A stretch of DNA of 64,000 nt from Coriobacterium glomerans PW2 (GTDB lineage: Bacteria; Actinomycetota; Coriobacteriia; Coriobacteriales; Coriobacteriaceae), in contig NC_015389.1 of the NCBI RefSeq assembly GCF_000195315.1, forward strand, positions 620,001-684,000. The letters run 5' to 3'. This document shows, piece by piece, positions 1-64,000 of the stretch. Below the pieces are notes generated by a model. That model was not told the DNA's origin, made no database searches, and worked only from the letters and a program-made list of their open reading frames with translations. The position numbers and the translations under genes are program-made. Numbering within the stretch: position 1 is the first letter of the stretch; every line of letters starts with the position of its first letter.

Positions 1-367
1 AGTCGGGCAGATATCCGATGCGCATAGCGCCACCGAGTTCGTCTGCCATCCGGATGCCGAGCTGAAGATTGCGCACGATCGCCTCGCCGCCGGTCACCAT
101 CTCGTCTATCTGGGTGTACCACGGGCCGATGAACAGCCGGCGCTCTCTCACGAAGCGCATGATCGCCGCGCGCTTATTCGGATTGTCACTGAGATAGTCA
201 TCGAGGATCGACATCTGCCCATCGAGCAGATAGCAATCGAGCCTGTTGGTCTCCAGGGCCTCGAGCACTTCGGCCATGTGGTAGGCGAGCTGCACGCGCG
301 CGTGCTGCCGGGTGAAGTACCACTCGAAGTCCCAGTGGGTGTGCGGTATGACGTGTACTCTTCTCAT
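1..367 (-). CDS. GH38 alpha-mannosidase, N-terminal part (runs off window start)
   Basis: The reverse strand from position 367 encodes about 122 residues starting MRRVHVIPHTHWDFEWYFT and staying open to the window edge. The HTHWDFEW motif close to the N terminus is the family 38 signature that supplies two zinc ligands (His and Asp), and the visible stretch ends in GYLPD, also typical of GH38. The enzyme would hydrolyse alpha-mannosides, possibly phosphorylated or mannosylglycerate-like ones as in MngB. It begins 38 bases after the stop of a PTS EIIC gene on the same strand, so the two probably share a transcript and the enzyme would act in the cytoplasm on the PTS product. The exact substrate cannot be read from this fragment. 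Confidence 0.85.
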   Translation of the reverse strand, partial: MRRVHVIPHTHWDFEWYFTRQHARVQLAYHMAEVLEALETNRLDCYLLDGQMSILDDYLSDNPNKRAAIMRFVRERRLFIGPWYTQIDEMVTGGEAIVRNLQLGIRMADELGGAMRIGYLPD

Positions 368-405
368 CGGGTGCTCTCGGCTCCGTTTCGGTTTCGGCGG
401 ACGGT

Positions 406-1755
406 TCATGCCTCGCTGATCTGCTGCGCTTGCTCTGCAGCGATGCGCCTCTCGTTCTTCTGGTTGATGATAACAAACGGCGCATAGAGGAAGACGTCGA
501 TGATGACGAGGACCAGCGTCAGCACGACCGGGCTTGAGTGGAAGGCACCGAGGATCCACGTGCTGAGGAATATCGGTTCGTTTCCAGAGTTCGCGACGAC
601 CAGCGGCACGACCCATCCGATGGAAGTCACGACATAGGCGACGATAGCGTTGAACAGGGGAACGACGATCCAAGGGATCAGCATGATCGGGTTGAGCACG
701 ATGGGAAGCCCGAAGATGACCGGCTCGTTGATGCCGAAGCAGCCCGGAACGAGTGCGAGTTTGGCTACCTCACGCTCCTGTTCGCCCTTTTTGGTGAAGA
801 TCAGCATTGCGACGATCAGCCCGAATGTGGCACCGGAGCCGCCGATCATGGCGTAGACGTTTGTCATGGTATTGGGTGCGATGGGGATGCCATCAAAGCT
901 CTGCGTCTGGGCATACTGGGCGACGACCTGCAAGAACAGGGGAGACCAGAAAGCAGAGACAACGCCCCAGACGATGTTGAACCCATGCAGCCCGAGAAAC
1001 CACAGGATCTGCTCGAGCAGGATGACGACGATGATGGCTGGAAGGCCGGTGCCGACGACGAGCATGGGTTTGATGATGACGGTGGAGATCAGCGCGATCA
1101 GGCTCGTGAAGCCCATCGCTTGGATACCGAGGCGAACGAGTGCGAAGATGATCAGCACCTTGGCCATGGGGATCAGAGCGTAGAACGAGTCAAAGACATT
1201 CTGGGGCACGCTCTCCGGCATCTTGATCGTGAACTTGGAGCGGCTGAATCTCGCGAACATCGCAACCGCCAGCATACCGACGATCAGACCGGTGAACATA
1301 CCCTCGTAACTGAAGAAGCTGGTCGCGAAGCCCTCGATGATCTTCGCCTGGGGCTCGGAGAAGTTGACGTTGTTCGGAACCATCACGAAATAGGCGGAGA
1401 GGGCCAGAAGCGTCGCGATGATGAGGTTCAGCCCCTTGTTCTCCTCGCGGCGCTGTATCTCGACAGCATAGGCGTAGGCACTTGAGATCACGACGATGAC
1501 GCCGACGATGCCCAGCGTGGCGGTGCCGATGTATCCGAACATGTTGCTGAGGGAACCCACCCAGCCCCAGTCTGTGCCATTCGCCTTGATCAGCGCATCC
1601 AGCTGCATCTTTATCAGATTCGAGAACGAGCCGACGACTGAAAACGGGATGATTCGGACGAAGGAGTTCTTGATCGCTTGCAAGATCGTGTTGCGCTGTA
1701 CCCAAGCGGATGCTCCGAGCAGTGCGTCTTGAAACCTTTCGAGATCGAATTTCAT
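406..1755 (-). CDS. PTS EIIC permease, lactose/cellobiose (CelB) family
   Basis: The protein has about 449 residues and many hydrophobic segments. The N terminus (MKFDLERFQDALLG) and LHGFNIVWG-type core motifs match CelB-family EIIC permeases, which move a sugar across the membrane while EIIB phosphorylates it. I chose the ATG at 1755 because AAAGGGGA lies 8-9 bases upstream; a TTG three codons further upstream is possible. No EIIA or EIIB partner is visible, so these must lie beyond the window start or elsewhere. The downstream GH38 gene suggests a mannoside-type disaccharide or glycoside as substrate (inference). Confidence 0.88.
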   Translation of the reverse strand: MKFDLERFQDALLGASAWVQRNTILQAIKNSFVRIIPFSVVGSFSNLIKMQLDALIKANGTDWGWVGSLSNMFGYIGTATLGIVGVIVVISSAYAYAVEIQRREENKGLNLIIATLLALSAYFVMVPNNVNFSEPQAKIIEGFATSFFSYEGMFTGLIVGMLAVAMFARFSRSKFTIKMPESVPQNVFDSFYALIPMAKVLIIFALVRLGIQAMGFTSLIALISTVIIKPMLVVGTGLPAIIVVILLEQILWFLGLHGFNIVWGVVSAFWSPLFLQVVAQYAQTQSFDGIPIAPNTMTNVYAMIGGSGATFGLIVAMLIFTKKGEQEREVAKLALVPGCFGINEPVIFGLPIVLNPIMLIPWIVVPLFNAIVAYVVTSIGWVVPLVVANSGNEPIFLSTWILGAFHSSPVVLTLVLVIIDVFLYAPFVIINQKNERRIAAEQAQQISEA

Positions 1756-1806
1756 AGGTGGCAATCCCCTTTCCGATTCAATTGTGACAAAATCTTTATC
1801 ACATAG

Positions 1807-1836
1807 AGTATATGCCTAAACCAGATAAACATCTGG
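1807..1836 (-). promoter_or_regulatory. Candidate promoter and operator for the EIIC/GH38 transcript
   Basis: Reading toward the EIIC gene, a TATACT -10-like hexamer lies at 1807-1812. Where the -35 element should be there is an inverted repeat CCAGAT-AAAC-ATCTGG (1821-1836) with 6-base arms. No good -35 consensus is present, as expected for an activated or overlapped promoter. The regulator is not identified. Confidence 0.3.
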
Positions 1837-2245
1837 CACAGCAGGTCAATAGATTTATTGCGTTCTGCTGGATCCCCCCAACTGCCTCTTTAACTGGTTC
1901 GATGAGGCAGTATTGATCAGGAGACGACATACCTGGGGCGCTTGGCACTTCGCTCGCAGAAGATTATTGACCGCCTGTCGATCGCTGGCGTTCCAAGGCA
2001 CCGTAATCACAATGAGATAAAAACGACAGGCGAATACGCGCGGGGGGGGGCCATAGACAGGAATCGCTGTCTTCGCGATACACGCTTTACAGTCTGAAGC
2101 CTATCATCTTCTAGCTGTTGTCGCTACCTGTTAAGGTGCCCGCGCGCGGAGCTTACGTCAATTAAGACTTCGGGGTTGGATCAAGATGTATCTCACATCC
2201 AAGGTGGAGTTCGCAACATGCGCAGCCAGCGCTACGTTTGATGTC
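1837..2245. other. Gene-free interval between EIIC and the triose kinase gene
   Basis: About 400 bases with no credible ORF. It contains one imperfect hairpin with 8-base arms (ACTGCCTC at 1881-1888, GAGGCAGT at 1904-1911) that is not followed by a T tract in either direction, and a run of nine G at 2042-2050. No other signal is recognised. Confidence 0.4.
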
Positions 2246-3967
2246 TCACCGAATGGATTCAAAGATGATGCGGCCAACTGCAGATCCGCCGTCAAGTACC
2301 CCTAGACTTTTCGCTCCGTAATATGCAGCCCGACCATGTTTCGCGAGCATCTGCTTGGTTGCTTCGGAGCCATTTGCCGCTGCACGTGCCGCTTCATCCA
2401 GGCTAAGTGTTTCTTGAAGCGTTTCGATTGCAGGTCTGAGAGCGTCAATGATGGTTTTCTCTCCGGGCTTGGTCCCCGTTCTTCTCATTATCGTTTCAAG
2501 ACCCTCTTGCAGTGCAGAACTCAGCTCGCTCATGGATACACTGCTTCTCCCCAGCATGAGTTTTGCCATTCCCATCAATCCTATTGAGAGAATGGTCCCC
2601 AAGCTCGATGGGGCCGTTTCATTGAGTGTCAGAGATGCGAGGGAGAAAAGCCTTCCGAGATCCATTTCATTCTCGGAATCCAGCTTGCCGCAGATCGCTT
2701 TGAAACCCGCTTTCATTGAGATGCCGAGATCCCCGTCGCCATTTTGCCGATCAAGTTCGGTGAGGTATTCGCTTTCTACATCTATCGCTTTCGAAATAGC
2801 TTGAAAGCGCTGCTTTATGACCCTTGCATCTATACTTCCATTTGAGATAAGAGTGCTGCGGGCTGCTCGTTCCTCAGAACTATCGATATCAGAATGGTGT
2901 CTTTCCGGTTTAACATCATTCATTGAAGTCCACGAATCAGCAGCAAAACCCTTGACGCCTATACGATTGAGATTTGAGTAAAAAGGGGTTCGCGCAGGGG
3001 CGAGCAGGAGTTCTTTTAGTTCGCTGTCGAGCTTGATAATCGTTAGAGATAGTCCGGCCATCTCCAGAGACGTGCCGTATTCACCTACGTGGGGAAGGAC
3101 GATTTTTGCTCCCTTGGATTCAATGAGTTGGGATATCCTGCGATACACAATGAACTGCTCTTCAAGCGGCGTGGAGCCTAGGCCATTCACCATAACCGAA
3201 CACTCGTCTCCAGAGGAAAGCGCAAGCTCACCTTCGATATTCGAAAAGAGGGCTTCTGCAAGCTCGTTTGCCGTCATCATTTTGCGGACCTCAATGCCGC
3301 GCTCTCCATGGATTCCCATTCCTATTTCAATCTCATCGTCCCCAATGGAAAAACCTGGTTTTCCTGCTCGAGGGACGATGCATGCCGACAAAGCGCATCC
3401 CATTGAACGCGTGGCATCGATCGCATGCTGGGTGATCTCTGCGACTTTTTTTAAGTTATCACCTCGAGCTGAAGCAGCACCGGCGATTTTAAATGCATAT
3501 ACCATCCCTGCCACGCCTCGTCGTTGACCCGCCAAGTTGGTTGGTGCCGAAGCCACGTCGTCGTGGACAAGGAGCTCCTTTGTGTCAATGCCGTCCAAGG
3601 CGACGATATCTCGAGCTAGAGCAAAGTTCAGCTTATCTCCACCATAGTTGCCATAAAGGCACAAGACACCTGATCCGTGATCAGACATCGCTATCGCATC
3701 TGCCATGGTGCGTGCAGAAGGACTTGCGAAAATATTGCCGACAGCGCATGCGTCCAGCATTCCTTGGCCGACATATCCCATGAATATCGGAAGATGCCCG
3801 GATCCTCCTCCGGTGACGATACCGACTTTTCCGGGTTGTTGGGGATACCTGCTCATGATGACTCGTTCGTTGTCCCTGAGAGTGTCCAAGCAGTCTGCAT
3901 ACGCGGCGATTACCCCCTCACATGTCTCGCGCTCAAAATCATCTGCATCATTCATCAACTTTTTCAT
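2246..3967 (-). CDS. ATP-dependent dihydroxyacetone/triose kinase, fused DhaK-DhaL
   Basis: The 573-residue protein joins a DhaK domain (about 1-345) to a DhaL nucleotide-binding domain (about 375-573), the layout of ATP-dependent enzymes rather than the PTS-dependent three-subunit form. Seen directly: GGGSGH at 53-58, the substrate-binding His at 220 in GIHGERG, and the Mg/ADP-binding DGDLG at 411-415. A strong AGGAGG precedes the ATG. Family members phosphorylate dihydroxyacetone, D-glyceraldehyde (human triokinase) or tetruloses, so the exact substrate is open. It is divergent from a galactitol-type PTS and aldolase operon, with LacI-type palindromes in the shared intergenic region, so it probably phosphorylates an unphosphorylated triose released by that aldolase (inference). 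Confidence 0.9.
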   Translation of the reverse strand: MKKLMNDADDFERETCEGVIAAYADCLDTLRDNERVIMSRYPQQPGKVGIVTGGGSGHLPIFMGYVGQGMLDACAVGNIFASPSARTMADAIAMSDHGSGVLCLYGNYGGDKLNFALARDIVALDGIDTKELLVHDDVASAPTNLAGQRRGVAGMVYAFKIAGAASARGDNLKKVAEITQHAIDATRSMGCALSACIVPRAGKPGFSIGDDEIEIGMGIHGERGIEVRKMMTANELAEALFSNIEGELALSSGDECSVMVNGLGSTPLEEQFIVYRRISQLIESKGAKIVLPHVGEYGTSLEMAGLSLTIIKLDSELKELLLAPARTPFYSNLNRIGVKGFAADSWTSMNDVKPERHHSDIDSSEERAARSTLISNGSIDARVIKQRFQAISKAIDVESEYLTELDRQNGDGDLGISMKAGFKAICGKLDSENEMDLGRLFSLASLTLNETAPSSLGTILSIGLMGMAKLMLGRSSVSMSELSSALQEGLETIMRRTGTKPGEKTIIDALRPAIETLQETLSLDEAARAAANGSEATKQMLAKHGRAAYYGAKSLGVLDGGSAVGRIIFESIR

Positions 3968-4025
3968 GCTGCTTTCCTCCTATAGTCCGAACGAGGATCT
4001 TTCAAGTCGATTTCTCGAATCTGAA

Positions 4026-4043
4026 ATAAAAACGTTTGCTCAA
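4026..4043. promoter_or_regulatory. LacI-type operator copy near the triose kinase gene
   Basis: The sequence AAAACGTTTGCTCAA (4029-4043) is, on the other strand, TTGAGCAAACGTTTT. It shares 13 consecutive bases with the operator at 4165-4186, apart from the last half. It lies about 60 bases upstream of the kinase start. This points to co-regulation of both divergent transcripts by one LacI-family protein, most simply the product of the gene at 7784-8881. Confidence 0.5.
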
Positions 4044-4164
4044 TGGATAATCTCAATAAGCTTTCTAACACTGAAATAATACTCCTGGTAATACTTGTCA
4101 AATTCGGAAAATTAAACTAAGCATAATCTAATATCTTGCTACCGTTTACCGGATTATATTAACC

Positions 4165-4186
4165 TTTGAGCAAACGTTTGCACAAA
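4165..4186. promoter_or_regulatory. LacI-type palindromic operator overlapping the PTS operon promoter
   Basis: GCAAACGTTTGC at 4170-4181 is a perfect 12-base palindrome, extended by TTTG and CAAA to a 22-base near-perfect one. It overlaps a possible -35 (TTGCAC, 4178-4183); a TATAGT at 4203-4208 could be the -10, although 19 bases is a long spacer. The central CG and position fit repression of the PTS operon by a LacI-family regulator. Confidence 0.6.
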
Positions 4187-4291
4187 AATGCTCGAAATTG
4201 TCTATAGTCATCTGCGTGCAAGAAGCAGTGCATCGCTCATTCGGAAATCCGTTGTTCTATTCATGGCAACACGTAATCAAGGCGGTGAAAC

Positions 4292-4759
4292 ATGGGATCG
4301 GATAAAGGTCTCTTCAAGCCTGATCTTGTTTTTTTCGACTTTCAAGCGGTGAATCCTGAGGATCTTTTCACTCAGCTCGGGGAAATCTTGCTGGAGAGGG
4401 GATTTGTCACACGAGGGTGGTTGTCGAGCATATGTGCCCGGGAACGATCTTATCCCACGGGTCTTATGACCGTAACGACAGGGTGCGCCATTCCGCATAC
4501 GGATCCGGAATTCATTGTGGAACCGTATATAGCGGTGGTGATACCCAGAAATCCGATTATATTCCAACCGATGGCAATGATAGGCGATCCTGTTCCGGCG
4601 CGGATCGTAATCAATCTTGGTGTGCGTCGTGATGGAGGACAGGTTCAAGTCCTTCAGACGCTCATGAGCACGTTTATGGATGAGCAACTGGTAATTAGGA
4701 TCATGCGTCAGACCACCCCGCAGGCTCTTTTGCATGCGCTCACTGAAAAGTTCTCATGA
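4292..4759 (+). CDS. PTS EIIA, fructose/mannitol-galactitol type (GatA-like)
   Basis: This 155-residue cytoplasmic phosphocarrier has the phosphorylatable His at about residue 69 in the AIPHTDPE context typical of EIIA-2 domains. It passes phosphate from HPr to the EIIB encoded next. GGCGGTG precedes the ATG. It is the first gene of the EIIA-EIIB-small membrane protein-EIIC-aldolase set. The order and the GatC-type EIIC mark this as a galactitol-family PTS. The actual substrate is not determined by the family alone, which also includes arabitol and other polyol or ketose systems. Confidence 0.88.
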   Translation: MGSDKGLFKPDLVFFDFQAVNPEDLFTQLGEILLERGFVTRGWLSSICARERSYPTGLMTVTTGCAIPHTDPEFIVEPYIAVVIPRNPIIFQPMAMIGDPVPARIVINLGVRRDGGQVQVLQTLMSTFMDEQLVIRIMRQTTPQALLHALTEKFS

Positions 4760-4852
4760 AATGAACCTTGTCTGGCAAAGCGAAGCATGGTATTCGGTCT
4801 CGGTCGGTCGAACCAGAGCGCGCAAAGCGCTTTCATGAAAGGAGAGATCAGT

Positions 4853-5134
4853 ATGAGAGGTAGAGTCATCGTAGCCTGCGGGTCAGGAGTTGCGACATCT
4901 CAGGCGGTTGCGAGCAAGATTGCTCGCCTGCTCAAAGAGAAAGACGTGGACGCCGAAGTCGAAGCTGTCGATATCAAGTCACTCAAGCACCATATCGGTG
5001 GGGCGAGCGCATATGTGTCCATTGTCAAAGATGATACGGACTGGGGAATCCCGGTCATAAACGGTGTCTCATTTCTGACAGGTGTCGGGCAGGACACGGA
5101 GCTTCAAAACCTCATCGATGCGTTACGGGGGTAG
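4853..5134 (+). CDS. PTS EIIB, galactitol family (GatB-like)
   Basis: A 93-residue EIIB starting MRGRVIVACGSGVATSQ. Cys9 in the CGSGVATS loop is the phosphorylation site. The start at 4853 is chosen because AAAGGAGAGA lies just upstream; an in-frame upstream extension from 4787 is not needed for the domain. It sits between the EIIA gene and a small membrane-protein gene, all on one strand and closely spaced, so the subunits are probably co-translated from one transcript. Confidence 0.9.
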   Translation: MRGRVIVACGSGVATSQAVASKIARLLKEKDVDAEVEAVDIKSLKHHIGGASAYVSIVKDDTDWGIPVINGVSFLTGVGQDTELQNLIDALRG

Positions 5135-5139
5135 CGGCC

Positions 5140-5484
5140 GTGCAACCGGAGAAGCCATCCGCTCCTTTGCATTCCATTGATGTGGGAGTACCGAAATGCA
5201 TCTGGCTTTGCCTTATCGGGCTTGACGCGTTAGCTCTCATCGTCTCCTTGATGTCCGGCAACATGGTGACCTCACTACTTGCTCTTGGGCTCGCGCTCAT
5301 CATCAACCGACACGGTCAAGGGCAATTGTTTTCCGATTACGAACGCCGTCTTCAGGATCGTCGAGCAAAACTTGGACTTCCTCAAGAAGGATTGAGATTC
5401 ACAACTATTCAGGCCTGCAGGGCGGTATTCATCGCACGTCGAGACAAGATGCGAAAACGTCAAGCGAGATCGCGAATAGAATAG
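5140..5484 (+). CDS. Small two-helix membrane protein of unknown function inside a gat-type PTS operon
   Basis: An open frame of 114 residues starts with GTG five bases after the EIIB stop, with GGGGG about 10 bases upstream. Residues about 19-38 and 44-58 are hydrophobic enough to form two membrane helices. The C-terminal half is strongly basic (motifs DYERRLQDRRAK and RRDKMRKRQ) and would lie in the cytoplasm. I do not recognise the family. Standard gat operons have no gene here. Its tight position between EIIB and EIIC suggests a PTS accessory or a regulatory membrane peptide (inference). The GTG start is plausible but unproven. Confidence 0.55.
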   Translation: MQPEKPSAPLHSIDVGVPKCIWLCLIGLDALALIVSLMSGNMVTSLLALGLALIINRHGQGQLFSDYERRLQDRRAKLGLPQEGLRFTTIQACRAVFIARRDKMRKRQARSRIE

Positions 5485-5566
5485 CTCATCACCGTTGGAG
5501 TTCGACCGAGACCTGACAAGCCAGCGCGATCAAATCTTGGCCGCGCGTGTAAAGAGAGGTTGATCG

Positions 5567-6982
5567 ATGGATGTTCTTTTAAACTTCGTGAACTATATCT
5601 TGGCCTTCGGGGCCGCAGTGTTTGTTCCCCTGATAATGCTGGCGGTAGGATTGCTCGTCCGCATGAAACCAAGTGATGCATTTATCGCGGCTCTGACGCT
5701 CGGTGTTGCGTTCACGGGTATGAACGTGCTGATCAATTTTATGACAACAGCCGTGACACCGGCAGCACAAGGACTTGCAGAGAAAACCGGCGTGGTACTC
5801 AATACAGTTGATGTTGGTTGGCCGGCGATGTCGGCTATCGCATGGGCATGGCCGCTTGGCGTCCTGTGTTTCCCACTGATGATTGGCATTAACATCATCA
5901 TGCTTTCGGCAAAGCTTACCAACACGCTTAATGTTGATCTTTGGAACACTTGGACAAAACTGTTCACGGCGGTGCTGACGTATTACCTTGCGAAGGGTGC
6001 CGGATTTACTGATGGTGCATCAATTGGGGTTGGTTTCGCTGCGGCCGCCATCCAAGTTGTGATCGAGCTGAAGCTTGGGGACATGTGGGCTCCCACAGTC
6101 GAAAAGATCACCGGTATTCCAAATGTGACTGTTCCTCATTGCATGACATTTACAGCGATCGTGCTGCTTCCCATCGAGCTGCTGCTTGAGAAAATACCTG
6201 CGCTTGAGAACAGCTCGCTTGATGCCAAATGGCTGCGCAGCAAGATCGGCATCTTTGGGGAAAACGCCGTCATGGGTTTGATCATCGGGTTCGTGCTCGG
6301 CATCGTAGCATATGCTGATCTGCAAAAGGCGCTCACGCTTGCTGTGCAGGCAGCGACCGCAATGCAACTTTTCCCGATGGTTTCAAAGTTGTTCTCGCAG
6401 GCTCTGTCGCCGATATCGGAATATGTCGGTGAGTTTATGAGAAAGCGATTCCGGGGTCGAGATCTCTACATAGGTTTGGATTGGCCGATCACGGCGGGCT
6501 CGAACGAGTTGTGGGTCACCACAGTGCTGCTCATACCGTTCGAACTCGTATGGGCTATCGCACTTGTTCCAGTTGGCAACACGGTATTGCCCTTTGCGTC
6601 AATTCTCAACTTGAGTGTTGGCGTAAGCGTCTTGTTCCTCGCTGGCGGAAATCTGGTAAAGATGCTCATCATGGGAGTTGTTGCAACACCGATCTACCTT
6701 ATGGTCTCGACGTCGTTTGCTCCCTATGCGACACAGCTCGCCCGACAGTTCTCACCCTCAGCTCTCGCAGGCATCGGAGATAGCGCGACGATAGCATATG
6801 CGACTATGGAAGCGCCGGTTTTCAGATGGGCGGCTGCGAACGGATTCTCTGGCAATATCATAGCGGGGTTGGTCCTTGTTATGTTTATAGGTTTGTTTTT
6901 CCTATTCTGTCGTGTTTTCAAGCATCGCAACAAGAAGATCAATGAGCAGCTGCATGGGTCCGTAGAGGTTGCATCGGCTTGA
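5567..6982 (+). CDS. PTS EIIC permease, galactitol (GatC) family
   Basis: This 471-residue protein has about ten hydrophobic segments, starting MDVLLNFVNYILAFGAAVFVP and with the region GWPAMSAIAWAWPLG, both characteristic of GatC-type permeases. It imports the substrate and hands it to EIIB for phosphorylation. AGAGAGG precedes the ATG. The length matches the family (about 450-480). The following gene is a class II aldolase. Unlike known galactitol operons there is no polyol-phosphate dehydrogenase, tagatose-6-phosphate kinase or GatYZ, so the substrate is probably something the aldolase can use directly, such as a ketose. Confidence 0.9.
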   Translation: MDVLLNFVNYILAFGAAVFVPLIMLAVGLLVRMKPSDAFIAALTLGVAFTGMNVLINFMTTAVTPAAQGLAEKTGVVLNTVDVGWPAMSAIAWAWPLGVLCFPLMIGINIIMLSAKLTNTLNVDLWNTWTKLFTAVLTYYLAKGAGFTDGASIGVGFAAAAIQVVIELKLGDMWAPTVEKITGIPNVTVPHCMTFTAIVLLPIELLLEKIPALENSSLDAKWLRSKIGIFGENAVMGLIIGFVLGIVAYADLQKALTLAVQAATAMQLFPMVSKLFSQALSPISEYVGEFMRKRFRGRDLYIGLDWPITAGSNELWVTTVLLIPFELVWAIALVPVGNTVLPFASILNLSVGVSVLFLAGGNLVKMLIMGVVATPIYLMVSTSFAPYATQLARQFSPSALAGIGDSATIAYATMEAPVFRWAAANGFSGNIIAGLVLVMFIGLFFLFCRVFKHRNKKINEQLHGSVEVASA

Positions 6983-7049
6983 CTGCACGGATGAGATCGA
7001 ATGACATCGAATAAGTTCTTGAAAATGAAATCATTTCAAGGGAGAGAAA

Positions 7050-7712
7050 ATGATTGGATACGATGAAGTACCGGATTATGAGATAAAGCGTCAGATCGTC
7101 GAAGTCGCGAAGATGATGAATCGAAAAGGTTTGGTCGGTACCTACGAGGGAAACATTTCCGTTCGAAAGAAGGGAAAAGTATATGAGACTCCCACGATGC
7201 AGAGCAAGGAGCTGCTGACAGAAGGAAAGATCATTTGCGTTGACATGAATGGAGAACAGTTGGAAGGGGAGCTCAAGCCTACTTCGGAGACTCCGATGCA
7301 TACGAAGTGCTATACACTTCGCAACGACATACATGCAGTTGTTCATTGTCATGCCCCGCACTGTACAGCGTTTGCGCAGGCGGGTCAGGATTATGTGGAT
7401 ATGGCGTCTCCTGAGTTTCAAATTCTGTTCGGTCGCGTGCCGTGTCTTGGGTATGGGACGCCTGGATCTCCGGACATCATTGATGAGTTGCCGAATTATA
7501 TCGCGGAATTTGATGTCGTGTTTCTGGCCCAGCATGGTGTGCTTGCAGTGGGGGAGACGCCTCTTGAAGCGTACTCGAAAATCATGTCTGTCGAGATGCT
7601 GCTCCAGACATACTTCACCCGCAAAATGCTGTTCCCGGAATCGATGTGCGATCTTCCGGCATGTGAAATCGAGGCTCTTATGAAGATTCGCGAGTCAAAT
7701 CGTAAAGGGTAA
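7050..7712 (+). CDS. Class II aldolase, FucA/AraD family
   Basis: The 220-residue protein belongs to the zinc-dependent L-fuculose-1-phosphate aldolase / L-ribulose-5-phosphate 4-epimerase family. Visible features are the phosphate-binding GNISVR segment (34-39), Glu80 at the catalytic acid/base position, zinc ligands His99 and His101 in HCHAPHC, and a third His at 162 in AQHGVL. AAGGGAG precedes the start. FucA-type members split ketose 1-phosphates into dihydroxyacetone phosphate and an aldehyde; AraD-type members epimerise ketose 5-phosphates. Its place after the gat-type PTS and the divergent triose kinase favour the aldolase role. A distant connection to the mtnK-mtnA pair at 44-46 kb (5-deoxyribulose-1-phosphate aldolase) cannot be excluded. 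Confidence 0.85.
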   Translation: MIGYDEVPDYEIKRQIVEVAKMMNRKGLVGTYEGNISVRKKGKVYETPTMQSKELLTEGKIICVDMNGEQLEGELKPTSETPMHTKCYTLRNDIHAVVHCHAPHCTAFAQAGQDYVDMASPEFQILFGRVPCLGYGTPGSPDIIDELPNYIAEFDVVFLAQHGVLAVGETPLEAYSKIMSVEMLLQTYFTRKMLFPESMCDLPACEIEALMKIRESNRKG

Positions 7713-7783
7713 TGGTTTTCGTGACCAAGTGGGCTGCTTCAATGACAGCGTCGGCAGTCCGCATCGCGACTGCTTCGCGTAAA

Positions 7784-8881
7784 TCAAATATCGTTTGCGC
7801 GGGGGGCGGAAGTCACGGACATGGATGATTCGCGTCGAATAAGTTTCACGGGAAGAACGATTCGCTTGCCAGATCCAGAAAGAATGGCGCGCTCCATCAA
7901 AGCGATGAGCAAATCGGTCGCCTCGCGTGCGATGCCCTCGATATCTTGTCTGATGCTCGTCAAAGACGGACGCATGGCAGAAGCGATGGCAGAGTCGTCG
8001 AATCCGACGACTCGCACATCTTGGGGCACCCTGAGTCCTCGATCAACGAGGGCGGAGATTGCTCCCAGGGCGCGCCAATCATTCGTCGCAAAGACGCCAT
8101 CCACTTGGCACCCGGAATCCAGCAGCTTGCCCATGCCGGCTTGCGATGCTTCGGCACTCGGCATCCTGTCATCGATTTCAACGAGAAGATTGTCGCAGTT
8201 CATATCTCGCTCAAGAAGAGCCTGTCGAAACCCCTCATATCTCAGGAGGTTGGTGGATAGTTTTCGGGAACGAGAGATGAAAGCAATATGTCTGCAGCCT
8301 GCATCGGCTAACTCTGTGGCGGCAAGGTAGCCACCTTCGAAATGGTCCGATTCCACGCTGTAGTAGGTTTTCAATCCTTCTGGCCTGCGATCAATGCAAA
8401 CTAGAGCGACATCTCGTGTAAGCACGTCAATCGGAAACGATGAAAGTCCGGCAACGCAGATGATCCCGTCGACATATTTCGCATCAAGAGTCGAAAAATA
8501 CGTCTCCTCTTTCGACTCGTCTCGAGCTGAATTGCATATAAACGTCGAATAGCCCTTTTCGAACAAAAATCCCTCTAGAGCCGAGACCACAGCTGAGAGC
8601 CAGCCATCAGATATGTCCGGAACGATCACACCGACCGTTTTCGATTTTGACATCCTGAGACTTTTGGCAGCGGTATTTGTGATGTATCCTACCTCTTTTA
8701 TTGCTTCTTTGACACGTTTGCGGGTTGCACCAGAAATTCTGCCGTTGTTGTTGATGACTCGTGAGACCGTGGAGATCGAGACGCCACTGCGCTCCGCGAC
8801 CTCGTAGATCGACGGACGCTTCCGGTTGTTATCACCTTGGCTTGGCATGGTCAGCCCATCTGAGAGAAGATCTTTTCGCAT
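7784..8881 (-). CDS. LacI-family transcriptional regulator (PTS/aldolase locus)
   Basis: About 365 residues. An N-terminal helix-turn-helix (SIYEVAERSGVSISTVSRV) with hinge is followed by a periplasmic-binding-protein-like sensor domain with GVIVPDIS at its start. It is convergent with the aldolase gene. The ATG at 8881 has no clear ribosome site; an internal ATG about 11 codons further is an alternative. It is the best candidate to bind the GCAAACGTTTGC operators at 4026-4043 and 4165-4186 and so control the PTS operon and triose kinase. The effector is probably the imported sugar or its phosphate (inference). Confidence 0.88.
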   Translation of the reverse strand: MRKDLLSDGLTMPSQGDNNRKRPSIYEVAERSGVSISTVSRVINNNGRISGATRKRVKEAIKEVGYITNTAAKSLRMSKSKTVGVIVPDISDGWLSAVVSALEGFLFEKGYSTFICNSARDESKEETYFSTLDAKYVDGIICVAGLSSFPIDVLTRDVALVCIDRRPEGLKTYYSVESDHFEGGYLAATELADAGCRHIAFISRSRKLSTNLLRYEGFRQALLERDMNCDNLLVEIDDRMPSAEASQAGMGKLLDSGCQVDGVFATNDWRALGAISALVDRGLRVPQDVRVVGFDDSAIASAMRPSLTSIRQDIEGIAREATDLLIALMERAILSGSGKRIVLPVKLIRRESSMSVTSAPRANDI

Positions 8882-8990
8882 GTCATTCTAGCAGATGGAG
8901 CATTGAATGCTGCAGGAGTGAGGTGGTAGCTGAAGGGTTTCGCCCATGACTGTGCAGCAGGTTCATAGACGGATACACCCTTGAGATACT

Positions 8991-9998
8991 TTATCGCGTT
9001 GTCTGTCGTTTTACGATTTGGGCAGGAAAAACCCTTGCTTGCAGTATATCAGTCTCCCCATTGAGCACGGCAAGCAGGTTTCTCACTGTTTCGGCGCATT
9101 GGAGTTCGAGTTGGTTGTCCACGGACGTCAGCTCGGGTTCGCAGCTCGATGCGAGTGGCGTGTTGTTGAAACCGTAGATCTCAAGATCTTCGGGAATGGA
9201 TTTGCCAGTATGCGCCGCAAACTTTATCGCGGCGATCGCAAGATCATCTTCGCTTGCAACGACCGCGTCAAAGTTCAAGCCATTTTGCACTCGTTCGACT
9301 AGCATTTGCTCCGTGTACGCAATCTCATTTCTCGTGACGATCTGAAGAGTCGGATCAATCGGTTTTTTTGCATCCCGTAGAGCCTGCTCATACCCTTTGA
9401 GACGACGAAGAACTACAAATCGTGGAGCATCTGAAAGAAACAGGATCCTCTTTCTTCCCGAACGGATCAGCGAGGCCGTGATCTCGCGAACTATATCAAA
9501 ATCAGTGCTGAAAGTACAATAGACGTTATCCCCTGGGATACGGCCATTGATAACAAAGACCGGAACGCAACGTGCTGCATCTGCGACATAATCTGGTTCG
9601 TTATCGGAAGAGATCGCGTCCTCGTATTTTGAGCTGATGAGGATTAGCGCATCGATGCGCTTAGCCAGCAGACGTTGAATGCTCGTACGCTTATAATCGC
9701 CATCAAGGTCGGAGCAGACGAGAATGCAATCGTACCCATTGCTTTGCAGTGCCCGCTCAAGATAGGATACCGCGTGCGCCATGAAAGGGTGCGCGATATC
9801 TGCGCAGACGAGTCCGACAGTCTTCATCGAATCGGTTCCCAAGCCTCGGGCGAACGCATTCGGCAGATACCCGGATTCAGCTATGATAGATAAAACGCGC
9901 TGTCTCGTTTCATCGCGCACCTTCGAAGAGCCGTTGACAACACGGGATACCGTGGCAATGGAGACACCCGCTCGTTGTGCGATATCGTATATGGTCAT
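8991..9998 (-). CDS. LacI-family transcriptional regulator, divergent from the redox operon
   Basis: 335 residues with the LacI helix-turn-helix at the extreme N terminus (MTIYDIAQRAGVSIATVSRV) and a sensor domain containing GLVCADIAHPF. AAAGGAT precedes the ATG. It is transcribed away from the OYE/SDR/flavoprotein operon, and two near-identical LacI palindromes (10144-10157 and 10229-10242) lie between them. It therefore most likely represses that operon and itself. A LacI regulator implies a sugar-like effector, which is a clue to the substrate of an otherwise cryptic redox pathway. Confidence 0.9.
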   Translation of the reverse strand: MTIYDIAQRAGVSIATVSRVVNGSSKVRDETRQRVLSIIAESGYLPNAFARGLGTDSMKTVGLVCADIAHPFMAHAVSYLERALQSNGYDCILVCSDLDGDYKRTSIQRLLAKRIDALILISSKYEDAISSDNEPDYVADAARCVPVFVINGRIPGDNVYCTFSTDFDIVREITASLIRSGRKRILFLSDAPRFVVLRRLKGYEQALRDAKKPIDPTLQIVTRNEIAYTEQMLVERVQNGLNFDAVVASEDDLAIAAIKFAAHTGKSIPEDLEIYGFNNTPLASSCEPELTSVDNQLELQCAETVRNLLAVLNGETDILQARVFPAQIVKRQTTR

Positions 9999-10143
9999 GA
10001 TATCCTTTGCAGGCGCATGGCAATCGCCTTGGATCTGATTGAAAAAGCAAAATCAAGCGTATCGCATTTTCTGTATCAGCGAAAGGCCGTATTCGCTCCT
10101 AGCGTCGTCGAAGGACGCGATATCAAATAATGAGTTAGTCATT

Positions 10144-10157
10144 TGTAACCGCTTACA
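10144..10157. promoter_or_regulatory. LacI-type operator O1 (regulator-proximal)
   Basis: TGTAACCGCTTACA differs at one base from the perfect palindrome at 10229. It lies about 145 bases upstream of the LacI gene start and could serve autoregulation or looping with the second site, 85 bases away centre to centre. Confidence 0.6.
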
Positions 10158-10219
10158 TTTTATTAGCTACCATTTATCGATCAAAAGATATAATTGTTAT
10201 TTTAGAGTCAGTAAATAAA

Positions 10220-10242
10220 TATACTATATGTAAGCGCTTACA
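10220..10242 (+). promoter_or_regulatory. Redox-operon -10 element and perfect LacI operator O2
   Basis: TATACT at 10220-10225 is a good -10 hexamer. TGTAAGCGCTTACA at 10229-10242 is a perfect 14-base palindrome covering the expected transcription start, a classic repression position. The same sequence also fits a CcpA-type cre consensus, so catabolite control is an alternative reading. Confidence 0.65.
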
Positions 10243-10302
10243 CGTTATAAGAACGATAGAAGCAATGAATGGTCCACTCTACAATGAAACAGAGGGAATA
10301 CC

Positions 10303-11673
10303 ATGGAAAAGCAAAATTTTCAAAGGTTCCACTATCGGAGCCTAGAAGAACTCAGGCGCGAGATAAATGAAGAAAAGCTTGATATTGAGTTGAGCGAGGA
10401 TCTCGATCCTCTTCACCGCAGCGTCAAGGTCGGACAAAAAAAAGCGGAAAACTCCATGGCGATTCTTCCGATGGAGGGGTGTGACTGCACCGGTGACGGC
10501 ACTCCAAGCGAGCTGACCTGTCGTCGATATATGCGCTATGCCAGTGGTGGGTCGGGGCTTTTGTGGTGGGAGGCCGATGCAGTCGTCGAGGAAGGTCGCG
10601 CGAACCCTCGCGCGATGATGCTGACTGGGAAGAACGTTCGCAGCTTCGCGGATCTCGTCCAGCAGACTCAACGAGCTGCTCGCGCTTCAAACGGTGCCGC
10701 ACCGCTGAACATCTTACAACTGACCCATTCAGGTAGGTATAGCGCGCCCCGAGGCGCGCCTGAGCCGCTAGTTGCATATCATGACCCATATCTCGAACAA
10801 TCAGAGGTGACACGGAACAACGCCATCGTGGTTACCGATGGATATCTCGATATGCTCACGGAGCAATTTGTCAAGTCGGCCCATTTGGCGAGAAATGCTG
10901 GGTTTGACGGTGTTGATATAAAAGCGGTACACAAATATCTCGTAAGTGAGCTACTTGGCGGTTACACGCGGCCAGGCCGTTACGGAGGCTCTTTGCTGGA
11001 GAGACGGTCGCGTTTCCTGCTCCAGACCGTCAAAGCTGTGCGAGCGGCAATGGGCGACGACTTCATCGTTGCAGTCCGGCTCAATGCGTTCGATGTGCAT
11101 CCCTATCCGTACGGATTTGGAGTCGATCATGATGACTATATGGTCTGGGACGCTTCTGAACCAAAACGGCTCGTCCGAGTCTTGATCGAAGCGGGCGCGG
11201 ATCTGCTGGGACTGTCTTCCTCCAACCCTTATTATCGATTCTCTCAATGGGGTAGGCCCTCTAATATCGCACCTGCTGGGTCTCCCGCGTCGAAGGATTC
11301 TCAGCTCAAAATTATCGAGGGCATATTTCGCTATACCCGAGAACTGCAATCCGTTGCAGGTGAAGTTCCTATTGTTGGCAACGGGTATTCGTGGTTGCGA
11401 CAATTTCTTCCCAATGCCGGGGCCGCCAATCTTGCTGCTGGCGGCTGCGGTTTCGTGGGACAGGGGCGTTCAGCGTTCGCATATCCCGATGCCGCCCACG
11501 ATATATTTACCTTCGGATCTATGGATCCGGCCAAATGCTGCGTAGCATGCTCAAAATGTACACAGATCATGCGCGACCACGGAACAACTGGGTGTGTCGT
11601 GAGGGATTCAGAAGTCTATCTGCCTGTATATCAAAATGGTCGTAGACGAACGACTCAACAGAAGAGGCTCTAA
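10303..11673 (+). CDS. Old-yellow-enzyme-family NADH:flavin oxidoreductase with C-terminal Cys cluster
   Basis: The 456-residue protein has an FMN-binding TIM barrel of the OYE / 2,4-dienoyl-CoA reductase family. PMEGCD lies near residue 60, LQLTHSGR in the middle, then GGYTRPGRYGGSLLERRSRFL. Near the C terminus C412-C413-x2-C416-x2-C419 and C431 form a cluster like the 4Fe-4S site of dienoyl-CoA reductase. The C-terminal NAD(P)/FAD domains of the larger family members (about 640-670 residues) are absent. It probably reduces an enone or enoate, receiving electrons through the iron-sulfur site. It heads a four-gene operon with an SDR and a fumarate-reductase-like flavoprotein. GAGGGAA precedes the ATG. 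Confidence 0.85.
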   Translation: MEKQNFQRFHYRSLEELRREINEEKLDIELSEDLDPLHRSVKVGQKKAENSMAILPMEGCDCTGDGTPSELTCRRYMRYASGGSGLLWWEADAVVEEGRANPRAMMLTGKNVRSFADLVQQTQRAARASNGAAPLNILQLTHSGRYSAPRGAPEPLVAYHDPYLEQSEVTRNNAIVVTDGYLDMLTEQFVKSAHLARNAGFDGVDIKAVHKYLVSELLGGYTRPGRYGGSLLERRSRFLLQTVKAVRAAMGDDFIVAVRLNAFDVHPYPYGFGVDHDDYMVWDASEPKRLVRVLIEAGADLLGLSSSNPYYRFSQWGRPSNIAPAGSPASKDSQLKIIEGIFRYTRELQSVAGEVPIVGNGYSWLRQFLPNAGAANLAAGGCGFVGQGRSAFAYPDAAHDIFTFGSMDPAKCCVACSKCTQIMRDHGTTGCVVRDSEVYLPVYQNGRRRTTQQKRL

Positions 11674-11733
11674 AGAGCTGTGCAGACCGAACAACTTGAA
11701 GTAGGTGTGATCAATTCAGGAGAAGGAGTCATC

Positions 11734-12516
11734 TTGGCACGAGAAGATAACAAGACCGCCGTCGTCACTGGAAGCACTCGCGGCATCGGCTGCGCGATCG
11801 CCAGACAGCTTTCTGACGATGGCTTCGCTGTCGTTATAGTCGGGACTCACGACGAGGGCTACTACAAAGGAGAGATGGAGTGGGCTGAAGAGCCGCAACG
11901 AGACGTGTTCTTCGTTCGAGCCGATGTGTCCATCCCACGGGACAGATCTCATTTGTTGCAAGAGACACTCAAGCGGTTCGGCCGAATAGATTGCCTGGTG
12001 AACAATGCGGGCGTGGCCCCGAAATATCGAGCGGATATCTTAGACGTGAGCGAACAGAGCTGGGACAGGGTCCTCGATATCAATCTCAAGGGCAATATGT
12101 TCACCACCCAAGAGTTTGCCATCGAGATGATTCAAGAGCGTAAAGCAGGTATCATCGAGCGGGGTGTCATCGTGAACATCTCATCGTGTTCGGCGGTTGT
12201 TTCGTCTATATCACGCGGTGAGTACTGCGTCTCCAAAGCGGGAATCGCAATGCTCACGAAGCTGTACGCTGACCGTCTGGCTCCAGAGGGCATCAATGTA
12301 TATGAGATTCGCCCGGGTGTTATCAAGACCGATATGACCGCTGCCGTCCAAGACAAGTACGACAAACTCATACATGACGGCGTCTTTCCAATCTCAAGAT
12401 GGGGCGTGCCTGAGGACGTCGCGCTCGCCGTCTCCTCCTTCGCACGCGGTGCATTTCCGTATACGACTGGGAGCTATTTGGATGTCGACGGCGGCTTTCA
12501 TATTCAACGCCTTTAG
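11734..12516 (+). CDS. Short-chain dehydrogenase/reductase
   Basis: About 260 residues. The start is taken as TTG 11734 because AGGAGAAGGAG lies directly upstream; a longer frame begins at 11680 without such a site. The NAD(P)-binding TGSTRGIG is at residues 12-19, followed by NNAG, a catalytic Ser in VNISS, and Tyr-x3-Lys in EYCVSK. The C-terminal YLDVDGGF is typical of classical SDRs. It would interconvert an alcohol and a ketone. Between an OYE and a C=C-reducing flavoprotein it resembles the oxidise/reduce logic of bile-acid or steroid pathways, but the substrate is unknown. Confidence 0.88.
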   Translation: MAREDNKTAVVTGSTRGIGCAIARQLSDDGFAVVIVGTHDEGYYKGEMEWAEEPQRDVFFVRADVSIPRDRSHLLQETLKRFGRIDCLVNNAGVAPKYRADILDVSEQSWDRVLDINLKGNMFTTQEFAIEMIQERKAGIIERGVIVNISSCSAVVSSISRGEYCVSKAGIAMLTKLYADRLAPEGINVYEIRPGVIKTDMTAAVQDKYDKLIHDGVFPISRWGVPEDVALAVSSFARGAFPYTTGSYLDVDGGFHIQRL

Positions 12517-12525
12517 GAGCAGATT

Positions 12526-14523
12526 GTGCTAGATGAGAACCTGAGAGTTTCGGTTATCACAGGAGTCGGACAAAAGATTTCAGCTAAAGTTGAAATCTGC
12601 CACCGTGCAGTTGCAGTGGTGGGATCTGGGGCCGCAGCATTGAACGCTGCGGATTGGTTATGCGATCTGGGGCAGCGAAATTGCGTGCTAGTGACCGAGG
12701 GTATGGACATGGGCACTTCTCGCAACGCTGGATCGGACAAGCAGACATATTATAAGCTTTCTATCGGGCCTGGAAACCCCGATTCAACAGCGGATATGGC
12801 GCGCGCGCTCTTCGAGGGCGGGGGAGTAGACGGAAGGGTCGCGCTTGCGGAGGCGGCTAATTCAGTCAGGTGCTTCATGAAGCTCGTGAACCTAGGGGTC
12901 GACTTTCCGACTGACGCCTACGGCCAATTCATAGGTTATAAGACCGACCATGATCCCTGTCAACGCGGCACAAGCGCTGGCCCGCTGACGTCGAGATACA
13001 TGACTGAGGCTCTAGAACGTTCAGTCAGGATGAAGAACATCGAGATCCGCGACAAGCTTATGGCGTTCCACATTCTCACCTCATCTGATGGTATCCGCGG
13101 AGTGATCTGTCTCGATCTGCTTTCAGCAGCTGAAGGACGATTGAAGCTGGTGATCTTCGTCTGCTCGAACTTGATCTGGTGCACGGGAAGTCCGGCGAGC
13201 ATATACGAAGTCGTGGCATATCCCGAAAGTCAGACTGGTATGAGCGGTGCAGCACTTCAGGCAGGAGCTGAGGCGGCGAATCTCCAAGATTGGCAATATG
13301 GACTTGCATCTGTTGGTTTTCGCTGGAATATTTCAGGCACCTATCAGCAGGCTCTACCACGCTATGTCGCGATAGATTCGCAGGGAAACGAACGAGAGTT
13401 TCTCTCGGATTACGGTTTAACTCCGATCGAGGCTGTGGACATGACCTTCTACAAGGGCTATCAATGGCCGTTCGACGTCGGGAAATGCGATGGGTCGTCG
13501 AGGATCGATCTAGCGGTCTATGAGGAGACGATGGTCAAGGGAAACCGCGTCTTTCTGGATTTTCGCAGAAATCCTCTTGGCATTAAGAACGGTTTCAGCG
13601 AGCTTTCAGGTGAGGCTTTTGAATACCTGAAGAGATCCGGTGTGCTGTTCGGCAATCCTTTCAATCGTTTGACGAAGATGAATCCGCTTGCTGTCAAGTT
13701 GTTTTGGGATCACGGAATCGATCTTGAACATGAGATGGTTGAAATCGCGATGTGTGCGCAGCATTGCAACGGTGGGATTCGAGTGGATGACAACTGGCAG
13801 TCAAGCATACGGGGGCTCTATGTCGCCGGAGAGGCTGCAGGCACATTTGGCGCTTACCGCCCAGGGGGGAGCGCACTCAACTCGACGCAAGTCGGCTCCA
13901 TGAGAGCGGCTCAGCACATCGTGATTACAAGCGAAGCACATTTCGGGTCTTTCACTGTTGAGAACTCCGCCATTCTAAAAGAGGCTGAGAGTTGTTTAAG
14001 AAAGCTGGCATTGCATATAACTGGCTCCGATACGTGCCGTCCCATCGTCAGTGAATTGCAAAAGACGATGAGCACCTTTGCAGCCCAAGTTCGCGATATG
14101 GACGCGATCGAGCGTTTTCGCGAGAAGCTTTCAGGTATCAGAGTGGCGGTTGAGCGCGGAGAGTTGCTGGGGGTCCGATGTGTGGAAGATCTTCCACATC
14201 TGGTGAAGGCGCGCGATGCAATCATCTCTCAGGCAGCTGTCATCAGTGCCATCGACGCCTCTGCAAAAACGTTCGGTTCTAGAGGTTCGGCATTTGTCAA
14301 AAGATCTGGTGGGAATATCGAGCTGAATTCAATGGGCGCGCAAACGCGCGTCTCTTCAAATCTCAGGATTATCACAAAGAAAAGTATTCAAGATGACTTT
14401 GCAACTTGGACAGAACCGGTTAGCGAGATTCCAAATCCTGACTCTTGGTTTGAGACAGCTTGGGCAGAGCATCGAGAGAAGCGCGGGTCTTTGGCCTCAA
14501 TCGGCAAAGGAGTATCACTATGA
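12526..14523 (+). CDS. FAD-dependent oxidoreductase, fumarate reductase/succinate dehydrogenase flavoprotein family
   Basis: 665 residues starting with GTG after AGGAG. Near the N terminus VAVVGSGAAALNAADW is the Rossmann FAD-binding motif. Later segments SRNAGSDKQTYYK and GLYVAGEAAGTFGAYRPGG match the FAD_binding_2 family. About 150 C-terminal residues follow, as in fumarate-reductase or aspartate-oxidase proteins. No signal peptide or haem motifs are present, so it is cytoplasmic and probably takes electrons from a partner. Family members reduce activated C=C bonds or oxidise amines or alcohols. Its start lies 10 bases after the SDR stop and its stop overlaps the next gene. Confidence 0.85.
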   Translation: MLDENLRVSVITGVGQKISAKVEICHRAVAVVGSGAAALNAADWLCDLGQRNCVLVTEGMDMGTSRNAGSDKQTYYKLSIGPGNPDSTADMARALFEGGGVDGRVALAEAANSVRCFMKLVNLGVDFPTDAYGQFIGYKTDHDPCQRGTSAGPLTSRYMTEALERSVRMKNIEIRDKLMAFHILTSSDGIRGVICLDLLSAAEGRLKLVIFVCSNLIWCTGSPASIYEVVAYPESQTGMSGAALQAGAEAANLQDWQYGLASVGFRWNISGTYQQALPRYVAIDSQGNEREFLSDYGLTPIEAVDMTFYKGYQWPFDVGKCDGSSRIDLAVYEETMVKGNRVFLDFRRNPLGIKNGFSELSGEAFEYLKRSGVLFGNPFNRLTKMNPLAVKLFWDHGIDLEHEMVEIAMCAQHCNGGIRVDDNWQSSIRGLYVAGEAAGTFGAYRPGGSALNSTQVGSMRAAQHIVITSEAHFGSFTVENSAILKEAESCLRKLALHITGSDTCRPIVSELQKTMSTFAAQVRDMDAIERFREKLSGIRVAVERGELLGVRCVEDLPHLVKARDAIISQAAVISAIDASAKTFGSRGSAFVKRSGGNIELNSMGAQTRVSSNLRIITKKSIQDDFATWTEPVSEIPNPDSWFETAWAEHREKRGSLASIGKGVSL

Positions 14524-15248
14524 ACAGATCAAACGCTTGGAAACGCTGGACTGTATACATCGCTGGCATTTTCATACTTGCCCTCGGAGTTTTTCTTAAC
14601 GTTAAAAGTGCATTAGGCATCTCCACAACAAACTCCGTTCCGAACATCGTCTCAGTTGCAGGCCTGAGATATGGTGCCCCCTGGTTGACGCTCGGAACAG
14701 CTTGTACCATCGTTTACTGTATAGATATGCTGTTTCAATGCATCGTCTACCGGCGGATCCGTATGAAGGTCATTCTGCAGCTGCCGTTCTCGTTTATCTT
14801 CGGCCATATCGTTGATATGTATGGATCTCTTCTGGCTTTGCTCCTCAATGGGGCGGAGCTTGCACTTGAGGTTAGAGTTGTTCTGTTTGCGGCATCCGTG
14901 CTGCTAATTTCGATTGGGTGCACCATGGTCGTCAACATGGATCTTGTTCCGAACCCTCCGGATGGTGGAGTTCAGGCTCTCGCACATCTAACAAAGCTTC
15001 CTTTTGGAAGAGCCAAATGGCTATGGGACGGGATTCTGCTTTTCGTTACTGCCGGTATCAGTTTTCTCATTGGCGTTCCGGTGCTAGCCCCTAACAACAT
15101 TTACATCGGAACGATAATCGCCTTCTTTGCCATCGGTAACATCATCCATTTTGTGAACAATCATTTTGGGGCTTGGTTCCGAGATATCTTTGACCGAAAC
15201 GATTCCGTGACGTGTGTCCCAACTGATAAAGAGGCAGTTGCGAACTAG
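14520..15248 (+). CDS. YczE/YitT-like integral membrane protein
   Basis: The ATG overlaps the flavoprotein stop (ATGA), so translational coupling is likely, and this start is preferred over a longer in-frame one at 14460. The protein has about 242 residues with five or six membrane helices and resembles the YczE/YyaS/YitT group, whose function is poorly known. A conserved-looking loop LVPNPPDGGVQAL lies after the fourth helix. As the last gene of a redox operon it could transport the substrate or product or be an accessory membrane factor. There is no other transporter in the operon. Confidence 0.8.
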   Translation: MNRSNAWKRWTVYIAGIFILALGVFLNVKSALGISTTNSVPNIVSVAGLRYGAPWLTLGTACTIVYCIDMLFQCIVYRRIRMKVILQLPFSFIFGHIVDMYGSLLALLLNGAELALEVRVVLFAASVLLISIGCTMVVNMDLVPNPPDGGVQALAHLTKLPFGRAKWLWDGILLFVTAGISFLIGVPVLAPNNIYIGTIIAFFAIGNIIHFVNNHFGAWFRDIFDRNDSVTCVPTDKEAVAN

Positions 15249-15632
15249 ACACTGTGATTGGATTATTCGCACGATGGCACAATTGAAGACGGCTTTGCCG
15301 TGCAGCTGCTGTGCGCAGTAATTGCTAGGAGTCCAACTAACAGATTTCGGAAAATGGGATCGTTTGCAGTATTTGAGATACTGTTGCCAAAGGCATTTCT
15401 CACTAGATCCCCAAATGATGTTGTCTTACGTTTGAGGTCGCTCCGATATTCATAAGGCTGAATGTGTTTTCGAATCAGAAATCACCAGCAAGACAAACAT
15501 GAGGAGAACTCTCCGCAATTCGATTCTCGATGACGTTTATCGTGTAAGGAGATCTCTGGTAGAAAGTATCTGCCGGGCACCGATTGTATAAGCGTGTCTA
15601 CAGATAAGCTGTGTGTACGTGGCGCTCATCGG
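15249..15632. other. Gene-free interval after the redox operon
   Basis: About 380 bases with several short frames but no credible start, ribosome site or family match. I see no clear terminator directly after the membrane-protein gene. Confidence 0.4.
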
Positions 15633-15671
15633 CGAGTATCTTTACTTGTAAAATACAAGTAAAGATACTCG
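15633..15671. repeat. Perfect 18-base inverted repeat with a 3-base loop
   Basis: The arms 15633-15650 (CGAGTATCTTTACTTGTA) and 15654-15671 are exact reverse complements separated by AAA. The stem is low in GC and has no T tract beyond it, so it is not a standard terminator. It may be an exceptionally long operator, an RNA hairpin or the scar of a mobile element. Confidence 0.85.
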
Positions 15672-15796
15672 TGATGAAAGACAAGGGAAACGCTGCTACT
15701 TGCCGATATTCACGATAGCGGAGTTTCACTGCGTCAGAAAACGTTGGCCTTTGCGAAGAGCCTCTTTGTCCTATGATTCCAAAGAGCCCGATGCGG

Positions 15797-15925
15797 TCAT
15801 CTCTTGACGGAGTTGACGAGCTTGTTATTGGAATTCACCGCCGGGTTATCTTGTAGTGCAAAACCGCTCACGCCAATTAAAATACCGGACGGCGGATACT
15901 TGCTAATCTGAATGAATAAAATCAT
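15797..15925 (-). other. Short open frame of unknown status in the intergenic region
   Basis: The reverse strand can encode 42 residues ending in the polar tail GFALQDNPAVNSNNK..., closed by TGA at 15797. There is no convincing ribosome site. I cannot name it; it may be the remnant of a longer gene. It overlaps the candidate promoter of the RraA operon. Confidence 0.2.
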
Positions 15926-15927
15926 TC
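15910..15927 (+). promoter_or_regulatory. Candidate RpiR-type operator upstream of the RraA operon
   Basis: GAATGA-ATAAAA-TCATTC is an inverted repeat with 6-base arms, followed by an AT-rich stretch suited to a promoter and lying 49 bases before the RraA gene. RpiR-family sites often take the form GAAT-N-ATTC. The regulator encoded at 19327-20196 is the natural candidate. Confidence 0.35.
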
Positions 15928-15975
15928 TTCATTATTATATTAAGAGTAAATAATTCATCTAGAGATGGAGGGACA

Positions 15976-16683
15976 ATGTCTGTTGGAAATCGAGTTTTCA
16001 AAAAGATATGTAGACCAAAACCACATTTTCTTGCTGAATTCGCACAGATACCCTGTGCGAACACTGCGGATACGATGTCAAGGTCTTGTGCCGTCAACCC
16101 TCGGATCCGTCTTATGTCAAATCCAAGTATCTCAATCGTCGCAGGGCCCGCTCTTACAGTCAAAACGCGGGCGGGGGACAATCTTATGATTCACGCAGCT
16201 CTCGAAATGATTGAACCCGGGGATATTCTCGTTGTTGGCAACGAGGGTGATGCGTCTCGTGCGCTCATGGGTGAGATTATGTTTACCTATGCACGATATA
16301 TGGATGTTGGCGCCATAGTTCTCGACGGGCCGATACGGGATGTCGGGGCAGTACGGAAAATGGATTTTCCGATCTATGCGACGGGATCGACTCCGGGTGG
16401 GCCATATAAGGAAGGTCCGGGCGAAGTCAACGTGCCGATTTCGTGCGGTAACCTTGCAATAAACCCTGGTGATATCATGGTTTGTGATCCGGATGGCGTG
16501 ATCGCCATTCCTTTCGCAGATGCGAAAAATGTGCTTGCAAATGCCCGGGAGCTTTCTGCACTTGACCATAGCAAAGTAGAAGCAGCAGCAAAAGGTACCG
16601 CGAAGAGACAGTGGGTAGGCGAGACCCTCAACTCAAAGAATGTGGAAATAATTGACGCCCGATATGACGAGCAGCGTGATTAG
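15976..16683 (+). CDS. RraA-family protein, likely 4-hydroxy-4-methyl-2-oxoglutarate (HMG) aldolase type
   Basis: 235 residues, start supported by GGAGGG. The RraA/MenG fold is shown by GPALTVKTRAGDN (57-69), GDILVVGNEGD (82-92) and VGAIVLDGPIRD. The latter contains Arg121 and Asp122, which match the pyruvate- and metal-binding Arg-Asp pair of the HMG/CHA aldolases; many RraA proteins that only inhibit RNase E do not keep this context. The enzyme would split a 4-hydroxy-4-substituted 2-oxoglutarate into pyruvate plus an alpha-keto product. The neighbouring aminotransferase could make that 2-oxo acid from the corresponding glutamate derivative. Oxaloacetate decarboxylase activity, known for some relatives, is an alternative. 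Confidence 0.82.
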   Translation: MSVGNRVFKKICRPKPHFLAEFAQIPCANTADTMSRSCAVNPRIRLMSNPSISIVAGPALTVKTRAGDNLMIHAALEMIEPGDILVVGNEGDASRALMGEIMFTYARYMDVGAIVLDGPIRDVGAVRKMDFPIYATGSTPGGPYKEGPGEVNVPISCGNLAINPGDIMVCDPDGVIAIPFADAKNVLANARELSALDHSKVEAAAKGTAKRQWVGETLNSKNVEIIDARYDEQRD

Positions 16684-16685
16684 TC

Positions 16686-17945
16686 ATGCTAAAAGCCATA
16701 TTCAACAAGAAACGTTTGGCGATATATACGACCGCCACGCTGTTTCTTGGCATCATCTATGGAACGGTCGCTCCGAGTGTCGCCACATCGTCGAAGGTCC
16801 TTGGAGACATCTTCATGAATCTGATCACAATGATTGTCGTGCCGATGATCTTGTTCAGTATTGTTAGCGGAATTGCATCGATGAAAGATACCGAAAAGCT
16901 CGCAAAAGTCGGCGGTAGGGTTATCCTCATCTACATTATCGCTGTTTTTATTTGCTGCTTGATCGCCGCCGGTATCACATATGCGATCAATCCCGGGATC
17001 GGCCTTAATTTTACTCCATCGGAATCCTATGACGCTTCCTCAGTTGGCGAAGTGTCCATGTTGGGTTTTTTCACCGGTATCGTGCCTTCAAATATTGTAA
17101 GCGCTATGTCAAACGGAAATTTCATGCAAGTAATTTTCTTTTCAGTTATGTTTGGGCTTGCTCTTATTACTATCGGAAAGAATGGCGAGCATCTCGTTCG
17201 TATCATGGAACAAGGTGCGCAGACGACGTATAAAATGTTAGACATCATCATGTGGTATGCGCCTATTGGTGTGTTTTGTTTAATTGGCTGGACGACTGCT
17301 GTATATGGCGGAAAGCTATTTGGCGGTTTGCCTTTGTATATTCTTACGGACCTGACCTGTTGCGTGGTTGGATTTATTGTTCTTTTGCTTATTGTTCGTT
17401 TTTACACAGGGCTTCGCATCTCGAAAATTCTGAGTAATCTCCTCCCGGTGTTTGTTAACACTGTGTCGACGAATTCAAGCGCAGCAACGATCCCTATTAC
17501 AATGACCGTCGTTACCGATAAGTTCAAGGTCCCGAATTCACTTGCAAGTTTTTCCATTTCTCTTGGTCCAACAATCTGCAAAGCCGGAGCCGGACTCTAT
17601 AAAGTCGTCCTTGCGATTTTCGTCTCTCAAATGTATGGAATTCAGCTTTCTGTGACTCAAATTGCCATGGTGGTATGCGTTTCGACATTCATGTCAATCG
17701 CCACACCGGGAATTCCTGGCGGAGGCGTTGCAACTGGCACGGTGATTCTCGGTCTCGTTGGACTCCCCGTTGACATCATGGGTGCTATTGCAGGTCTATA
17801 CCGCTTAATCGACATGGGACACACGACTTTGAATGTTGCAGGAGGTGTTTTTGGGACGTTGATTGCGGCAAAACAGGAAGGGATTTGGTCTGCAAATATG
17901 ACACAAAAAGAATCGCAAACTATTTGTACTCAACAATCAGGCTAA
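16686..17945 (+). CDS. SLC1/DAACS-family transporter with replaced sodium-site residues
   Basis: 419 residues with eight predicted helices and two hairpins: HP1 with STNSSAATIPITM and HP2 with SIATPGIPGGGVATG, the dicarboxylate/amino acid:cation symporter fold. The TM7 signature NMDGT of sodium-coupled members is replaced by CKAGA at 298-302. In TM8 the segment IDMGHTTLNVAGG (375-387) keeps the Asp (376) and Asn (383) that bind the amino acid backbone in GltPh. It has His379 where GltPh has the Arg that binds the side-chain carboxylate, and Gly387 where GltPh has a sodium-ligand Asp. This suggests an amino-acid-like substrate moved without the usual sodium coupling (inference). The gene follows RraA by two bases. 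Confidence 0.85.
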   Translation: MLKAIFNKKRLAIYTTATLFLGIIYGTVAPSVATSSKVLGDIFMNLITMIVVPMILFSIVSGIASMKDTEKLAKVGGRVILIYIIAVFICCLIAAGITYAINPGIGLNFTPSESYDASSVGEVSMLGFFTGIVPSNIVSAMSNGNFMQVIFFSVMFGLALITIGKNGEHLVRIMEQGAQTTYKMLDIIMWYAPIGVFCLIGWTTAVYGGKLFGGLPLYILTDLTCCVVGFIVLLLIVRFYTGLRISKILSNLLPVFVNTVSTNSSAATIPITMTVVTDKFKVPNSLASFSISLGPTICKAGAGLYKVVLAIFVSQMYGIQLSVTQIAMVVCVSTFMSIATPGIPGGGVATGTVILGLVGLPVDIMGAIAGLYRLIDMGHTTLNVAGGVFGTLIAAKQEGIWSANMTQKESQTICTQQSG

Positions 17946-18003
17946 TTTACGACAGTACATTAATTCTGAAAATGCGAAATATACACAACAAGAGAGGAAA
18001 GAT

Positions 18004-19191
18004 ATGTTAGCAAAGAGGATGAACGACATTGGTGGATCGCCGACGTCGGCTTTGATCGCTAAGGTTGCGGAGCTGAGAGGAGCTGGTGAAAACATCATTT
18101 CTCTCAATGTGGGCGAGCCAGATTTTGGGACACCCGCGGTTGCAAAAATTGCTGGAATAAAAGCGATTTGCGATAATTTTACCAAATACACCCCCAGTCC
18201 AGGTATTCTTGAGCTTCGTAGGGAGATCTCAAAGAAGCTTGAACGCGATAACAAAGTCATATACGGCATGGAAGAAATTTGCGCTACAGTTGGTGCAAAG
18301 CAAGCGATCTATAACTCACTCATGGCCCTTGTTGACGAGGGAGACGAGGTCCTGATACCAATTCCTTGTTGGGTGAGTTACACGGATATGGTGAGGCTTG
18401 CCGGTGGAACCCCGGTTTTTGTATCTGTTTGCGAAGATTACGCGCTTGATCTCGATGCGATAGAGGCTGCTATCACACGAAATACAAAAGCCATAATTAT
18501 TTGTACGCCGAACAATCCGAGCGGTGCTGTGTACTCGCGCGACAGCCTAGAGCGCTTGGCTGATCTGGCATGCAAGCATGATTTCTATGTAATTGCAGAC
18601 GAGATATACGAGAAGCTCATTTACGACAAAGACTGTGAACATGTAAGTATTGCATCGCTTGGTGATAGTATTCGTGATCGAACAGTTACCGTGAATGGTA
18701 TGTCGAAGGCTTTTGCGATGACGGGTTGGCGCATAGGCTATGCTGCTTCAACTCGGACGATTATCAAGGCGATGAAGGCAATACAGAGCCAAACGACTTC
18801 TGCTACAAATGCCATAGCTCAGAAAGCCGCGATAGATGCGCTCAGATACGGTGACCAAGATGTTCACCTCATGGTATGCGAATTCAAGCGACGTCGGGAC
18901 TACGTGGTGAAGCGTATCGAAGAGCTTGAAGGCTTTACCTGCCGTTTGCCGCAGGGTGCTTTTTACGCACTTGTTGACGTTTCAAATGTAATCGGAAAAC
19001 AAACGGCCAATAAGACGATTCAGAATTCATTTGATCTCGCTTCCTATCTTCTTGATGAAGCCAAGGTCGCTTTGGTGCCAGGAGAAAGTTTCAATATCAA
19101 AGAAAAGGTTCGCATCTCCTACTCAAATTCCATCGAGAACATCGACAAGGCGTTTAATCGAATCGAGATCGCAATTTCAAAACTGAGATAG
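18004..19191 (+). CDS. PLP-dependent aminotransferase class I (AspC-like)
   Basis: 395 residues of fold type I. NNPSG is at 170-174, the PLP-contacting DEIY at 199-202, and the Schiff-base Lys235 in SKAFAMTGWR. The substrate carboxylate-binding Arg near the C terminus (KVRISYS) is present. GAGAGGAAAG precedes the ATG. It would move an amino group from an imported amino acid to 2-oxoglutarate or pyruvate, giving a 2-oxo acid. Its neighbours (transporter and RraA-type aldolase) suggest the product is a 4-hydroxy-2-oxo acid. Confidence 0.9.
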   Translation: MLAKRMNDIGGSPTSALIAKVAELRGAGENIISLNVGEPDFGTPAVAKIAGIKAICDNFTKYTPSPGILELRREISKKLERDNKVIYGMEEICATVGAKQAIYNSLMALVDEGDEVLIPIPCWVSYTDMVRLAGGTPVFVSVCEDYALDLDAIEAAITRNTKAIIICTPNNPSGAVYSRDSLERLADLACKHDFYVIADEIYEKLIYDKDCEHVSIASLGDSIRDRTVTVNGMSKAFAMTGWRIGYAASTRTIIKAMKAIQSQTTSATNAIAQKAAIDALRYGDQDVHLMVCEFKRRRDYVVKRIEELEGFTCRLPQGAFYALVDVSNVIGKQTANKTIQNSFDLASYLLDEAKVALVPGESFNIKEKVRISYSNSIENIDKAFNRIEIAISKLR

Positions 19192-19326
19192 GCATCTCCG
19201 ACGAAGTGTTTGGCGCATCATTTAGGACGGATAAGGAGTGGACTTCAACTTGCATATGATGACTCACTTTGGTTTTATGTACACTACAAGTGCATAGCTA
19301 TCCAAAAAAGCGTTGGGAGTCGTCAT

Positions 19327-20196
19327 ATGAGTGCTTCAGTTCTTGAAGACATGAAAGAAAAAATAAAGGCCCTGTCGCTCACTAAGACCGAATCAGCTAT
19401 TGCAGACTATGTACTGGACAATTTCGACTCGCTCGCTTTTCTCACGGTTTCAGATCTTGCTGCACATACAAATACTAGCGATGCCTCGATCATCAGATTT
19501 ATTCGACGGTTGGGCTTTGCAGGCTATATGGAGTACCGTCAGAAGTTACAGGATGATTTCATGGATCGTCAAGCGCAGGGCCTTATGCCAAGTCAAAAAC
19601 TACACAGCGAGAAACAGGGTTTAGATTCAGATGATCTTGCAGATGCTCTCGTGCAAAAAACGACTGAGAACCTATTCAAAACTTTTAATGATACGGCACT
19701 GGATCAGGTGGCTTTTACTGATGTCTGTTCTTTGCTCGCGAATTCAACACGCATTTTTGTGGCGGGATTTCGCGGCTCGCATTGTTGTTCTATGTATGCG
19801 GCGCATAGATTGGGCATGATGCGCGAACGGGTAACCCTGCTGAGCAATGCTGGTGCGACCGCTATCGAGCAGCTTGTCGATTGCAAACGTGGGGATCTGC
19901 TATTAATCTTCAGCTTCGCGAGATATTCTCGGATCTGTCGAGTTCTGCTTGAAATTGCAAGCGGTGCAGGCGTGCATACTGTTCTTGTAACTGATAAGCT
20001 CAGCTGTCCATTTGCGAACTTCGCCAAAAATATATTTACAGCAGAGGTTGTTAGCTTGGGATTCGCGAACTCCTATATCGCTCCATTATGTCTGGCAGAA
20101 GCATTGCTGCTCGGGGCTGAACGTGAGATAGGAGCTCATGCGATGCCAAGACTAGAGGTGATTGATGGGTATTTAGAAGATGCTGATTTATATTGA
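19327..20196 (+). CDS. MurR/RpiR-family transcriptional regulator
   Basis: About 289 residues from the ATG at 19327, which has GGGAG upstream; an in-frame extension to 19210 is not needed. The N-terminal helix-turn-helix (LTVSDLAAHTNTSDASIIRFIRRLG) is followed by an SIS domain (about 120-280). The usual phosphosugar loop SxSGxT is replaced by FSFARYSR, a variation seen in RpiR members that sense non-sugar ligands. It is last in the RraA-transporter-aminotransferase set and probably senses the amino or oxo acid. Confidence 0.88.
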   Translation: MSASVLEDMKEKIKALSLTKTESAIADYVLDNFDSLAFLTVSDLAAHTNTSDASIIRFIRRLGFAGYMEYRQKLQDDFMDRQAQGLMPSQKLHSEKQGLDSDDLADALVQKTTENLFKTFNDTALDQVAFTDVCSLLANSTRIFVAGFRGSHCCSMYAAHRLGMMRERVTLLSNAGATAIEQLVDCKRGDLLLIFSFARYSRICRVLLEIASGAGVHTVLVTDKLSCPFANFAKNIFTAEVVSLGFANSYIAPLCLAEALLLGAEREIGAHAMPRLEVIDGYLEDADLY

Positions 20197-20760
20197 CCTT
20201 GTTACTGAATCAAGCAGTTAAACGGCGTGGTTTTTGAATCGGTATCGATAACCGTGAAAGAGCACAGATGTATGGATCCCTTCTGAATGTTTAAGGAGAG
20301 CTGACGAGATCTCCAAGTTTCGATGATTCTGCAGGTATTCGAATCGATTTTTAATCATATTAAGGAAACCGACAATATGGTCATACCTATTCGCCTGCTT
20401 GGGAATGAGAGGATGAACGAGAAAGGACTCGTACCAGAGTGTTGTTTTGCTGAGAGCTCGGTCCAGAGACATGATTAATTAAAATAACTCTTGGATATGT
20501 CTGCGCTGGTTTTCAACTGGTCCGAAAAGGAATTACGCCCGTGGTGCCAAAATGGTTTCTGGTCCTGAATCGGGTTTACCCACTGACTTGCATCCGAAAA
20601 CCGCTTGCCAAATAGAATCTACCGCCCGTAGGAATGCTGATGGGTTTGAGTTTCCATGATAATGACATTGCGTAAAAATGAATAACAGGCGCCCAATATG
20701 ATCGCTGCGATGTCGAATAACTTCTGGACTTCGTACAACAAAACGAGAGAAGGGGTATTC
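20197..20760. other. Intergenic region before the truncated MFS gene
   Basis: About 560 bases. A reverse frame of 84 residues (20218-20472) has no ribosome site and no recognisable family. The final 20 bases carry AGAGAAGGGG, the ribosome site of the MFS remnant. I see nothing else that can be supported. Confidence 0.4.
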
Positions 20761-21063
20761 ATGGCAGAGCTCCCCGACGTCTATGTGGGCAAAAAGCTGC
20801 GACGTCCGAATCCTTGGTGGGTTGGAGTCGTATCCGGAATGGCATCCTATATCGACTCATGTGCCATTATCACATCAGGTACCGCAGTAACAATCTATCA
20901 GCAGGTCTTTGGCTTCACGAACGAGCAGTTCGGTCTGCTGTCGGCCTCCCTTACCTTCGCCATCGTCATCGGCGCTCTTCTTGGAGGCCGTCTGAGCGAT
21001 CAGTTTGGCCGGAAACGCGTGTTCGCGATAGCAGATGTCCGGCAGAGATTCAGAGCGTGGTAA
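20761..21063 (+). pseudogene. Truncated MFS sugar transporter (N-terminal remnant)
   Basis: GAGAAGGGG precedes an ATG encoding about 90 residues of a typical MFS sugar symporter: a cytoplasmic start, helix 1 (WWVGVVSGMASYIDSC), helix 2 and the motif A loop GGRLSDQFGRKRV. The frame then ends within about a dozen residues. The remaining ten or so helices are missing, and the next gene starts 18 bases later. A deletion has therefore joined the 5' end of a transporter gene to the upstream edge of the rhamnosidase gene. The lost transporter may have imported rhamnose or rhamnosides, which would leave this locus without a visible intact transporter. Confidence 0.85.
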
Positions 21064-21081
21064 CAGAAAGAGGGAGCAGAC

Positions 21082-23364
21082 ATGACGGATCACCACATGA
21101 ACGCAAAATACGAAGATGAAGGATTTCCGATTGAAGCTGCAATGATCGGTGCCGATGCCGATGACAGGCAAGCAGTCGTTTTGAGCACGGTTCAAAAGCT
21201 TACCCAAGCTGTCGATCGAGTTGCATCCGCGACTTTTCGCGCGACAGCGCACGGCCTGTACGAAGCAAGGATCAACGGAGAACCCGTCGACGATTCGGTG
21301 ATGAACCCGGGCTGGACATCGTTTGAGTGGCGTTTACGGGTGCAATCGTTTGATGTAACCAAGATAGTGAAACTTTGCACAGGTGAGATCTCGATCGAGG
21401 TGTTGCTCGGCAATGGCTGGTACCGAGGTAAAATTGGATTCAATGGTCAACGTTGTGATTACGGCTCAGCAATAGGATTTCTCGGTGCACTTGAGGTCTC
21501 GTATCAAGACGGGTCAATTCAGCAGATTCTCACGTCCACCGAGTGGTGTGCGAGGTCCTCCGCAATCACCTTCAACACCCTCTATGATGGTGAGACCATC
21601 GATGCTCGGCTGTGGGATACACCATCATCGCTGGATGTCCACAGGATCGAATTTGATCGGAACACGCTGGTGCCGCAGATCGGCCCGGCTATAACGCGAC
21701 ATGAGGTTGTCCATCCTGTGCGGATCTGGACTTCGCCTGCGGGCAAGACGCTGGTCGATTTCGGTCAGAATCTCGTAGGCTGGCTGCGCTTCAGTCTGAC
21801 AGGACCTGCGGGAACCGAGATCGTCATCCGGCATGCCGAGGTCATCGAAGATGGTGAACTCGGCACGCGACCGCTGCGCCGGGCAAAGGCGACCGATCGC
21901 TTCATCCTCTCGGGTGGGCGTGATTTCTTTGAGCCAACGCTCACGTTTCACGGTTTCCGCTACGCCGAGGTATCCGGATGGCCCGGCGAGCTGAGGCTCG
22001 ACGATCTCGAGGCGGTCGTGGTGCATTCCGATATTTCGCGCACCGGCTGGTTCGAGTGCTCCGATCCCATGGTCAATCAGCTCGTGAGCAACTCTGTCTG
22101 GAGCCAGAAAGGTAATTTTCTCGATATCCCGACCGACTGTCCCCAGCGTGATGAACGGGAGGGCTGGACCGGAGACATCGCCGCATTCAGCCCGACTGCT
22201 GCATTCCAGTTCGACGTCTCTTCTTTTCTCAACAAATGGCTGATGGATCTCGCGGAGGAGACGAGGCACAGCGACGGAGTCCGAGTTCCCATAGTCGTTC
22301 CCGATATCATAAAAATGAATCCGCCCGAAGAATTCAGAACGCTCCTCAGCGATCCAACCGCTATCTGGGGTGACGCCTCTATCTGGGTGCCCGAGGCCCT
22401 CTGGAACGCTTATGGAGATATCGATGCGCTGCAAGCGAGCTATCCGTCGATGGTCTTGCATCTCGAATCGATCGAGCGCAAGCTCAGCTCCGATGGTCTG
22501 TGGAACACCGGCTTCCAGTTCGGCGACTGGCTCGATCCCACAGCACCACCGGATGACCCGGCCGCCGCGAAGGCGGATAGGTACTTGGTCGCGCAGGCAT
22601 GTCTGTATCGCAGCGCCTCGTTCGCCGCAAAGGCGGCGCATCTCATCGACAACGAGCGGGATGCGGTCCGCTGGCGCGCGCTCGCCGATCGGACGCGCGC
22701 GGCTTTCAACAAGGCGTACGTGAGAGATGGCCTGCTGACATCGGATGCGACGACCTCCTATGCGCTTGCCATCCACTTCGGACTGCTCGACGAGAAGCAT
22801 ATCTCCGTAGCCGGAGAGCGGCTCGCTCAGCTGGTTCGGGAGGCGCGGTACAGAGTCAGCACCGGCTTCGCGGGGACGCCCTACATCACATGGGCGCTCA
22901 CCGATACCGGCCATGTGGACGACGCCTACCGGCTGCTGCTCGAGAGGAGCTGCCCGTCGTGGATGTATCCCATCACCATGGGAGCGACCACGATCTGGGA
23001 GCGCTGGGACTCGATGCTGCCGAACGGGAAGATCAATCCCGGTGAGATGACCTCGTTCAATCATTACGCGCTGGGATCGGTCTGCGACTGGATTTACCAG
23101 GTGGTCGGTGGCATCAGACCCGCTGCGCCCGGATACGCCTCGGTGCGCATCGAGCCCGTGCCCGGCGGTGGGATCACATGGGCGAAGACCGCATTCGATT
23201 CGGTGCACGGCAGGATCGAGGTCGAATGGCATATCAAAGAAGGTGATTTCTCTATGCTGCTCAACCTGCCCGAGGATGTCGACGCCAAGGTGGTGCTGCC
23301 CGACGCTCGCAGCTACGAGGTCGTCGGCGGATCGCATCGCTTCGGTTGCGCGCTTTTGCGCTGA
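21082..23364 (+). CDS. GH78 alpha-L-rhamnosidase
   Basis: 760 residues. The N-terminal beta domain contains GLYEARINGEPV and NPGWTSFEWRL. The catalytic (alpha/alpha)6 barrel carries CPQRDEREGWTGD with the probable general acid Glu358, and TTIWERWDS with the probable base Glu640. A C-terminal beta sandwich follows. No signal peptide is seen, so it acts in the cytoplasm on imported rhamnosides. The family usually has about 60-150 more residues at the N terminus, so this copy may be shortened by the same deletion that truncated the upstream MFS gene. GAGGGAGC precedes the ATG. The first 500 bases look less GC-rich than the rest. Confidence 0.88.
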   Translation: MTDHHMNAKYEDEGFPIEAAMIGADADDRQAVVLSTVQKLTQAVDRVASATFRATAHGLYEARINGEPVDDSVMNPGWTSFEWRLRVQSFDVTKIVKLCTGEISIEVLLGNGWYRGKIGFNGQRCDYGSAIGFLGALEVSYQDGSIQQILTSTEWCARSSAITFNTLYDGETIDARLWDTPSSLDVHRIEFDRNTLVPQIGPAITRHEVVHPVRIWTSPAGKTLVDFGQNLVGWLRFSLTGPAGTEIVIRHAEVIEDGELGTRPLRRAKATDRFILSGGRDFFEPTLTFHGFRYAEVSGWPGELRLDDLEAVVVHSDISRTGWFECSDPMVNQLVSNSVWSQKGNFLDIPTDCPQRDEREGWTGDIAAFSPTAAFQFDVSSFLNKWLMDLAEETRHSDGVRVPIVVPDIIKMNPPEEFRTLLSDPTAIWGDASIWVPEALWNAYGDIDALQASYPSMVLHLESIERKLSSDGLWNTGFQFGDWLDPTAPPDDPAAAKADRYLVAQACLYRSASFAAKAAHLIDNERDAVRWRALADRTRAAFNKAYVRDGLLTSDATTSYALAIHFGLLDEKHISVAGERLAQLVREARYRVSTGFAGTPYITWALTDTGHVDDAYRLLLERSCPSWMYPITMGATTIWERWDSMLPNGKINPGEMTSFNHYALGSVCDWIYQVVGGIRPAAPGYASVRIEPVPGGGITWAKTAFDSVHGRIEVEWHIKEGDFSMLLNLPEDVDAKVVLPDARSYEVVGGSHRFGCALLR

Positions 23365-23404
23365 GAGGAGGATGTGCCCGCTCCCGAAGCGGAACGGCTC
23401 CATT

Positions 23405-23436
23405 CGGGCCGCTTCTCGTCGCGATGAGGCGGCCCG
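23405..23436 (+). terminator. Rho-independent terminator after the rhamnosidase gene
   Basis: CGGGCCGC (23405-23412) pairs with GCGGCCCG (23429-23436), and the loop contains a further six-base stem. TTTATATT follows immediately. It lies 40 bases after the GH78 stop codon. Confidence 0.7.
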
Positions 23437-23532
23437 TTTATATTCGCTGGAAGACCGTTGGTGCGCTATGCTGGTTGGAAACAGCAGACCAGCAGCACCG
23501 GGGTGCCGCTTTGAGATGGAAGGCACGCGCAC

Positions 23533-24402
23533 ATGTATCAGGAAGCGACCGTATCCAGCAAGATCCTGTTGTCTCATGATCGCTTCTCAGATTCCGAGCG
23601 GCGCATCGCCGATTTCATCCTATCCGACGACGAGCAGGTCTCCTCACTCATGGCCAGCGAGATCGCTCAGAAGTGCAACACCTCGAACACCACGGTTTCG
23701 CGGTTCGTGCATACCTTGGGTTATGAAAGCTTCGCTCAACTGCGACTCGCGCTCTCGCGTGAGGAGGTGTCTCGCCAGGCACCCCGTGAGGGAGCAGGGC
23801 GCATTTCGTTGGAGGACGTGGCTACGTCGATGCGCTGCATCCTCGAGGAGAAGGTCCTCGAGATCCAGGACACGGTGGCGAATCTCGATCCCAAAGAGGT
23901 CGAGGCAGCAGCTCGACTCATCCAAGCCTCCGGTACCGTGCTGCTCGTCGGGGTGGGCACCTCGCTTTCCGTCGCCCAGATGGCGGCTGTGAAGCTGACC
24001 CATGTGGGCGTGCGGGCCGTTTCACCTCCCTCCTCCGACGCCGCCACCGTGCTGACCCAGCTGCTCTCAGATGCTGATTGCATCGTGTTCGTCTCGAACT
24101 CGGGCGAATCGCGGCGCTTGAACACCATCATGGATGAGGCGATCGACTCCGCTATACCTACGGTCGTCATCACCGGAGACGATAAGGCGTCCCTGGCGCA
24201 GCGCGCCGATCACGTGCTCGCGGTGACCTCGCGCGATCGGATGCTCGCCGGCGATTTCTCATTTTCATACATGTCGATCAACTTGGTGCTCGAGATGCTC
24301 GTGCTGCTGCTCTTTCATGATTCAGTTGATGCAGAGGAATATCTGCGCATGTTCAACAAGTCCTTCGCGCTCGATAAGCAACCCGAGGAGGGGCGCAACT
24401 GA
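23533..24402 (+). CDS. MurR/RpiR-family transcriptional regulator of the rhamnose locus
   Basis: 289 residues: N-terminal helix-turn-helix (MASEIAQKCNTSNTTVSRFVHTLG) and C-terminal SIS domain with the canonical phosphosugar loop SNSGESRR at about 195. GGAAGG lies upstream of the ATG. It sits between the rhamnosidase and rhaB-rhaA-rhaD, all on one strand, so it probably senses a phosphorylated intermediate such as rhamnulose 1-phosphate. Known rhamnose regulators are mostly AraC, DeoR, LacI or GntR types, so an RpiR regulator here would be a less usual arrangement. Confidence 0.88.
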   Translation: MYQEATVSSKILLSHDRFSDSERRIADFILSDDEQVSSLMASEIAQKCNTSNTTVSRFVHTLGYESFAQLRLALSREEVSRQAPREGAGRISLEDVATSMRCILEEKVLEIQDTVANLDPKEVEAAARLIQASGTVLLVGVGTSLSVAQMAAVKLTHVGVRAVSPPSSDAATVLTQLLSDADCIVFVSNSGESRRLNTIMDEAIDSAIPTVVITGDDKASLAQRADHVLAVTSRDRMLAGDFSFSYMSINLVLEMLVLLLFHDSVDAEEYLRMFNKSFALDKQPEEGRN

Positions 24403-24527
24403 TCAAGCAGGGAGTAAACCGTTCACAGGCGCCTCGCGGCCGCTCGCGGATTTTGGCAAGATCGTCAGCATGCTTCGCGCGGGATAGCACCATAGCTCCC
24501 CAACTGGCATGGTTCTCTGTTGGATAG

Positions 24528-24586
24528 AAAACTGATATTGATAAATATAGGTTTTTATAAAAATGGTTTTCATAACTTGGTATGAT
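24528..24586 (+). promoter_or_regulatory. rhaB promoter region with half operator
   Basis: AAAACTGATAT (24528-24538) matches exactly one half of the 28-base palindrome upstream of uxuB. An extended -10 (TTGGTATGAT, hexamer 24581-24586) lies 77 bases before the rhaB start, and the -35 region is weak. The shared half site hints at one regulator for the rhamnose and glucuronate genes. Confidence 0.4.
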
Positions 24587-24663
24587 CGGGTGCGAACGCG
24601 CGCTGCGGTATCGCTGCGGCGAAGCGCTCGATCGAGGCAACGCGCTCGGATGGAGGACGATCC

Positions 24664-26139
24664 ATGACAGATTGCAGCGACACAAAGCGGTACGCCGCCG
24701 TGGACATCGGTGCGTCAACAGGTCGCGTGCTCGTCGGCTGGCTCGAGGACGGGCGCATGCGCCTTGAGGAGGCCCACCGGTTCGACAACAGCCAGATCCG
24801 CGTCGGCGGCCATAACTGCTGGGATATGCACGGGCTGTTCGAGAACATGATCGAGGGATTGCGCAAGGCGGGCGAGCTGCCCGGCGGCCCGCCGGGCAGC
24901 ATCGGGATCGACACCTGGGGTGTGGACTTCGTGCTTCTGGATCGCGACCGCAAGATGATAGGCGAGGCGGTGTCCTACCGCGATGCCCGATGCAACGGGA
25001 TGTGCGAGGTCGTCGAGGGCCTCATCGCCCCCGAGGACCTCTTTGCGAGGACCGGCATCCAGCGACAGCTGTTCAATACCGTGTACCAGCTGATGGCTCT
25101 CAAGAAAGAGCATCCCGAGCAGCTTGCGGCCGCGCGTCACCTCCTCATGATCCCGGATTACCTGAACTTCCTTCTCACCGGTCGGATGCGCACGGAGTAC
25201 ACGAATGCGACGACGACGGGTCTGCTCAACGCGCGCTCACGTGATTGGGATCGCGATCTGCTCGATCTCGTGGGTCTCCCGCCATGCGTGTTCGAGCGCC
25301 CCGTCATGCCCGGTGTCGAGGTCGGCGAGTTCACGGATGAGGTCGCCGCGCGAATAGGATATTCGGCTCGCGTTGTGCTGCCCGCGACCCATGATACCGG
25401 TTCGGCATTTCTCGCCGTCCCCGCCCGCGACAGACACGGGGTCTTCATCTCATCTGGCACGTGGAGCCTGCTTGGGGTGGAGCGCAGCGAGCCCGTCACC
25501 TCCTCGGCGGCGCTGCGGGAGAACTTCACGAACGAGGGGGGCTATGGCTTGAGGTATCGGTTCTTGAAAAACATCATGGGTCTGTGGATGATCCAGTCCG
25601 TGCGAAGAGAGGTGAACGGAACGAGCTATGTGCGGGGGAGCGCGGCGGCGTCGGCGAGATTCGATCACGCGGTCGACTTCGACGAGCTGCGCGCGCTGTG
25701 CCGCGACGCTGAGCCCTTCGAGGCGCGCATCGATGTGGATGACGAGAGATTCCTCGCACCGGATTCCATGATCTCCGAGATCGAGGCCGCATGCCGCGAA
25801 TCCGGCCAACCTGTGCCGCAGACGCTCGGGCAGATCATGCGCACGATATATGCGAGCCTGGCTGCGTGCTACGCTCGGTCCATCGCGAGCCTGAGAGAGA
25901 TCACCGGGTGCGACTTCAGCTCCATCAACATCGTGGGCGGCGGCTGTCAGGATTCCTACCTGAATCGGATGACCGCAGCCGCAACCGGGCTGCCTGTGTT
26001 CGCCGGCCCGATCGAGGCGACGGCGATCGGCAACGTCGCGGCTCAGATGATCGCAGCCGGGCATCTCGATGGCACCGATGAGGTTCGCAGATGCGTGGCT
26101 GCCTCGTTTCCCATCGAGCGGATCGATCCTGACACATGA
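24664..26139 (+). CDS. rhaB: Rhamnulokinase
   Basis: 491 residues of the FGGY kinase family. The N-terminal phosphate loop AAVDIGASTGRVLVG is the RhaB form (GASSGR-like). GIDTWGVDFVLL and CWDMHGLF are rhamnulokinase-specific, and the second domain carries HDTGSAF and GGGCQDSYLNR. It phosphorylates L-rhamnulose to rhamnulose 1-phosphate using ATP. A GGAGGA ribosome site precedes the ATG. rhaA and rhaD follow on the same strand, giving the order kinase, isomerase, aldolase. Confidence 0.95.
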   Translation: MTDCSDTKRYAAVDIGASTGRVLVGWLEDGRMRLEEAHRFDNSQIRVGGHNCWDMHGLFENMIEGLRKAGELPGGPPGSIGIDTWGVDFVLLDRDRKMIGEAVSYRDARCNGMCEVVEGLIAPEDLFARTGIQRQLFNTVYQLMALKKEHPEQLAAARHLLMIPDYLNFLLTGRMRTEYTNATTTGLLNARSRDWDRDLLDLVGLPPCVFERPVMPGVEVGEFTDEVAARIGYSARVVLPATHDTGSAFLAVPARDRHGVFISSGTWSLLGVERSEPVTSSAALRENFTNEGGYGLRYRFLKNIMGLWMIQSVRREVNGTSYVRGSAAASARFDHAVDFDELRALCRDAEPFEARIDVDDERFLAPDSMISEIEAACRESGQPVPQTLGQIMRTIYASLAACYARSIASLREITGCDFSSINIVGGGCQDSYLNRMTAAATGLPVFAGPIEATAIGNVAAQMIAAGHLDGTDEVRRCVAASFPIERIDPDT

Positions 26140-26258
26140 GGCCGAACAATCCGTTCTCGCCCGAGCGCAGCGGATGGGAAAGCCTCGGCTCTAGAACTTC
26201 ACGTGCAGCAAGATAGGAACCAAGATCATCTTCAAGCAAGCTGAGAGGAGCGCGAACC

Positions 26259-27518
26259 ATGACGACGGCATATGAGATCGCAAAAGAGGCCTACGCCGAA
26301 TATGGGATCGACACGGAGGACGTGATCGAAAAGGCGGCATCCAAGGCGATCTCCATTCATTGCTGGCAAGGCGATGATGTGGCCGGATTCGACCAACCGG
26401 GCAACGCAGCCTCAGGCGGAATCCTGACAACCGGGGGATATCCCGGTCGCGCGACAACGTTTGAGCAGCTCACTGCTGATTTCGATCAGGCCGCGCGTCT
26501 CATTCCCGGGCGCAAGCGCGTGAACCTGCACGCCTCGTACGCGGTCTTCACCGACGAGCACCCGTGGGTGGATCGCGACCGGTTGGAGTACGCGCACTTC
26601 GAGCCGTGGGTCGCGTGGGCGAGACGGCGCGGCTACGGCATCGATTTCAATCCCACGCTGTTCAGCCACCCGAGGGTGGTCGACAATCTCACCGTGTCGA
26701 GTCCCGATGAGTCGGTCCGCTCCTTCTGGATCCGCCATTGCATCGCCTGTCGTCGCATCGCGGAGCAGATCGGTACCGAGCTGGACGATCTCGTGCTGAA
26801 CAACTTCTGGATTCCGGATGGCCTGAAGGACCGTCCCGCGGACCGCTATACCATGCGCGCCCGACTGAGAAGCGCACTCGATGAGATATACAGCGAGGAC
26901 GCCCCGCATGTGATCGATTCGGTCGAGCAAAAGGTCTTCGGCATCGGCCTTGAGGGTTTCACGTGCGGAAACCAAGAGTTCTACGTCGCCTATGCGGCTC
27001 AGCGGGGCGGCCGTGTCGTCCCGCTCATCGATTCAGGCCATTTCAATCCGACGGAGAGCATAGCCGACAAGCTTCCCAGCCTGCTGCAGTTCTTCCCGTT
27101 TGTTCCGCTGCACGTCACGCGGCCCATGCATTGGGACTCCGATCACGTCGTCCTGTTCGAGGACGACATCTTGGAGATCGCCGCGGAGATCGTTCGCAGC
27201 CCCGGGGGCTGGGAGCGCGTTCTCATCGGGTTGGACTTCTTCGACGCGTCGATCAACCGGATCGCCGCTTGGGTGAGCGGTGCGCGCGCGATGCAGAAGA
27301 GCATCGTATACGCACTCCTTCAACCGTGGCAGCGGCTGGCCGAGCTGCAGGACGCATCCCGCTTCTCCGAGAAGATGGTTGTGAGCGAGCAGTTCAAATC
27401 CATGCCCTGGCCGGCGGTGTGGGATGAGTACTGCCGCCGGGCGGGCGCCCCGCTCGATGGCGGGCTGTGGCCGCTCATCGATGCGTATGAGAAAACCGTG
27501 CTCGTGCAGCGCAGCTGA
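26259..27518 (+). CDS. rhaA: L-rhamnose isomerase
   Basis: 419 residues, the usual RhaA length. Recognised by HCWQGDDVAGFD near residue 30, GGILTTGGYPGRA, NLHASYA, and metal-binding segments around GIDFNPTLFSHP and GHFNPTE. It converts L-rhamnose to L-rhamnulose with divalent metals in the cytoplasm. CTGAGAGGAG precedes the ATG, and 119 bases separate it from rhaB. Confidence 0.95.
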   Translation: MTTAYEIAKEAYAEYGIDTEDVIEKAASKAISIHCWQGDDVAGFDQPGNAASGGILTTGGYPGRATTFEQLTADFDQAARLIPGRKRVNLHASYAVFTDEHPWVDRDRLEYAHFEPWVAWARRRGYGIDFNPTLFSHPRVVDNLTVSSPDESVRSFWIRHCIACRRIAEQIGTELDDLVLNNFWIPDGLKDRPADRYTMRARLRSALDEIYSEDAPHVIDSVEQKVFGIGLEGFTCGNQEFYVAYAAQRGGRVVPLIDSGHFNPTESIADKLPSLLQFFPFVPLHVTRPMHWDSDHVVLFEDDILEIAAEIVRSPGGWERVLIGLDFFDASINRIAAWVSGARAMQKSIVYALLQPWQRLAELQDASRFSEKMVVSEQFKSMPWPAVWDEYCRRAGAPLDGGLWPLIDAYEKTVLVQRS

Positions 27519-27582
27519 TCGCTGCGTCGGACGAATATCATCTCTATTGATCGAACCTGCGGACAGAAAGGGCAACCATCCC

Positions 27583-28428
27583 ATGAACATGACGGACCTC
27601 AAATTTGTGAAGGACTTCGCTCGACTGTGCGACGACGGATTCAGACAGGGGTGGCACGAGAGAAACGGTGGCAATCTGACCTACCGACTGAGCCCGGATG
27701 AGGCCGCGGAGGCGCGCGCCTGTTTCAGCGAGCAGCCCGGCCCATGGGTGGAGATGGGCGTGCGCGCTCCCTCGCTGGCCGGCGAGCTTCTGCAGGCGAA
27801 GGGCACCGGGTGCTTCATGCGAAACGTCGCGCAAGATATCGAGGGGAACACCGGCATCGTCGAGATCAACGAACGCGGCGACAGCTATCGCATCCGATGG
27901 GGGCTGAAGCTCTTCGGCCGCCCCACGTCCGAGTTCGAGAGTCATTTCATGAATCTGGCGATACGCTCCGAACAAGACGGCGGCAGATGCAGGGTCTGCT
28001 ATCACATGCACTCGCCCGGAATCATCGAGATGAGCTTTCTCGTGCCGCTCGAGGATCGGGCGTTCTCGCGAATCCTGTGGCAGATGATGACCGAATGCGT
28101 CGTCGTGTTTCCCCAGGGTGTGGGCGTGGTTGCCTGGATGGTGCCGGGCGGGCCGGCCATCGCGGATGCGACCTCGGAGAAGATGAGGGACTACACGGCT
28201 GTCATCTGGGCGCACCACGGTCTGTTCGCCACGGGGGCGACGTTCGATGAGGCGTTCGGGCTGGCGCATACCATAGAGAAGGCCGCGCAGCTCTACGTTG
28301 CGGCGCGCGCTGCGAACGGAGGCTCCGATGCCTTTCTGAACGTGATCGGCGACCAGGGGCTACGGGACACCTGTCGCGATTTCGGGATCTGCGTCAACGA
28401 GAAGTTCGTGAGCGGAGGCGAGGCTTGA
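27583..28428 (+). CDS. rhaD: Rhamnulose-1-phosphate aldolase
   Basis: 281 residues from the ATG at 27583 (AGAAAGGG upstream; an in-frame start at 27424 lies inside rhaA). The class II aldolase fold is shown by GWHERNGGNLTYRL (phosphate loop), CYHMHSPGI (zinc histidines) and WAHHGLFATG (third zinc His). It cleaves rhamnulose 1-phosphate to dihydroxyacetone phosphate and L-lactaldehyde. It completes the rhamnose operon. No lactaldehyde reductase is encoded next to it. Confidence 0.94.
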   Translation: MNMTDLKFVKDFARLCDDGFRQGWHERNGGNLTYRLSPDEAAEARACFSEQPGPWVEMGVRAPSLAGELLQAKGTGCFMRNVAQDIEGNTGIVEINERGDSYRIRWGLKLFGRPTSEFESHFMNLAIRSEQDGGRCRVCYHMHSPGIIEMSFLVPLEDRAFSRILWQMMTECVVVFPQGVGVVAWMVPGGPAIADATSEKMRDYTAVIWAHHGLFATGATFDEAFGLAHTIEKAAQLYVAARAANGGSDAFLNVIGDQGLRDTCRDFGICVNEKFVSGGEA

Positions 28429-28762
28429 GTCGGGGACCGAGGGGCCCTCGCGCGGCCGGGATCACCAACCGGAGGCATGATCGGTTCTGATGGGTCCGGG
28501 ATAGTCGAAGCGCATGCATCGGCATCGCTGTTGCCGGTCTCGAATTCTGCGAGGCGCGATGACGTCTGGGGGTTTGATGACGCTGCTTGGCTTCAGCGCC
28601 CCTCCGCAAATTCATCGCCGGGTACCCAGCGTGATGCGGTATGCGAATGATCGGTGTACGCGTTCTTCTGACGCACGTTTTCTTGGTTGCGTATGTTCCG
28701 CATGTTCGCAATTCCGCAAATCCTGTAAATAGTACCGTTTGCAAAAAAGACAGGTATTTGAA
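28429..28762. other. Gene-free interval between rhaD and uxuB
   Basis: About 330 bases without a credible gene. GC is high at first, then falls toward the uxuB promoter. Small GC-rich inverted repeats follow the rhaD stop, but none has a T tract that would support a confident terminator. Confidence 0.35.
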
Positions 28763-28823
28763 TTGACTTTCAGAACAGAGCGGGTTTAGATAGGGGTGTA
28801 AAACTGATATATCAGTTTTACAC
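28763..28823 (+). promoter_or_regulatory. uxuB promoter with a perfect 28-base palindromic operator
   Basis: TTGACT (28763-28768) and TTAGAT (28786-28791) are 17 bases apart and form a plausible promoter. Immediately downstream, 28796-28823 is a perfect palindrome whose left half is GTGTAAAACTGATA; it covers the expected transcription start. This is a typical repressor site for the glucuronate operon. Candidate proteins are the GntR at 34375-35133 or the RpiR at 23533-24402. Confidence 0.65.
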
Positions 28824-28897
28824 GAGGTTCACGCCGGAATTCATGCGATCTTCTTTCAGCACGACGTGCCGATATCGGGGATGGCAAGGAGGTTCAG

Positions 28898-30487
28898 ATG
28901 CTCTCGATCAAGAACTGGAAGCAGCAAAGATCCGAGTTCGGGAGACGAGGAATTCGCCTTCCGCAGTTTGATGTTGATCAAGTTCGGGCGGCTGGAGTCG
29001 AACAGCCCCGTTGGATTCATTTCGGAGGCGGAAATCTCTACCGTGCCTTCCATGCGGCCGTCGCACAGGATGTGATGGAGTCCGGCGATCTCGACCGTGG
29101 CGTCGTGGTCTTGGAGACCTATAGTCCCTTGACCATAGATAAGGTATACGCACCTTGGAACAACGATCTTCTGCAGGCGATCATGGAACGCGATGGCAGC
29201 ATCGATTGCCGTTTGATCGCCTCTACCGCTGGAGCTTACTTCGCCAATCCCGCTCGACCGGATGACTACGCGCGCGTCAGGCGCTATTTTGAAAGTCCTG
29301 TTCTGCAGATGTGCACCTTCACCATCACCGAGAAGGGCTACACGGTGGCCGACTTGGATGCAGAGGTGGCAGCAGGCCCGGATCAGACCACGAGTACGAT
29401 GGGGATCGTCTCAGCCTTTCTGCTGGCGCGCTTTCGTGCCGGTGCCGCGCCCATCGCCATGGTTTCGACCGACAACTTCTCCCGCAACGGAGAGCGCTTC
29501 CGTCAAGAGATTTCGGCTGTCGTTGAAGCTTGGACAGATGCGGGTATCGTGGACAAGGAATTTCTCGCTTATGTCTCAGATGAGCGATGCGTGAGCTTTC
29601 CTTGGACGATGATCGATCGCATCACTCCCAACCCTTCCCCAGAGACTGCTGACGCCCTGCAAAAACTGGGTTTCTGCGATCTGGAACTCATCGATGCGGG
29701 CCATGGTGCGACCTTCGCCGGTTTTTCCAACACGGAGCGCGCCCATTATCTGGTCATCGAGGACAGCTTCCCCAACGGGCGTCCCGCTCTTGAGCGAGGC
29801 GGCGTCATCATGTCCGATCGAGCCACCGCGGAGCGAGCGGACACCATGAAGGTCACGGCTTGCCTCAACCCGCTGCACACCTGTCTCGCCGTCTATGGCT
29901 GCCTGCTGGGATACACGAGGATCTGGCAGGAAATGGAGAATCCCGACCTCGTTTCGCTCATTCGTCATATCGGCTATGACGAGGATCTGCCCGTCGTCGA
30001 AGACCCCGGCGTAATCAACCCCAAGGAGTTCATCGACGAGTTGATCGATTCCAGATTGCCCAACCGCAGTCTGCCGGATGCACCGCAAAGGATCGCCAGC
30101 GACACATCTCAGAAGATGTCCATCCGATTCGGCCACACGATTCTGGCGTATGCGGATCGCGGCCGGGATCCCTCAGAACTCATCTACATTCCCCTTGCGA
30201 TCGCAGGTTGGCTGAGATATCTCATGGCGATCGATGACGCAGGGGAGTCATTCGAGCTCAGTCCTGATCCTCTGCTGGCCGACCTCCGAGCGCTGATTGC
30301 GCCGCTGCGCGTGGGTGCGAGCGATCCTGCAGAGATCCATGCCGCGGTGTCGCCGATTCTCTCGGACGCATCCATTTTCGGCGTCGATCTCTACGAGGTG
30401 AACCTCGCTGAGAAGGTCGAGGGATATCTGGCCGAGCTTCTATCCGAGGTCGGTGCGGTTGCCGAGACAATTAAGAAGTACGCATAG
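28898..30487 (+). CDS. uxuB: D-fructuronate reductase (mannonate oxidoreductase)
   Basis: 529 residues of the long-chain mannitol dehydrogenase family. The NAD-binding N terminus contains IHFGGGNLYRAF, then ITEKGY and FPWTMIDRITPNP, which mark the polyol-specific family. The catalytic Lys-x5-Asn-x2-His appears as KVTACLNPLH. It reduces fructuronate to D-mannonate with NADH. It heads the uxuB-uxuA-uxaC operon; GGAGG lies in front of the ATG. UxuB is about 480-550 residues in this clade, so the length is normal. Confidence 0.9.
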   Translation: MLSIKNWKQQRSEFGRRGIRLPQFDVDQVRAAGVEQPRWIHFGGGNLYRAFHAAVAQDVMESGDLDRGVVVLETYSPLTIDKVYAPWNNDLLQAIMERDGSIDCRLIASTAGAYFANPARPDDYARVRRYFESPVLQMCTFTITEKGYTVADLDAEVAAGPDQTTSTMGIVSAFLLARFRAGAAPIAMVSTDNFSRNGERFRQEISAVVEAWTDAGIVDKEFLAYVSDERCVSFPWTMIDRITPNPSPETADALQKLGFCDLELIDAGHGATFAGFSNTERAHYLVIEDSFPNGRPALERGGVIMSDRATAERADTMKVTACLNPLHTCLAVYGCLLGYTRIWQEMENPDLVSLIRHIGYDEDLPVVEDPGVINPKEFIDELIDSRLPNRSLPDAPQRIASDTSQKMSIRFGHTILAYADRGRDPSELIYIPLAIAGWLRYLMAIDDAGESFELSPDPLLADLRALIAPLRVGASDPAEIHAAVSPILSDASIFGVDLYEVNLAEKVEGYLAELLSEVGAVAETIKKYA

Positions 30488-30563
30488 CGCCATGCTCGTG
30501 CGCCCTGCGCGTGGCGGTGGCATTTGAATCGTCTTTTTAGACCACGATGGAGGAAAACTCAAC

Positions 30564-31652
30564 ATGAAGATGACGTTTCGCTGGTACGGCAGCGACATGG
30601 AAAAGATCACCCTGAGCCAGATCCGCCAGATCCCCGGCGTGAGCGGCATCGTTGGATGCCTCATGGATGTTCCGGTGGGCGAGGTCTGGCCTCGCGCCCA
30701 GATCGCGGCTCTGAAGGAGGAGGTGGAGCGCAGCGGGCTTTCTCTCGAGGTTATCGAATCTGTGAACATACACGATGACATCAAAGCGGGCCTGCCCTCG
30801 CGCGACGGCTATATCGAGAACTATCGGCAGACCATCCGCAATCTTGCTCGGTGCGGTATCAACGTCATATGCTACAATTTCATGCCCGTCTTCGACTGGG
30901 TCAAGTCCGACCTTGACTATCCGCTTCCCGATGGATCGCGTACGCTCGCATTCGAACGGGAAAAGATACCCGACGATCCTGAAGCGCTGCTCGCGCGTTA
31001 TTCGTCGGGAACCAAAGGGTTTACGCTACCAGGCTGGGAGCCCGAGCGTCTCGCGCATCTCAGGACTCTTTTCGATCTGTACCGCGAAGTGGATGAGACT
31101 CGTCTCCGCGACAACCTCATCTACTTTCTCAAGGCGATCATGCCGGTTTGCGAGGAATGCGATGTTCGCATGGCGATCCATCCCGACGATCCGCCCTATT
31201 CGCTTTTCGGTCTGCCGCGCATCATCAAGAATCGCGACGATCTCGACTGGCTCTGCAGATCGGTGGACACCGTTTACAACGGAATCACGCTGTGCACGGG
31301 ATCCATTGCCGAGGATCCTGAAAACGATGTCTACGCCATCTTGGAGGAGTTCACGCGTCGTGATCGCATCCATTTCGCGCATGTGCGCAATATTCGGTAC
31401 ATGCATCCCGATATCGAGGGCAACAAGGATTTCTACGAGGCGCCGCATCTGTCATCTGAGGGCTCGCTCGATATGTTCCGCATCGTCAGCGCATTGCATG
31501 ACAACGGGTTTGACGGCTACATCAGGCCTGATCACGGAAGGATGATCTGGCAGGAGACGGGCCGACCCGGATACGGTTTGTTTGACAGGGCTCTGGGTGT
31601 GGCCTACATCAACGGTCTGTGGGAGGCCTTGGATAAGTGCGGAGGCAAGTAG
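30564..31652 (+). CDS. uxuA: D-mannonate dehydratase
   Basis: 362 residues with a TIM-barrel fold. Signature segments are TFRWYG at the N terminus, [25 protein letters not shown] (metal-binding His and Asp), HFAHVRNI and [12 protein letters not shown]. It dehydrates mannonate to 2-keto-3-deoxygluconate. GGAGGAAA precedes the ATG. The gene lies 76 bases after uxuB, and its stop is two bases before the uxaC start. Confidence 0.95.
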
Positions 31653-31654
31653 AT

Positions 31655-33064
31655 ATGCTGCCTGAAAAGAGTTTTTTGCTCACAAGTGAGTTCGCCAAGA
31701 AGCTGTATTTCGATCATGCGCGAAAGATGCCCATTTTTGATTATCACTGTCACCTCGATCCCCGCCAGATCTACGAGAACAGGCGTTTTGAGAATCTCAC
31801 GCAGGTCTGGTTGAACGATCACGGAGCTGGTGATCACTACAAGTGGCGCCTCATGCGAGCCAACGGAACCTCGGAGCGCTATATCACAGGAGACGGCGAT
31901 GACAAGATTAAGTTTCTTGAATTCGTCAAAGCCATGGAAAAGGCTCCGGGCAATCCGGTCCTCGAATGGAGCCAACTTGAGTTGAGCCGGGTATTCGATA
32001 TCGATCTCGCGATCAATCAACGCAACGCCGAGGAAATCTGGAATGCTGCGAATCAGGTCATCGCAGGGCCCTCGTTTAGCGCTCGGGAACTCATCAAGAG
32101 ATTCAACGTACGTTGTCTGTGCACCACAGATGACCCTGCGAGCGCGTTGGGCTACCATGCTCTTCTCAGGTCTGACGAGGCGAGAAACGGGTTCAAGGTC
32201 GCACCGACCTTTCGTCCGGACGCGCTGATGAGTATCGATCTTGCAGGGTTCAGTGATTATCTCCAGACGCTATCGGACGCTTCGGGTGTGAAGATTCACG
32301 ACCTCGAGAGTCTCGAGCATGCTGCGGCGCAGCGCATCGATGCCTTTCAGAGGGCAGGCGGCCGCTTGGCAGATCACGGCATGAACTCCTTTAGATTTTT
32401 GAGCATGGATAGATCGAAGATCGATTCCGTGCTGGTTCGTCGCATGAAAGGCGATGAGATCACTGAGGAGGAGATGTGGGCGTATCGCACGCACATGACC
32501 CTCTTTCTCATGCAGCTGTACTCGTCACATGCGTGGACGATGCAGATTCATATGAATTGCTTCAGAAACGTTTCCTCCACGAACTACAAAGCGGTCGGTG
32601 CGGATGCGGGATTTGATTGCGTTGGCGACCAACCTGATATCGTCAATCAGATTCGAGCCCTGCTCGATGCGGGGGAGCGCCAGGGCGATCTGCCGAGACT
32701 GATTCTCTACAGCTTGAATGCCCGCGACTGGCTTGCGCTCGCGGCCCTTGCCGGCTCATTCGAGGGCGGATGCGCGCAGCGAATCCATTTTGGCTGCGCG
32801 TGGTGGTTCAACGATACCTACAGCGGCATGAAACGCCAGATCACCACATATGCCGAGCAATCGCTGCTGGGCAATTTCACAGGTATGCTGACGGATTCGC
32901 GCAGTTTCCTGTCCTATCCGCGTCATGAGTATTTTCGACGTGTTCTATGCGACGTTCTGGGAGGATGGGTCGAGTGCGACCGCCTTCCCCGCGATGAGGA
33001 CTATCTCGGCGGGATCGTCGAAGACATCTCCTACAACAATGCTAACGACAGTTTTCACCTGTGA
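31655..33064 (+). CDS. uxaC: Glucuronate isomerase
   Basis: 469 residues of the amidohydrolase-superfamily uronate isomerase group: FDYHCHLDP near residue 26 (metal-binding HxH), CTTDDPA, FRPD, and the C-terminal RHEYFRRVLC. It converts D-glucuronate to D-fructuronate (and galacturonate to tagaturonate). The ATG at 31655 has GGAGG nine bases upstream and follows the uxuA TAG by two bases, so the genes are coupled. Confidence 0.95.
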   Translation: MLPEKSFLLTSEFAKKLYFDHARKMPIFDYHCHLDPRQIYENRRFENLTQVWLNDHGAGDHYKWRLMRANGTSERYITGDGDDKIKFLEFVKAMEKAPGNPVLEWSQLELSRVFDIDLAINQRNAEEIWNAANQVIAGPSFSARELIKRFNVRCLCTTDDPASALGYHALLRSDEARNGFKVAPTFRPDALMSIDLAGFSDYLQTLSDASGVKIHDLESLEHAAAQRIDAFQRAGGRLADHGMNSFRFLSMDRSKIDSVLVRRMKGDEITEEEMWAYRTHMTLFLMQLYSSHAWTMQIHMNCFRNVSSTNYKAVGADAGFDCVGDQPDIVNQIRALLDAGERQGDLPRLILYSLNARDWLALAALAGSFEGGCAQRIHFGCAWWFNDTYSGMKRQITTYAEQSLLGNFTGMLTDSRSFLSYPRHEYFRRVLCDVLGGWVECDRLPRDEDYLGGIVEDISYNNANDSFHL

Positions 33065-33078
33065 TCGATGACGAGACA

Positions 33079-34234
33079 CATGATTCAAGAGGCTGGGAAT
33101 CCCAGCTATGACGAAGGAGCGGGGGCAGATGAAAAGAATATGACATTCTCGATGAAGAGAGGACGCATGTTTAGCCTATAGCTCCGCGTCCCAGGGAGTG
33201 CGCCGACGATTGGCGGTTGCAGACAGACAATCTGGAGGTAAGGCTGACAAAGGATCCATTCGGTATCGAGATCTACGACGATGACGAGACTCTGTTGTAT
33301 GAGGATCTCAAGGAACGCAGCTTCATGATGGATGACCTTGGAAGACGCTGGCATTACTCCGTAATTGACGATCATGATCATTTTTACGGGTTCGGAGAGA
33401 AGACGGGCTCGCTCATCAAGCGCTTGCGCAACATGAAGATGCATCAGATCGATGCATGCGGTCACGACGCCGTTCTCTCTGATCCCCTTTACAAGCATAT
33501 TCCCTTCTATATCAGATTCAACGATGCCACAGGGAAAGCAGCGGGGATCTTTTACAACAACTCGTTCGATTCTACTTTTGACATGGGGCGCGAGTGGAGC
33601 GGATACTGGGATCATTATTCATATTACTGCACCGACGGCGGAGATCTGGATATGTTCTTTGTCAACGGTCCTCGAGTCCGTGACGTCGTCGAGCGCTATA
33701 CCGATCTTACGGGCAAATCGGTACTTCCGCCTTTGCCCTCAATCGGATATGCGCATACAACGATGTTCTATACAGAGTTGCAACATGATGTAGATAAATC
33801 GATCTTGAAGTTTTTTGACATATGCGAGAAAAACGAGATTCCGATCGATGAGTTTCAGCTTGCTTCCGGCTATACCTGCATGCCCAATGGCAAGCGCTAT
33901 GCGTTTTGCTGGAATAACGATAAATTCAAAGACCCGGCAAAATTCATCTCAGACGTGGAGAAACGCGGTGTCCTTCTCGTCTCCAATGTAAAACCAGGTA
34001 TCCTGACCTCCCACCCTCATTTTGCTGAGTACCAGAATGGCGGTTGAGCCGTTTTTAATCGAGATCAATGGGATCGCGCTGGAGAAGTATTCGGATCTTG
34101 ATGATTGGCGATCTGCAGATGAGGGATGGATTTCAGAATTAGAGAACAAGACAGCTCGGATAAAATACAAGGCACCAAGGGATGATTATCAGATAAGAGT
34201 CAATTATGACATCATCGATCTCGTCAAAATGTAG
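33079..34234 (+). pseudogene. GH31 alpha-glucosidase/alpha-xylosidase, broken by internal deletion and frameshifts
   Basis: The frame from about 33217 matches the GH31 N-terminal domain (FYGFGEKTGSLIKR, then LPPLPSIGYAHTTMFY) and the beginning of the barrel, ending at HPHFAEYQNGG followed by TGA at about 34045. A second frame (34022-34234) encodes only the family C-terminal tail. The middle of the protein, about 350 residues including the catalytic nucleophile region, is missing. Upstream, the frame of the N-terminal part is closed by TAG near 33173, and a separate short frame starts at 33079. The gene is therefore non-functional, although it sits in the xylan-oligosaccharide locus where an alpha-xylosidase would make sense. 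Confidence 0.85.
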
Positions 34235-34374
34235 CATCACGTGGATTCTCGTCAACGAACTTGCTCAGGAGAGACCGCGACGCTGATTTCTGAGATGAGT
34301 TTCGACCATATGATAGGTCGCAAGAGGACGGAGATGGCTTGAGGGCAAGCTTTGATATCCTTCTCTGACAGGTG

Positions 34375-35133
34375 TCAGGAATTGCTCGAAACGAAGAAAT
34401 CCGGATGATCGGTTTTCATTTGTTCGAAGAAGGAGAGATAGTGGCTCAGGTGGTGCGACACGGTCCACCTGATCTGCTCTTCGGTCGTCTTTGTTTTACC
34501 CGTCAGGATCTCGAAGATATCATGATGTTCATTGTCATTGGGGGCCTCGTATCCGAATACGAGGCCCATGTAGCGAACACGATCAAAATGAGCGGTTACT
34601 TTCTTGATAGAGCTCCATACCAGATCTTTGCCTGCCATCTGGTAGATGATACGGTGAAATGCATCATCTAGGCCAATGTAGCCATATGGGTCTGCCTGAT
34701 TCGCCAACAGTGTTCGCTGAGCATCGAGATTTGTCTGAAGCCGCGAGAGTTCTTTTGGTGTCCCTGTCTCCATAAGATGATATATTACCGCCGGCTCGAC
34801 GGTTGCTCGTAAAAAAAACCCCTGATCGAGCGCATTGAGATCGACACGGGAGACGTGTGTAGCACTGCGCGCCTTGACGTCTACAAGTGTTTGATCTCTC
34901 AGTAGATTGATCGCCTGATGCACAGGCGTCTTCGACATGTTCAGGCGCTGCGCGATCTCCGCTTCGCGAATAAAGGCCGCAGGCGGAATCTTCAACATCA
35001 TGATGTTGTATTCAAGCGTGCGATATGCATACTCAATGCTGGACTCATCTTTTTTCCGCATCAGTCTCTGCATGCGCTCAGCCGCATCCACACCGACGCG
35101 CACTACAGCGCGAGAAGAGTCCTTATTTGCCAT
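34375..35133 (-). CDS. GntR-family regulator (FCD/FadR-like)
   Basis: 252 residues. After a short N-terminal extension, the winged helix-turn-helix covers IREAEIAQRLNMSKTPVHQAINLLR at about 56-80. An all-helical FCD sensor domain with metal-ligand-type His residues (DDAFHRII and VSHHLSHY) follows. FCD regulators near uxu genes usually sense uronate or fructuronate. It is encoded on the strand opposite to both the uxu operon and the GH67 operon, and could control both. The 28-base palindrome upstream of uxuB is a candidate site. Confidence 0.88.
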   Translation of the reverse strand: MANKDSSRAVVRVGVDAAERMQRLMRKKDESSIEYAYRTLEYNIMMLKIPPAAFIREAEIAQRLNMSKTPVHQAINLLRDQTLVDVKARSATHVSRVDLNALDQGFFLRATVEPAVIYHLMETGTPKELSRLQTNLDAQRTLLANQADPYGYIGLDDAFHRIIYQMAGKDLVWSSIKKVTAHFDRVRYMGLVFGYEAPNDNEHHDIFEILTGKTKTTEEQIRWTVSHHLSHYLSFFEQMKTDHPDFFVSSNS

Positions 35134-35557
35134 AGTTCGTCTTGCTCCATGGAAGAAGGTACCTGCATTCGATCGCTTGCAGCACCGAGAAAGCCTCTCG
35201 CCCAGTTCTCAAGATCAGGATCACCCGAATGCTTGCAATCGATGATATGAGTCTAAGCCATGTAGCTAGACGGAGCGCATACTTCATTTGAAGAATCAAA
35301 AAAACTCAAGCGTTCTCGATGGTTGAAGCGATGCCCATCTAAATGTCTTGCGCAAAGCCTTCTTTAGGCTCTCGCTATTTCAAGTGGAATCGAGTGCTGG
35401 ATTGAGCCGCTCGTGAATCAGTCAATTGAATAGTTCGGATTGACTCGTCAACGCCGCTGACGGCTGCTTTCGCACCGCTTATGGATATAAGTGCGCTAAT
35501 ACAAAACTAAAGTTTCAGAATAGAGAAAGCCATCGAAGTTTGAAAAAAGGGGACGCT
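35134..35557. other. Intergenic region between GntR and the HyuA remnant
   Basis: About 420 bases. No gene recognised. AAAAAGGGGA at about 35545-35554 is the ribosome site of the HyuA remnant. I see no clear operator. Confidence 0.35.
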
Positions 35558-36100
35558 ATGGGTGATTTTTCTCGCAAGGTCCGTATGGGCATCGATGTAG
35601 GCGGGACATACACGAAGTGCATAGCGATAGACAATGCGACACACGAGATCATTGGCAAAAACGAGGTGAAAACAACTCATGACGCCAAGGAGGGGGTAGC
35701 CTTGGGAGTCGTGCAATCATTTAAAAGCTGTTTGACGGACTGCGGTATCGCTCCGGAGGAGGTCGTGTTCGTCGCCCATTCTACAACCCAGGCAACTTTG
35801 GCGTTTTCGATCAGTGACATCGTGATCGCCCACGAGATATTTCATGCGGTTGAAAATGAACATGAGGATGAGATCTGGACGCGGGCGTACAACCGGACCC
35901 TCTGGCGCGTCGGGCGATTTCACTATAAAAGTCACATTGCGTGTTTGAGCGAAATCGGCGCAATGGCATTCGCAAAGCGACTCAATAATTTGACTTGGTG
36001 CCCCTTCTTGCTCGATGCGCTCTTGATATATGGCTATTCAAAACAATCTGCGAGTTCTCTATACAAATCAATGATTCATCGAGGGGATGCGATCAATTGA
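35558..36100 (+). pseudogene. Truncated hydantoinase/oxoprolinase A-like (HyuA) N-terminal fragment
   Basis: A good ribosome site (AAGGGGA) precedes an ATG. About the first 90 residues match the Hydant_A_N domain: MGIDVGGTYTKCIAID, HDAKEGVALGV, VVFVAHSTTQAT. The family continues for another 400-600 residues, but here the reading frame diverges right after the STTQAT motif into about 90 residues of unrecognised sequence and stops. The ATPase/hydantoinase function is therefore lost. It lies between the GntR gene and the xylan genes without a metabolic link to them, as expected of a decaying insertion. Confidence 0.7.
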
Positions 36101-36180
36101 GTGTGTCAAATCGCTCCTCGCCATCAATCTGCTCCATTGTTATCAATCACATCGTGATGAATTGAGGAAGGTGTATCTGC

Positions 36181-38208
36181 ATGGAATTTGACCAAACATG
36201 GCTGACCAGCGAGGTTGTTGAACGATCCATCGGTGGAAAATCGTTCTATTTTGACGACCTTCCCGAGGAGAACGAGGTTTCGCTGCGCCTGCGCTCCGAG
36301 ATACTCGGCTGGGGGCGGGCGAGGATCACCTCTGATAAGGAAGATGCTGAGATCATTCTCAGGGTGAGACCTGGGGTGCTGGCGACGGATGAGTCATACA
36401 GACTGGAATCCTCTGAAGGCGTCATATCGGTTATCGGGAATACCAGCCGCGGCATCTTGTACGGCTTTTACTCGATGGTCAGGCGGATGATAAATCATCA
36501 AGGTCTGAATTTCGAGTCCACACCTTCTCAGCCGATCAGAATGATTGATCATTGGGATCAGATTGACGGCACGATAGAACGTGGATATGCGGGAGAATCG
36601 CTGTTCTTCGGTCAATATGGAAAGAACAGCAATCCAGATCGGAAAGAGTTCAGTGTCAGAGATGTTGTCGGTGATCCCTTCAGACGCGATTATCAGCGAG
36701 TTGAGTTCTATGCGCGCATGCTGTCTTCCATCGGGATCAATGCGGTCTCATTGAACAACGTCAACGTCAGAGGTCTCGCGACTTTCTTGATTACGGATCC
36801 GCTGCTCGACGGCGTCGCGGATATCGCCCAGATATTCACTAGCTTCGGTATCAAAACGTATCTCGCCATCAACTGGGAGGCACCCAAGCGCATCAAGCAG
36901 ATCAAGACCTCGGATCCTCTGGATCAGGAGGTCAGAGACTTTTGGAAGGAAATCGCACGGAATATTTACAATCGGATTCCAGACTTCGGTGGATTTGTAG
37001 TCAAAGCCGATTCCGAGGGCGAGCCAGGACCCTATCAATATAAGCGAACCCACGCCGACGGTGCCAACATGCTCGCCGAAGCCGTCGAGCCCTACGGTGG
37101 GCACATCTTCTGGCGAACCTTTGTCTACAACTCTCGGCAGGACTGGCGGGATCGTTCCACCGATCGCGCCAAAGCGTCTTCCGAAAACTTTCTTCCACTG
37201 GACGGTCAATTCAAAGAGAACGTTTCTCTGCAGATCAAGTTCGGTCCCATCGATTTTCAGACAAGTGAGCCGCTGACGCCGTTATTCGGGGGCCTCAAAC
37301 GCACCAATCAGGTCATGGAGTTTCAGATAACCGCTGAGTATCTCGGCCATCAGATCGATATCAACTACATTGTGCCGCAATGGAAAAAGGTGATTTCCTT
37401 TGACACGAAGTACAGAGATGTCGGCGACTCAGTCGCGAGCTGCATTCTGAAAGAGCATGCGATCGATCCCGAGAAGACCGGTTTCACCTCTGTCGGCAAC
37501 GTCGGCATGGACTACAACTGGACGGGCAACAAGCTATCTCAGGCAAACCTGTACGGGTACGGTCGGCTGTCGTGGGACAACGAGTTGACGCCTGAAGAGA
37601 TCTTGGATGAGTGGATCAACCAGACATTCTTGAGCATACAGCCGAAATACCGAAAGACCATCTACGAGATCATGATCACCTCGAATGAAACGTACAAAAA
37701 GTACAACGCGCCTTTGGGAATCGGCTTCATGGTAGTGCCGAGCTCGCATTACGGAGTCTCGGTCAACGGCTACGAGTACGATCGGTGGGGGACATATCAT
37801 TTCGCCGATCGCAATGGCGTGGGCGTGGATCGATCAGTCGCGACTGGAACCGGATTCAGCGGTCTGTACAGCGATGAAGTTGCACGCATGTACGAAGATC
37901 CCGCCACAACTCCTGATGATGTCCTGCTGTTCTTTCATCACGTGCCCTATACGCACGTGCTGCAATCGGGCGAGACAGTGATACAGCACATCTATAACAC
38001 GCACTTCGACGGCTACGAGGGCGTGCTGGACTACATCAAGAAGTGGTCAACCTTAGAGGGGGTTATCGATGAAATAGACTACAGCAATGTTGCTCGACGA
38101 TTGCAGCTGCAGAAACAAAACGCATTGGAGTGGCGAGACCAGATCAATACCTATTTCTACCGTATGTCCGGAATTGCAGATGAGCACAACAGGACTATAT
38201 ACGAGTAA
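36181..38208 (+). CDS. aguA: GH67 alpha-glucuronidase
   Basis: 675 residues, normal for family 67. The N-terminal domain has GILYGFYSMVRRM. The barrel contains VKADSEGEPGPYQYKRTHADGAN (probable acid Glu) and the pair Asp and Glu in KFGPIDFQTSEPLTPLFG, followed by GNVGMDYNWTGNKLSQANLYGYGRL. No signal peptide. It removes (4-O-methyl)glucuronic acid from the non-reducing end of aldouronic acids in the cytoplasm. GAGGAAGG precedes the ATG. A GPH transporter, GH43 and esterase follow, and the glucuronate released enters uxaC. Confidence 0.95.
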   Translation: MEFDQTWLTSEVVERSIGGKSFYFDDLPEENEVSLRLRSEILGWGRARITSDKEDAEIILRVRPGVLATDESYRLESSEGVISVIGNTSRGILYGFYSMVRRMINHQGLNFESTPSQPIRMIDHWDQIDGTIERGYAGESLFFGQYGKNSNPDRKEFSVRDVVGDPFRRDYQRVEFYARMLSSIGINAVSLNNVNVRGLATFLITDPLLDGVADIAQIFTSFGIKTYLAINWEAPKRIKQIKTSDPLDQEVRDFWKEIARNIYNRIPDFGGFVVKADSEGEPGPYQYKRTHADGANMLAEAVEPYGGHIFWRTFVYNSRQDWRDRSTDRAKASSENFLPLDGQFKENVSLQIKFGPIDFQTSEPLTPLFGGLKRTNQVMEFQITAEYLGHQIDINYIVPQWKKVISFDTKYRDVGDSVASCILKEHAIDPEKTGFTSVGNVGMDYNWTGNKLSQANLYGYGRLSWDNELTPEEILDEWINQTFLSIQPKYRKTIYEIMITSNETYKKYNAPLGIGFMVVPSSHYGVSVNGYEYDRWGTYHFADRNGVGVDRSVATGTGFSGLYSDEVARMYEDPATTPDDVLLFFHHVPYTHVLQSGETVIQHIYNTHFDGYEGVLDYIKKWSTLEGVIDEIDYSNVARRLQLQKQNALEWRDQINTYFYRMSGIADEHNRTIYE

Positions 38209-38224
38209 CTACGGGAGAGAAGAC

Positions 38225-39988
38225 ATGGGCGAGGAAAACAAAAAATCATTCTTCAAAGAGTTCTTCAGTTTCAAGACAGATAAAGAGAAGGGAATTATCG
38301 GATTTCAAAATGCGCTCGGTGTCGGTGCTTGGGATATGTTCAACTCAGGAACCGGCGGTTTGGTCGGATCGTGGCTGCTTTATTTTCTGACCAGCTTCGG
38401 AGGTGTCAATCCAGGAATCGCGGCGATCCTCATATCCGTTCGTCTGTTCGTAGATATGATTTGGGCGCCGATCGTCGCCGCGATCTCCGACGACTTCTAT
38501 CGTTTTGCTGTCGGCAGAAAATACGGTCGCCGTCGGTTCTTCCTGATATTCTCTATTCCCACGTCCATATCATTCGTGTTGGTTTGGATTCCCATCGCCG
38601 CGGGATGGTCATGGTTGTATTACCTGTTGGCGTTCGTCTTGTTTGACTTCTGTCTGGATCTCATCATGATCCCCTGGGAGACGCTGCCGGCGGAGATGAC
38701 TGAAGATTTCACTCAGCGCAACAAAATGGGAACGATTCGCATGTGGGCCGGCGGAATCGCTCAACCATGCATAACGATCGTCCCCTCGATCTTCATGAGG
38801 CTGCTGCCTGCTGCGGATGGTCTTCAGACCTCCCCGTGGGCGCTGTTCGCCACCGCTGTGCTGTGGGGCATCATGGGATTGATCCTTACCTATTTCGTCT
38901 TCATCTCCTCTTGGGATCCGATCTTTATATCGAAAGAGCGCCGGGAGATAATCCTCAATAATCTCTCGGAGCAGAAGAAGAGCCTTGAGACCCCGCTCAA
39001 GATCTTCGCTCGGCAGTTCTCAAATCTAGCGATGACCTTGAAAATCAAGACATTCAGAAAGCATCTTGTTCTATACTTCTCGACATTCGGCGTCATCGAT
39101 TCTTATACAACGATTTTTGTCATCTTTGCTACGGTCTCATTTCTGCCGAGGCTGACGATAGATCCTGCCGCAGCGGGGGTCATCTTAGCTGTTCCGCTGC
39201 TGATCATGACATTTGCCTTCGCTCCGATAGGAAGCTGGTTGATCAATCATTCCAAATTCGGACCCCAGAAGATGTATATCATCGGCTTTTCCAGCATTTT
39301 GATATCATGCACGGTATACGGTATCACCTACTTCGGTCGCGAGGCGTTCAACGAGCAGGTTATCTATACGGCGATTTTAGTGGCGAGCTGCATTTTCACG
39401 TTCGGACGTCAGTTCATGGGAAGCGTTCCCTGGGTTGTTTTTCCGATGATGGCCGACATCGATGAAATCATTTCGCGGGACAAGCGCGCGGGCATCTATG
39501 CTGGAGCCATGTCGTTTGTTCGCAAATTCACCAATGCGGCATTCAATATCATCATCGGTTCGATCATGGGAATCGCCGGCTACAGTCAGATCGTTTCGCA
39601 GACCGCTGACAGAGTGATCAAATATCATACCGATAACGGTGTATCCATCGAATCGGCATACCATACCTTGGTTACGAGCAGCGAGCTGAACGCCAGCATT
39701 CAAAATGCGGGCACAGGGATTGCCATCCTTATGGTCTTTTTCATCGGCGTGCTGGTCATCTGGGCGATGTGGAATGCGATAACCTTTAAACTCAACTCGA
39801 ATACGCACCGTATTCTGATGACTGAAATCAAACGGCTCAGATCAGCAGCGCTTGAATCGAATGAAGAGGTCAAAGCCGCCAAAGCGACGGTGGACCCCGA
39901 GACGAAGAAGATCGTGGAAGAGCTGACAGGTCTTCCATACGATCAGTACGTCTGGTCAGGCAATCTGGCACAGCGAAAAACCAGGTAG
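38225..39988 (+). CDS. GPH-family (MFS_2) glycoside-pentoside-hexuronide transporter
   Basis: About 587 residues from the ATG at 38225 (GGGAGAGAAG upstream; the longer frame runs into aguA). Twelve helices. A cytoplasmic start FFSFKTDKEKGIIGFQNALGVG, AWDMFNSGTGGL in helix 1 and KYGRRRFFLIF after helix 3 are GPH features. It would carry xylo- or aldouronic oligosaccharides by cation symport. The C-terminal tail of about 70 hydrophilic residues is typical of long GPH members. It lies 16 bases after aguA and 22 bases before the GH43 gene. Confidence 0.9.
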   Translation: MGEENKKSFFKEFFSFKTDKEKGIIGFQNALGVGAWDMFNSGTGGLVGSWLLYFLTSFGGVNPGIAAILISVRLFVDMIWAPIVAAISDDFYRFAVGRKYGRRRFFLIFSIPTSISFVLVWIPIAAGWSWLYYLLAFVLFDFCLDLIMIPWETLPAEMTEDFTQRNKMGTIRMWAGGIAQPCITIVPSIFMRLLPAADGLQTSPWALFATAVLWGIMGLILTYFVFISSWDPIFISKERREIILNNLSEQKKSLETPLKIFARQFSNLAMTLKIKTFRKHLVLYFSTFGVIDSYTTIFVIFATVSFLPRLTIDPAAAGVILAVPLLIMTFAFAPIGSWLINHSKFGPQKMYIIGFSSILISCTVYGITYFGREAFNEQVIYTAILVASCIFTFGRQFMGSVPWVVFPMMADIDEIISRDKRAGIYAGAMSFVRKFTNAAFNIIIGSIMGIAGYSQIVSQTADRVIKYHTDNGVSIESAYHTLVTSSELNASIQNAGTGIAILMVFFIGVLVIWAMWNAITFKLNSNTHRILMTEIKRLRSAALESNEEVKAAKATVDPETKKIVEELTGLPYDQYVWSGNLAQRKTR

Positions 39989-40010
39989 CGTGAGCACGAG
40001 GAGGTGCAGC

Positions 40011-41648
40011 ATGAGGATTTCCAATCCTGTTCTTTCGGGCTTCAACCCCGATCCGAGTATCATTCGCGTCGAAGATACCTACTATATTGCTACTTCGACC
40101 TTCGAGTGGTTTCCGGGAGTTCAGATTCATGAATCAAAAGATCTGGTGAACTGGCATCTGATCACGCATCCACTGGATACGGTGGAATTCGTGGACATGG
40201 CCGGGAATCCGGATTCCGGCGGCGTCTGGGCGCCAGATCTCTCATATGCGGATGGCAGATACTGGCTGGTCTTCTCAGATGTGAAGATCGTGGATGGTCC
40301 GTACAAAGATGTCCATAACTATCTGATTACAGCCGAGGATATCAGGGGGCCGTGGAGCAAGCCCATCGAGTTGAATGGCGTCGGATTCGATGCCTCTCTG
40401 TTCCATGATGACGATGGAAGAAAATACCTTGTTCAGCAGACATGGGATCATCGCGAATACCTTCAGCCGTTTCACGGGATAAGCCTGACTGAACTTGACC
40501 TGAAGACCATGAAGCTCATGCCCCAGACCGCGCGGACGATCTACGAGGGAACTGATATTCGACTGCTGGAAGGCCCTCATATCTATAAGATTGACCGCCT
40601 CTATTACCTATTCGCGGCGCAAGGTGGAACGACGTATACGCATCAAGAGGTCGTCAGCCGCTCGAGAAGTCTGGATGCCCTATCGTTTGAGACCCAGCCC
40701 GGCGAGGTTTTCCTGACCAACTTCGACACCCCTCGATCGTATCTGCAAAAACAAGGGCACGGATCGCTTGTCGCAACGCCTCGCGGCGAGTGGTACTATG
40801 CGTCGCTGGCGAGCCGTCCCTGGAATCGTCCGCAAGAGAGCTCTATTGATCCGCGCGGCTGGAATCCGTTAGGTCGCGAGACGGCGATTCAAAAAGTCCA
40901 ATGGGATTCCGACGGGTGGCCGCATATCATCGGCGGCCATGGGGGGCAGCGCTACGTCGAGGCCCCTCAGGGGGTTGAAGAGCACCGATGGCCCCGAACG
41001 TATCTGGAAAAGGATGATTTTGACGAGCCGGCGCTGAATATCAACTTCAATACGTTGCGAATTCCCTTTTCTGACGAATTGGGTTCTCTGACGGAACGAC
41101 CTGGATTTCTCCGGCTGTTCGGACGAGAGGCACTGAACTCGAGATTCACGCAGGCACATGTCGCTCGTCGGTGGCAGAGCTTCAACTTCGATGCTGAGAT
41201 CAAGCTTGCTTTCAATCCTTGGAGCTATCAGCAAGCAGCAGGGCTGACCAGCTATTACAACACGCGTCACTATTCAATGATCGAGGTGACGTGGGACGAG
41301 AAGCGAGAGACTCGAGTCATTGAGATCATCGAGAACAATCGAAACCATCTGAGGAGCTATCTGAAAGACGCAGCGATTGAGATTCCCGACGATATCGAGT
41401 TCGTCTATCTAAAGGTAAAGGTGAGGAGGCAAACCTATTCATACGCCTATTCGTTTGACGGGAGCACCTGGATTGACATCCCCGTGACGCTGGATGCGGC
41501 AATCCTGTCAGATGATTACGTCCTGCAGACAATGGGTGGTTTTTTCACCGGTGCATTTACCGGTATGGCAGCCGTTGACTACGGTGGGTATCGCATCCCC
41601 GCAGACTTTGACTACTTCAGATACACCGAATTGGACACAGAGGAGTAG
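40011..41648 (+). CDS. xynB: GH43 beta-xylosidase
   Basis: 545 residues with a five-bladed propeller followed by a C-terminal beta-sandwich domain, as in XynB-type GH43 enzymes (subfamily 11/12 layout). The catalytic base Asp is in GFNPDPSI at the N terminus, the pKa modulator Asp in GFDASLFHDDDG, and the acid Glu in LLEGPHIYK. No signal peptide, so it acts on imported xylo-oligosaccharides and releases xylose. GAGGAGG precedes the ATG. The xylose-catabolic genes xylA and xylB are not in the window. Confidence 0.93.
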   Translation: MRISNPVLSGFNPDPSIIRVEDTYYIATSTFEWFPGVQIHESKDLVNWHLITHPLDTVEFVDMAGNPDSGGVWAPDLSYADGRYWLVFSDVKIVDGPYKDVHNYLITAEDIRGPWSKPIELNGVGFDASLFHDDDGRKYLVQQTWDHREYLQPFHGISLTELDLKTMKLMPQTARTIYEGTDIRLLEGPHIYKIDRLYYLFAAQGGTTYTHQEVVSRSRSLDALSFETQPGEVFLTNFDTPRSYLQKQGHGSLVATPRGEWYYASLASRPWNRPQESSIDPRGWNPLGRETAIQKVQWDSDGWPHIIGGHGGQRYVEAPQGVEEHRWPRTYLEKDDFDEPALNINFNTLRIPFSDELGSLTERPGFLRLFGREALNSRFTQAHVARRWQSFNFDAEIKLAFNPWSYQQAAGLTSYYNTRHYSMIEVTWDEKRETRVIEIIENNRNHLRSYLKDAAIEIPDDIEFVYLKVKVRRQTYSYAYSFDGSTWIDIPVTLDAAILSDDYVLQTMGGFFTGAFTGMAAVDYGGYRIPADFDYFRYTELDTEE

Positions 41649-41720
41649 ACAGACTCGCGTATAGTCGGACACACGGCGGTTGCAGAGGAATGGTCAGTCT
41701 GAAAGAAAGAGGCAATCAGC

Positions 41721-43655
41721 ATGAACGGGGCAAATAAGATGAAACAGGCTGATTTTTCGGTGACTCCCATGATTTCTGACCACGCCATCGTGCAACGAGA
41801 TGAGCCGATAACCGTACGTGGACGTGGCGAGCCGGGGCATGGCGTCGTCGCTCGGCTGCACCGACTCGGAAAGGAAAGGGGAGCGTCACCCGATAGCGGC
41901 ACGGTTCTTTCGGCGAAGGTAGGCGAAGCGGGGATGTGGCAGCTGATGTTTCCGCCGCTTCCCGCAGGAGGCCCATATGAGTTCGACTTCGAATGTCAAG
42001 ACATCAAGGTGACGGTCACAGACGTCTATGTGGGAGATGTCTGGCTTCTCGCGGGACAATCCAACATGCAGCTTCCCATGGAGCGCGTGAAATATCGATT
42101 TCCTCAGGAGTACAGCACAGGTGCAAGCTCGCTTATCCGCCAGTTCGCCGTTCCGATTCATTGGAATTTCGACGAAGAGGAACGGGAGCTTTCGGGTGGG
42201 CAGTGGATCACAGCACACCCGGAGGATGTCGCCTCGTTTTCAGCAGTGGGTTTCTTTTTTGCTGAAGCGCTGTTCAAGCGCTATGAAGTTCCTATCGGAC
42301 TTGTGCTGACGGCTGTGGGAGGAACTCCGATCCAGTCGTGGATTAGCCGGGGCGTCTGCCAGAACCACCCAGAGATGCTTGCTGAGACGGAGACGTATAG
42401 GAGAACCGGCGAGGTGCAGCGCGTGCAGAATGCAGACGAGAGGAGGATTGCGGATTGGTGGACTCGCTTGGATAGCAGAGACCCTGGTTTGGCGGGCCAC
42501 TGGGAATGCGGGCTGCCGGAGCGTGGTTGGAAGCGTTTTTCTCCAGAAGATCCTTGGCAGGAAGAACCAGATTTGTCCGGTTGCGGAACCGTGTGGCTTC
42601 GAACGTACCTCACGGTTCCAAAATCTCATGCGGGGAAGCCGGCGCGCCTCTCTCTGGGGACCGTGACGGATGCGGATTTCACGTTCGTGAACGGAAACCT
42701 CGTGGGAAAGACCGCATATCAGTATCCTCCGCGGGAATACCGGCTCGACGGTCTTACCGCGGGACGAAACGTTATCGTGATGCGGCTGGTCGCAGTTCAC
42801 GGTACGGGAGGTTTTACCGCAGGGAAACACCGAGCGATGCTTTGGGATGACGGCTTCTCAATAGACTTGGGCGCGATGTGGGAATATCGCAGAGGAGCTG
42901 ACATGGAGCCCCTCGAGGAGCAGACCTTTTTCGAACGAGTTCCAATCGGTATGTATCAGGCTATGATAGCTCCCCTGCATGATTTTCCTATCAGAGGGGC
43001 TTGCTGGTATCAAGGGGAGATAAACACCGATGCGGCTGAGGGCTACTCGGATTGTTTCAAGAAGATGGTGGAGCTTTGGAGAGTCAGATGGGACAGCGAG
43101 CGACTTCCCGTTCTATTTGTTCAACTCCCGGATTATGACCTGGCCGACGCGACGAGGTGGGTCGCATTCCGTGAGTTGCAGCGGGGCCTGCTTTGCGTGC
43201 CAGATACAGCGATGGTGGTAACGATCGACTGCGGTGAGGCAAACGATCTTCATCCCACAGACAAAAAGACGGTGGGGGACCGTCTGGCCATGGCGGCATC
43301 TCAGCTGGCTTACGGCGAATCAGGCAATTGGCTCAGTCCCGTGTTCACTTCTGCGGCCAAGAAGGGAGACGATCTGATCCTCTCCTTTGAACACACTGGC
43401 GATGGGCTGAAAACATCAGATGCCGACACCTTGAAAGAGCTGTATCTCCGTTTCGCCGACGGTACGAGAAATGCTGCGAAGGCGCGTCTTGAGGGCGATG
43501 TCGTAAAAGTGGATATCTCTCATCTTCCGCTTGATAGGCTGGAGGCGTTGGAGTACGCCTGCTCGAATGTGCCAGAGCAGGCGAATCTCTGTAACGACTT
43601 AGGTCTGCCGGCATCACCTTTCATATGTGAGTTGCCCGAGGCGAAACATGATTGA
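41721..43655 (+). CDS. Sialate-O-acetylesterase-like (SASA) carbohydrate esterase, probably acetylxylan esterase
   Basis: 644 residues. GQSNMQLPME near residue 110 holds the catalytic Ser of the SGNH/SASA family. A middle inserted beta-sandwich domain (about 250-390) splits the hydrolase. The catalytic Asp-His appears in EANDLHPTDKK near residue 510. No signal peptide. In this operon it would remove acetyl groups from xylo-oligosaccharides after import, letting GH43 and GH67 act. AAAGAGGC precedes the ATG. Confidence 0.85.
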   Translation: MNGANKMKQADFSVTPMISDHAIVQRDEPITVRGRGEPGHGVVARLHRLGKERGASPDSGTVLSAKVGEAGMWQLMFPPLPAGGPYEFDFECQDIKVTVTDVYVGDVWLLAGQSNMQLPMERVKYRFPQEYSTGASSLIRQFAVPIHWNFDEEERELSGGQWITAHPEDVASFSAVGFFFAEALFKRYEVPIGLVLTAVGGTPIQSWISRGVCQNHPEMLAETETYRRTGEVQRVQNADERRIADWWTRLDSRDPGLAGHWECGLPERGWKRFSPEDPWQEEPDLSGCGTVWLRTYLTVPKSHAGKPARLSLGTVTDADFTFVNGNLVGKTAYQYPPREYRLDGLTAGRNVIVMRLVAVHGTGGFTAGKHRAMLWDDGFSIDLGAMWEYRRGADMEPLEEQTFFERVPIGMYQAMIAPLHDFPIRGACWYQGEINTDAAEGYSDCFKKMVELWRVRWDSERLPVLFVQLPDYDLADATRWVAFRELQRGLLCVPDTAMVVTIDCGEANDLHPTDKKTVGDRLAMAASQLAYGESGNWLSPVFTSAAKKGDDLILSFEHTGDGLKTSDADTLKELYLRFADGTRNAAKARLEGDVVKVDISHLPLDRLEALEYACSNVPEQANLCNDLGLPASPFICELPEAKHD

Positions 43656-43857
43656 TACGAGGTCTGCCGAGAGTCTCACTCGCCTATTCAAGCGCCTGGA
43701 TCTCCTCTTGCTGTGACGCGCAATCGTTCTTGTCTCCTACCGCAATCGAACACTTGAATCGCATGCATCACTTAAAGATCAGCATATGAAATCGGCTTTT
43801 GTGCTGCAGCCATAAGGCGATGAAGCTGTCGTCAACATGAGGAAGGGGAGAAGACTG

Positions 43858-45081
43858 ATGTCTAGATTCGAAACCTACTTTGAGATGAGTCCGGATGATA
43901 TCGTTGATTACGTATTGGAAAAGACACCATCAATCGATTGGGATCGAGATTCTTTGAAAGCCATCGTTCCCGCGGAACACGGTAACCTCAATTACGTCTT
44001 TCATGTCAGTGATGCAAAAGGCAATTCCATCTATGTCAAGCAGGCTGGCCTTGAATCGCGAATTTCAAAGGACATGAAGCCCTCCAGAGATCGCAATCGT
44101 CTTGAATCTGAAATACTCGAGCTGGAAGATACGTTCGCACCCGGGATGGTCCCGCATGTCTTTTTCTATGACACCGTCATGTGCGCATGCGGTATGGAGG
44201 ATTGCTCTGATTTCGAGGTGATGCGCGCAGCGATGCTCAAGCATGAGATCTTCCCGCGCTTTGCTGAGGACATCTCGACGTTCATGGTGAACACACTGCT
44301 TCTCAGCAGTGATGTGGTGCTTGATCACTGTCAGAAAAAGGAGTACGTGAAGCAATTCATCTCTCCGGATCTTTGCGATATCACCGAAAAGCTCGTGCTG
44401 ATGGAGCCATACGCCGACTTGAATCATCGCAATAACGTTTTTCCTCCCAACGCGGATTTCGTTCGCGAGCATCTTTACAATGATGAGGCCTTGCACCTTG
44501 AAGTCGCAAAGCTTAAATTCCGATTTATGACCGATGCTCAAGCGCTTGTCCACGGCGATCTTCACACTGGATCTATCTTTGTTAAAAAAGATGCTACGAA
44601 GGTGTTCGATTCAGAGTTCGGAACTTACGCGCCTATGGGCTATGATACAGGCAACATCGTCGCAAATCTCATCTTTTCATACGTCAACGGACTCGCTTCG
44701 GACGACACCGCTTTTTGCAGCTGGGTGCTTGAGACGATTGCCAAAACAGTCGATCTGTTCATCGAGAAGTTCGATCGAGAGTTCGATGAGCGCTGCACGG
44801 AACCCATGGCGAGAACAAAAGGCTTCAAGAAATGGTATATCGATGGTGTGCTCGATGATACCGCAGGCTATGCCGGGACGGAATTGCATCGCCGAACCGT
44901 AGGCCTGGCAAATGTTGTCGATGTCACATCGATCAAAGACGAGAAGAAACGTTTACTCGCTGAACGAATCAATATACTCGTCGGAAAAAACTACATTATG
45001 CACCAAAGTTCATTTCGCTCAGGAGATGACTTCGTGATGGGACTAAGGGAAGCGCAAAAAGAGGCAGAAGCGACACTTTGA
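43858..45081 (+). CDS. mtnK: 5-methylthioribose kinase
   Basis: 407 residues of the aminoglycoside-phosphotransferase-like kinase family. NLNYVFHV forms the ATP-binding loop; LVHGDLHTGSIFV is the MtnK catalytic loop and DSEFGTYAPMGYDTGN the metal-binding segment. It phosphorylates methylthioribose (or 5-deoxyribose in the DHAP shunt) at C1. The start at 43858 has AAGGGGAGAAG upstream. mtnA follows 39 bases later. The other methionine-salvage genes mtnBCD are absent from the neighbourhood. Confidence 0.93.
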   Translation: MSRFETYFEMSPDDIVDYVLEKTPSIDWDRDSLKAIVPAEHGNLNYVFHVSDAKGNSIYVKQAGLESRISKDMKPSRDRNRLESEILELEDTFAPGMVPHVFFYDTVMCACGMEDCSDFEVMRAAMLKHEIFPRFAEDISTFMVNTLLLSSDVVLDHCQKKEYVKQFISPDLCDITEKLVLMEPYADLNHRNNVFPPNADFVREHLYNDEALHLEVAKLKFRFMTDAQALVHGDLHTGSIFVKKDATKVFDSEFGTYAPMGYDTGNIVANLIFSYVNGLASDDTAFCSWVLETIAKTVDLFIEKFDREFDERCTEPMARTKGFKKWYIDGVLDDTAGYAGTELHRRTVGLANVVDVTSIKDEKKRLLAERINILVGKNYIMHQSSFRSGDDFVMGLREAQKEAEATL

Positions 45082-45120
45082 TTGACATCAGCTGATCTTC
45101 GATACAAAAAGGAGAGGAAC

Positions 45121-46221
45121 ATGGATGTTGAACAATTCTTCGAACATGTGATCACCGTCCGCATGAATGATGACCTCACCGCGCTTGACATAATCGATCA
45201 GACGCTTCTTCCGACAACGATCAAGCGAATCGATCTCGGCACTAAAGAAGAGATATGGGATGCAATCAAGAAGTTGCGGGTGAGGGGCGCGCCGGCGATC
45301 GGTGTCGCCGCAGCTTACGGCATCGCACTGCTGGCCTCCAAGATCGAGGCGAAGGATTACGACTCTTTTTCGGCGGAATTCACATCGATCAAAGATTATC
45401 TCGCCTCCTCGCGGCCGACTGCCGTCAACCTTTTTTGGGCGTTGGATCGGATGCAGAGGGTCTTGGTGAACAAAAAGGGCGAGACGATTTCTCAGATAAA
45501 GAAAGCCCTGTTCCATGAGGCCGATAGGATCAGGGCAGAGGATGTGGAGATAAGCCGTCGCATCGGTGAGATTGGTTTTAGCATACTCGAGAACCTGAAA
45601 AAAGAGGGCACCGAAATCGGCATTATGACGCATTGCAACGCCGGCACACTTGCCACAGCCAAGTACGGAACCGCGACGGCCCCTATGTATGTCGCGCTTG
45701 AGAAAGGCTGGCGTGGTGATGATATGCACGTCTACTGCGATGAAACGCGTCCGTTGCTGCAGGGTGCCCGCTTGACATCATTCGAGCTTTTCAATTCAGG
45801 GATCACGACGACGCTGCAATGTGACAACATGGCGTCCATCCTCATGAAATCTGGAAAGATCGACGTCATCTTCGTCGGATGCGATCGAGTGGCGAGAAAC
45901 GGGGATGCCGCGAATAAGATCGGTACCTCCGGGGTCGCTATCCTTGCAAGGTATTATGGAATTCCATTCTATGTATGCGCGCCGACCTCGACAGTCGATC
46001 TTGCAACTCCGACCGGCGATCAGATCCCGATCGAGATGAGGGAGCCTGATGAGGTGACGGAGATGTGGTATAGAGAGCGCATGGCCCCTGAAGGCGTTGA
46101 TGTGTTCAATCCGGCGTTTGACGTGACCGATCATGACCTGATCACAGGAATCATCACCGAGAAAGGCCTTGTGCACGCCCCCTACGACAAGGCATTCGAG
46201 CAGAACAATGTGAAAAACTGA
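45121..46221 (+). CDS. mtnA: 5-methylthioribose-1-phosphate isomerase
   Basis: 366 residues of the eIF2B-like aldose-phosphate isomerase family. RGAPAIGVAAAYG is at about 55, the catalytic Cys in MTHCNAGTLAT, YCDETRPLLQGARLT follows, and the catalytic Asp is in VGCDRVARNGDAANKIGT. It converts methylthioribose 1-phosphate (or 5-deoxyribose 1-phosphate) to the ribulose form. The start is chosen at 45121 because AAAAAGGAGAGG lies just upstream. It is co-transcribed with mtnK. Confidence 0.95.
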   Translation: MDVEQFFEHVITVRMNDDLTALDIIDQTLLPTTIKRIDLGTKEEIWDAIKKLRVRGAPAIGVAAAYGIALLASKIEAKDYDSFSAEFTSIKDYLASSRPTAVNLFWALDRMQRVLVNKKGETISQIKKALFHEADRIRAEDVEISRRIGEIGFSILENLKKEGTEIGIMTHCNAGTLATAKYGTATAPMYVALEKGWRGDDMHVYCDETRPLLQGARLTSFELFNSGITTTLQCDNMASILMKSGKIDVIFVGCDRVARNGDAANKIGTSGVAILARYYGIPFYVCAPTSTVDLATPTGDQIPIEMREPDEVTEMWYRERMAPEGVDVFNPAFDVTDHDLITGIITEKGLVHAPYDKAFEQNNVKN

Positions 46222-46235
46222 AATCTTGGAACACG

Positions 46236-46268
46236 CGTGTCCGGGGTAGATTCCCTATCCCGGACACG
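46236..46268. terminator. Strong hairpin between converging mtnA and mannitol PTS genes
   Basis: CGTGTCCGGGGTAG (46236-46249) pairs with CTATCCCGGACACG (46255-46268) through 14 base pairs including one G-U, with a five-base loop. It sits 15 bases after the mtnA stop between convergent genes. There is no long T tract, so termination strength is uncertain, but the position suggests a bidirectional terminator. Confidence 0.6.
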
Positions 46269-46348
46269 TCGCACGTGTGATCACTGATTCCAATCCAGGT
46301 CGCAGCGAGTCGTTGAAGATCTAGAGCTCAAGCGGTTGCAAAGCGTTT

Positions 46349-47824
46349 TCACTGCCTCACGCGAAGCTCATCGGCATCGTCGCCATCTCGATTAGCGCGG
46401 ACCACTTCTCGCAACAGCTCATCGATCTTGGGATCCTCCAAATAGCTGTCGAGTGCTACGATGTTCGCGCTGGGCCGAGTCGCGACCGTTCGCTCCTCCA
46501 GATCTTTGTGGACCACTACAACATCGCTATCCTCGGGGATATCCTCTATGCGGTAGTGTTTTACTGTGACGCAGGAAATCCCGGCTCTTTTAAGCCTCTT
46601 CCGAAATATCGTGGCACCCATCGCACTACTTCCCATGCCGGCGTCGCAGGCAAAAGAGATCTTTCTGAGTACCGTGGCCGCTGCAGAAGAGAGCTCCGAT
46701 CGCGCCGCCTCATTTGAATTAATTCCCTCCAGCTTCATATCCTTCGATCTTGTAACTGAACCCTCAAATTGGGCATCGTCGTTTGGTGAGCTGTCGGCTT
46801 TCAAAATCACCGAGGTCGTTAGAAAAGATACGATAGTCGCCACGATAACTCCTGCGAACACTCCGACAAAGTTGCCTCTTGGAGTAAGCGCCATATAGGC
46901 GAAAATCGATCCGGGACTCGGTCCAGCTACTAAACCTGCTCCGAACAGTTGGAATGTCATGATCCCTGACATAGCGCCCAGAATCATCGATATGATAGTC
47001 AGTGGTTTCATGAGCACATAGGGAAAATACATTTCATGAATGCCGCCGAGGAAATGAATAATAATGGCACCAGGAGCTGTTCGTCTTGCAGCGCTTTTGC
47101 CAAAAACTGAATACGCCAACAGCAACCCCAGTCCAGGTCCCGGATTGGAGGCGAGCATGAAATAAATTGATTTCCCTGCTTCTAAGGTCTGTTCCATCCC
47201 CAAGGGATAATATACGCCTTGATCGATAACATTATTTAAGAAAAGCACCTTCGCAGGCTCATTGATAAGTGACAAAATTGGTAAAAAGCCAGTTTTCACC
47301 AATGCTTCGATTGAGTCTTTTACAAAGTTATTCGCGGCTTGGATTGTAGGACCAACGATTAAATAAGAAAGTACCATTAAAACAAAGCCGGCGATCCCGA
47401 TTGAGAAGTTGTTAACAATCATCTCGAAGCCTGCCGGAATTCTTTTTTCCAGATACGCATCCATCTTTTTCATGATCCAACCGCTCAAGGGACCAACGAT
47501 CATAGCTCCTAGAAACATGGTCACGTCGGATCCGATAATTAAACCGATTGTTCCGATCGTGGCTAAGACTCCACCACGGTGCCCGCCAATCATTCGCCCG
47601 CCGGTGTATGCAAGCAGTAGGGGCAGCAGATATTTGATAGTAGGGTTGATCAGCTCATTTAAAGCTTGATTCGGAAGCCACCCTGTTGGGATGAACAGTG
47701 CAGTCGCGATGCCCCAAGCGATAAATGCCCCGATATTCGGGATTACCATGTTGGTCAGATAGCCTCCAAACGCTTGAACTCTTGCTCTCTTGGAAACGTG
47801 CTTTGCGGAATGGTTCGTGTTCAT
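46349..47824 (-). CDS. mtlA: PTS EIICB, mannitol family
   Basis: 491 residues from the ATG at 47824, with AAGGAG upstream; a longer frame to 47884 lacks such a site. The EIIC domain (about 1-340) has GGYLTNMVIPNIGAFIAWG and GGIHEMYFPYVLM, which match MtlA. The EIIB domain near residue 395 has the phospho-Cys in FACDAGMGSSAMG. The EIIA domain is encoded separately upstream, as in many Gram-positives. It imports and phosphorylates a hexitol. The substrate could be mannitol, but the adjacent epimerase and SIS isomerase leave room for another hexitol. Confidence 0.92.
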   Translation of the reverse strand: MNTNHSAKHVSKRARVQAFGGYLTNMVIPNIGAFIAWGIATALFIPTGWLPNQALNELINPTIKYLLPLLLAYTGGRMIGGHRGGVLATIGTIGLIIGSDVTMFLGAMIVGPLSGWIMKKMDAYLEKRIPAGFEMIVNNFSIGIAGFVLMVLSYLIVGPTIQAANNFVKDSIEALVKTGFLPILSLINEPAKVLFLNNVIDQGVYYPLGMEQTLEAGKSIYFMLASNPGPGLGLLLAYSVFGKSAARRTAPGAIIIHFLGGIHEMYFPYVLMKPLTIISMILGAMSGIMTFQLFGAGLVAGPSPGSIFAYMALTPRGNFVGVFAGVIVATIVSFLTTSVILKADSSPNDDAQFEGSVTRSKDMKLEGINSNEAARSELSSAAATVLRKISFACDAGMGSSAMGATIFRKRLKRAGISCVTVKHYRIEDIPEDSDVVVVHKDLEERTVATRPSANIVALDSYLEDPKIDELLREVVRANRDGDDADELRVRQ

Positions 47825-47987
47825 TACTCTCATCTCCTTGGCAGCAGTCAACGTTTCAAGCTGATCAGAATGATTCAGATTCATAGCGTGCGCTTGGTGC
47901 TGAATTGCTTTTCAAGCTGTTGAAGGTTACAAGTGTTCCATGATCATCAGCTCCTTTGCGCATTGACTTTCAACCTGATCTGGCTGT

Positions 47988-48015
47988 TACGTAAAATGCT
48001 TAAACAATATGTCAA
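47988..48015 (-). promoter_or_regulatory. Possible mtlA-proximal promoter
   Basis: On the reverse strand TTGACA (48015-48010) is followed after 16 bases by TACGTA (47993-47988) within the 212-base gap between mtlF and mtlA. This could give mtlA its own transcript. The -10 is poor. Confidence 0.3.
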
Positions 48016-48036
48016 TTTCGACGGCGGACAATAGCC

Positions 48037-48474
48037 TCATCTGTGGCTATCGAGCAGTGCGATCAGCGTGGAGGGGTCGGAGACGTGCCTTAGCTCTTCA
48101 GCCGCCACCGGATCGCTCAAAATCTCCGCTAATGAACAGATCATGTCAAGGTGGCCGTCATCAGAGTCAGAGGCTATAACAAAAAATACGTGGACAGCTC
48201 TATTATCTGGAAATGACACTGGTTCTTCCAGCTTGAGAAAGCTCATACCTTGCCCGAGGCTGCCGTACTCGGGGCGCGCATGGGGCATCGCAATACCTGG
48301 CAGAAGAACAAAGTAGGAGCCGTTTTCAACAACGTTTTGCAAGATAGCTTGGATATATCGAGCAGTGATGATTCCATCTTCGAGGAGAGGGGTCGCTGCT
48401 ATTGAAATAGCAGCGACCCACGAATCAGCATGGGGAATGAGCCGCATGCGACCTTTCAACAAATCGGAGATCAT
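48037..48474 (-). CDS. mtlF: PTS EIIA, mannitol/fructose type
   Basis: 145 residues. The phosphorylated His65 lies in GIAMPHARPE, the standard EIIA-2 motif. It transfers phosphate from HPr to the EIIB domain of MtlA. Its ATG overlaps the mtlD stop by four bases (ATGA), so the two are translationally coupled. The order on the reverse strand is epimerase, SIS isomerase, mtlD, mtlF, mtlA. Confidence 0.9.
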   Translation of the reverse strand: MISDLLKGRMRLIPHADSWVAAISIAATPLLEDGIITARYIQAILQNVVENGSYFVLLPGIAMPHARPEYGSLGQGMSFLKLEEPVSFPDNRAVHVFFVIASDSDDGHLDMICSLAEILSDPVAAEELRHVSDPSTLIALLDSHR

Positions 48475-49658
48475 CGAATTTCCCCGTTCTTAAATAGCAA
48501 TTGCGCGTTTTTCTTGAGAGCGAAACACAATCCTGCAATTTCCCGTGCAAGTGGCTCAGCGATATTCGACCTTTTGCATATTGTCGATGCATAGCCATAA
48601 CGTTGGATTTCCTTCTGCAGCACAACCGCCTCCGGATCTTGCGAATTCTCATACAGATACGCTGCAGCGATCATGCGCTTTCCCATCTCATTTTTCAGGC
48701 CGAGTTGCTCGAGCTTCAGCACTGGACAGACGAGCCGGTCGTGCTGATCGAGTTTTCTTAACGGTGAGCGACCGACGCGTTTGATCTCGTCGGCAATCTG
48801 GGGATTGCCATGCCGGTTAAGCGTCTGCTTGATAAACTCCAGCATCTCTTCTTCTGCCCAACTGTACTGATTGACGAAATACTGGAAATTTTCCATTAGG
48901 AAGGAACGAACTGCCGTATTAATATCCGTGTCGGAGATAGCTTGCTGAACGGTTTCATAATGAAAAAGAGCGCCGGTATAAGCGAATGCGGCGTGAGAGG
49001 CGTTGACGATGAAGAGCTTTCTTTCTATAAATGGAGTCATGTCGTCAACATATGATGCACCCTGTATCCTGTAGGGTGTATCAGTGGGTATTTGATTATT
49101 TGAAATGACCCATTCAAAATACGGCTCAACAACCGCTACTTTTTTGCCTTCGACCACGCAAGAAAGGGATTGTCTGTCGATAGCTGTATCAACAAAAGAA
49201 AAATGCTGGTCGAATAGCCGTCGTTCTTCAGGTTCTGAAAGATCATATATGTGCTCCCGCAATGAGGAACTTGCGTTGATCATATTCTCATTCGCTAGCA
49301 CGTTTACACGACGGGAATTGTGGCAGAGAGAGAGCATTCCATCATGAAGCAAAGCGGCGATCTTTTCTAAATTGTTAGCCCCTACTGAAGTAGTGATAAT
49401 ATCTGCGTCAGCCAAGGCGCGAAGTGCGTGTTCTCGGTCGGTCGCACTGTTAATCGCAGAAACATTATCGATGGTTTTTGTCGATAGTTGACGATCGAGG
49501 TACCGAATTTCATATGAGCGGTCATCTCTGAGCTGTTTAATGATTTGTGGATCGGTATCCAGAAACTGAATATAAAAGTGGCTATCGTGCAGCACCTCAC
49601 CGATGAGACCCCTGCCGATATTCCCTGCACCAAAGTGAACTGCATTCATTTTTACCAT
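48471..49658 (-). CDS. mtlD: Mannitol-1-phosphate 5-dehydrogenase family protein
   Basis: 395 residues. HFGAGNIGRGLIG at the N terminus is the NAD-binding motif of MtlD, and the catalytic Lys-Asn-His region appears as RKLFIVNASHAAFAY at about 217. It oxidises a hexitol phosphate to a ketohexose 6-phosphate, classically mannitol 1-phosphate to fructose 6-phosphate. The start at 49658 directly follows the stop of the SIS gene; an internal Met three codons later (MNAVHFGAG) may be the real one. Substrate stereochemistry cannot be assigned from motifs. Confidence 0.9.
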   Translation of the reverse strand: MVKMNAVHFGAGNIGRGLIGEVLHDSHFYIQFLDTDPQIIKQLRDDRSYEIRYLDRQLSTKTIDNVSAINSATDREHALRALADADIITTSVGANNLEKIAALLHDGMLSLCHNSRRVNVLANENMINASSSLREHIYDLSEPEERRLFDQHFSFVDTAIDRQSLSCVVEGKKVAVVEPYFEWVISNNQIPTDTPYRIQGASYVDDMTPFIERKLFIVNASHAAFAYTGALFHYETVQQAISDTDINTAVRSFLMENFQYFVNQYSWAEEEMLEFIKQTLNRHGNPQIADEIKRVGRSPLRKLDQHDRLVCPVLKLEQLGLKNEMGKRMIAAAYLYENSQDPEAVVLQKEIQRYGYASTICKRSNIAEPLAREIAGLCFALKKNAQLLFKNGEIR

Positions 49659-50216
49659 CTATTCTAAATTTGCATGATGTTGCCAAAGTTTATGCATGTC
49701 AAGATGTTCGCTATCGATCATCATCAGGGCGATTGAGTCGCCTAGTAACAGCAAGCTTTGCTCAAAGAGACTTGTCATGGGCTGAATTGATGTTATCTCG
49801 TCTGCTAGAGAGAGTTTGCTTTGTACGGGAATCCTTACAAAGCAATCGGTCAATTCTTTCATCGAACTCGATGGGTTTGACCCGATGTGTGCGATGCGGG
49901 CATGGAACTCCTTTGCCTTTTTTGCAACGCCTAGCGGGAAAATACTCTCACCACTTCCTGACCCCACTATCAGCAGATCTCGCGATGTTATTGCCGGTTC
50001 GGTAGTATCTCCCACTACCGCTGTCATGATTCCCAAGTGGCTAAAACGTTTCGCTATGGCCTCCAAGGAAAGGAGCACTCGTCCGACGCCTACGAAAAAC
50101 ACGCGGTCAGCTTGCTTGATTTCATTTATCAGTTTGTTAACTTGGTCGATCGATATCGAATTCAAAGCGACAGAAATCTCTCTGATGATGCTTTTTTCTG
50201 AGCTGGTATATGACAT
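49659..50216 (-). CDS. SIS-domain sugar-phosphate isomerase, 6-phospho-3-hexuloisomerase-like
   Basis: 185 residues, a single SIS domain. RVFFVGVGRVLLSLEAIAKR is the PHI-type N terminus, and GSGSGES at about 95 is the phosphosugar-binding loop. PHI enzymes interconvert D-arabino-3-hexulose 6-phosphate and fructose 6-phosphate. There is no hexulose-phosphate synthase next to it, so a formaldehyde role is unlikely; it may isomerise a ketohexose phosphate made by the mtl dehydrogenase. AGGAATAGAAG precedes the ATG. Confidence 0.8.
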   Translation of the reverse strand: MSYTSSEKSIIREISVALNSISIDQVNKLINEIKQADRVFFVGVGRVLLSLEAIAKRFSHLGIMTAVVGDTTEPAITSRDLLIVGSGSGESIFPLGVAKKAKEFHARIAHIGSNPSSSMKELTDCFVRIPVQSKLSLADEITSIQPMTSLFEQSLLLLGDSIALMMIDSEHLDMHKLWQHHANLE

Positions 50217-50225
50217 CTTCTATTC

Positions 50226-50915
50226 CTATCTATCGATACGGCGGATTAATTCGAGAAGCTTTTCGCTACTATCAGCCAGCGAAATTCCGTGAAAGAACAA
50301 GCTGGTGCTTCCTAGGACGAGATCGTCAGCGCCAGCTTCGATAAGCCCCGGAATTTTTTCAAGCGAAACGCGTCCATCCACTTGAATCGAAGTTTTCAGG
50401 TGCTTTTCATGAATCATGCGGGCTAGATCACGAATCTTTTCAAATGCATATGGAACCTGATGCTCATTTTTGTCTTGCGCGAACCCGGGATTGATCAACA
50501 TTAAGCAGACTCTATCAACCTCCTTAAGAATATATTCCAGCATAGATAGAGGAGTTGAAGGGTTGAGGGCTATGCCAACCTGCGCCCCTGCGTTTTTGAT
50601 CAAATGAATATATCGATCTGCATGCAGACTCGTTTCAAGGTGGAAGGTAATCTTTTGCGCACCGATCTCTAGCATTTGACGAATGAAGAACTCGTTGTCA
50701 TGAGCCATGATGTGGACATCGAATACAGCATCCGTTATCTTGCGCATGCTTTTTATCGTTTCAATTCCAAGAGGCATGCTCGGCGAAAAAATACCATCGA
50801 TGAGATCGATATGTATCGTGTTGAAGCCGATTCGTTTCAGTTCGTGGATATCCTGTTCCAAATTTACGAGATTCGCGCACATGATAGAGGGTGACAGGAT
50901 TACGGTATCGTTCAT
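50226..50915 (-). CDS. Ribulose-phosphate/allulose-6-phosphate 3-epimerase family protein
   Basis: 229 residues with the Rpe/AlsE TIM barrel. SPSIMCANL at the N terminus, metal-binding HIDLIDGIFSPSMPLG, the DVHIMA strand, ITFHLET, LINPGFAQ and the catalytic Asp in IQVDGRVS are visible. ITFHLET resembles AlsE rather than core Rpe. First gene of the reverse-strand mtl operon, with AAAAGGAGAG before the ATG. Its presence suggests that the PTS product, after oxidation, needs C3 epimerisation, as for allulose 6-phosphate to fructose 6-phosphate (inference). Confidence 0.85.
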   Translation of the reverse strand: MNDTVILSPSIMCANLVNLEQDIHELKRIGFNTIHIDLIDGIFSPSMPLGIETIKSMRKITDAVFDVHIMAHDNEFFIRQMLEIGAQKITFHLETSLHADRYIHLIKNAGAQVGIALNPSTPLSMLEYILKEVDRVCLMLINPGFAQDKNEHQVPYAFEKIRDLARMIHEKHLKTSIQVDGRVSLEKIPGLIEAGADDLVLGSTSLFFHGISLADSSEKLLELIRRIDR

Positions 50916-50975
50916 GAGGACTCTCCTTTTCCGCTATGTAAGAACAGCTTATCCTTGATACACGCATAAATCAAT

Positions 50976-50990
50976 ATAAACAAGCAAATT
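50976..50990 (+). repeat. 15-base direct repeat, copy 1 (candidate DeoR operator)
   Basis: ATAAACAAGCAAATT is present identically here and at 51070-51084, 94 bases apart, in the divergent promoter region of the mtl operon and the DeoR gene. Direct or tandem A/T-rich boxes are typical of DeoR-family binding. Confidence 0.6.
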
Positions 50991-51069
50991 AGTAATAAGA
51001 ATGGGCAAGAAATTGCATGTTTATAATTGTAAGCAGTACCTGTTGTATGAAAATCCCACCTATGAGAAG

Positions 51070-51084
51070 ATAAACAAGCAAATT
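51070..51084 (+). repeat. 15-base direct repeat, copy 2 (candidate DeoR operator)
   Basis: Exact second copy of ATAAACAAGCAAATT, ending 16 bases before the DeoR start codon and thus close to or within its 5' leader. Binding here could repress the regulator itself. Confidence 0.6.
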
Positions 51085-51100
51085 CGTGCAGGAGGATTGC

Positions 51101-51850
51101 ATGTTAAAAGAGGAACGGCAGCAAAGAATCCTTGACATCCTCAATGAGGAGCAAAAAGTCATAGCGAGTGATCTGAGCATGCGCCTAGCGGTGTCTGAAG
51201 ACACTATCCGCAGGGATCTCAAAGAACTCGATGGCAAGGGAAAATTGAAGCGCGTTCACAGCGGTGCCCTTCGTGTCGGACCGCCTGTTACGGATTTTAT
51301 TTTTCGCACGACTGTCGATAGCGAGATAAAACATCGGCTGGCTCTTAAGGCACTGCCCTTTATCAAAGAGGGAAGCGTCATAATAATAGACGGTGGCACC
51401 ACAAATCTCGCGTTGGTTCAAGCTTTGCCGTTGGATTTTTCTGCAACAGTGATTACGAACAGCCCACCCCTTGCCATCGAGCTTGCAAGTCGTCCACATA
51501 TGACGGTAATAAATCTCGGTGGATGCTTCTATAAAAACTCAATGATCAACGTTGGTGTTGAGACGTATAAGTCGCTTCAAGTCATACGGGCAGATCTCTA
51601 TGTCATGGGTATCTACAATATCAATACCGAAGTGGGGACCAGCGTTCCGACAGCTCAAGAGGCGGATATTAAACGGGAGATGACAAGAGTCTCTACCGAG
51701 GTTCTGGGAATGGTGACCACTGATAAATTTGGGACTGTTAGTAGCGCGATCGTCGGTCCAGTCGAAGATCTGAACTACCTTATCTCAGATGCCGTTTCTC
51801 AATCGGTCCACAAGGACTACGCCAAGAAAAATCTGCTGCTCATCGATTAG
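51101..51850 (+). CDS. DeoR-family transcriptional regulator of the mtl-type operon
   Basis: 249 residues from the ATG at 51101, with AGGAGG just upstream. The N-terminal helix-turn-helix RQQRILDILNEEQKVIASDL...VSEDTIRRDLKEL is the DeoR pattern, followed by the DeoRC sensor domain with VIIIDGGTTNLAL (phosphosugar-binding GGTT) and VITNSPPLAIEL. It is divergent from the epimerase-led operon and probably represses it until a sugar phosphate binds. Confidence 0.9.
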   Translation: MLKEERQQRILDILNEEQKVIASDLSMRLAVSEDTIRRDLKELDGKGKLKRVHSGALRVGPPVTDFIFRTTVDSEIKHRLALKALPFIKEGSVIIIDGGTTNLALVQALPLDFSATVITNSPPLAIELASRPHMTVINLGGCFYKNSMINVGVETYKSLQVIRADLYVMGIYNINTEVGTSVPTAQEADIKREMTRVSTEVLGMVTTDKFGTVSSAIVGPVEDLNYLISDAVSQSVHKDYAKKNLLLID

Positions 51851-51910
51851 ATGTTGAAAACAATGGGGATTGACTCCAGAGCGGCAATCCGCGCGTCAGC
51901 TTATCCCGCC

Positions 51911-52867
51911 TCAGCTCTGCTCGTCGTCGGCCACGAGCACGCGCCGAGCGATTCCCTCGGTGAGAATCAGCTCGGTGAGCAAGCCACCGCGCAGGGCACC
52001 CAACGTTGCATCGGTCTTGAACTTGCTTTTGACCATTCCGATGCGGCGGGGGGTCGCCATGATTTCGTCGAGAGTCAGTCCCACCGTCGTGTCTTTCTGA
52101 GCAGTCAGGAAGACACCGTTGATATCATAGGGACGCCCGAATAGCATGCCGGCCACCTCTCCCGACTCGACTGCGGGGAACAGCTCGGCGCGCGCCGATT
52201 TCCACGCCGGTATCGCCAAAAGCGAATCCAACGTACCCAAGCTGCAGAACAGCATATCCATTCTCCGAGCCAGCGCAAGGGTCGGTCTCAGGGCCGGTTC
52301 CTCGGGAAGCGCGGCGCGGACAAGGTCGCTCACCACGTATAGCGGAGCCGGCAGCGTCGCGTAGTTCGCCTCGTAATGAGCCGCTGCGAGTTCGACCATG
52401 CGTTTCGAACCCGTCTTGGAATGGTATTTCATGTTCTCGCCCATGAACTGTGTGAACGTCAGGTCTTCCCGCAGCTCATCTGCGAAGTGCTCGATCACCG
52501 AGAACACCGTGCTGCCCCAGCTCAACCCGATGACATGCGCCTTGCGGATCAACATCTGAATGCGCTCGGCGCTGTATTCGAGAATGCTGTTGACGTCTCT
52601 GTCCACGTCGCCGATCTCTCTCACGACGGCGATGTGCGCTATGTCGAACCGACGCTTCAGGGCCGACTCCAGCTGGTAGTTGCGACTGACCGGCGCGTTG
52701 ATCTGGATCGTCACGACCCCTGTGGTCAGCGCCTCATCCAACGCCTTGGTTATCAGATACCGGCTCATCTCATATTTTGAAGACAGATCTGCGATCGAGT
52801 GCTTGCCGTGGTAGAAATCTTGGGCCACATGTGCCAGCAGCTCACGGCGCGAAAAGGGTTGCATCAT
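51911..52867 (-). CDS. citI: SorC-family regulator of citrate fermentation (CitI-like)
   Basis: 318 residues from the ATG at 52867 (AAGGACC upstream; the track-length frame to 52939 lacks a site). The N-terminal helix-turn-helix SIADLSSKYEMSRYLITKALDEA is followed by the SorC sugar-binding domain with GLSWGSTVFSVIEHF and TVGLTLDEIMATPRRIGM. It is divergent from the malic-enzyme and citrate lyase operon. In lactic acid bacteria the SorC protein CitI activates exactly such a divergent cit operon in response to citrate, so the same role is likely here. Confidence 0.85.
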   Translation of the reverse strand: MMQPFSRRELLAHVAQDFYHGKHSIADLSSKYEMSRYLITKALDEALTTGVVTIQINAPVSRNYQLESALKRRFDIAHIAVVREIGDVDRDVNSILEYSAERIQMLIRKAHVIGLSWGSTVFSVIEHFADELREDLTFTQFMGENMKYHSKTGSKRMVELAAAHYEANYATLPAPLYVVSDLVRAALPEEPALRPTLALARRMDMLFCSLGTLDSLLAIPAWKSARAELFPAVESGEVAGMLFGRPYDINGVFLTAQKDTTVGLTLDEIMATPRRIGMVKSKFKTDATLGALRGGLLTELILTEGIARRVLVADDEQS

Positions 52868-53014
52868 GGTGTTCCGGTCCTTCACTTGGTACCAACATGA
52901 TGAGTATAGCATCGCCTTTGCGACCATGAAGATTATCACTTTGTAAATATGAAGCGACAGGTTTTCATTTATATCGTCTATAAATTTATTTATTACAAAA
53001 ATATCAGAGAATAA

Positions 53015-53043
53015 TTGATAAATTGAAACAAACGGGGTATGAT
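53015..53043 (+). promoter_or_regulatory. Promoter of the citrate operon
   Basis: TTGATA (53015-53020) and TATGAT (53038-53043) are separated by exactly 17 bases, an excellent sigma-A-type promoter 66 bases before the citM start. The 80 bases upstream are very A/T-rich, as in CitI operator regions of lactic acid bacteria. Confidence 0.75.
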
Positions 53044-53108
53044 CAACTCATATGTTGCCCGCACATGACGATCGCTATACCCGTCCCTCTCGATGAAAGG
53101 CCACGCCC

Positions 53109-54272
53109 ATGGAACAAGATGAGGTCATTGCTATCCATGAGGCGGAAACCGGTGTTCTTCAGATGGCGCCTGAAATGCGCGTGGAGAACCCGAGCGATCT
53201 GAGCCTCGCGTATACGCCGGGCGTTGCGACCATGAGCAAGGCGATTGAGCGCGACCCGTCGCTCAAAGCGAAGATGACCTTGAGCGGCAAGCTCATCGCC
53301 GTTGTCACCGATGGTTCTGCCGTGCTGGGCCTGGGCAACATCGGTCCTGCCGCGGGCTTGCCGATCGTCGAGGGCAAGGCGCTTCTATACAAGAGCCTCG
53401 CTGGCGTCGATGCGCTGCCTCTCGCCGTGGAGCAGGTATCGACCGAGGAGTTCATTCGCACGATCAGAAATATCTCCTTGTCCTTCGCCGGGATCCACCT
53501 CGAGGACATCGCCGCCCCGCAGTGCTTCGAGATCGAAACAAGCCTGGAGCAGCTTCTGGACATTCCCGTGTACCACGATGATCAGGAGGGCACCGCGATC
53601 GTCGTGCTGGCCGCGCTGATCAACGCCGCCAAGGTCGTGGGCAAACGACTCTCGGACCTCAGAGTCGTGATCAATGGAGTCGGTGCCGGCGGCATCGCGA
53701 CCGGCAGGCTCCTGTACGCAGCGGGGGTCCGCAAGCTGACGCTCGTGGATATCGACGGCGTCGTACGCCCTGACTCTCCTGCCTGCAACAGCTATCAGAT
53801 CGAGCTCGCGGAGCAGATCGGCTATGATAGCGGCTCCGGCTCGCTCGATGAGGTGATTTCCGGACAGGACGTTTTCATCGGCTTGTCAGCTGCAAACGTT
53901 CTGAGCGGCCGGCAGGTTCGTCGCATGGCGGCAGATCCCATCATCTTCGCTCTCGCGAATCCGGTTCCCGAGATCGAGCCCTCTGTCGCTCGAGAAGCCG
54001 GGGCGGCTGTGATCGCGACCGGTTCAAGTCAGCACCCCAATCAGGTCAACAACATCCTTGCATTCCCCGGGCTGTTCAAGGGGCTGCTCGAGTGCGGTCT
54101 CAAGCGTGTCGATCTCAAACTGGAGCAGACGGTTGCCCGAGCACTCGCCCACATGGTTTGCGATCCCGCTCCCGAGCACATCATCCCCGGCGTATTCGAT
54201 GAAGGCGTCGTCGAGACGGTGACCCAGGCGATAAGAGCCTATGTCATAGACCAGAACAGCAACCACATATGA
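53109..54272 (+). CDS. citM: Malic-enzyme-family oxaloacetate decarboxylase/malic enzyme
   Basis: 387 residues, the short malic enzyme form without a phosphotransacetylase domain. The catalytic Tyr is in LAYTPGVA near residue 38, the Lys in EGKALLYK, metal ligands in HLEDIAAPQCFEIE, and the NAD-binding VINGVGAGGIATGRLL and ALANPVPE follow. In citrate operons of Lactococcus and Oenococcus relatives this enzyme (CitM) decarboxylates the oxaloacetate released by citrate lyase to pyruvate, and that is the likely role here. Malate oxidation is possible too. AAAGGCCA precedes the ATG. Confidence 0.88.
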   Translation: MEQDEVIAIHEAETGVLQMAPEMRVENPSDLSLAYTPGVATMSKAIERDPSLKAKMTLSGKLIAVVTDGSAVLGLGNIGPAAGLPIVEGKALLYKSLAGVDALPLAVEQVSTEEFIRTIRNISLSFAGIHLEDIAAPQCFEIETSLEQLLDIPVYHDDQEGTAIVVLAALINAAKVVGKRLSDLRVVINGVGAGGIATGRLLYAAGVRKLTLVDIDGVVRPDSPACNSYQIELAEQIGYDSGSGSLDEVISGQDVFIGLSAANVLSGRQVRRMAADPIIFALANPVPEIEPSVAREAGAAVIATGSSQHPNQVNNILAFPGLFKGLLECGLKRVDLKLEQTVARALAHMVCDPAPEHIIPGVFDEGVVETVTQAIRAYVIDQNSNHI

Positions 54273-54285
54273 AGGGGGTAGCGAA

Positions 54286-55260
54286 ATGTCCGTGTTCCTG
54301 ACTTCGGTTCAAAGCGTACTGGCAATCGTCCTGATGATCTCGGTTGGGTATTTCGGCAAGAGCAAGGGGTGGTTCAACAAACAGTTCTCCGAGGCGCTGT
54401 GCAAGCTTATCATGCAGATAGCGCTGCCCGCATCGATCTTCATGGCCATGCAGAAGTACTTCCATCCCGAGCAGCTCGCGACGCTGTCGGCCGGCGTCAT
54501 CTTCACGGCCGCCTCCATCTTCATCGGCTACGTCTTGGCTTTCATCGCCGTGCACGCGTTCAGGGTTCGACCGGGTCGACGCGGTCTCATGATGACCGCT
54601 ATCAACGGGGCGAATACCGTCTTCATCGGCATGCCGCTCAACATCGCGCTGTTCGGTGAAGAATCGCTTCCGTATCTGCTCACCTACTACATCGTCAACA
54701 CCATCGTCATCTGGACGGTCGGCGTGTGGGTCACGGCCGCCGATGATCCGACCCTCGAGCACGGCAGCAAGGCCAAGTTCGACTGGCACCACCTGATCCC
54801 GACGCCGCTGTGGGGTTTCATCGTCGCCCTTCCGTTCATCTACATCCCGGGCCTGCAGGCTGCCTTCATGAAGCTGACGTTCGCCACGACGGCACTCGGC
54901 GATATCGGCGAGCTCGTCACTCCGCTGTCGCTCATGTACATAGGAATCATGCTCAAGGATTTCGGTATCCTCAAGATGGAGTTCGATTTCAATGTCATCT
55001 GGACGCTTCTCGGGCGCTTCGTGATCTCCCCGGTCGTCATGGCGCTGGTCATCTTGGTTGGGCTCAATGCGGGCATAAGGATAGACAGCGTCTTTCAGCA
55101 GACTCTGATCGTGCAGGCGGCCACGCCGGCGCTCGCGGTTCTGCCGATCATAGCGACCATGTATCATTGCGACGTCAAGTTCGCGACGAATATCGTGGTT
55201 TCGACCTCGGTGCTGTTCGTCATCGTCGTGCCTGTCATCATGGTTCTTCAGAACCTGTAG
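54286..55260 (+). CDS. AEC-family transporter (MaeP/MleP-like), probable citrate or malate carrier
   Basis: 324 residues with ten hydrophobic segments. VQSVLAIVLMISVGYFGKSKGWF is the characteristic AEC N terminus, and NGANTVFIGMPLNIALFGEE and VQAATPALAVLPIIAT are the conserved half-repeats. AEGGGGG-type ribosome site (AAGGGGGT) precedes the ATG. It lies 13 bases after citM and before citC. An AEC protein (MaeP) occupies the same place in Oenococcus-type citrate loci, so it is the best candidate for the dicarboxylate or citrate transporter. Confidence 0.85.
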   Translation: MSVFLTSVQSVLAIVLMISVGYFGKSKGWFNKQFSEALCKLIMQIALPASIFMAMQKYFHPEQLATLSAGVIFTAASIFIGYVLAFIAVHAFRVRPGRRGLMMTAINGANTVFIGMPLNIALFGEESLPYLLTYYIVNTIVIWTVGVWVTAADDPTLEHGSKAKFDWHHLIPTPLWGFIVALPFIYIPGLQAAFMKLTFATTALGDIGELVTPLSLMYIGIMLKDFGILKMEFDFNVIWTLLGRFVISPVVMALVILVGLNAGIRIDSVFQQTLIVQAATPALAVLPIIATMYHCDVKFATNIVVSTSVLFVIVVPVIMVLQNL

Positions 55261-55322
55261 GCGCGTGATCGCAAGCGGGCTTCTCCAAAGCGAGCGGATA
55301 CGGCAAAGGGGGATTAGAGACA

Positions 55323-56363
55323 ATGGATGACACCCTTCGCGTGCTGAACCTGGACGAGGCGAAGACCTTCGCCATGTGGCGGGCGTTCCTGGAACGCTTT
55401 GCCATCACGAACTTCACTTCCGCCGAGCTCACCCGTATAGATCGCTCGCTGGGCATCTTCGATGTCACAGGGAGGCTCGTGGCCACCGGATCGGCTGCCG
55501 GTGACGTTTTGAAGTACGTGGCGGTCGACAATGAGAGCTCCGAGCAGGGGAGCCGGTTCAATGCGCTCATGACGGCTTTGATGGATGATCGCGCGCGGAA
55601 GGGGATCTTTCACCTGTTCGTCTCCTGCGGGCCGCATGCTTGCCCCAGCTTCGAGCATATCGGATTTCACGTGCTGGTGCGAAGCGATCTCGGAGCCCTT
55701 TTAGAGACCGGGGACCGCGGCATCGACGATTACGTCGCCAACCTGCCGCGCATCCCCGATCAGAATGAGATGCGCGTGGCAGCGATCGTCATGAACGCGA
55801 ATCCCTTCACATGCGGACATCGAGCGCTGGTCGAGCGAGCGGTCAGCGAGAGCGATCTCGTCTACGTATTCGTGGTGAGCGACGATGTATCCTTGGTCCC
55901 CACAGCCGATCGCATCGCTCTCGTGCGTCAGGGTGTTCGCGACCTTCCTCGCGTCCGCGTCGTCGCCGGTGGCGAGTACATGGTGTCGCGGGTCACGTTC
56001 CCTGCGTACTTTTTGCCCTCGGATGCGCAGGCGCTCACCTATCAGACCACGTTGGATGCGCTGTTGTTCAAATGCCGCATCGCCCCTCCGCTCAACATCA
56101 CCGCGCGCTATCTCGGCACCGAACCGTTCTCGCCGACGACGGCTCGATACAACGAGGCATTGAAGCGTGAGCTTCCACCCGAGGTCGAAGTGCGTATCAT
56201 GGAAAGAGCGCGATCAGGCGCACAGGTGATATCGGCGACGGCCGTGCGCGCGGCCATCGAGGCGGGCGCGCCTGAGAGGATCGCCGACCTCGTGCCGGAT
56301 GCGACGTTCGCATACATCAAAGAACATATTCGAGATCTTCAAGCGAGATCACAGAGGAGATGA
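55323..56363 (+). CDS. citC: Citrate lyase ligase (acetate:SH-citrate lyase ligase)
   Basis: 346 residues. An N-terminal acetyltransferase-like region is followed by a nucleotidyltransferase domain with NANPFTCGHRALVE (the HxGH-type motif) near residue 160. It acetylates the thiol of the CitD prosthetic group using ATP and acetate, activating the lyase. GGGGGATTAGAGACA precedes the ATG. First of the citC-D-E-F-X-G set. Confidence 0.94.
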   Translation: MDDTLRVLNLDEAKTFAMWRAFLERFAITNFTSAELTRIDRSLGIFDVTGRLVATGSAAGDVLKYVAVDNESSEQGSRFNALMTALMDDRARKGIFHLFVSCGPHACPSFEHIGFHVLVRSDLGALLETGDRGIDDYVANLPRIPDQNEMRVAAIVMNANPFTCGHRALVERAVSESDLVYVFVVSDDVSLVPTADRIALVRQGVRDLPRVRVVAGGEYMVSRVTFPAYFLPSDAQALTYQTTLDALLFKCRIAPPLNITARYLGTEPFSPTTARYNEALKRELPPEVEVRIMERARSGAQVISATAVRAAIEAGAPERIADLVPDATFAYIKEHIRDLQARSQRR

Positions 56364-56369
56364 CAAGAC

Positions 56370-56663
56370 GTGGAGATTCAATCGAGTGCGATCGCCGGGA
56401 CACTGGAGTCCTCAGACATCCAGATTACCGTCTCGCGAGGCGATAGCGGCATTCAGATCGAGCTGACATCGGACGTCGAGAAGCAGTTCGGCGCCCAGAT
56501 CAGAAAGGTGATCACCGATGCTCTTCAGGCGCTGGGCATTTCCCGCGCACGGGTCAAAGCCGTCGACAAGGGTGCGCTGGATTGCGTGATCAGGGCGCGC
56601 ACGCTCACCGCTGCGCAGCGCGGCGCCGGGATGGCAGAAGAACCGGTTTGGGAGGCGCTCTGA
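56370..56663 (+). CDS. citD: Citrate lyase acyl carrier protein (gamma subunit)
   Basis: 97 residues, normal length. The Ser that carries the phosphoribosyl-dephospho-CoA group lies in AGTLESSD near residue 14, and the C-terminal segment ALDCVIRARTLTAAQR matches the family. The start is a GTG with AGAGGAG upstream, six bases after the citC stop. It shuttles acetyl and citryl groups between the alpha and beta subunits. Confidence 0.94.
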   Translation: MEIQSSAIAGTLESSDIQITVSRGDSGIQIELTSDVEKQFGAQIRKVITDALQALGISRARVKAVDKGALDCVIRARTLTAAQRGAGMAEEPVWEAL

Positions 56664-56664
56664 G

Positions 56665-57579
56665 ATGGCGACAGATGAGATGCGGCTTCGTCGCACGATG
56701 ATGTTCGTACCGGGCAACAACCCGGCCATGGTCAAGGACGCCGGCATATTCGGAGCCGACTCGATCATGTTCGATCTGGAGGACGCGGTCTCGCTCGCCG
56801 AGAAGGACGCCGCGCGCATCCTCGTGTTCGAGGCTCTGAGAACCCAGGATTACGGACAAGCCGAGCTCGTCGTCCGTGTCAACGGACAGGACACGAGCTT
56901 CTATCACAATGACATCTTGGCCATGGTCAAGGCTGGTGTTGATGTGATCCGCCTGCCGAAGGTGGAATCCGCCGAGATGATCTGCGTCCTCGAGCGCGAC
57001 GTCGAGGACGCCGAGCGCGAATTCGGGCGGCCGCTCGGCGAGACGCATCTCATGGCGGCCATCGAGAGCGCTCGCGGCGTGCTGAGCGCTCCGGCGATCG
57101 CTTCGGCATCCAAGCGCATGATCGGCATCGCTTTGTCCGGGGAGGACTATACGACCGACATGAGGACGCATCGCTACCCGGACGGCGCCGAGCTCGAGTT
57201 CGCGCGCAACATGGTTTTGCACGCGGCGCGCGCCGCCGGCATCGCCGCGTTCGATACCGTGTTCACCGACACCGAGGACACCGAGGGATTCCTGCGCGAG
57301 ACACGGCATATCCGCCAGCTCGGCTTCGATGGCAAATCGGTGGTCAATCCTCGGCAGATTCCTCTGGTGAACGAGGTGTACGCGCCGACAAGAGCGGAGA
57401 TCGACACAGCTCGCGAGGTGATCGCCGCCATCGAACGAGCCAAGATCAATGGATCCGGTGTCATCTCGATGGGCGGACAGATGGTCGATCGTCCGGTCGC
57501 CATGCGGGCGGAGCGCGTGATCAGCTTGGCCCGCGCATCCCATCTGATCGATGAGGAGGGGAACTACATTGAGAAATAA
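56665..57579 (+). CDS. citE: Citrate lyase beta subunit (citryl-ACP lyase)
   Basis: 304 residues of the HpcH/HpaI TIM-barrel family. [18 protein letters not shown] at the N terminus, the metal-binding [23 protein letters not shown] and SGEDYTTDM are visible. It splits citryl-ACP into oxaloacetate and acetyl-ACP. It starts one base after the citD stop, and its 3' end overlaps the citF start by 11 bases. Confidence 0.95.
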
Positions 57580-59107
57580 CGTTGGTCGCGAGATATCCGA
57601 TGAGATCCTGCGCGAGCGGGGCTACAGGCCGTTCAAATCGGTTGATATCGGCAAAACCGAGATAAGACGCGTCGCTCCGACCGTCCACGTCGGCAAAAGG
57701 GAGAGCAAGATCTGCAGCTCGCTCGCCGATATCGTCAAAAGAACCGTTCGCGACGGCATGACGATCTCGTTTCACCATCATTTTCGCAACGGGGATTTCA
57801 TATTCAACCAGGTGATGCGCATACTCATCGATCAGGGGGTGCGTGATCTGACGCTTGCTCCCTCCTCGCTCATCGGCGTCATGAACGACATCGCGATCGA
57901 GGCGATCAGGTGCGGTACCGTCACCGGCATCACCAGCTCGGGGATGCGCGGCAGCCTGGGCGACTTCGTCTCCCATGGAGGTATGGAATCCCCCGTGATA
58001 TTTCGCTCTCACGGCAACCGCGCCCGCGCGATCGAGGAGGGCGACATCAAGATCGATGTGGCGTTTCTCGGCGTGCCCAACGCGGACAGGCTCGGCAACG
58101 CCAACGGCATGTTCGGCGACGCTGTCTTCGGCAGCCTCGGCTATGCTCTGGTAGACGCCGCATATGCCGACACGGTCGTTCTGCTCACCGATACCATCGT
58201 CGAGTATCCGAACACACCTGCTTCGATCAAGCAGACCCAGGTTGACTACGTTGTCAAAGTCGATCGGGTGGGCGATCCCGATAAGATCGGCTCCGGTGCG
58301 ACCCGCTTCACCAAGAATCCGAAGGATCTCAAGATCGCGCAGGCCGTCAACGAGGTCATCGTCGCATCCTCCCTCTTCCGCGATGGCTTCTCCTTTCAGA
58401 CCGGCTCCGGAGGAGCGGCCCTGGCTGTCACGCGCTATCTGCGGCGGTCCATGATCGATCATGGCGTCAAGGCGTCGTTCGCTCTCGGCGGCATCACAAA
58501 GCCGATGATCGATCTGCTGGATGAGGGTTTGGTCCACAAGATCATGGACGTCCAGGACTTCGACAGCTGCGCTGCGGATTCCATGCGCACCCACGCCTGT
58601 CAGCAGGAGATCGATGCGTCCTGGTACGCCGATCCCCACAACAAGGCGGCGATGGTCGATCAGCTCGACATCGCCATCCTGTCGGCGCTCGAGATCGACA
58701 CGAACTTCAATGTCAACGTCATGAGCGGCTCTGACGGCATCATACGCGGTGCCATCGGCGGACATCAGGATGCCGCGACCGCAAAGCTCACGATCATCTC
58801 CGCTCCTCTGGTCCGTGGCAGGATCGCCACGGTGGTCCCCGACGTCACCACGGTGATCACGCCGGGCGAGTCCATCGATGTGCTCGTAACCGAGTACGGC
58901 ATCGCGGTCAATCCGCGCCGCGCCGATCTCGCGCGCGAACTCAAAGGTGCCATCGGTATGGACGTCAAGCCGATCGAGGAACTCCAGCGGCTCGCCGAGC
59001 ACATCGTCGGCACGCCGCGACCACTTGAGTTCACCGACCGCGCCGTCGCCCTGGTCGAGTATCGCGACGGCTCGCTTATAGATACCATCAGGCAAATCAG
59101 AGACTGA
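57569..59107 (+). CDS. citF: Citrate lyase alpha subunit (citrate:acetyl-ACP transferase)
   Basis: 512 residues from TTG 57569, preferred because GAGGAGGGG lies 8 bases upstream; an in-frame ATG at 57551 is possible. CitF features: [28 protein letters not shown], and [10 protein letters not shown]. It exchanges acetyl-ACP with citrate to form citryl-ACP. Translation is probably coupled to citE by the overlap. Confidence 0.94.
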
Positions 59108-59172
59108 ACGCAGCGGGTCGCGCGACCATATCGGTGCGACCCGCCGCTTCGCGGCTGGGAGGGGAGCGAGCG

Positions 59173-59739
59173 ATGGCACATCGATCTTCGATCGACCCGC
59201 TTTTCCGCGGCGGCGTCCCGGTCGGCATCGAAGAGGTGCTGGCCGATCGCGACGAGCGCGCGACGTTGGAGCGCAGGGTGCTCGAGCGCCATCCTGACAA
59301 GGCGCTCATTGTCGCAACCCTCAACATCCCCGGGCCGATCAAGTACACACCGGGTCTGGATGATCTGTTCGGAAGCGGTGCGGATCGCCTCATGGCGCAT
59401 TTTCTCGACGCCTCGATTTACGAAGACCGACGCCGGGCCACGGGATGCACCCTGTTCGCGCTCACGAACGAAGATCCTCTCAGCGCGAAGCGCCGCGCCG
59501 TGGCATTCGAGGACGAGGACGCGCTGGGCAGGCTGTTCGATGTCGATGTCCTGCGCGCTGGATGCGCATCGGCGCTATCGCGCGTCGGGCTGGGGATGTT
59601 GCCGCGCACCTGTCTGGTCTGCGATTGCCCCGCCAAGGAGTGCGCGCGCTCACGACGCCATTCGCTCGAGGAGCTGTACGGCGCGATCCGACGGATCTAC
59701 GAGACCGCGCTCGGAGGAGCAGCCGATGCGCGAGCTTGA
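59173..59739 (+). CDS. citX: Apo-citrate lyase phosphoribosyl-dephospho-CoA transferase
   Basis: 188 residues from the ATG at 59173, with GGGAGGGGAG upstream. The N-terminal LNIPGPIKY and the Cys/Arg-rich motif LPRTCLVCDCPAKECARSRR are typical of CitX. It attaches the prosthetic group made by CitG to CitD. It overlaps the citG start by 14 bases, so citX and citG are separate but coupled here, unlike the fused CitXG proteins of some bacteria. Confidence 0.92.
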   Translation: MAHRSSIDPLFRGGVPVGIEEVLADRDERATLERRVLERHPDKALIVATLNIPGPIKYTPGLDDLFGSGADRLMAHFLDASIYEDRRRATGCTLFALTNEDPLSAKRRAVAFEDEDALGRLFDVDVLRAGCASALSRVGLGMLPRTCLVCDCPAKECARSRRHSLEELYGAIRRIYETALGGAADARA

Positions 59740-60598
59740 CATGGGCGTTGCCGAGATCCCGCTTCTCGCCGAGCAGGCGATCCGCGCGATGCTCTACGAG
59801 GTGTGCGTCAACCCGAAGCCGGGTCTGGTCGATCCTTCGAGCTCGGGTCCGCATCCGGATATGGACGTCTTCATGTTCATCGACAGCGCTGAGACTCTGC
59901 GCGCGTATTTCGAGCGATGCGCGGCGATCGGTGCGGACACCGGTATCTCGACGCATCCGGATATGTTTCAAGCGCTGCGCCCGCTCGGTGTGAGCGCCGA
60001 GCGGGCGATGCTCGAAGCGACCGCGGGCGCGAACACGCACAAGGGCGCGATCTTCTCACTCGGGATCCTGGTCGCCTCGACCGCTCGCGCCTCGCTCACC
60101 TCGGCCGATATCCGAAGCACGGTACGGATCATGATGGCCGGGGTGTGCGCGGCTGATTTCGCGGGGACATCGTCCAAGCCCGCCCGCGAGCTGACGGCTG
60201 GCGAGAAGCAGTATCTGCTGCTGGGTGCGACCGGTGTGCGCGGCGAAGCGGAGGCGGGCTTCCCATGCGTGTTCGACTTCGGTCTGCCGGCGCTGAGAGG
60301 CGCGCGCGGCACGAGAAATCAGCGGCTGCTCGATACGCTCATGGCTATAGCCGCGCATGAGACGGACTCCAACCTGTTGTCCCGATCCGGGATGGATCAG
60401 GCGATCGTGCTCTGGGCGCAGCGACAGGCGCAGGCGGTGCTGGATGCAGGCGGCGCCGCCGCGCCAGCCGGCCTGGCGGCGCTGCAGGACATGAATCATG
60501 AGTTTCTGAAGCGAAATCTCAGCCTCGGCGGGGCGGCGGACATGCTGATCCTGACGATCTTCCTCGGTCTGCGCGAGGGGCTGCTCGCTCACCTGTGA
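59726..60598 (+). CDS. citG: Triphosphoribosyl-dephospho-CoA synthase
   Basis: 290 residues from the ATG at 59726, which has GGAGGAG upstream, inside the end of citX. The family signature VNPKPGLVDPSSSGPHPDMD is at about 28-47, and GANTHKGAIFSLG and NLSLGGAADML follow. It makes the CitD prosthetic-group precursor from ATP and dephospho-CoA. Its 3' end meets the LacI gene tail to tail with a 10-base overlap. Confidence 0.93.
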   Translation: MRELDMGVAEIPLLAEQAIRAMLYEVCVNPKPGLVDPSSSGPHPDMDVFMFIDSAETLRAYFERCAAIGADTGISTHPDMFQALRPLGVSAERAMLEATAGANTHKGAIFSLGILVASTARASLTSADIRSTVRIMMAGVCAADFAGTSSKPARELTAGEKQYLLLGATGVRGEAEAGFPCVFDFGLPALRGARGTRNQRLLDTLMAIAAHETDSNLLSRSGMDQAIVLWAQRQAQAVLDAGGAAAPAGLAALQDMNHEFLKRNLSLGGAADMLILTIFLGLREGLLAHL

Positions 60599-61635
60599 GC
60601 TCGGAGCGGCTGGGGGGTCGTCGTCGTGGGGCCGCTGTCTGTGCGCGTTGATCGCCGTGCGATGATGTTCCCGGGGATCTCGATGCGCCTTCTGCTGCCG
60701 CATGGGCCTCGACCTCTCTCGATCCGTTCGATGAGAAGCTCGAGGGCTGCCGCGGCAAGCCCGGCGATGTCCTGCGCCGCCGTCGTGACGCCGCCGAAAA
60801 GGACGCGATTCCAAGGGTATTCGTCGATGGTGGCTATGCGCGCGGCTCCCGGGACATCGATGCCGGCAACCGCGAGCGCCTCGACGAGCCTCTCGAATAC
60901 CAGGCCGTTGATGGCTATGAGGCCGATCGGAGATCCGCCGGAGGAGCAGCTCATCTTGGTGAGCTGGGCTGCGGCAGCGCATGCGTTCCGCGCGAGCGCG
61001 ATGCAACCTCCCCGTGCGCATGCGCTTCTGAGACCTCGCTCGAATGTCGCGGTGCGCTCGCGCCGAACCGAGCTCGCATCGTTGTGCTCGTCGAGCAGCC
61101 AGCATGCGTCGACCCCGTCGCGCATGACCTCTTGGAGCAGCGCCGCGACGAGGCAGCCGTTGTCCGATGTGACCAGATCGATCGAGGCGCCGGGAACGTC
61201 GCGGTCAAGCAGGACGACAGGCGCGCGGTCGCAGGTATCGGCGAGGAGCTCGTCGTTGCCGCCGCAGGTGTTCACGATGAGACCGTCCGCGCCCGCTTCT
61301 GCGAGCCGCATGACGGCTTCGGCTTCCTTTGAGGGGTTGTTGCCGCTGATGGCACAGGTGAGCGTGTATCCAGCTGCGGCAGATCGATCCGCGAGCTCGC
61401 CGAGCATGGCGCTCGAGTAAGGGTTTCTGATGTCGGCCAGTATGACGCCGATCATACGTGATCGATCGAGCCTGAGATTTCGCGCCACGCTGCTGGGGCG
61501 GTAGCCGGTGCGCTCGATGATCTCGGCGATGCGCGACCGGGTGGACGCGGACATGGCATCATAGTGCCCGTTTATGAACTTAGATACGGTTGAAGGGCTC
61601 ACGGCGGCTTCCGCCGCGATATCCTGTATGCGCAT
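60589..61635 (-). CDS. LacI-family regulator of KDG metabolism (KdgR-like)
   Basis: About 348 residues from the ATG at 61635 (MRIQDIAAEAAVSPSTVSKFI); the frame is open further upstream to 61716 but that part is GC-rich and contains a strong hairpin (61680-61699). The helix-turn-helix is followed by the sensor domain GVILADIRNPYSS, with VLLDRDVPG in the middle. It is divergent from kdgK-kdgA, and the palindrome GAAATCGATTTC lies between them, so it probably represses those genes and responds to KDG or KDPG (inference). Confidence 0.88.
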   Translation of the reverse strand: MRIQDIAAEAAVSPSTVSKFINGHYDAMSASTRSRIAEIIERTGYRPSSVARNLRLDRSRMIGVILADIRNPYSSAMLGELADRSAAAGYTLTCAISGNNPSKEAEAVMRLAEAGADGLIVNTCGGNDELLADTCDRAPVVLLDRDVPGASIDLVTSDNGCLVAALLQEVMRDGVDACWLLDEHNDASSVRRERTATFERGLRSACARGGCIALARNACAAAAQLTKMSCSSGGSPIGLIAINGLVFERLVEALAVAGIDVPGAARIATIDEYPWNRVLFGGVTTAAQDIAGLAAAALELLIERIERGRGPCGSRRRIEIPGNIIARRSTRTDSGPTTTTPQPLRAHR

Positions 61636-61710
61636 ACGTGCCACGCGTGACCCCGATCCTTTGACGCTCTTGCCGTGGGGCGGCTCCGCTCGGAGCCGCT
61701 TCGCGCGCCC

Positions 61711-61767
61711 TTGCACGGGCAGCGCAGACGACTATACTGTACAGTGTTTGATCAAGAAATCGATTTC
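61711..61767 (+). promoter_or_regulatory. kdgK promoter and LacI-type operator
   Basis: TTGCAC (61711-61716) and TATACT (61733-61738) are 16 bases apart. A perfect palindrome GAAATCGATTTC (61756-61767) with central CG lies just after the expected start of transcription, a repressor position. The adjacent LacI protein is the likely ligand. Confidence 0.6.
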
Positions 61768-61829
61768 GTAAAGATAAACAGCATAACAACCAGAAGCGTG
61801 GATGCGAATCTCGACTCGGAGGGAACAAC

Positions 61830-62906
61830 ATGGGCGATGACGGCTTGCTTGGAATCACGGCGACAGGCGGTGACGGGGGTCGCACGGTCCTGACGTTCGG
61901 AGAGATCATGATGCGTCTGTCCCCCAAAGACCATCTGCGTCTCGAGCAGGCGGCGGAATTCGACGTTCGCTATGGCGGGGCTGAGGCCAACACCGCGTTG
62001 TCACTCGCCTACCAGGGCGACGAGGCCGCCTTTGTCTCGGTCGTGCCCGACAATCGGATCGGGGCGTGCGCGCTGCGATCGCTTCGTGCATACGGGGTCG
62101 ATACGAACCGCGTCGTGCGCGCCGGAGATCGGCTGGGTGCCTATTTCTTCGAGATCGGTGCCTCGCAGCGGGGCAACGGCTGCGTGTACGACCGGCGATA
62201 CTCCGCGATGAGCCTGGCTTCCCATACGGTCTTCGATTGGGACGAGATCCTGCAGGGCGTCGGCGTGTTCTACTTCTCCGGGGTTACGCCAGCCGTGTCC
62301 GAGGAGATGGCGCTCGCCTGCAAGGAGGGCTTGAGCGCGGCGCGCGTTCGCGGCATCACCACGGTGTGCGATGTCAACTACCGCGGCAAGATGTGGTCGC
62401 CTGCGCGCTCGCAGCGCACCATGGCCGAGCTGCTCGATCTCGTCGACGTCCTCATCGCCAACGATGAGGACGCTCCCGCCGGGCTCGGCATGACCTGCGT
62501 CACGGGGTCGCTCGAACACGGCATCGAGGAGCGCGACGGCTATATTGAGATGGCGCGCGAGATCTGCCGGGCGCACGGCTGCGCCGCGGTCGCCTCGGTC
62601 GTGCGCGACATCCAGTGCGTCGAGAGATCGCAGTGGATGGCCATGCTCTACAGCGCCGCCGGAGATCGGCACTGGTTGAGCCCTGTGCATGATGTCCATG
62701 TCGTCGAGGGGGTCGCTGCCGGCGATGCATTCAATGCGGGTCTCATTCACGCGATGCTTGCGGGCTGGGACCCGCAGCGCGCGCTCGACTACGCCATCGC
62801 CGCCTCGATCCTGAAGCTCACCGTTCCGGGGGACTCCAACCTTGTCAGCGAGGAGGAGATCTCCGCGGTGGCGACGCATCGATCGGGGATGCGCGTATCG
62901 CGTTGA
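61830..62906 (+). CDS. kdgK: 2-keto-3-deoxygluconate kinase (PfkB family)
   Basis: 358 residues. VLTFGEIMMRLSP at the N terminus and FDVRYGGAEANTALSLAYQG form the sugar site; VEGVAAGDAFNAGLIHAM near the C terminus carries the catalytic Asp and anion hole of PfkB kinases. It phosphorylates KDG to KDPG. GGAGGGAA precedes the ATG. Together with kdgA it completes glucuronate catabolism started by the uxu genes 30 kb away. Confidence 0.92.
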   Translation: MGDDGLLGITATGGDGGRTVLTFGEIMMRLSPKDHLRLEQAAEFDVRYGGAEANTALSLAYQGDEAAFVSVVPDNRIGACALRSLRAYGVDTNRVVRAGDRLGAYFFEIGASQRGNGCVYDRRYSAMSLASHTVFDWDEILQGVGVFYFSGVTPAVSEEMALACKEGLSAARVRGITTVCDVNYRGKMWSPARSQRTMAELLDLVDVLIANDEDAPAGLGMTCVTGSLEHGIEERDGYIEMAREICRAHGCAAVASVVRDIQCVERSQWMAMLYSAAGDRHWLSPVHDVHVVEGVAAGDAFNAGLIHAMLAGWDPQRALDYAIAASILKLTVPGDSNLVSEEEISAVATHRSGMRVSR

Positions 62907-62967
62907 GCGGCTCCGAGGGGAGGGCGGCTGGTGCATCCGGACAGACCACGCTGAGAAGGGAACAGCT

Positions 62968-63609
62968 ATGTTTGAGACGTTCTACAAAGACCTCGAGGCA
63001 CTGGGTATCGTTCCGGTGATCGTGCTCGAGAACGAGCGAAGCGCCGCACCGATGGCCGATGCGCTCATGGCAGCGGGCATGGCTGCGGCTGAGGTGACAT
63101 TTCGCACGGATGCGGCGGCGGCCTCCATTCGCGCCATGCGTGAGGCGCAGCCCGAGATGATCGTGGGCGCCGGAACGGTGATCAGCGTCGAGCAGGTTGA
63201 CGCCGCCGTCGCTTCCGGAGCCGCTTTCATCGTCGCACCAAATCTCGACGTCGAAGTCGTGAAGGCATGCATCGAGCGGAACGTGCCCGTGCTGCCGGGC
63301 GCGGTGACGCCCACTGAGGTCGGTGCCGCGCGCAAGCTCGGTCTCACGGTGACGAAGTTCTTCCCCGCCGCGCAATATGGCGGTCTGGCGACCATCCGGG
63401 CGCTCAGCGCGCCCTTCACCGGTCACCGCTTCATTCCCACCGGCGGGGTGAGCATGGGAAATATCAAGGAGTACCTCGCGGCTCCCGAGGTCATAGCGTG
63501 CGGGGGAACCTGGATGGTCGCTCCCGAGCTCATCGGTGCGGGAGATTTCGCACAGGTGACCGAAAGAGCGGCCGAGGCGATGGCTGCGCTACGCAGTGTT
63601 CGCGGCTGA
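62968..63609 (+). CDS. kdgA: KDPG aldolase
   Basis: 213 residues of the KDPG/KHG aldolase family from the ATG at 62968, with GAGAAGGGAA upstream. The catalytic Glu is in AEVTFRTDAA, VGAGTV follows, and the Schiff-base Lys is in VTKFFPAAQYGG, with FIPTGGVS as the phosphate loop. It cleaves KDPG to pyruvate and glyceraldehyde 3-phosphate. It is 61 bases after kdgK and convergent with the next gene, overlapping it by 21 bases. Confidence 0.95.
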   Translation: MFETFYKDLEALGIVPVIVLENERSAAPMADALMAAGMAAAEVTFRTDAAAASIRAMREAQPEMIVGAGTVISVEQVDAAVASGAAFIVAPNLDVEVVKACIERNVPVLPGAVTPTEVGAARKLGLTVTKFFPAAQYGGLATIRALSAPFTGHRFIPTGGVSMGNIKEYLAAPEVIACGGTWMVAPELIGAGDFAQVTERAAEAMAALRSVRG

Positions 63610-64000
63610 GTCTTCGGCGCGATCCATTTCCGTCTTCAGGTCCAAGGCCCCGGCCGTCTTCATGGCTCTGGTCATGGCGTCTGCAAGCAGCTGGTCGAAG
63701 TACAGCATCGAGGCAGAGCAGCCTCCGACCCGGCATGCGCGGCCCGCCTGCCTGGTCGGCAGAACGAAGATGTCATCGGCGAGCGAGCGAAGCGGATGGC
63801 GCGCCGTCTGAGTGATGAGCATCACAGAAGGCTGCAGCTTTTCTCCGCGTGCCCGCAGCGCCTTCAGAAAGCGCTGCTGCGACGGATTTCGCGCCGAGAA
63901 GATGATGATGAGATCCTCGTCGGTCATGCAGGAAAGCATCTGCTCTTCCCATCCGGATGACACGAACTGAGCCCTAACTGAGAGCTCAACCAGCAGAAAT
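63589..64000 (-). CDS. RpiR-family regulator, C-terminal part (runs off window end)
   Basis: The reverse strand is open from the window edge to a stop at 63589, giving about 136 residues of the SIS domain end: LIIIFSARNPSQQRFLKAL, VMLITQTARHPLRSLADDIFVLP, then an MLYFDQLLADAMTRAM helix. These are typical of MurR/RpiR regulators. The DNA-binding half lies beyond the window. The phosphosugar loop is altered to FSARNPS. It probably belongs to another sugar or uronate locus, or to the kdg genes with which it is convergent. Confidence 0.8.
   Translation of the reverse strand, partial: FLLVELSVRAQFVSSGWEEQMLSCMTDEDLIIIFSARNPSQQRFLKALRARGEKLQPSVMLITQTARHPLRSLADDIFVLPTRQAGRACRVGGCSASMLYFDQLLADAMTRAMKTAGALDLKTEMDRAEDSAANTA

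Follow-up and report, generated by a model that had tools for sequence, protein, structure and literature searches.

How SLC1 transporters lost their coupling to sodium is a live question, and work on it so far has used a reconstructed ancestor with its sodium sites still in place. The 64,000-nucleotide stretch of the Coriobacterium glomerans PW2 genome analyzed here (the window) codes for a transporter that, together with its orthologue in Enorma burkinafasonensis, represents the opposite natural end point, with the sites fully rewritten and two lysines placed exactly at the two motifs that sodium moves. How would such a carrier operate? The protein is a rare gut-bacterial relative of the brain glutamate transporters and a variant within the SLC1 family. 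With it, nature supplies a single ORF on which to test whether sodium can be replaced by a fixed positive charge in an elevator carrier, and the enzymes conserved beside it are a way toward identifying the substrate. The CKAGA/Lys318/Gly405 set and the pair of TM7 lysines are new as far as the sampling goes, whereas the SLC1 family is already known and the uncoupled mode considered below is plausible, with published precedent.

A DAACS transporter outside the named subfamilies

The transporter gene belongs to a set of four genes reading in one direction:

15976-16683, + strand: RraA-like class II pyruvate aldolase/oxaloacetate decarboxylase (PF03737, 148.6 bits; NCBIfam PRK06201, 240 bits, cut-off 231)
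16686-17945, + strand: SLC1/DAACS transporter, 419 aa (P0001; Pfam PF00375, AlphaFold2 model, Foldseek)
18004-19191, + strand: class I/II aminotransferase, aspartate aminotransferase-like (PF00155, 252.9 bits)
19327-20196, + strand: RpiR/MurR-type regulator (PF01418 and PF01380), with a likely ATG start at 19327, the longest ORF beginning at TTG 19210

The transporter frame is open and intact, and its product scores 328.5 bits against Pfam SDF PF00375 (cut-off 27.9), which places it in the SLC1/DAACS family. The SLC1 fold proposed in an earlier sequence-only reading is supported by the AlphaFold2 model (pLDDT 81.8, pTM 0.81), which VIA-align matches best to GltPh 6wyk (Z 42.4; 394 residues at rmsd 2.5) and Foldseek to 9bh0, 9bgy, and 9bgz (E 6e-22 to 9bh0), all structures of AncInt, a reconstructed uncoupled aspartate transporter (PMC12668577). 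AncInt is also the best phmmer match among solved structures, at 245.7 bits compared with 145.4 bits for GltPh, although such a match says little about descent, since many descendants lie close to any ancestor that is inferred from them. The NCBIfam scores for GltP (189, cut-off 638) and DctA (182, cut-off 513) are far below the cut-offs, as is that for SstT, and thus no named subfamily suits the transporter.

We note that the same genome has a second DAACS ORF outside the window (G000:C1:577142-577978; locus L003, 1522-2361), of 279 aa and without the N-terminal scaffold part. It has HKDGS at 310-314, hence Lys311, and Ala at 397, and the ORF upstream of it resembles a glycyl-radical-enzyme activase by eye.

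The sodium sites are rewritten

The transporter core was aligned to GltPh and AncInt, with no gap inside TM7 or TM8, and a misalignment is rejected. The core positions are as follows:

16941-16946, + strand: codons of A86 and V87 in TM3, where the GltPh Na3 ligands T92/S93 are lost (alignment)
17472-17474, + strand: N263 in HP1 (GltPh R276), followed by S264, S265, and A266; with no Glu at 279, the H+ signature is missing (alignment)
17532-17534, + strand: P283 (GltPh 295), an uncoupling residue of AncInt (alignment; PMC12668577)
17577-17591, + strand: CKAGA (298-302) in place of NMDGT (310-314), with Lys299 at 17580-17582 (translation, alignment)
17601-17603, + strand: K306, the second TM7 lysine, at GltPh Q318, the EAAT Glu proton-carrier position (alignment; PMC10160106, PMC6769379)
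17628-17630, + strand: Q315 (GltPh 327), the other AncInt uncoupling residue (alignment)
17799-17846, + strand: TM8 motif Y372 xxx D376 xx H379 xxx N383 xxx G387 (GltPh D390, D394, R397, N401, and D405; alignment)

Numbered as in GltPh, the core residues are A92, V93, N276, A279, P295, C310, K311, A312, G313, A314, Y317, K318, Q327, Y390, D394, H397, N401, and G405. Relative to GltPh this corresponds to the replacements T92A, S93V, R276N, N310C, M311K, D312A, T314A, Q318K, D390Y, R397H, and D405G, with G313, D394, and N401 unchanged. All of the side-chain sodium ligands (T92, S93, N310, D312, and D405) are lost, their places being taken by A, V, C, A, and G, while the residues that provide Na2 ligands through the backbone (T308, S349, I350, and T352) are kept. 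The transporter shares with the sodium-coupled aspartate transporters GltPh and GltTk the fold, D394, N401, and the HP1/HP2 frame, but differs from them in every side-chain sodium ligand as well as in having His for R397 and Ala for T314.

The sequence-only reading had placed C298, K299, A300, G301, A302, D376, H379, N383, and G387, and the translation has each of them where it was claimed; the equivalences that it drew by motif (NMDGT to CKAGA, the sodium-ligand Asp to Gly387, and the Arg to His379, with Asp376 and Asn383 kept) also hold in the gap-free alignment. The loss of ligands that it described is real and goes further, since T92A and S93V at Na3 and Q318K, the second TM7 lysine, were missed, and D390Y and R276N are to be added. 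It had named as decisive against it an alignment restoring an intact Asp, and none is possible: D376 is the sole Asp or Glu within the TM7/TM8 core, and no other Asp can therefore fill Na1 or Na3.

The lysines coincide with the positions at which sodium acts on the fold. NMD and YE/DDR are the two motifs that rearrange upon sodium binding in EAAT3 (PMC10160106), and in the transporter these "dancing" motifs are changed from NMD to CKA and from Tyr-Gln/Asp-Asp-Arg to Tyr-Lys/Tyr-Asp-His. Position 318 is the proton-carrying Glu in EAATs and Gln in GltPh (PMC10160106; PMC6769379), and in AncInt, position 311 faces into the pocket that holds the substrate (PMC12668577).

Distribution and origin

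Rarity was assessed in an alignment of 216 DAACS rows from Coriobacteriales, other Actinomycetota, and a cross-phylum clade, with AncInt among the rows; searching the genome contigs with a single sequence gave no match, and a three-row alignment worked. Degraded sodium sites are common in this sample, with all four tested ligands lost in 10/216 rows and variants that include GQNGA with Ser405, GMPGA with Ala405, NLDGT with Asn405, and KMDGA with Gln405. The GQNGA and GMPGA types have lost N310, D312, or D405, as the transporter has, but in them Arg397 is retained and neither 311 nor 318 is Lys; the GQNGA type presumably resembles the TcyP cystine carriers.

The transporter falls in a clade of 76 rows marked by Tyr390, by His, Phe, or Tyr at 397, and by a PGIPGGG hairpin, which spans Bacillota, Pseudomonadota, Spirochaetota, Actinomycetota, and others (Salinicola, Pseudomonas, Bacillus, Psychrobacter, and Oscillospiraceae among them) and whose members often adjoin an amino-acid enzyme gene. 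These relatives differ from the transporter in keeping D405 (74/76) and, in nearly all cases, N310 (73/76), and in lacking a TM7 Lys at both 311 and 318. Of the 76, 19 carry His397, a count that, as for Phe, is biased by one of the two search patterns (DM[GA][HF]TT[LI]N), which selects His or Phe at that position. The combination of CKAGA, Lys318, and Gly405 occurs only in the window protein and its Enorma burkinafasonensis orthologue (2/216 rows), as does Lys318 itself, and these two sit on one long shared branch (1.32 changes per column in one tree and 0.89 in the other; support 100/100). As far as the sampling goes, this suggests that Cys-Lys-Ala, Lys318, and Gly405 are new on the Coriobacterium/Enorma branch, the His being shared with relatives. 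The description of the replacement set as unusual is thus borne out for K311/K318/G405 but not for sodium-ligand loss, which is frequent in the sample, nor for His397 and Tyr390, which are common to a wide clade. Likewise, of the co-variation anticipated between CKAGA and both the Gly and the His, only the former is seen: Gly405 goes with CKAGA, a pairing that reflects one event on a single branch, whereas CKAGA is present in 2 of the 19 His397 members.

The Enorma orthologue has the same CKAGA, K306, H379, and G387, and its identity to the window protein is 64-66% overall, 82% in TM7, and 84% in TM8. A sequencing error is rejected because the core motifs are identical in Enorma burkinafasonensis, and a pseudogene is rejected given the open frame and the retention of these motifs in another genus.

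A close clade member was found in 2/67 Coriobacteriaceae genomes and 3/398 genomes of the class, and a phylum-wide search of 396 genomes gave no further close relative. The G+C content is 46-47% in the transporter stretch, 58-62% beyond 21 kb, and ∼65% at the right end of the window, and this low-G+C stretch against a G+C-richer flank suggests that the gene was horizontally acquired. We also note that an MFS-type ORF is cut off in window positions 20698-21110 (ORF 20698-21063), with a rhamnosidase-like ORF following within 20 nt; the G+C content climbs there from 46% to 58-60%, and this may be a recombination junction ending a low-GC island.

A conserved set of enzyme partners

Amino-acid enzymes flank the transporter on both sides, with the RraA-like stop codon 2 nt ahead of the transporter ATG and the aminotransferase gene next downstream. 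Uncoupled transporters are reported often to adjoin amino-acid enzymes, unlike sodium- or proton-coupled ones (PMC12668577), and the neighborhood matches that pattern, with such an enzyme inside the three-gene distance applied to the ExtInt type. Enorma has the identical four genes in identical order (RraA-DAACS-AAT-RpiR). The RraA-like, aminotransferase, and transporter genes also occur together in two Salinicola genomes and one Pseudomonas genome (transporter identity 37-38%), there with a LysR gene and a GltS glutamate symporter gene, called from TIGR00210 in Salinicola socius (335 bits, cut-off 311) and by homology in the others. The three genes are present in Oceanobacillus, where the RraA-like one is divergent, and the aminotransferase is present in Salinicoccus; elsewhere in the clade the partner is a class V PLP enzyme or a prephenate dehydratase-dehydrogenase fusion. 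A scan for promoters and terminators found fewer promoter-like sites than in shuffles. Upstream of the module and in the same direction, window positions 11680-14523 code for a short-chain dehydrogenase and a 665-aa fumarate-reductase/aspartate-oxidase-like flavoprotein, a pair not found beside the Enorma module.

The best PDB match of the RraA-like protein is 3noj, an HMG/CHA aldolase, and the active-site Arg123-Asp is conserved in the alignment, but the protein scores below the NCBIfam CHA aldolase equivalog cut-offs (143.5 against 179 and 130.4 against 304.5) and passes only the uncharacterised PRK06201 subfamily. For the aminotransferase, the NCBIfam aspartate aminotransferase models score best, yet below their own cut-offs. 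HMG/CHA aldolases release pyruvate by cleaving 4-hydroxy-2-oxo acids and also act as oxaloacetate decarboxylases, the latter activity being general among class II pyruvate aldolases (PMC5065237), so that the two enzymes together would lead from an amino acid to pyruvate. The GltS gene beside the relatives' gene set favors an acidic substrate, and aspartate or a 4-substituted glutamate lead our guesses; no helpful paper on the catabolism of hydroxy-glutamate came up in a literature search.

Proposed sodium-free transport and its alternatives

The explanation that we favor, at about even confidence, is that the transporter is an SLC1-fold elevator carrier of an alpha-amino acid that would be sodium-free and run uncoupled, by facilitated diffusion or exchange. 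All of the side-chain sodium ligands (92, 93, 310, 312, and 405) are gone and the backbone-holding Asp394/Asn401 pair stays. With neither sodium ligands nor the proton signature (E279, L311, and N405), the transporter most likely works by facilitated transport or exchange, and degraded sodium ligands without a full proton signature are what characterizes the ExtInt type. AncInt exchanges aspartate without dependence on sodium or pH, by experiment, and reversion of P295 and Q327 restores sodium coupling (PMC12668577). Both residues are present here as P283 and Q315; they are supportive and not diagnostic, since they occur together in 9/216 rows, the window protein and AncInt included, and Q327 alone is common in the sample. 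The two proteins, at 34-36% identity, share the fold, P295, Q327, A279, D394/N401, Y317, and the lack of S279E, but AncInt keeps NMDGT, T92/T93, D390, R397, and D405 where the transporter has CKAGA, A/V, Y, H, and G, as well as K318. The trees place AncInt close to the junction, outside the transporter's clade. With binding sites intact in the one and rewritten in the other, function could differ.

In such an uncoupled carrier, Lys299 and Lys306 may form permanent contacts that fix the pocket in the high-affinity shape normally induced by sodium, and Lys299 may assume part of the role of Arg397 toward an acidic or polar side chain. Lys311 is found in five rows from four lineages, all five without Arg397, which is a hint at most, as the rows are not independent (Fisher p ∼0.06). 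Given this and the pocket-facing position of 311, a substrate-holding role is at least as likely as the built-in cation of the sequence-only reading, and Lys299 could serve as both, the roles not being exclusive. Two enzymes would sustain inward flow: the aminotransferase, by converting the imported amino acid to a 2-oxo acid, and the RraA-like one, by cleaving or decarboxylating this to pyruvate. The fullest version, in which two fixed TM7 lysines would replace three sodium ions and Arg397 in an exchanger serving a two-enzyme aspartate-to-alanine (or hydroxy-glutamate-to-pyruvate) module, is improbable; if true, it would be a new ion-free design within the glutamate transporter family.

Proton coupling, which the sequence-only reading proposed alongside exchange and facilitated transport, is possible but unlikely, with His379 or a titratable Lys299 or Lys306 as the proton carrier instead of Glu279 or the EAAT Glu site. 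Many DAACS that do not use sodium are proton coupled, such as GltP and DctA (PMC12668577), and the transporter shares with GltP, GltTBc, and DctA a small hydrophobic residue for T92 and a likely sodium independence, as well as having a titratable His and two Lys in its core. However, the signature of the proton-coupled type (ExtH) combines a hydrophobic residue for [T/S]92 with M311L, D405N, and S279E; T92A conforms to the first of these ([T/S]92[A/L/I/V/M]), whereas K311, G405, and A279 stand where Leu, Asn, and Glu are required, and position 318 is Lys. The transporter's clade is apart from the rows with the proton signature in the tree, and His397 is also seen where relatives have N310 and D405 retained, so that this His on its own is no marker of sodium-site loss.

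It is quite improbable that the transporter gains proton motive force as a precursor/product exchanger, with an acidic amino acid (aspartate, for example) moving in and alanine moving out. Exchange is the measured mode of AncInt (PMC12668577), and aspartate to alanine and CO2 is exactly the net reaction of the gene pair if both enzymes have their family activities (an aminotransferase with pyruvate as acceptor and an RraA-like oxaloacetate decarboxylase), but these specificities are predicted only from families, and R397H speaks against a plain aspartate site. We consider it very improbable that a weak sodium dependence persists through backbone carbonyls, mainly at Na2, whose backbone ligands are kept: Na1 and Na3 are stripped of all side-chain ligands, and the Lys in place of M311 at Na2 would repel sodium. 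That the long branch reflects a decayed or non-transporting relic is hardly credible for an open frame with an orthologue of identical core motifs in another genus, a conserved four-gene set, and a TM7/TM8 core more constrained than the rest (82-84% against 66%), which argues against decay.

Related DAACS proteins

Several other DAACS groups were seen alongside. Coriobacterial genomes have two adjacent DAACS genes from one subfamily, with NSNGA, NSNGV, or NSNGS, Arg397, and Gly or Ala at 394 (L171, L172, L180, L181, L221, L224, and L226), a tandem pair without the amino-group Asp. Proteins with NMNGA, NMDGA, or NMDGF and His397 mostly adjoin, in both gene orders, a class V PLP enzyme that is TIGR01976-like but below the cut-off (L063, L077, L079, L081-L083, L085, L089, L098-L101, L107, and L108). 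A subgroup of 56 rows with NMCGG and Phe397 (L034-L105, mainly Oscillospiraceae, Lachnospiraceae, and Mogibacterium) has a prephenate dehydratase-prephenate dehydrogenase fusion after the gene in ∼20 loci, which hints at an aromatic substrate or product.
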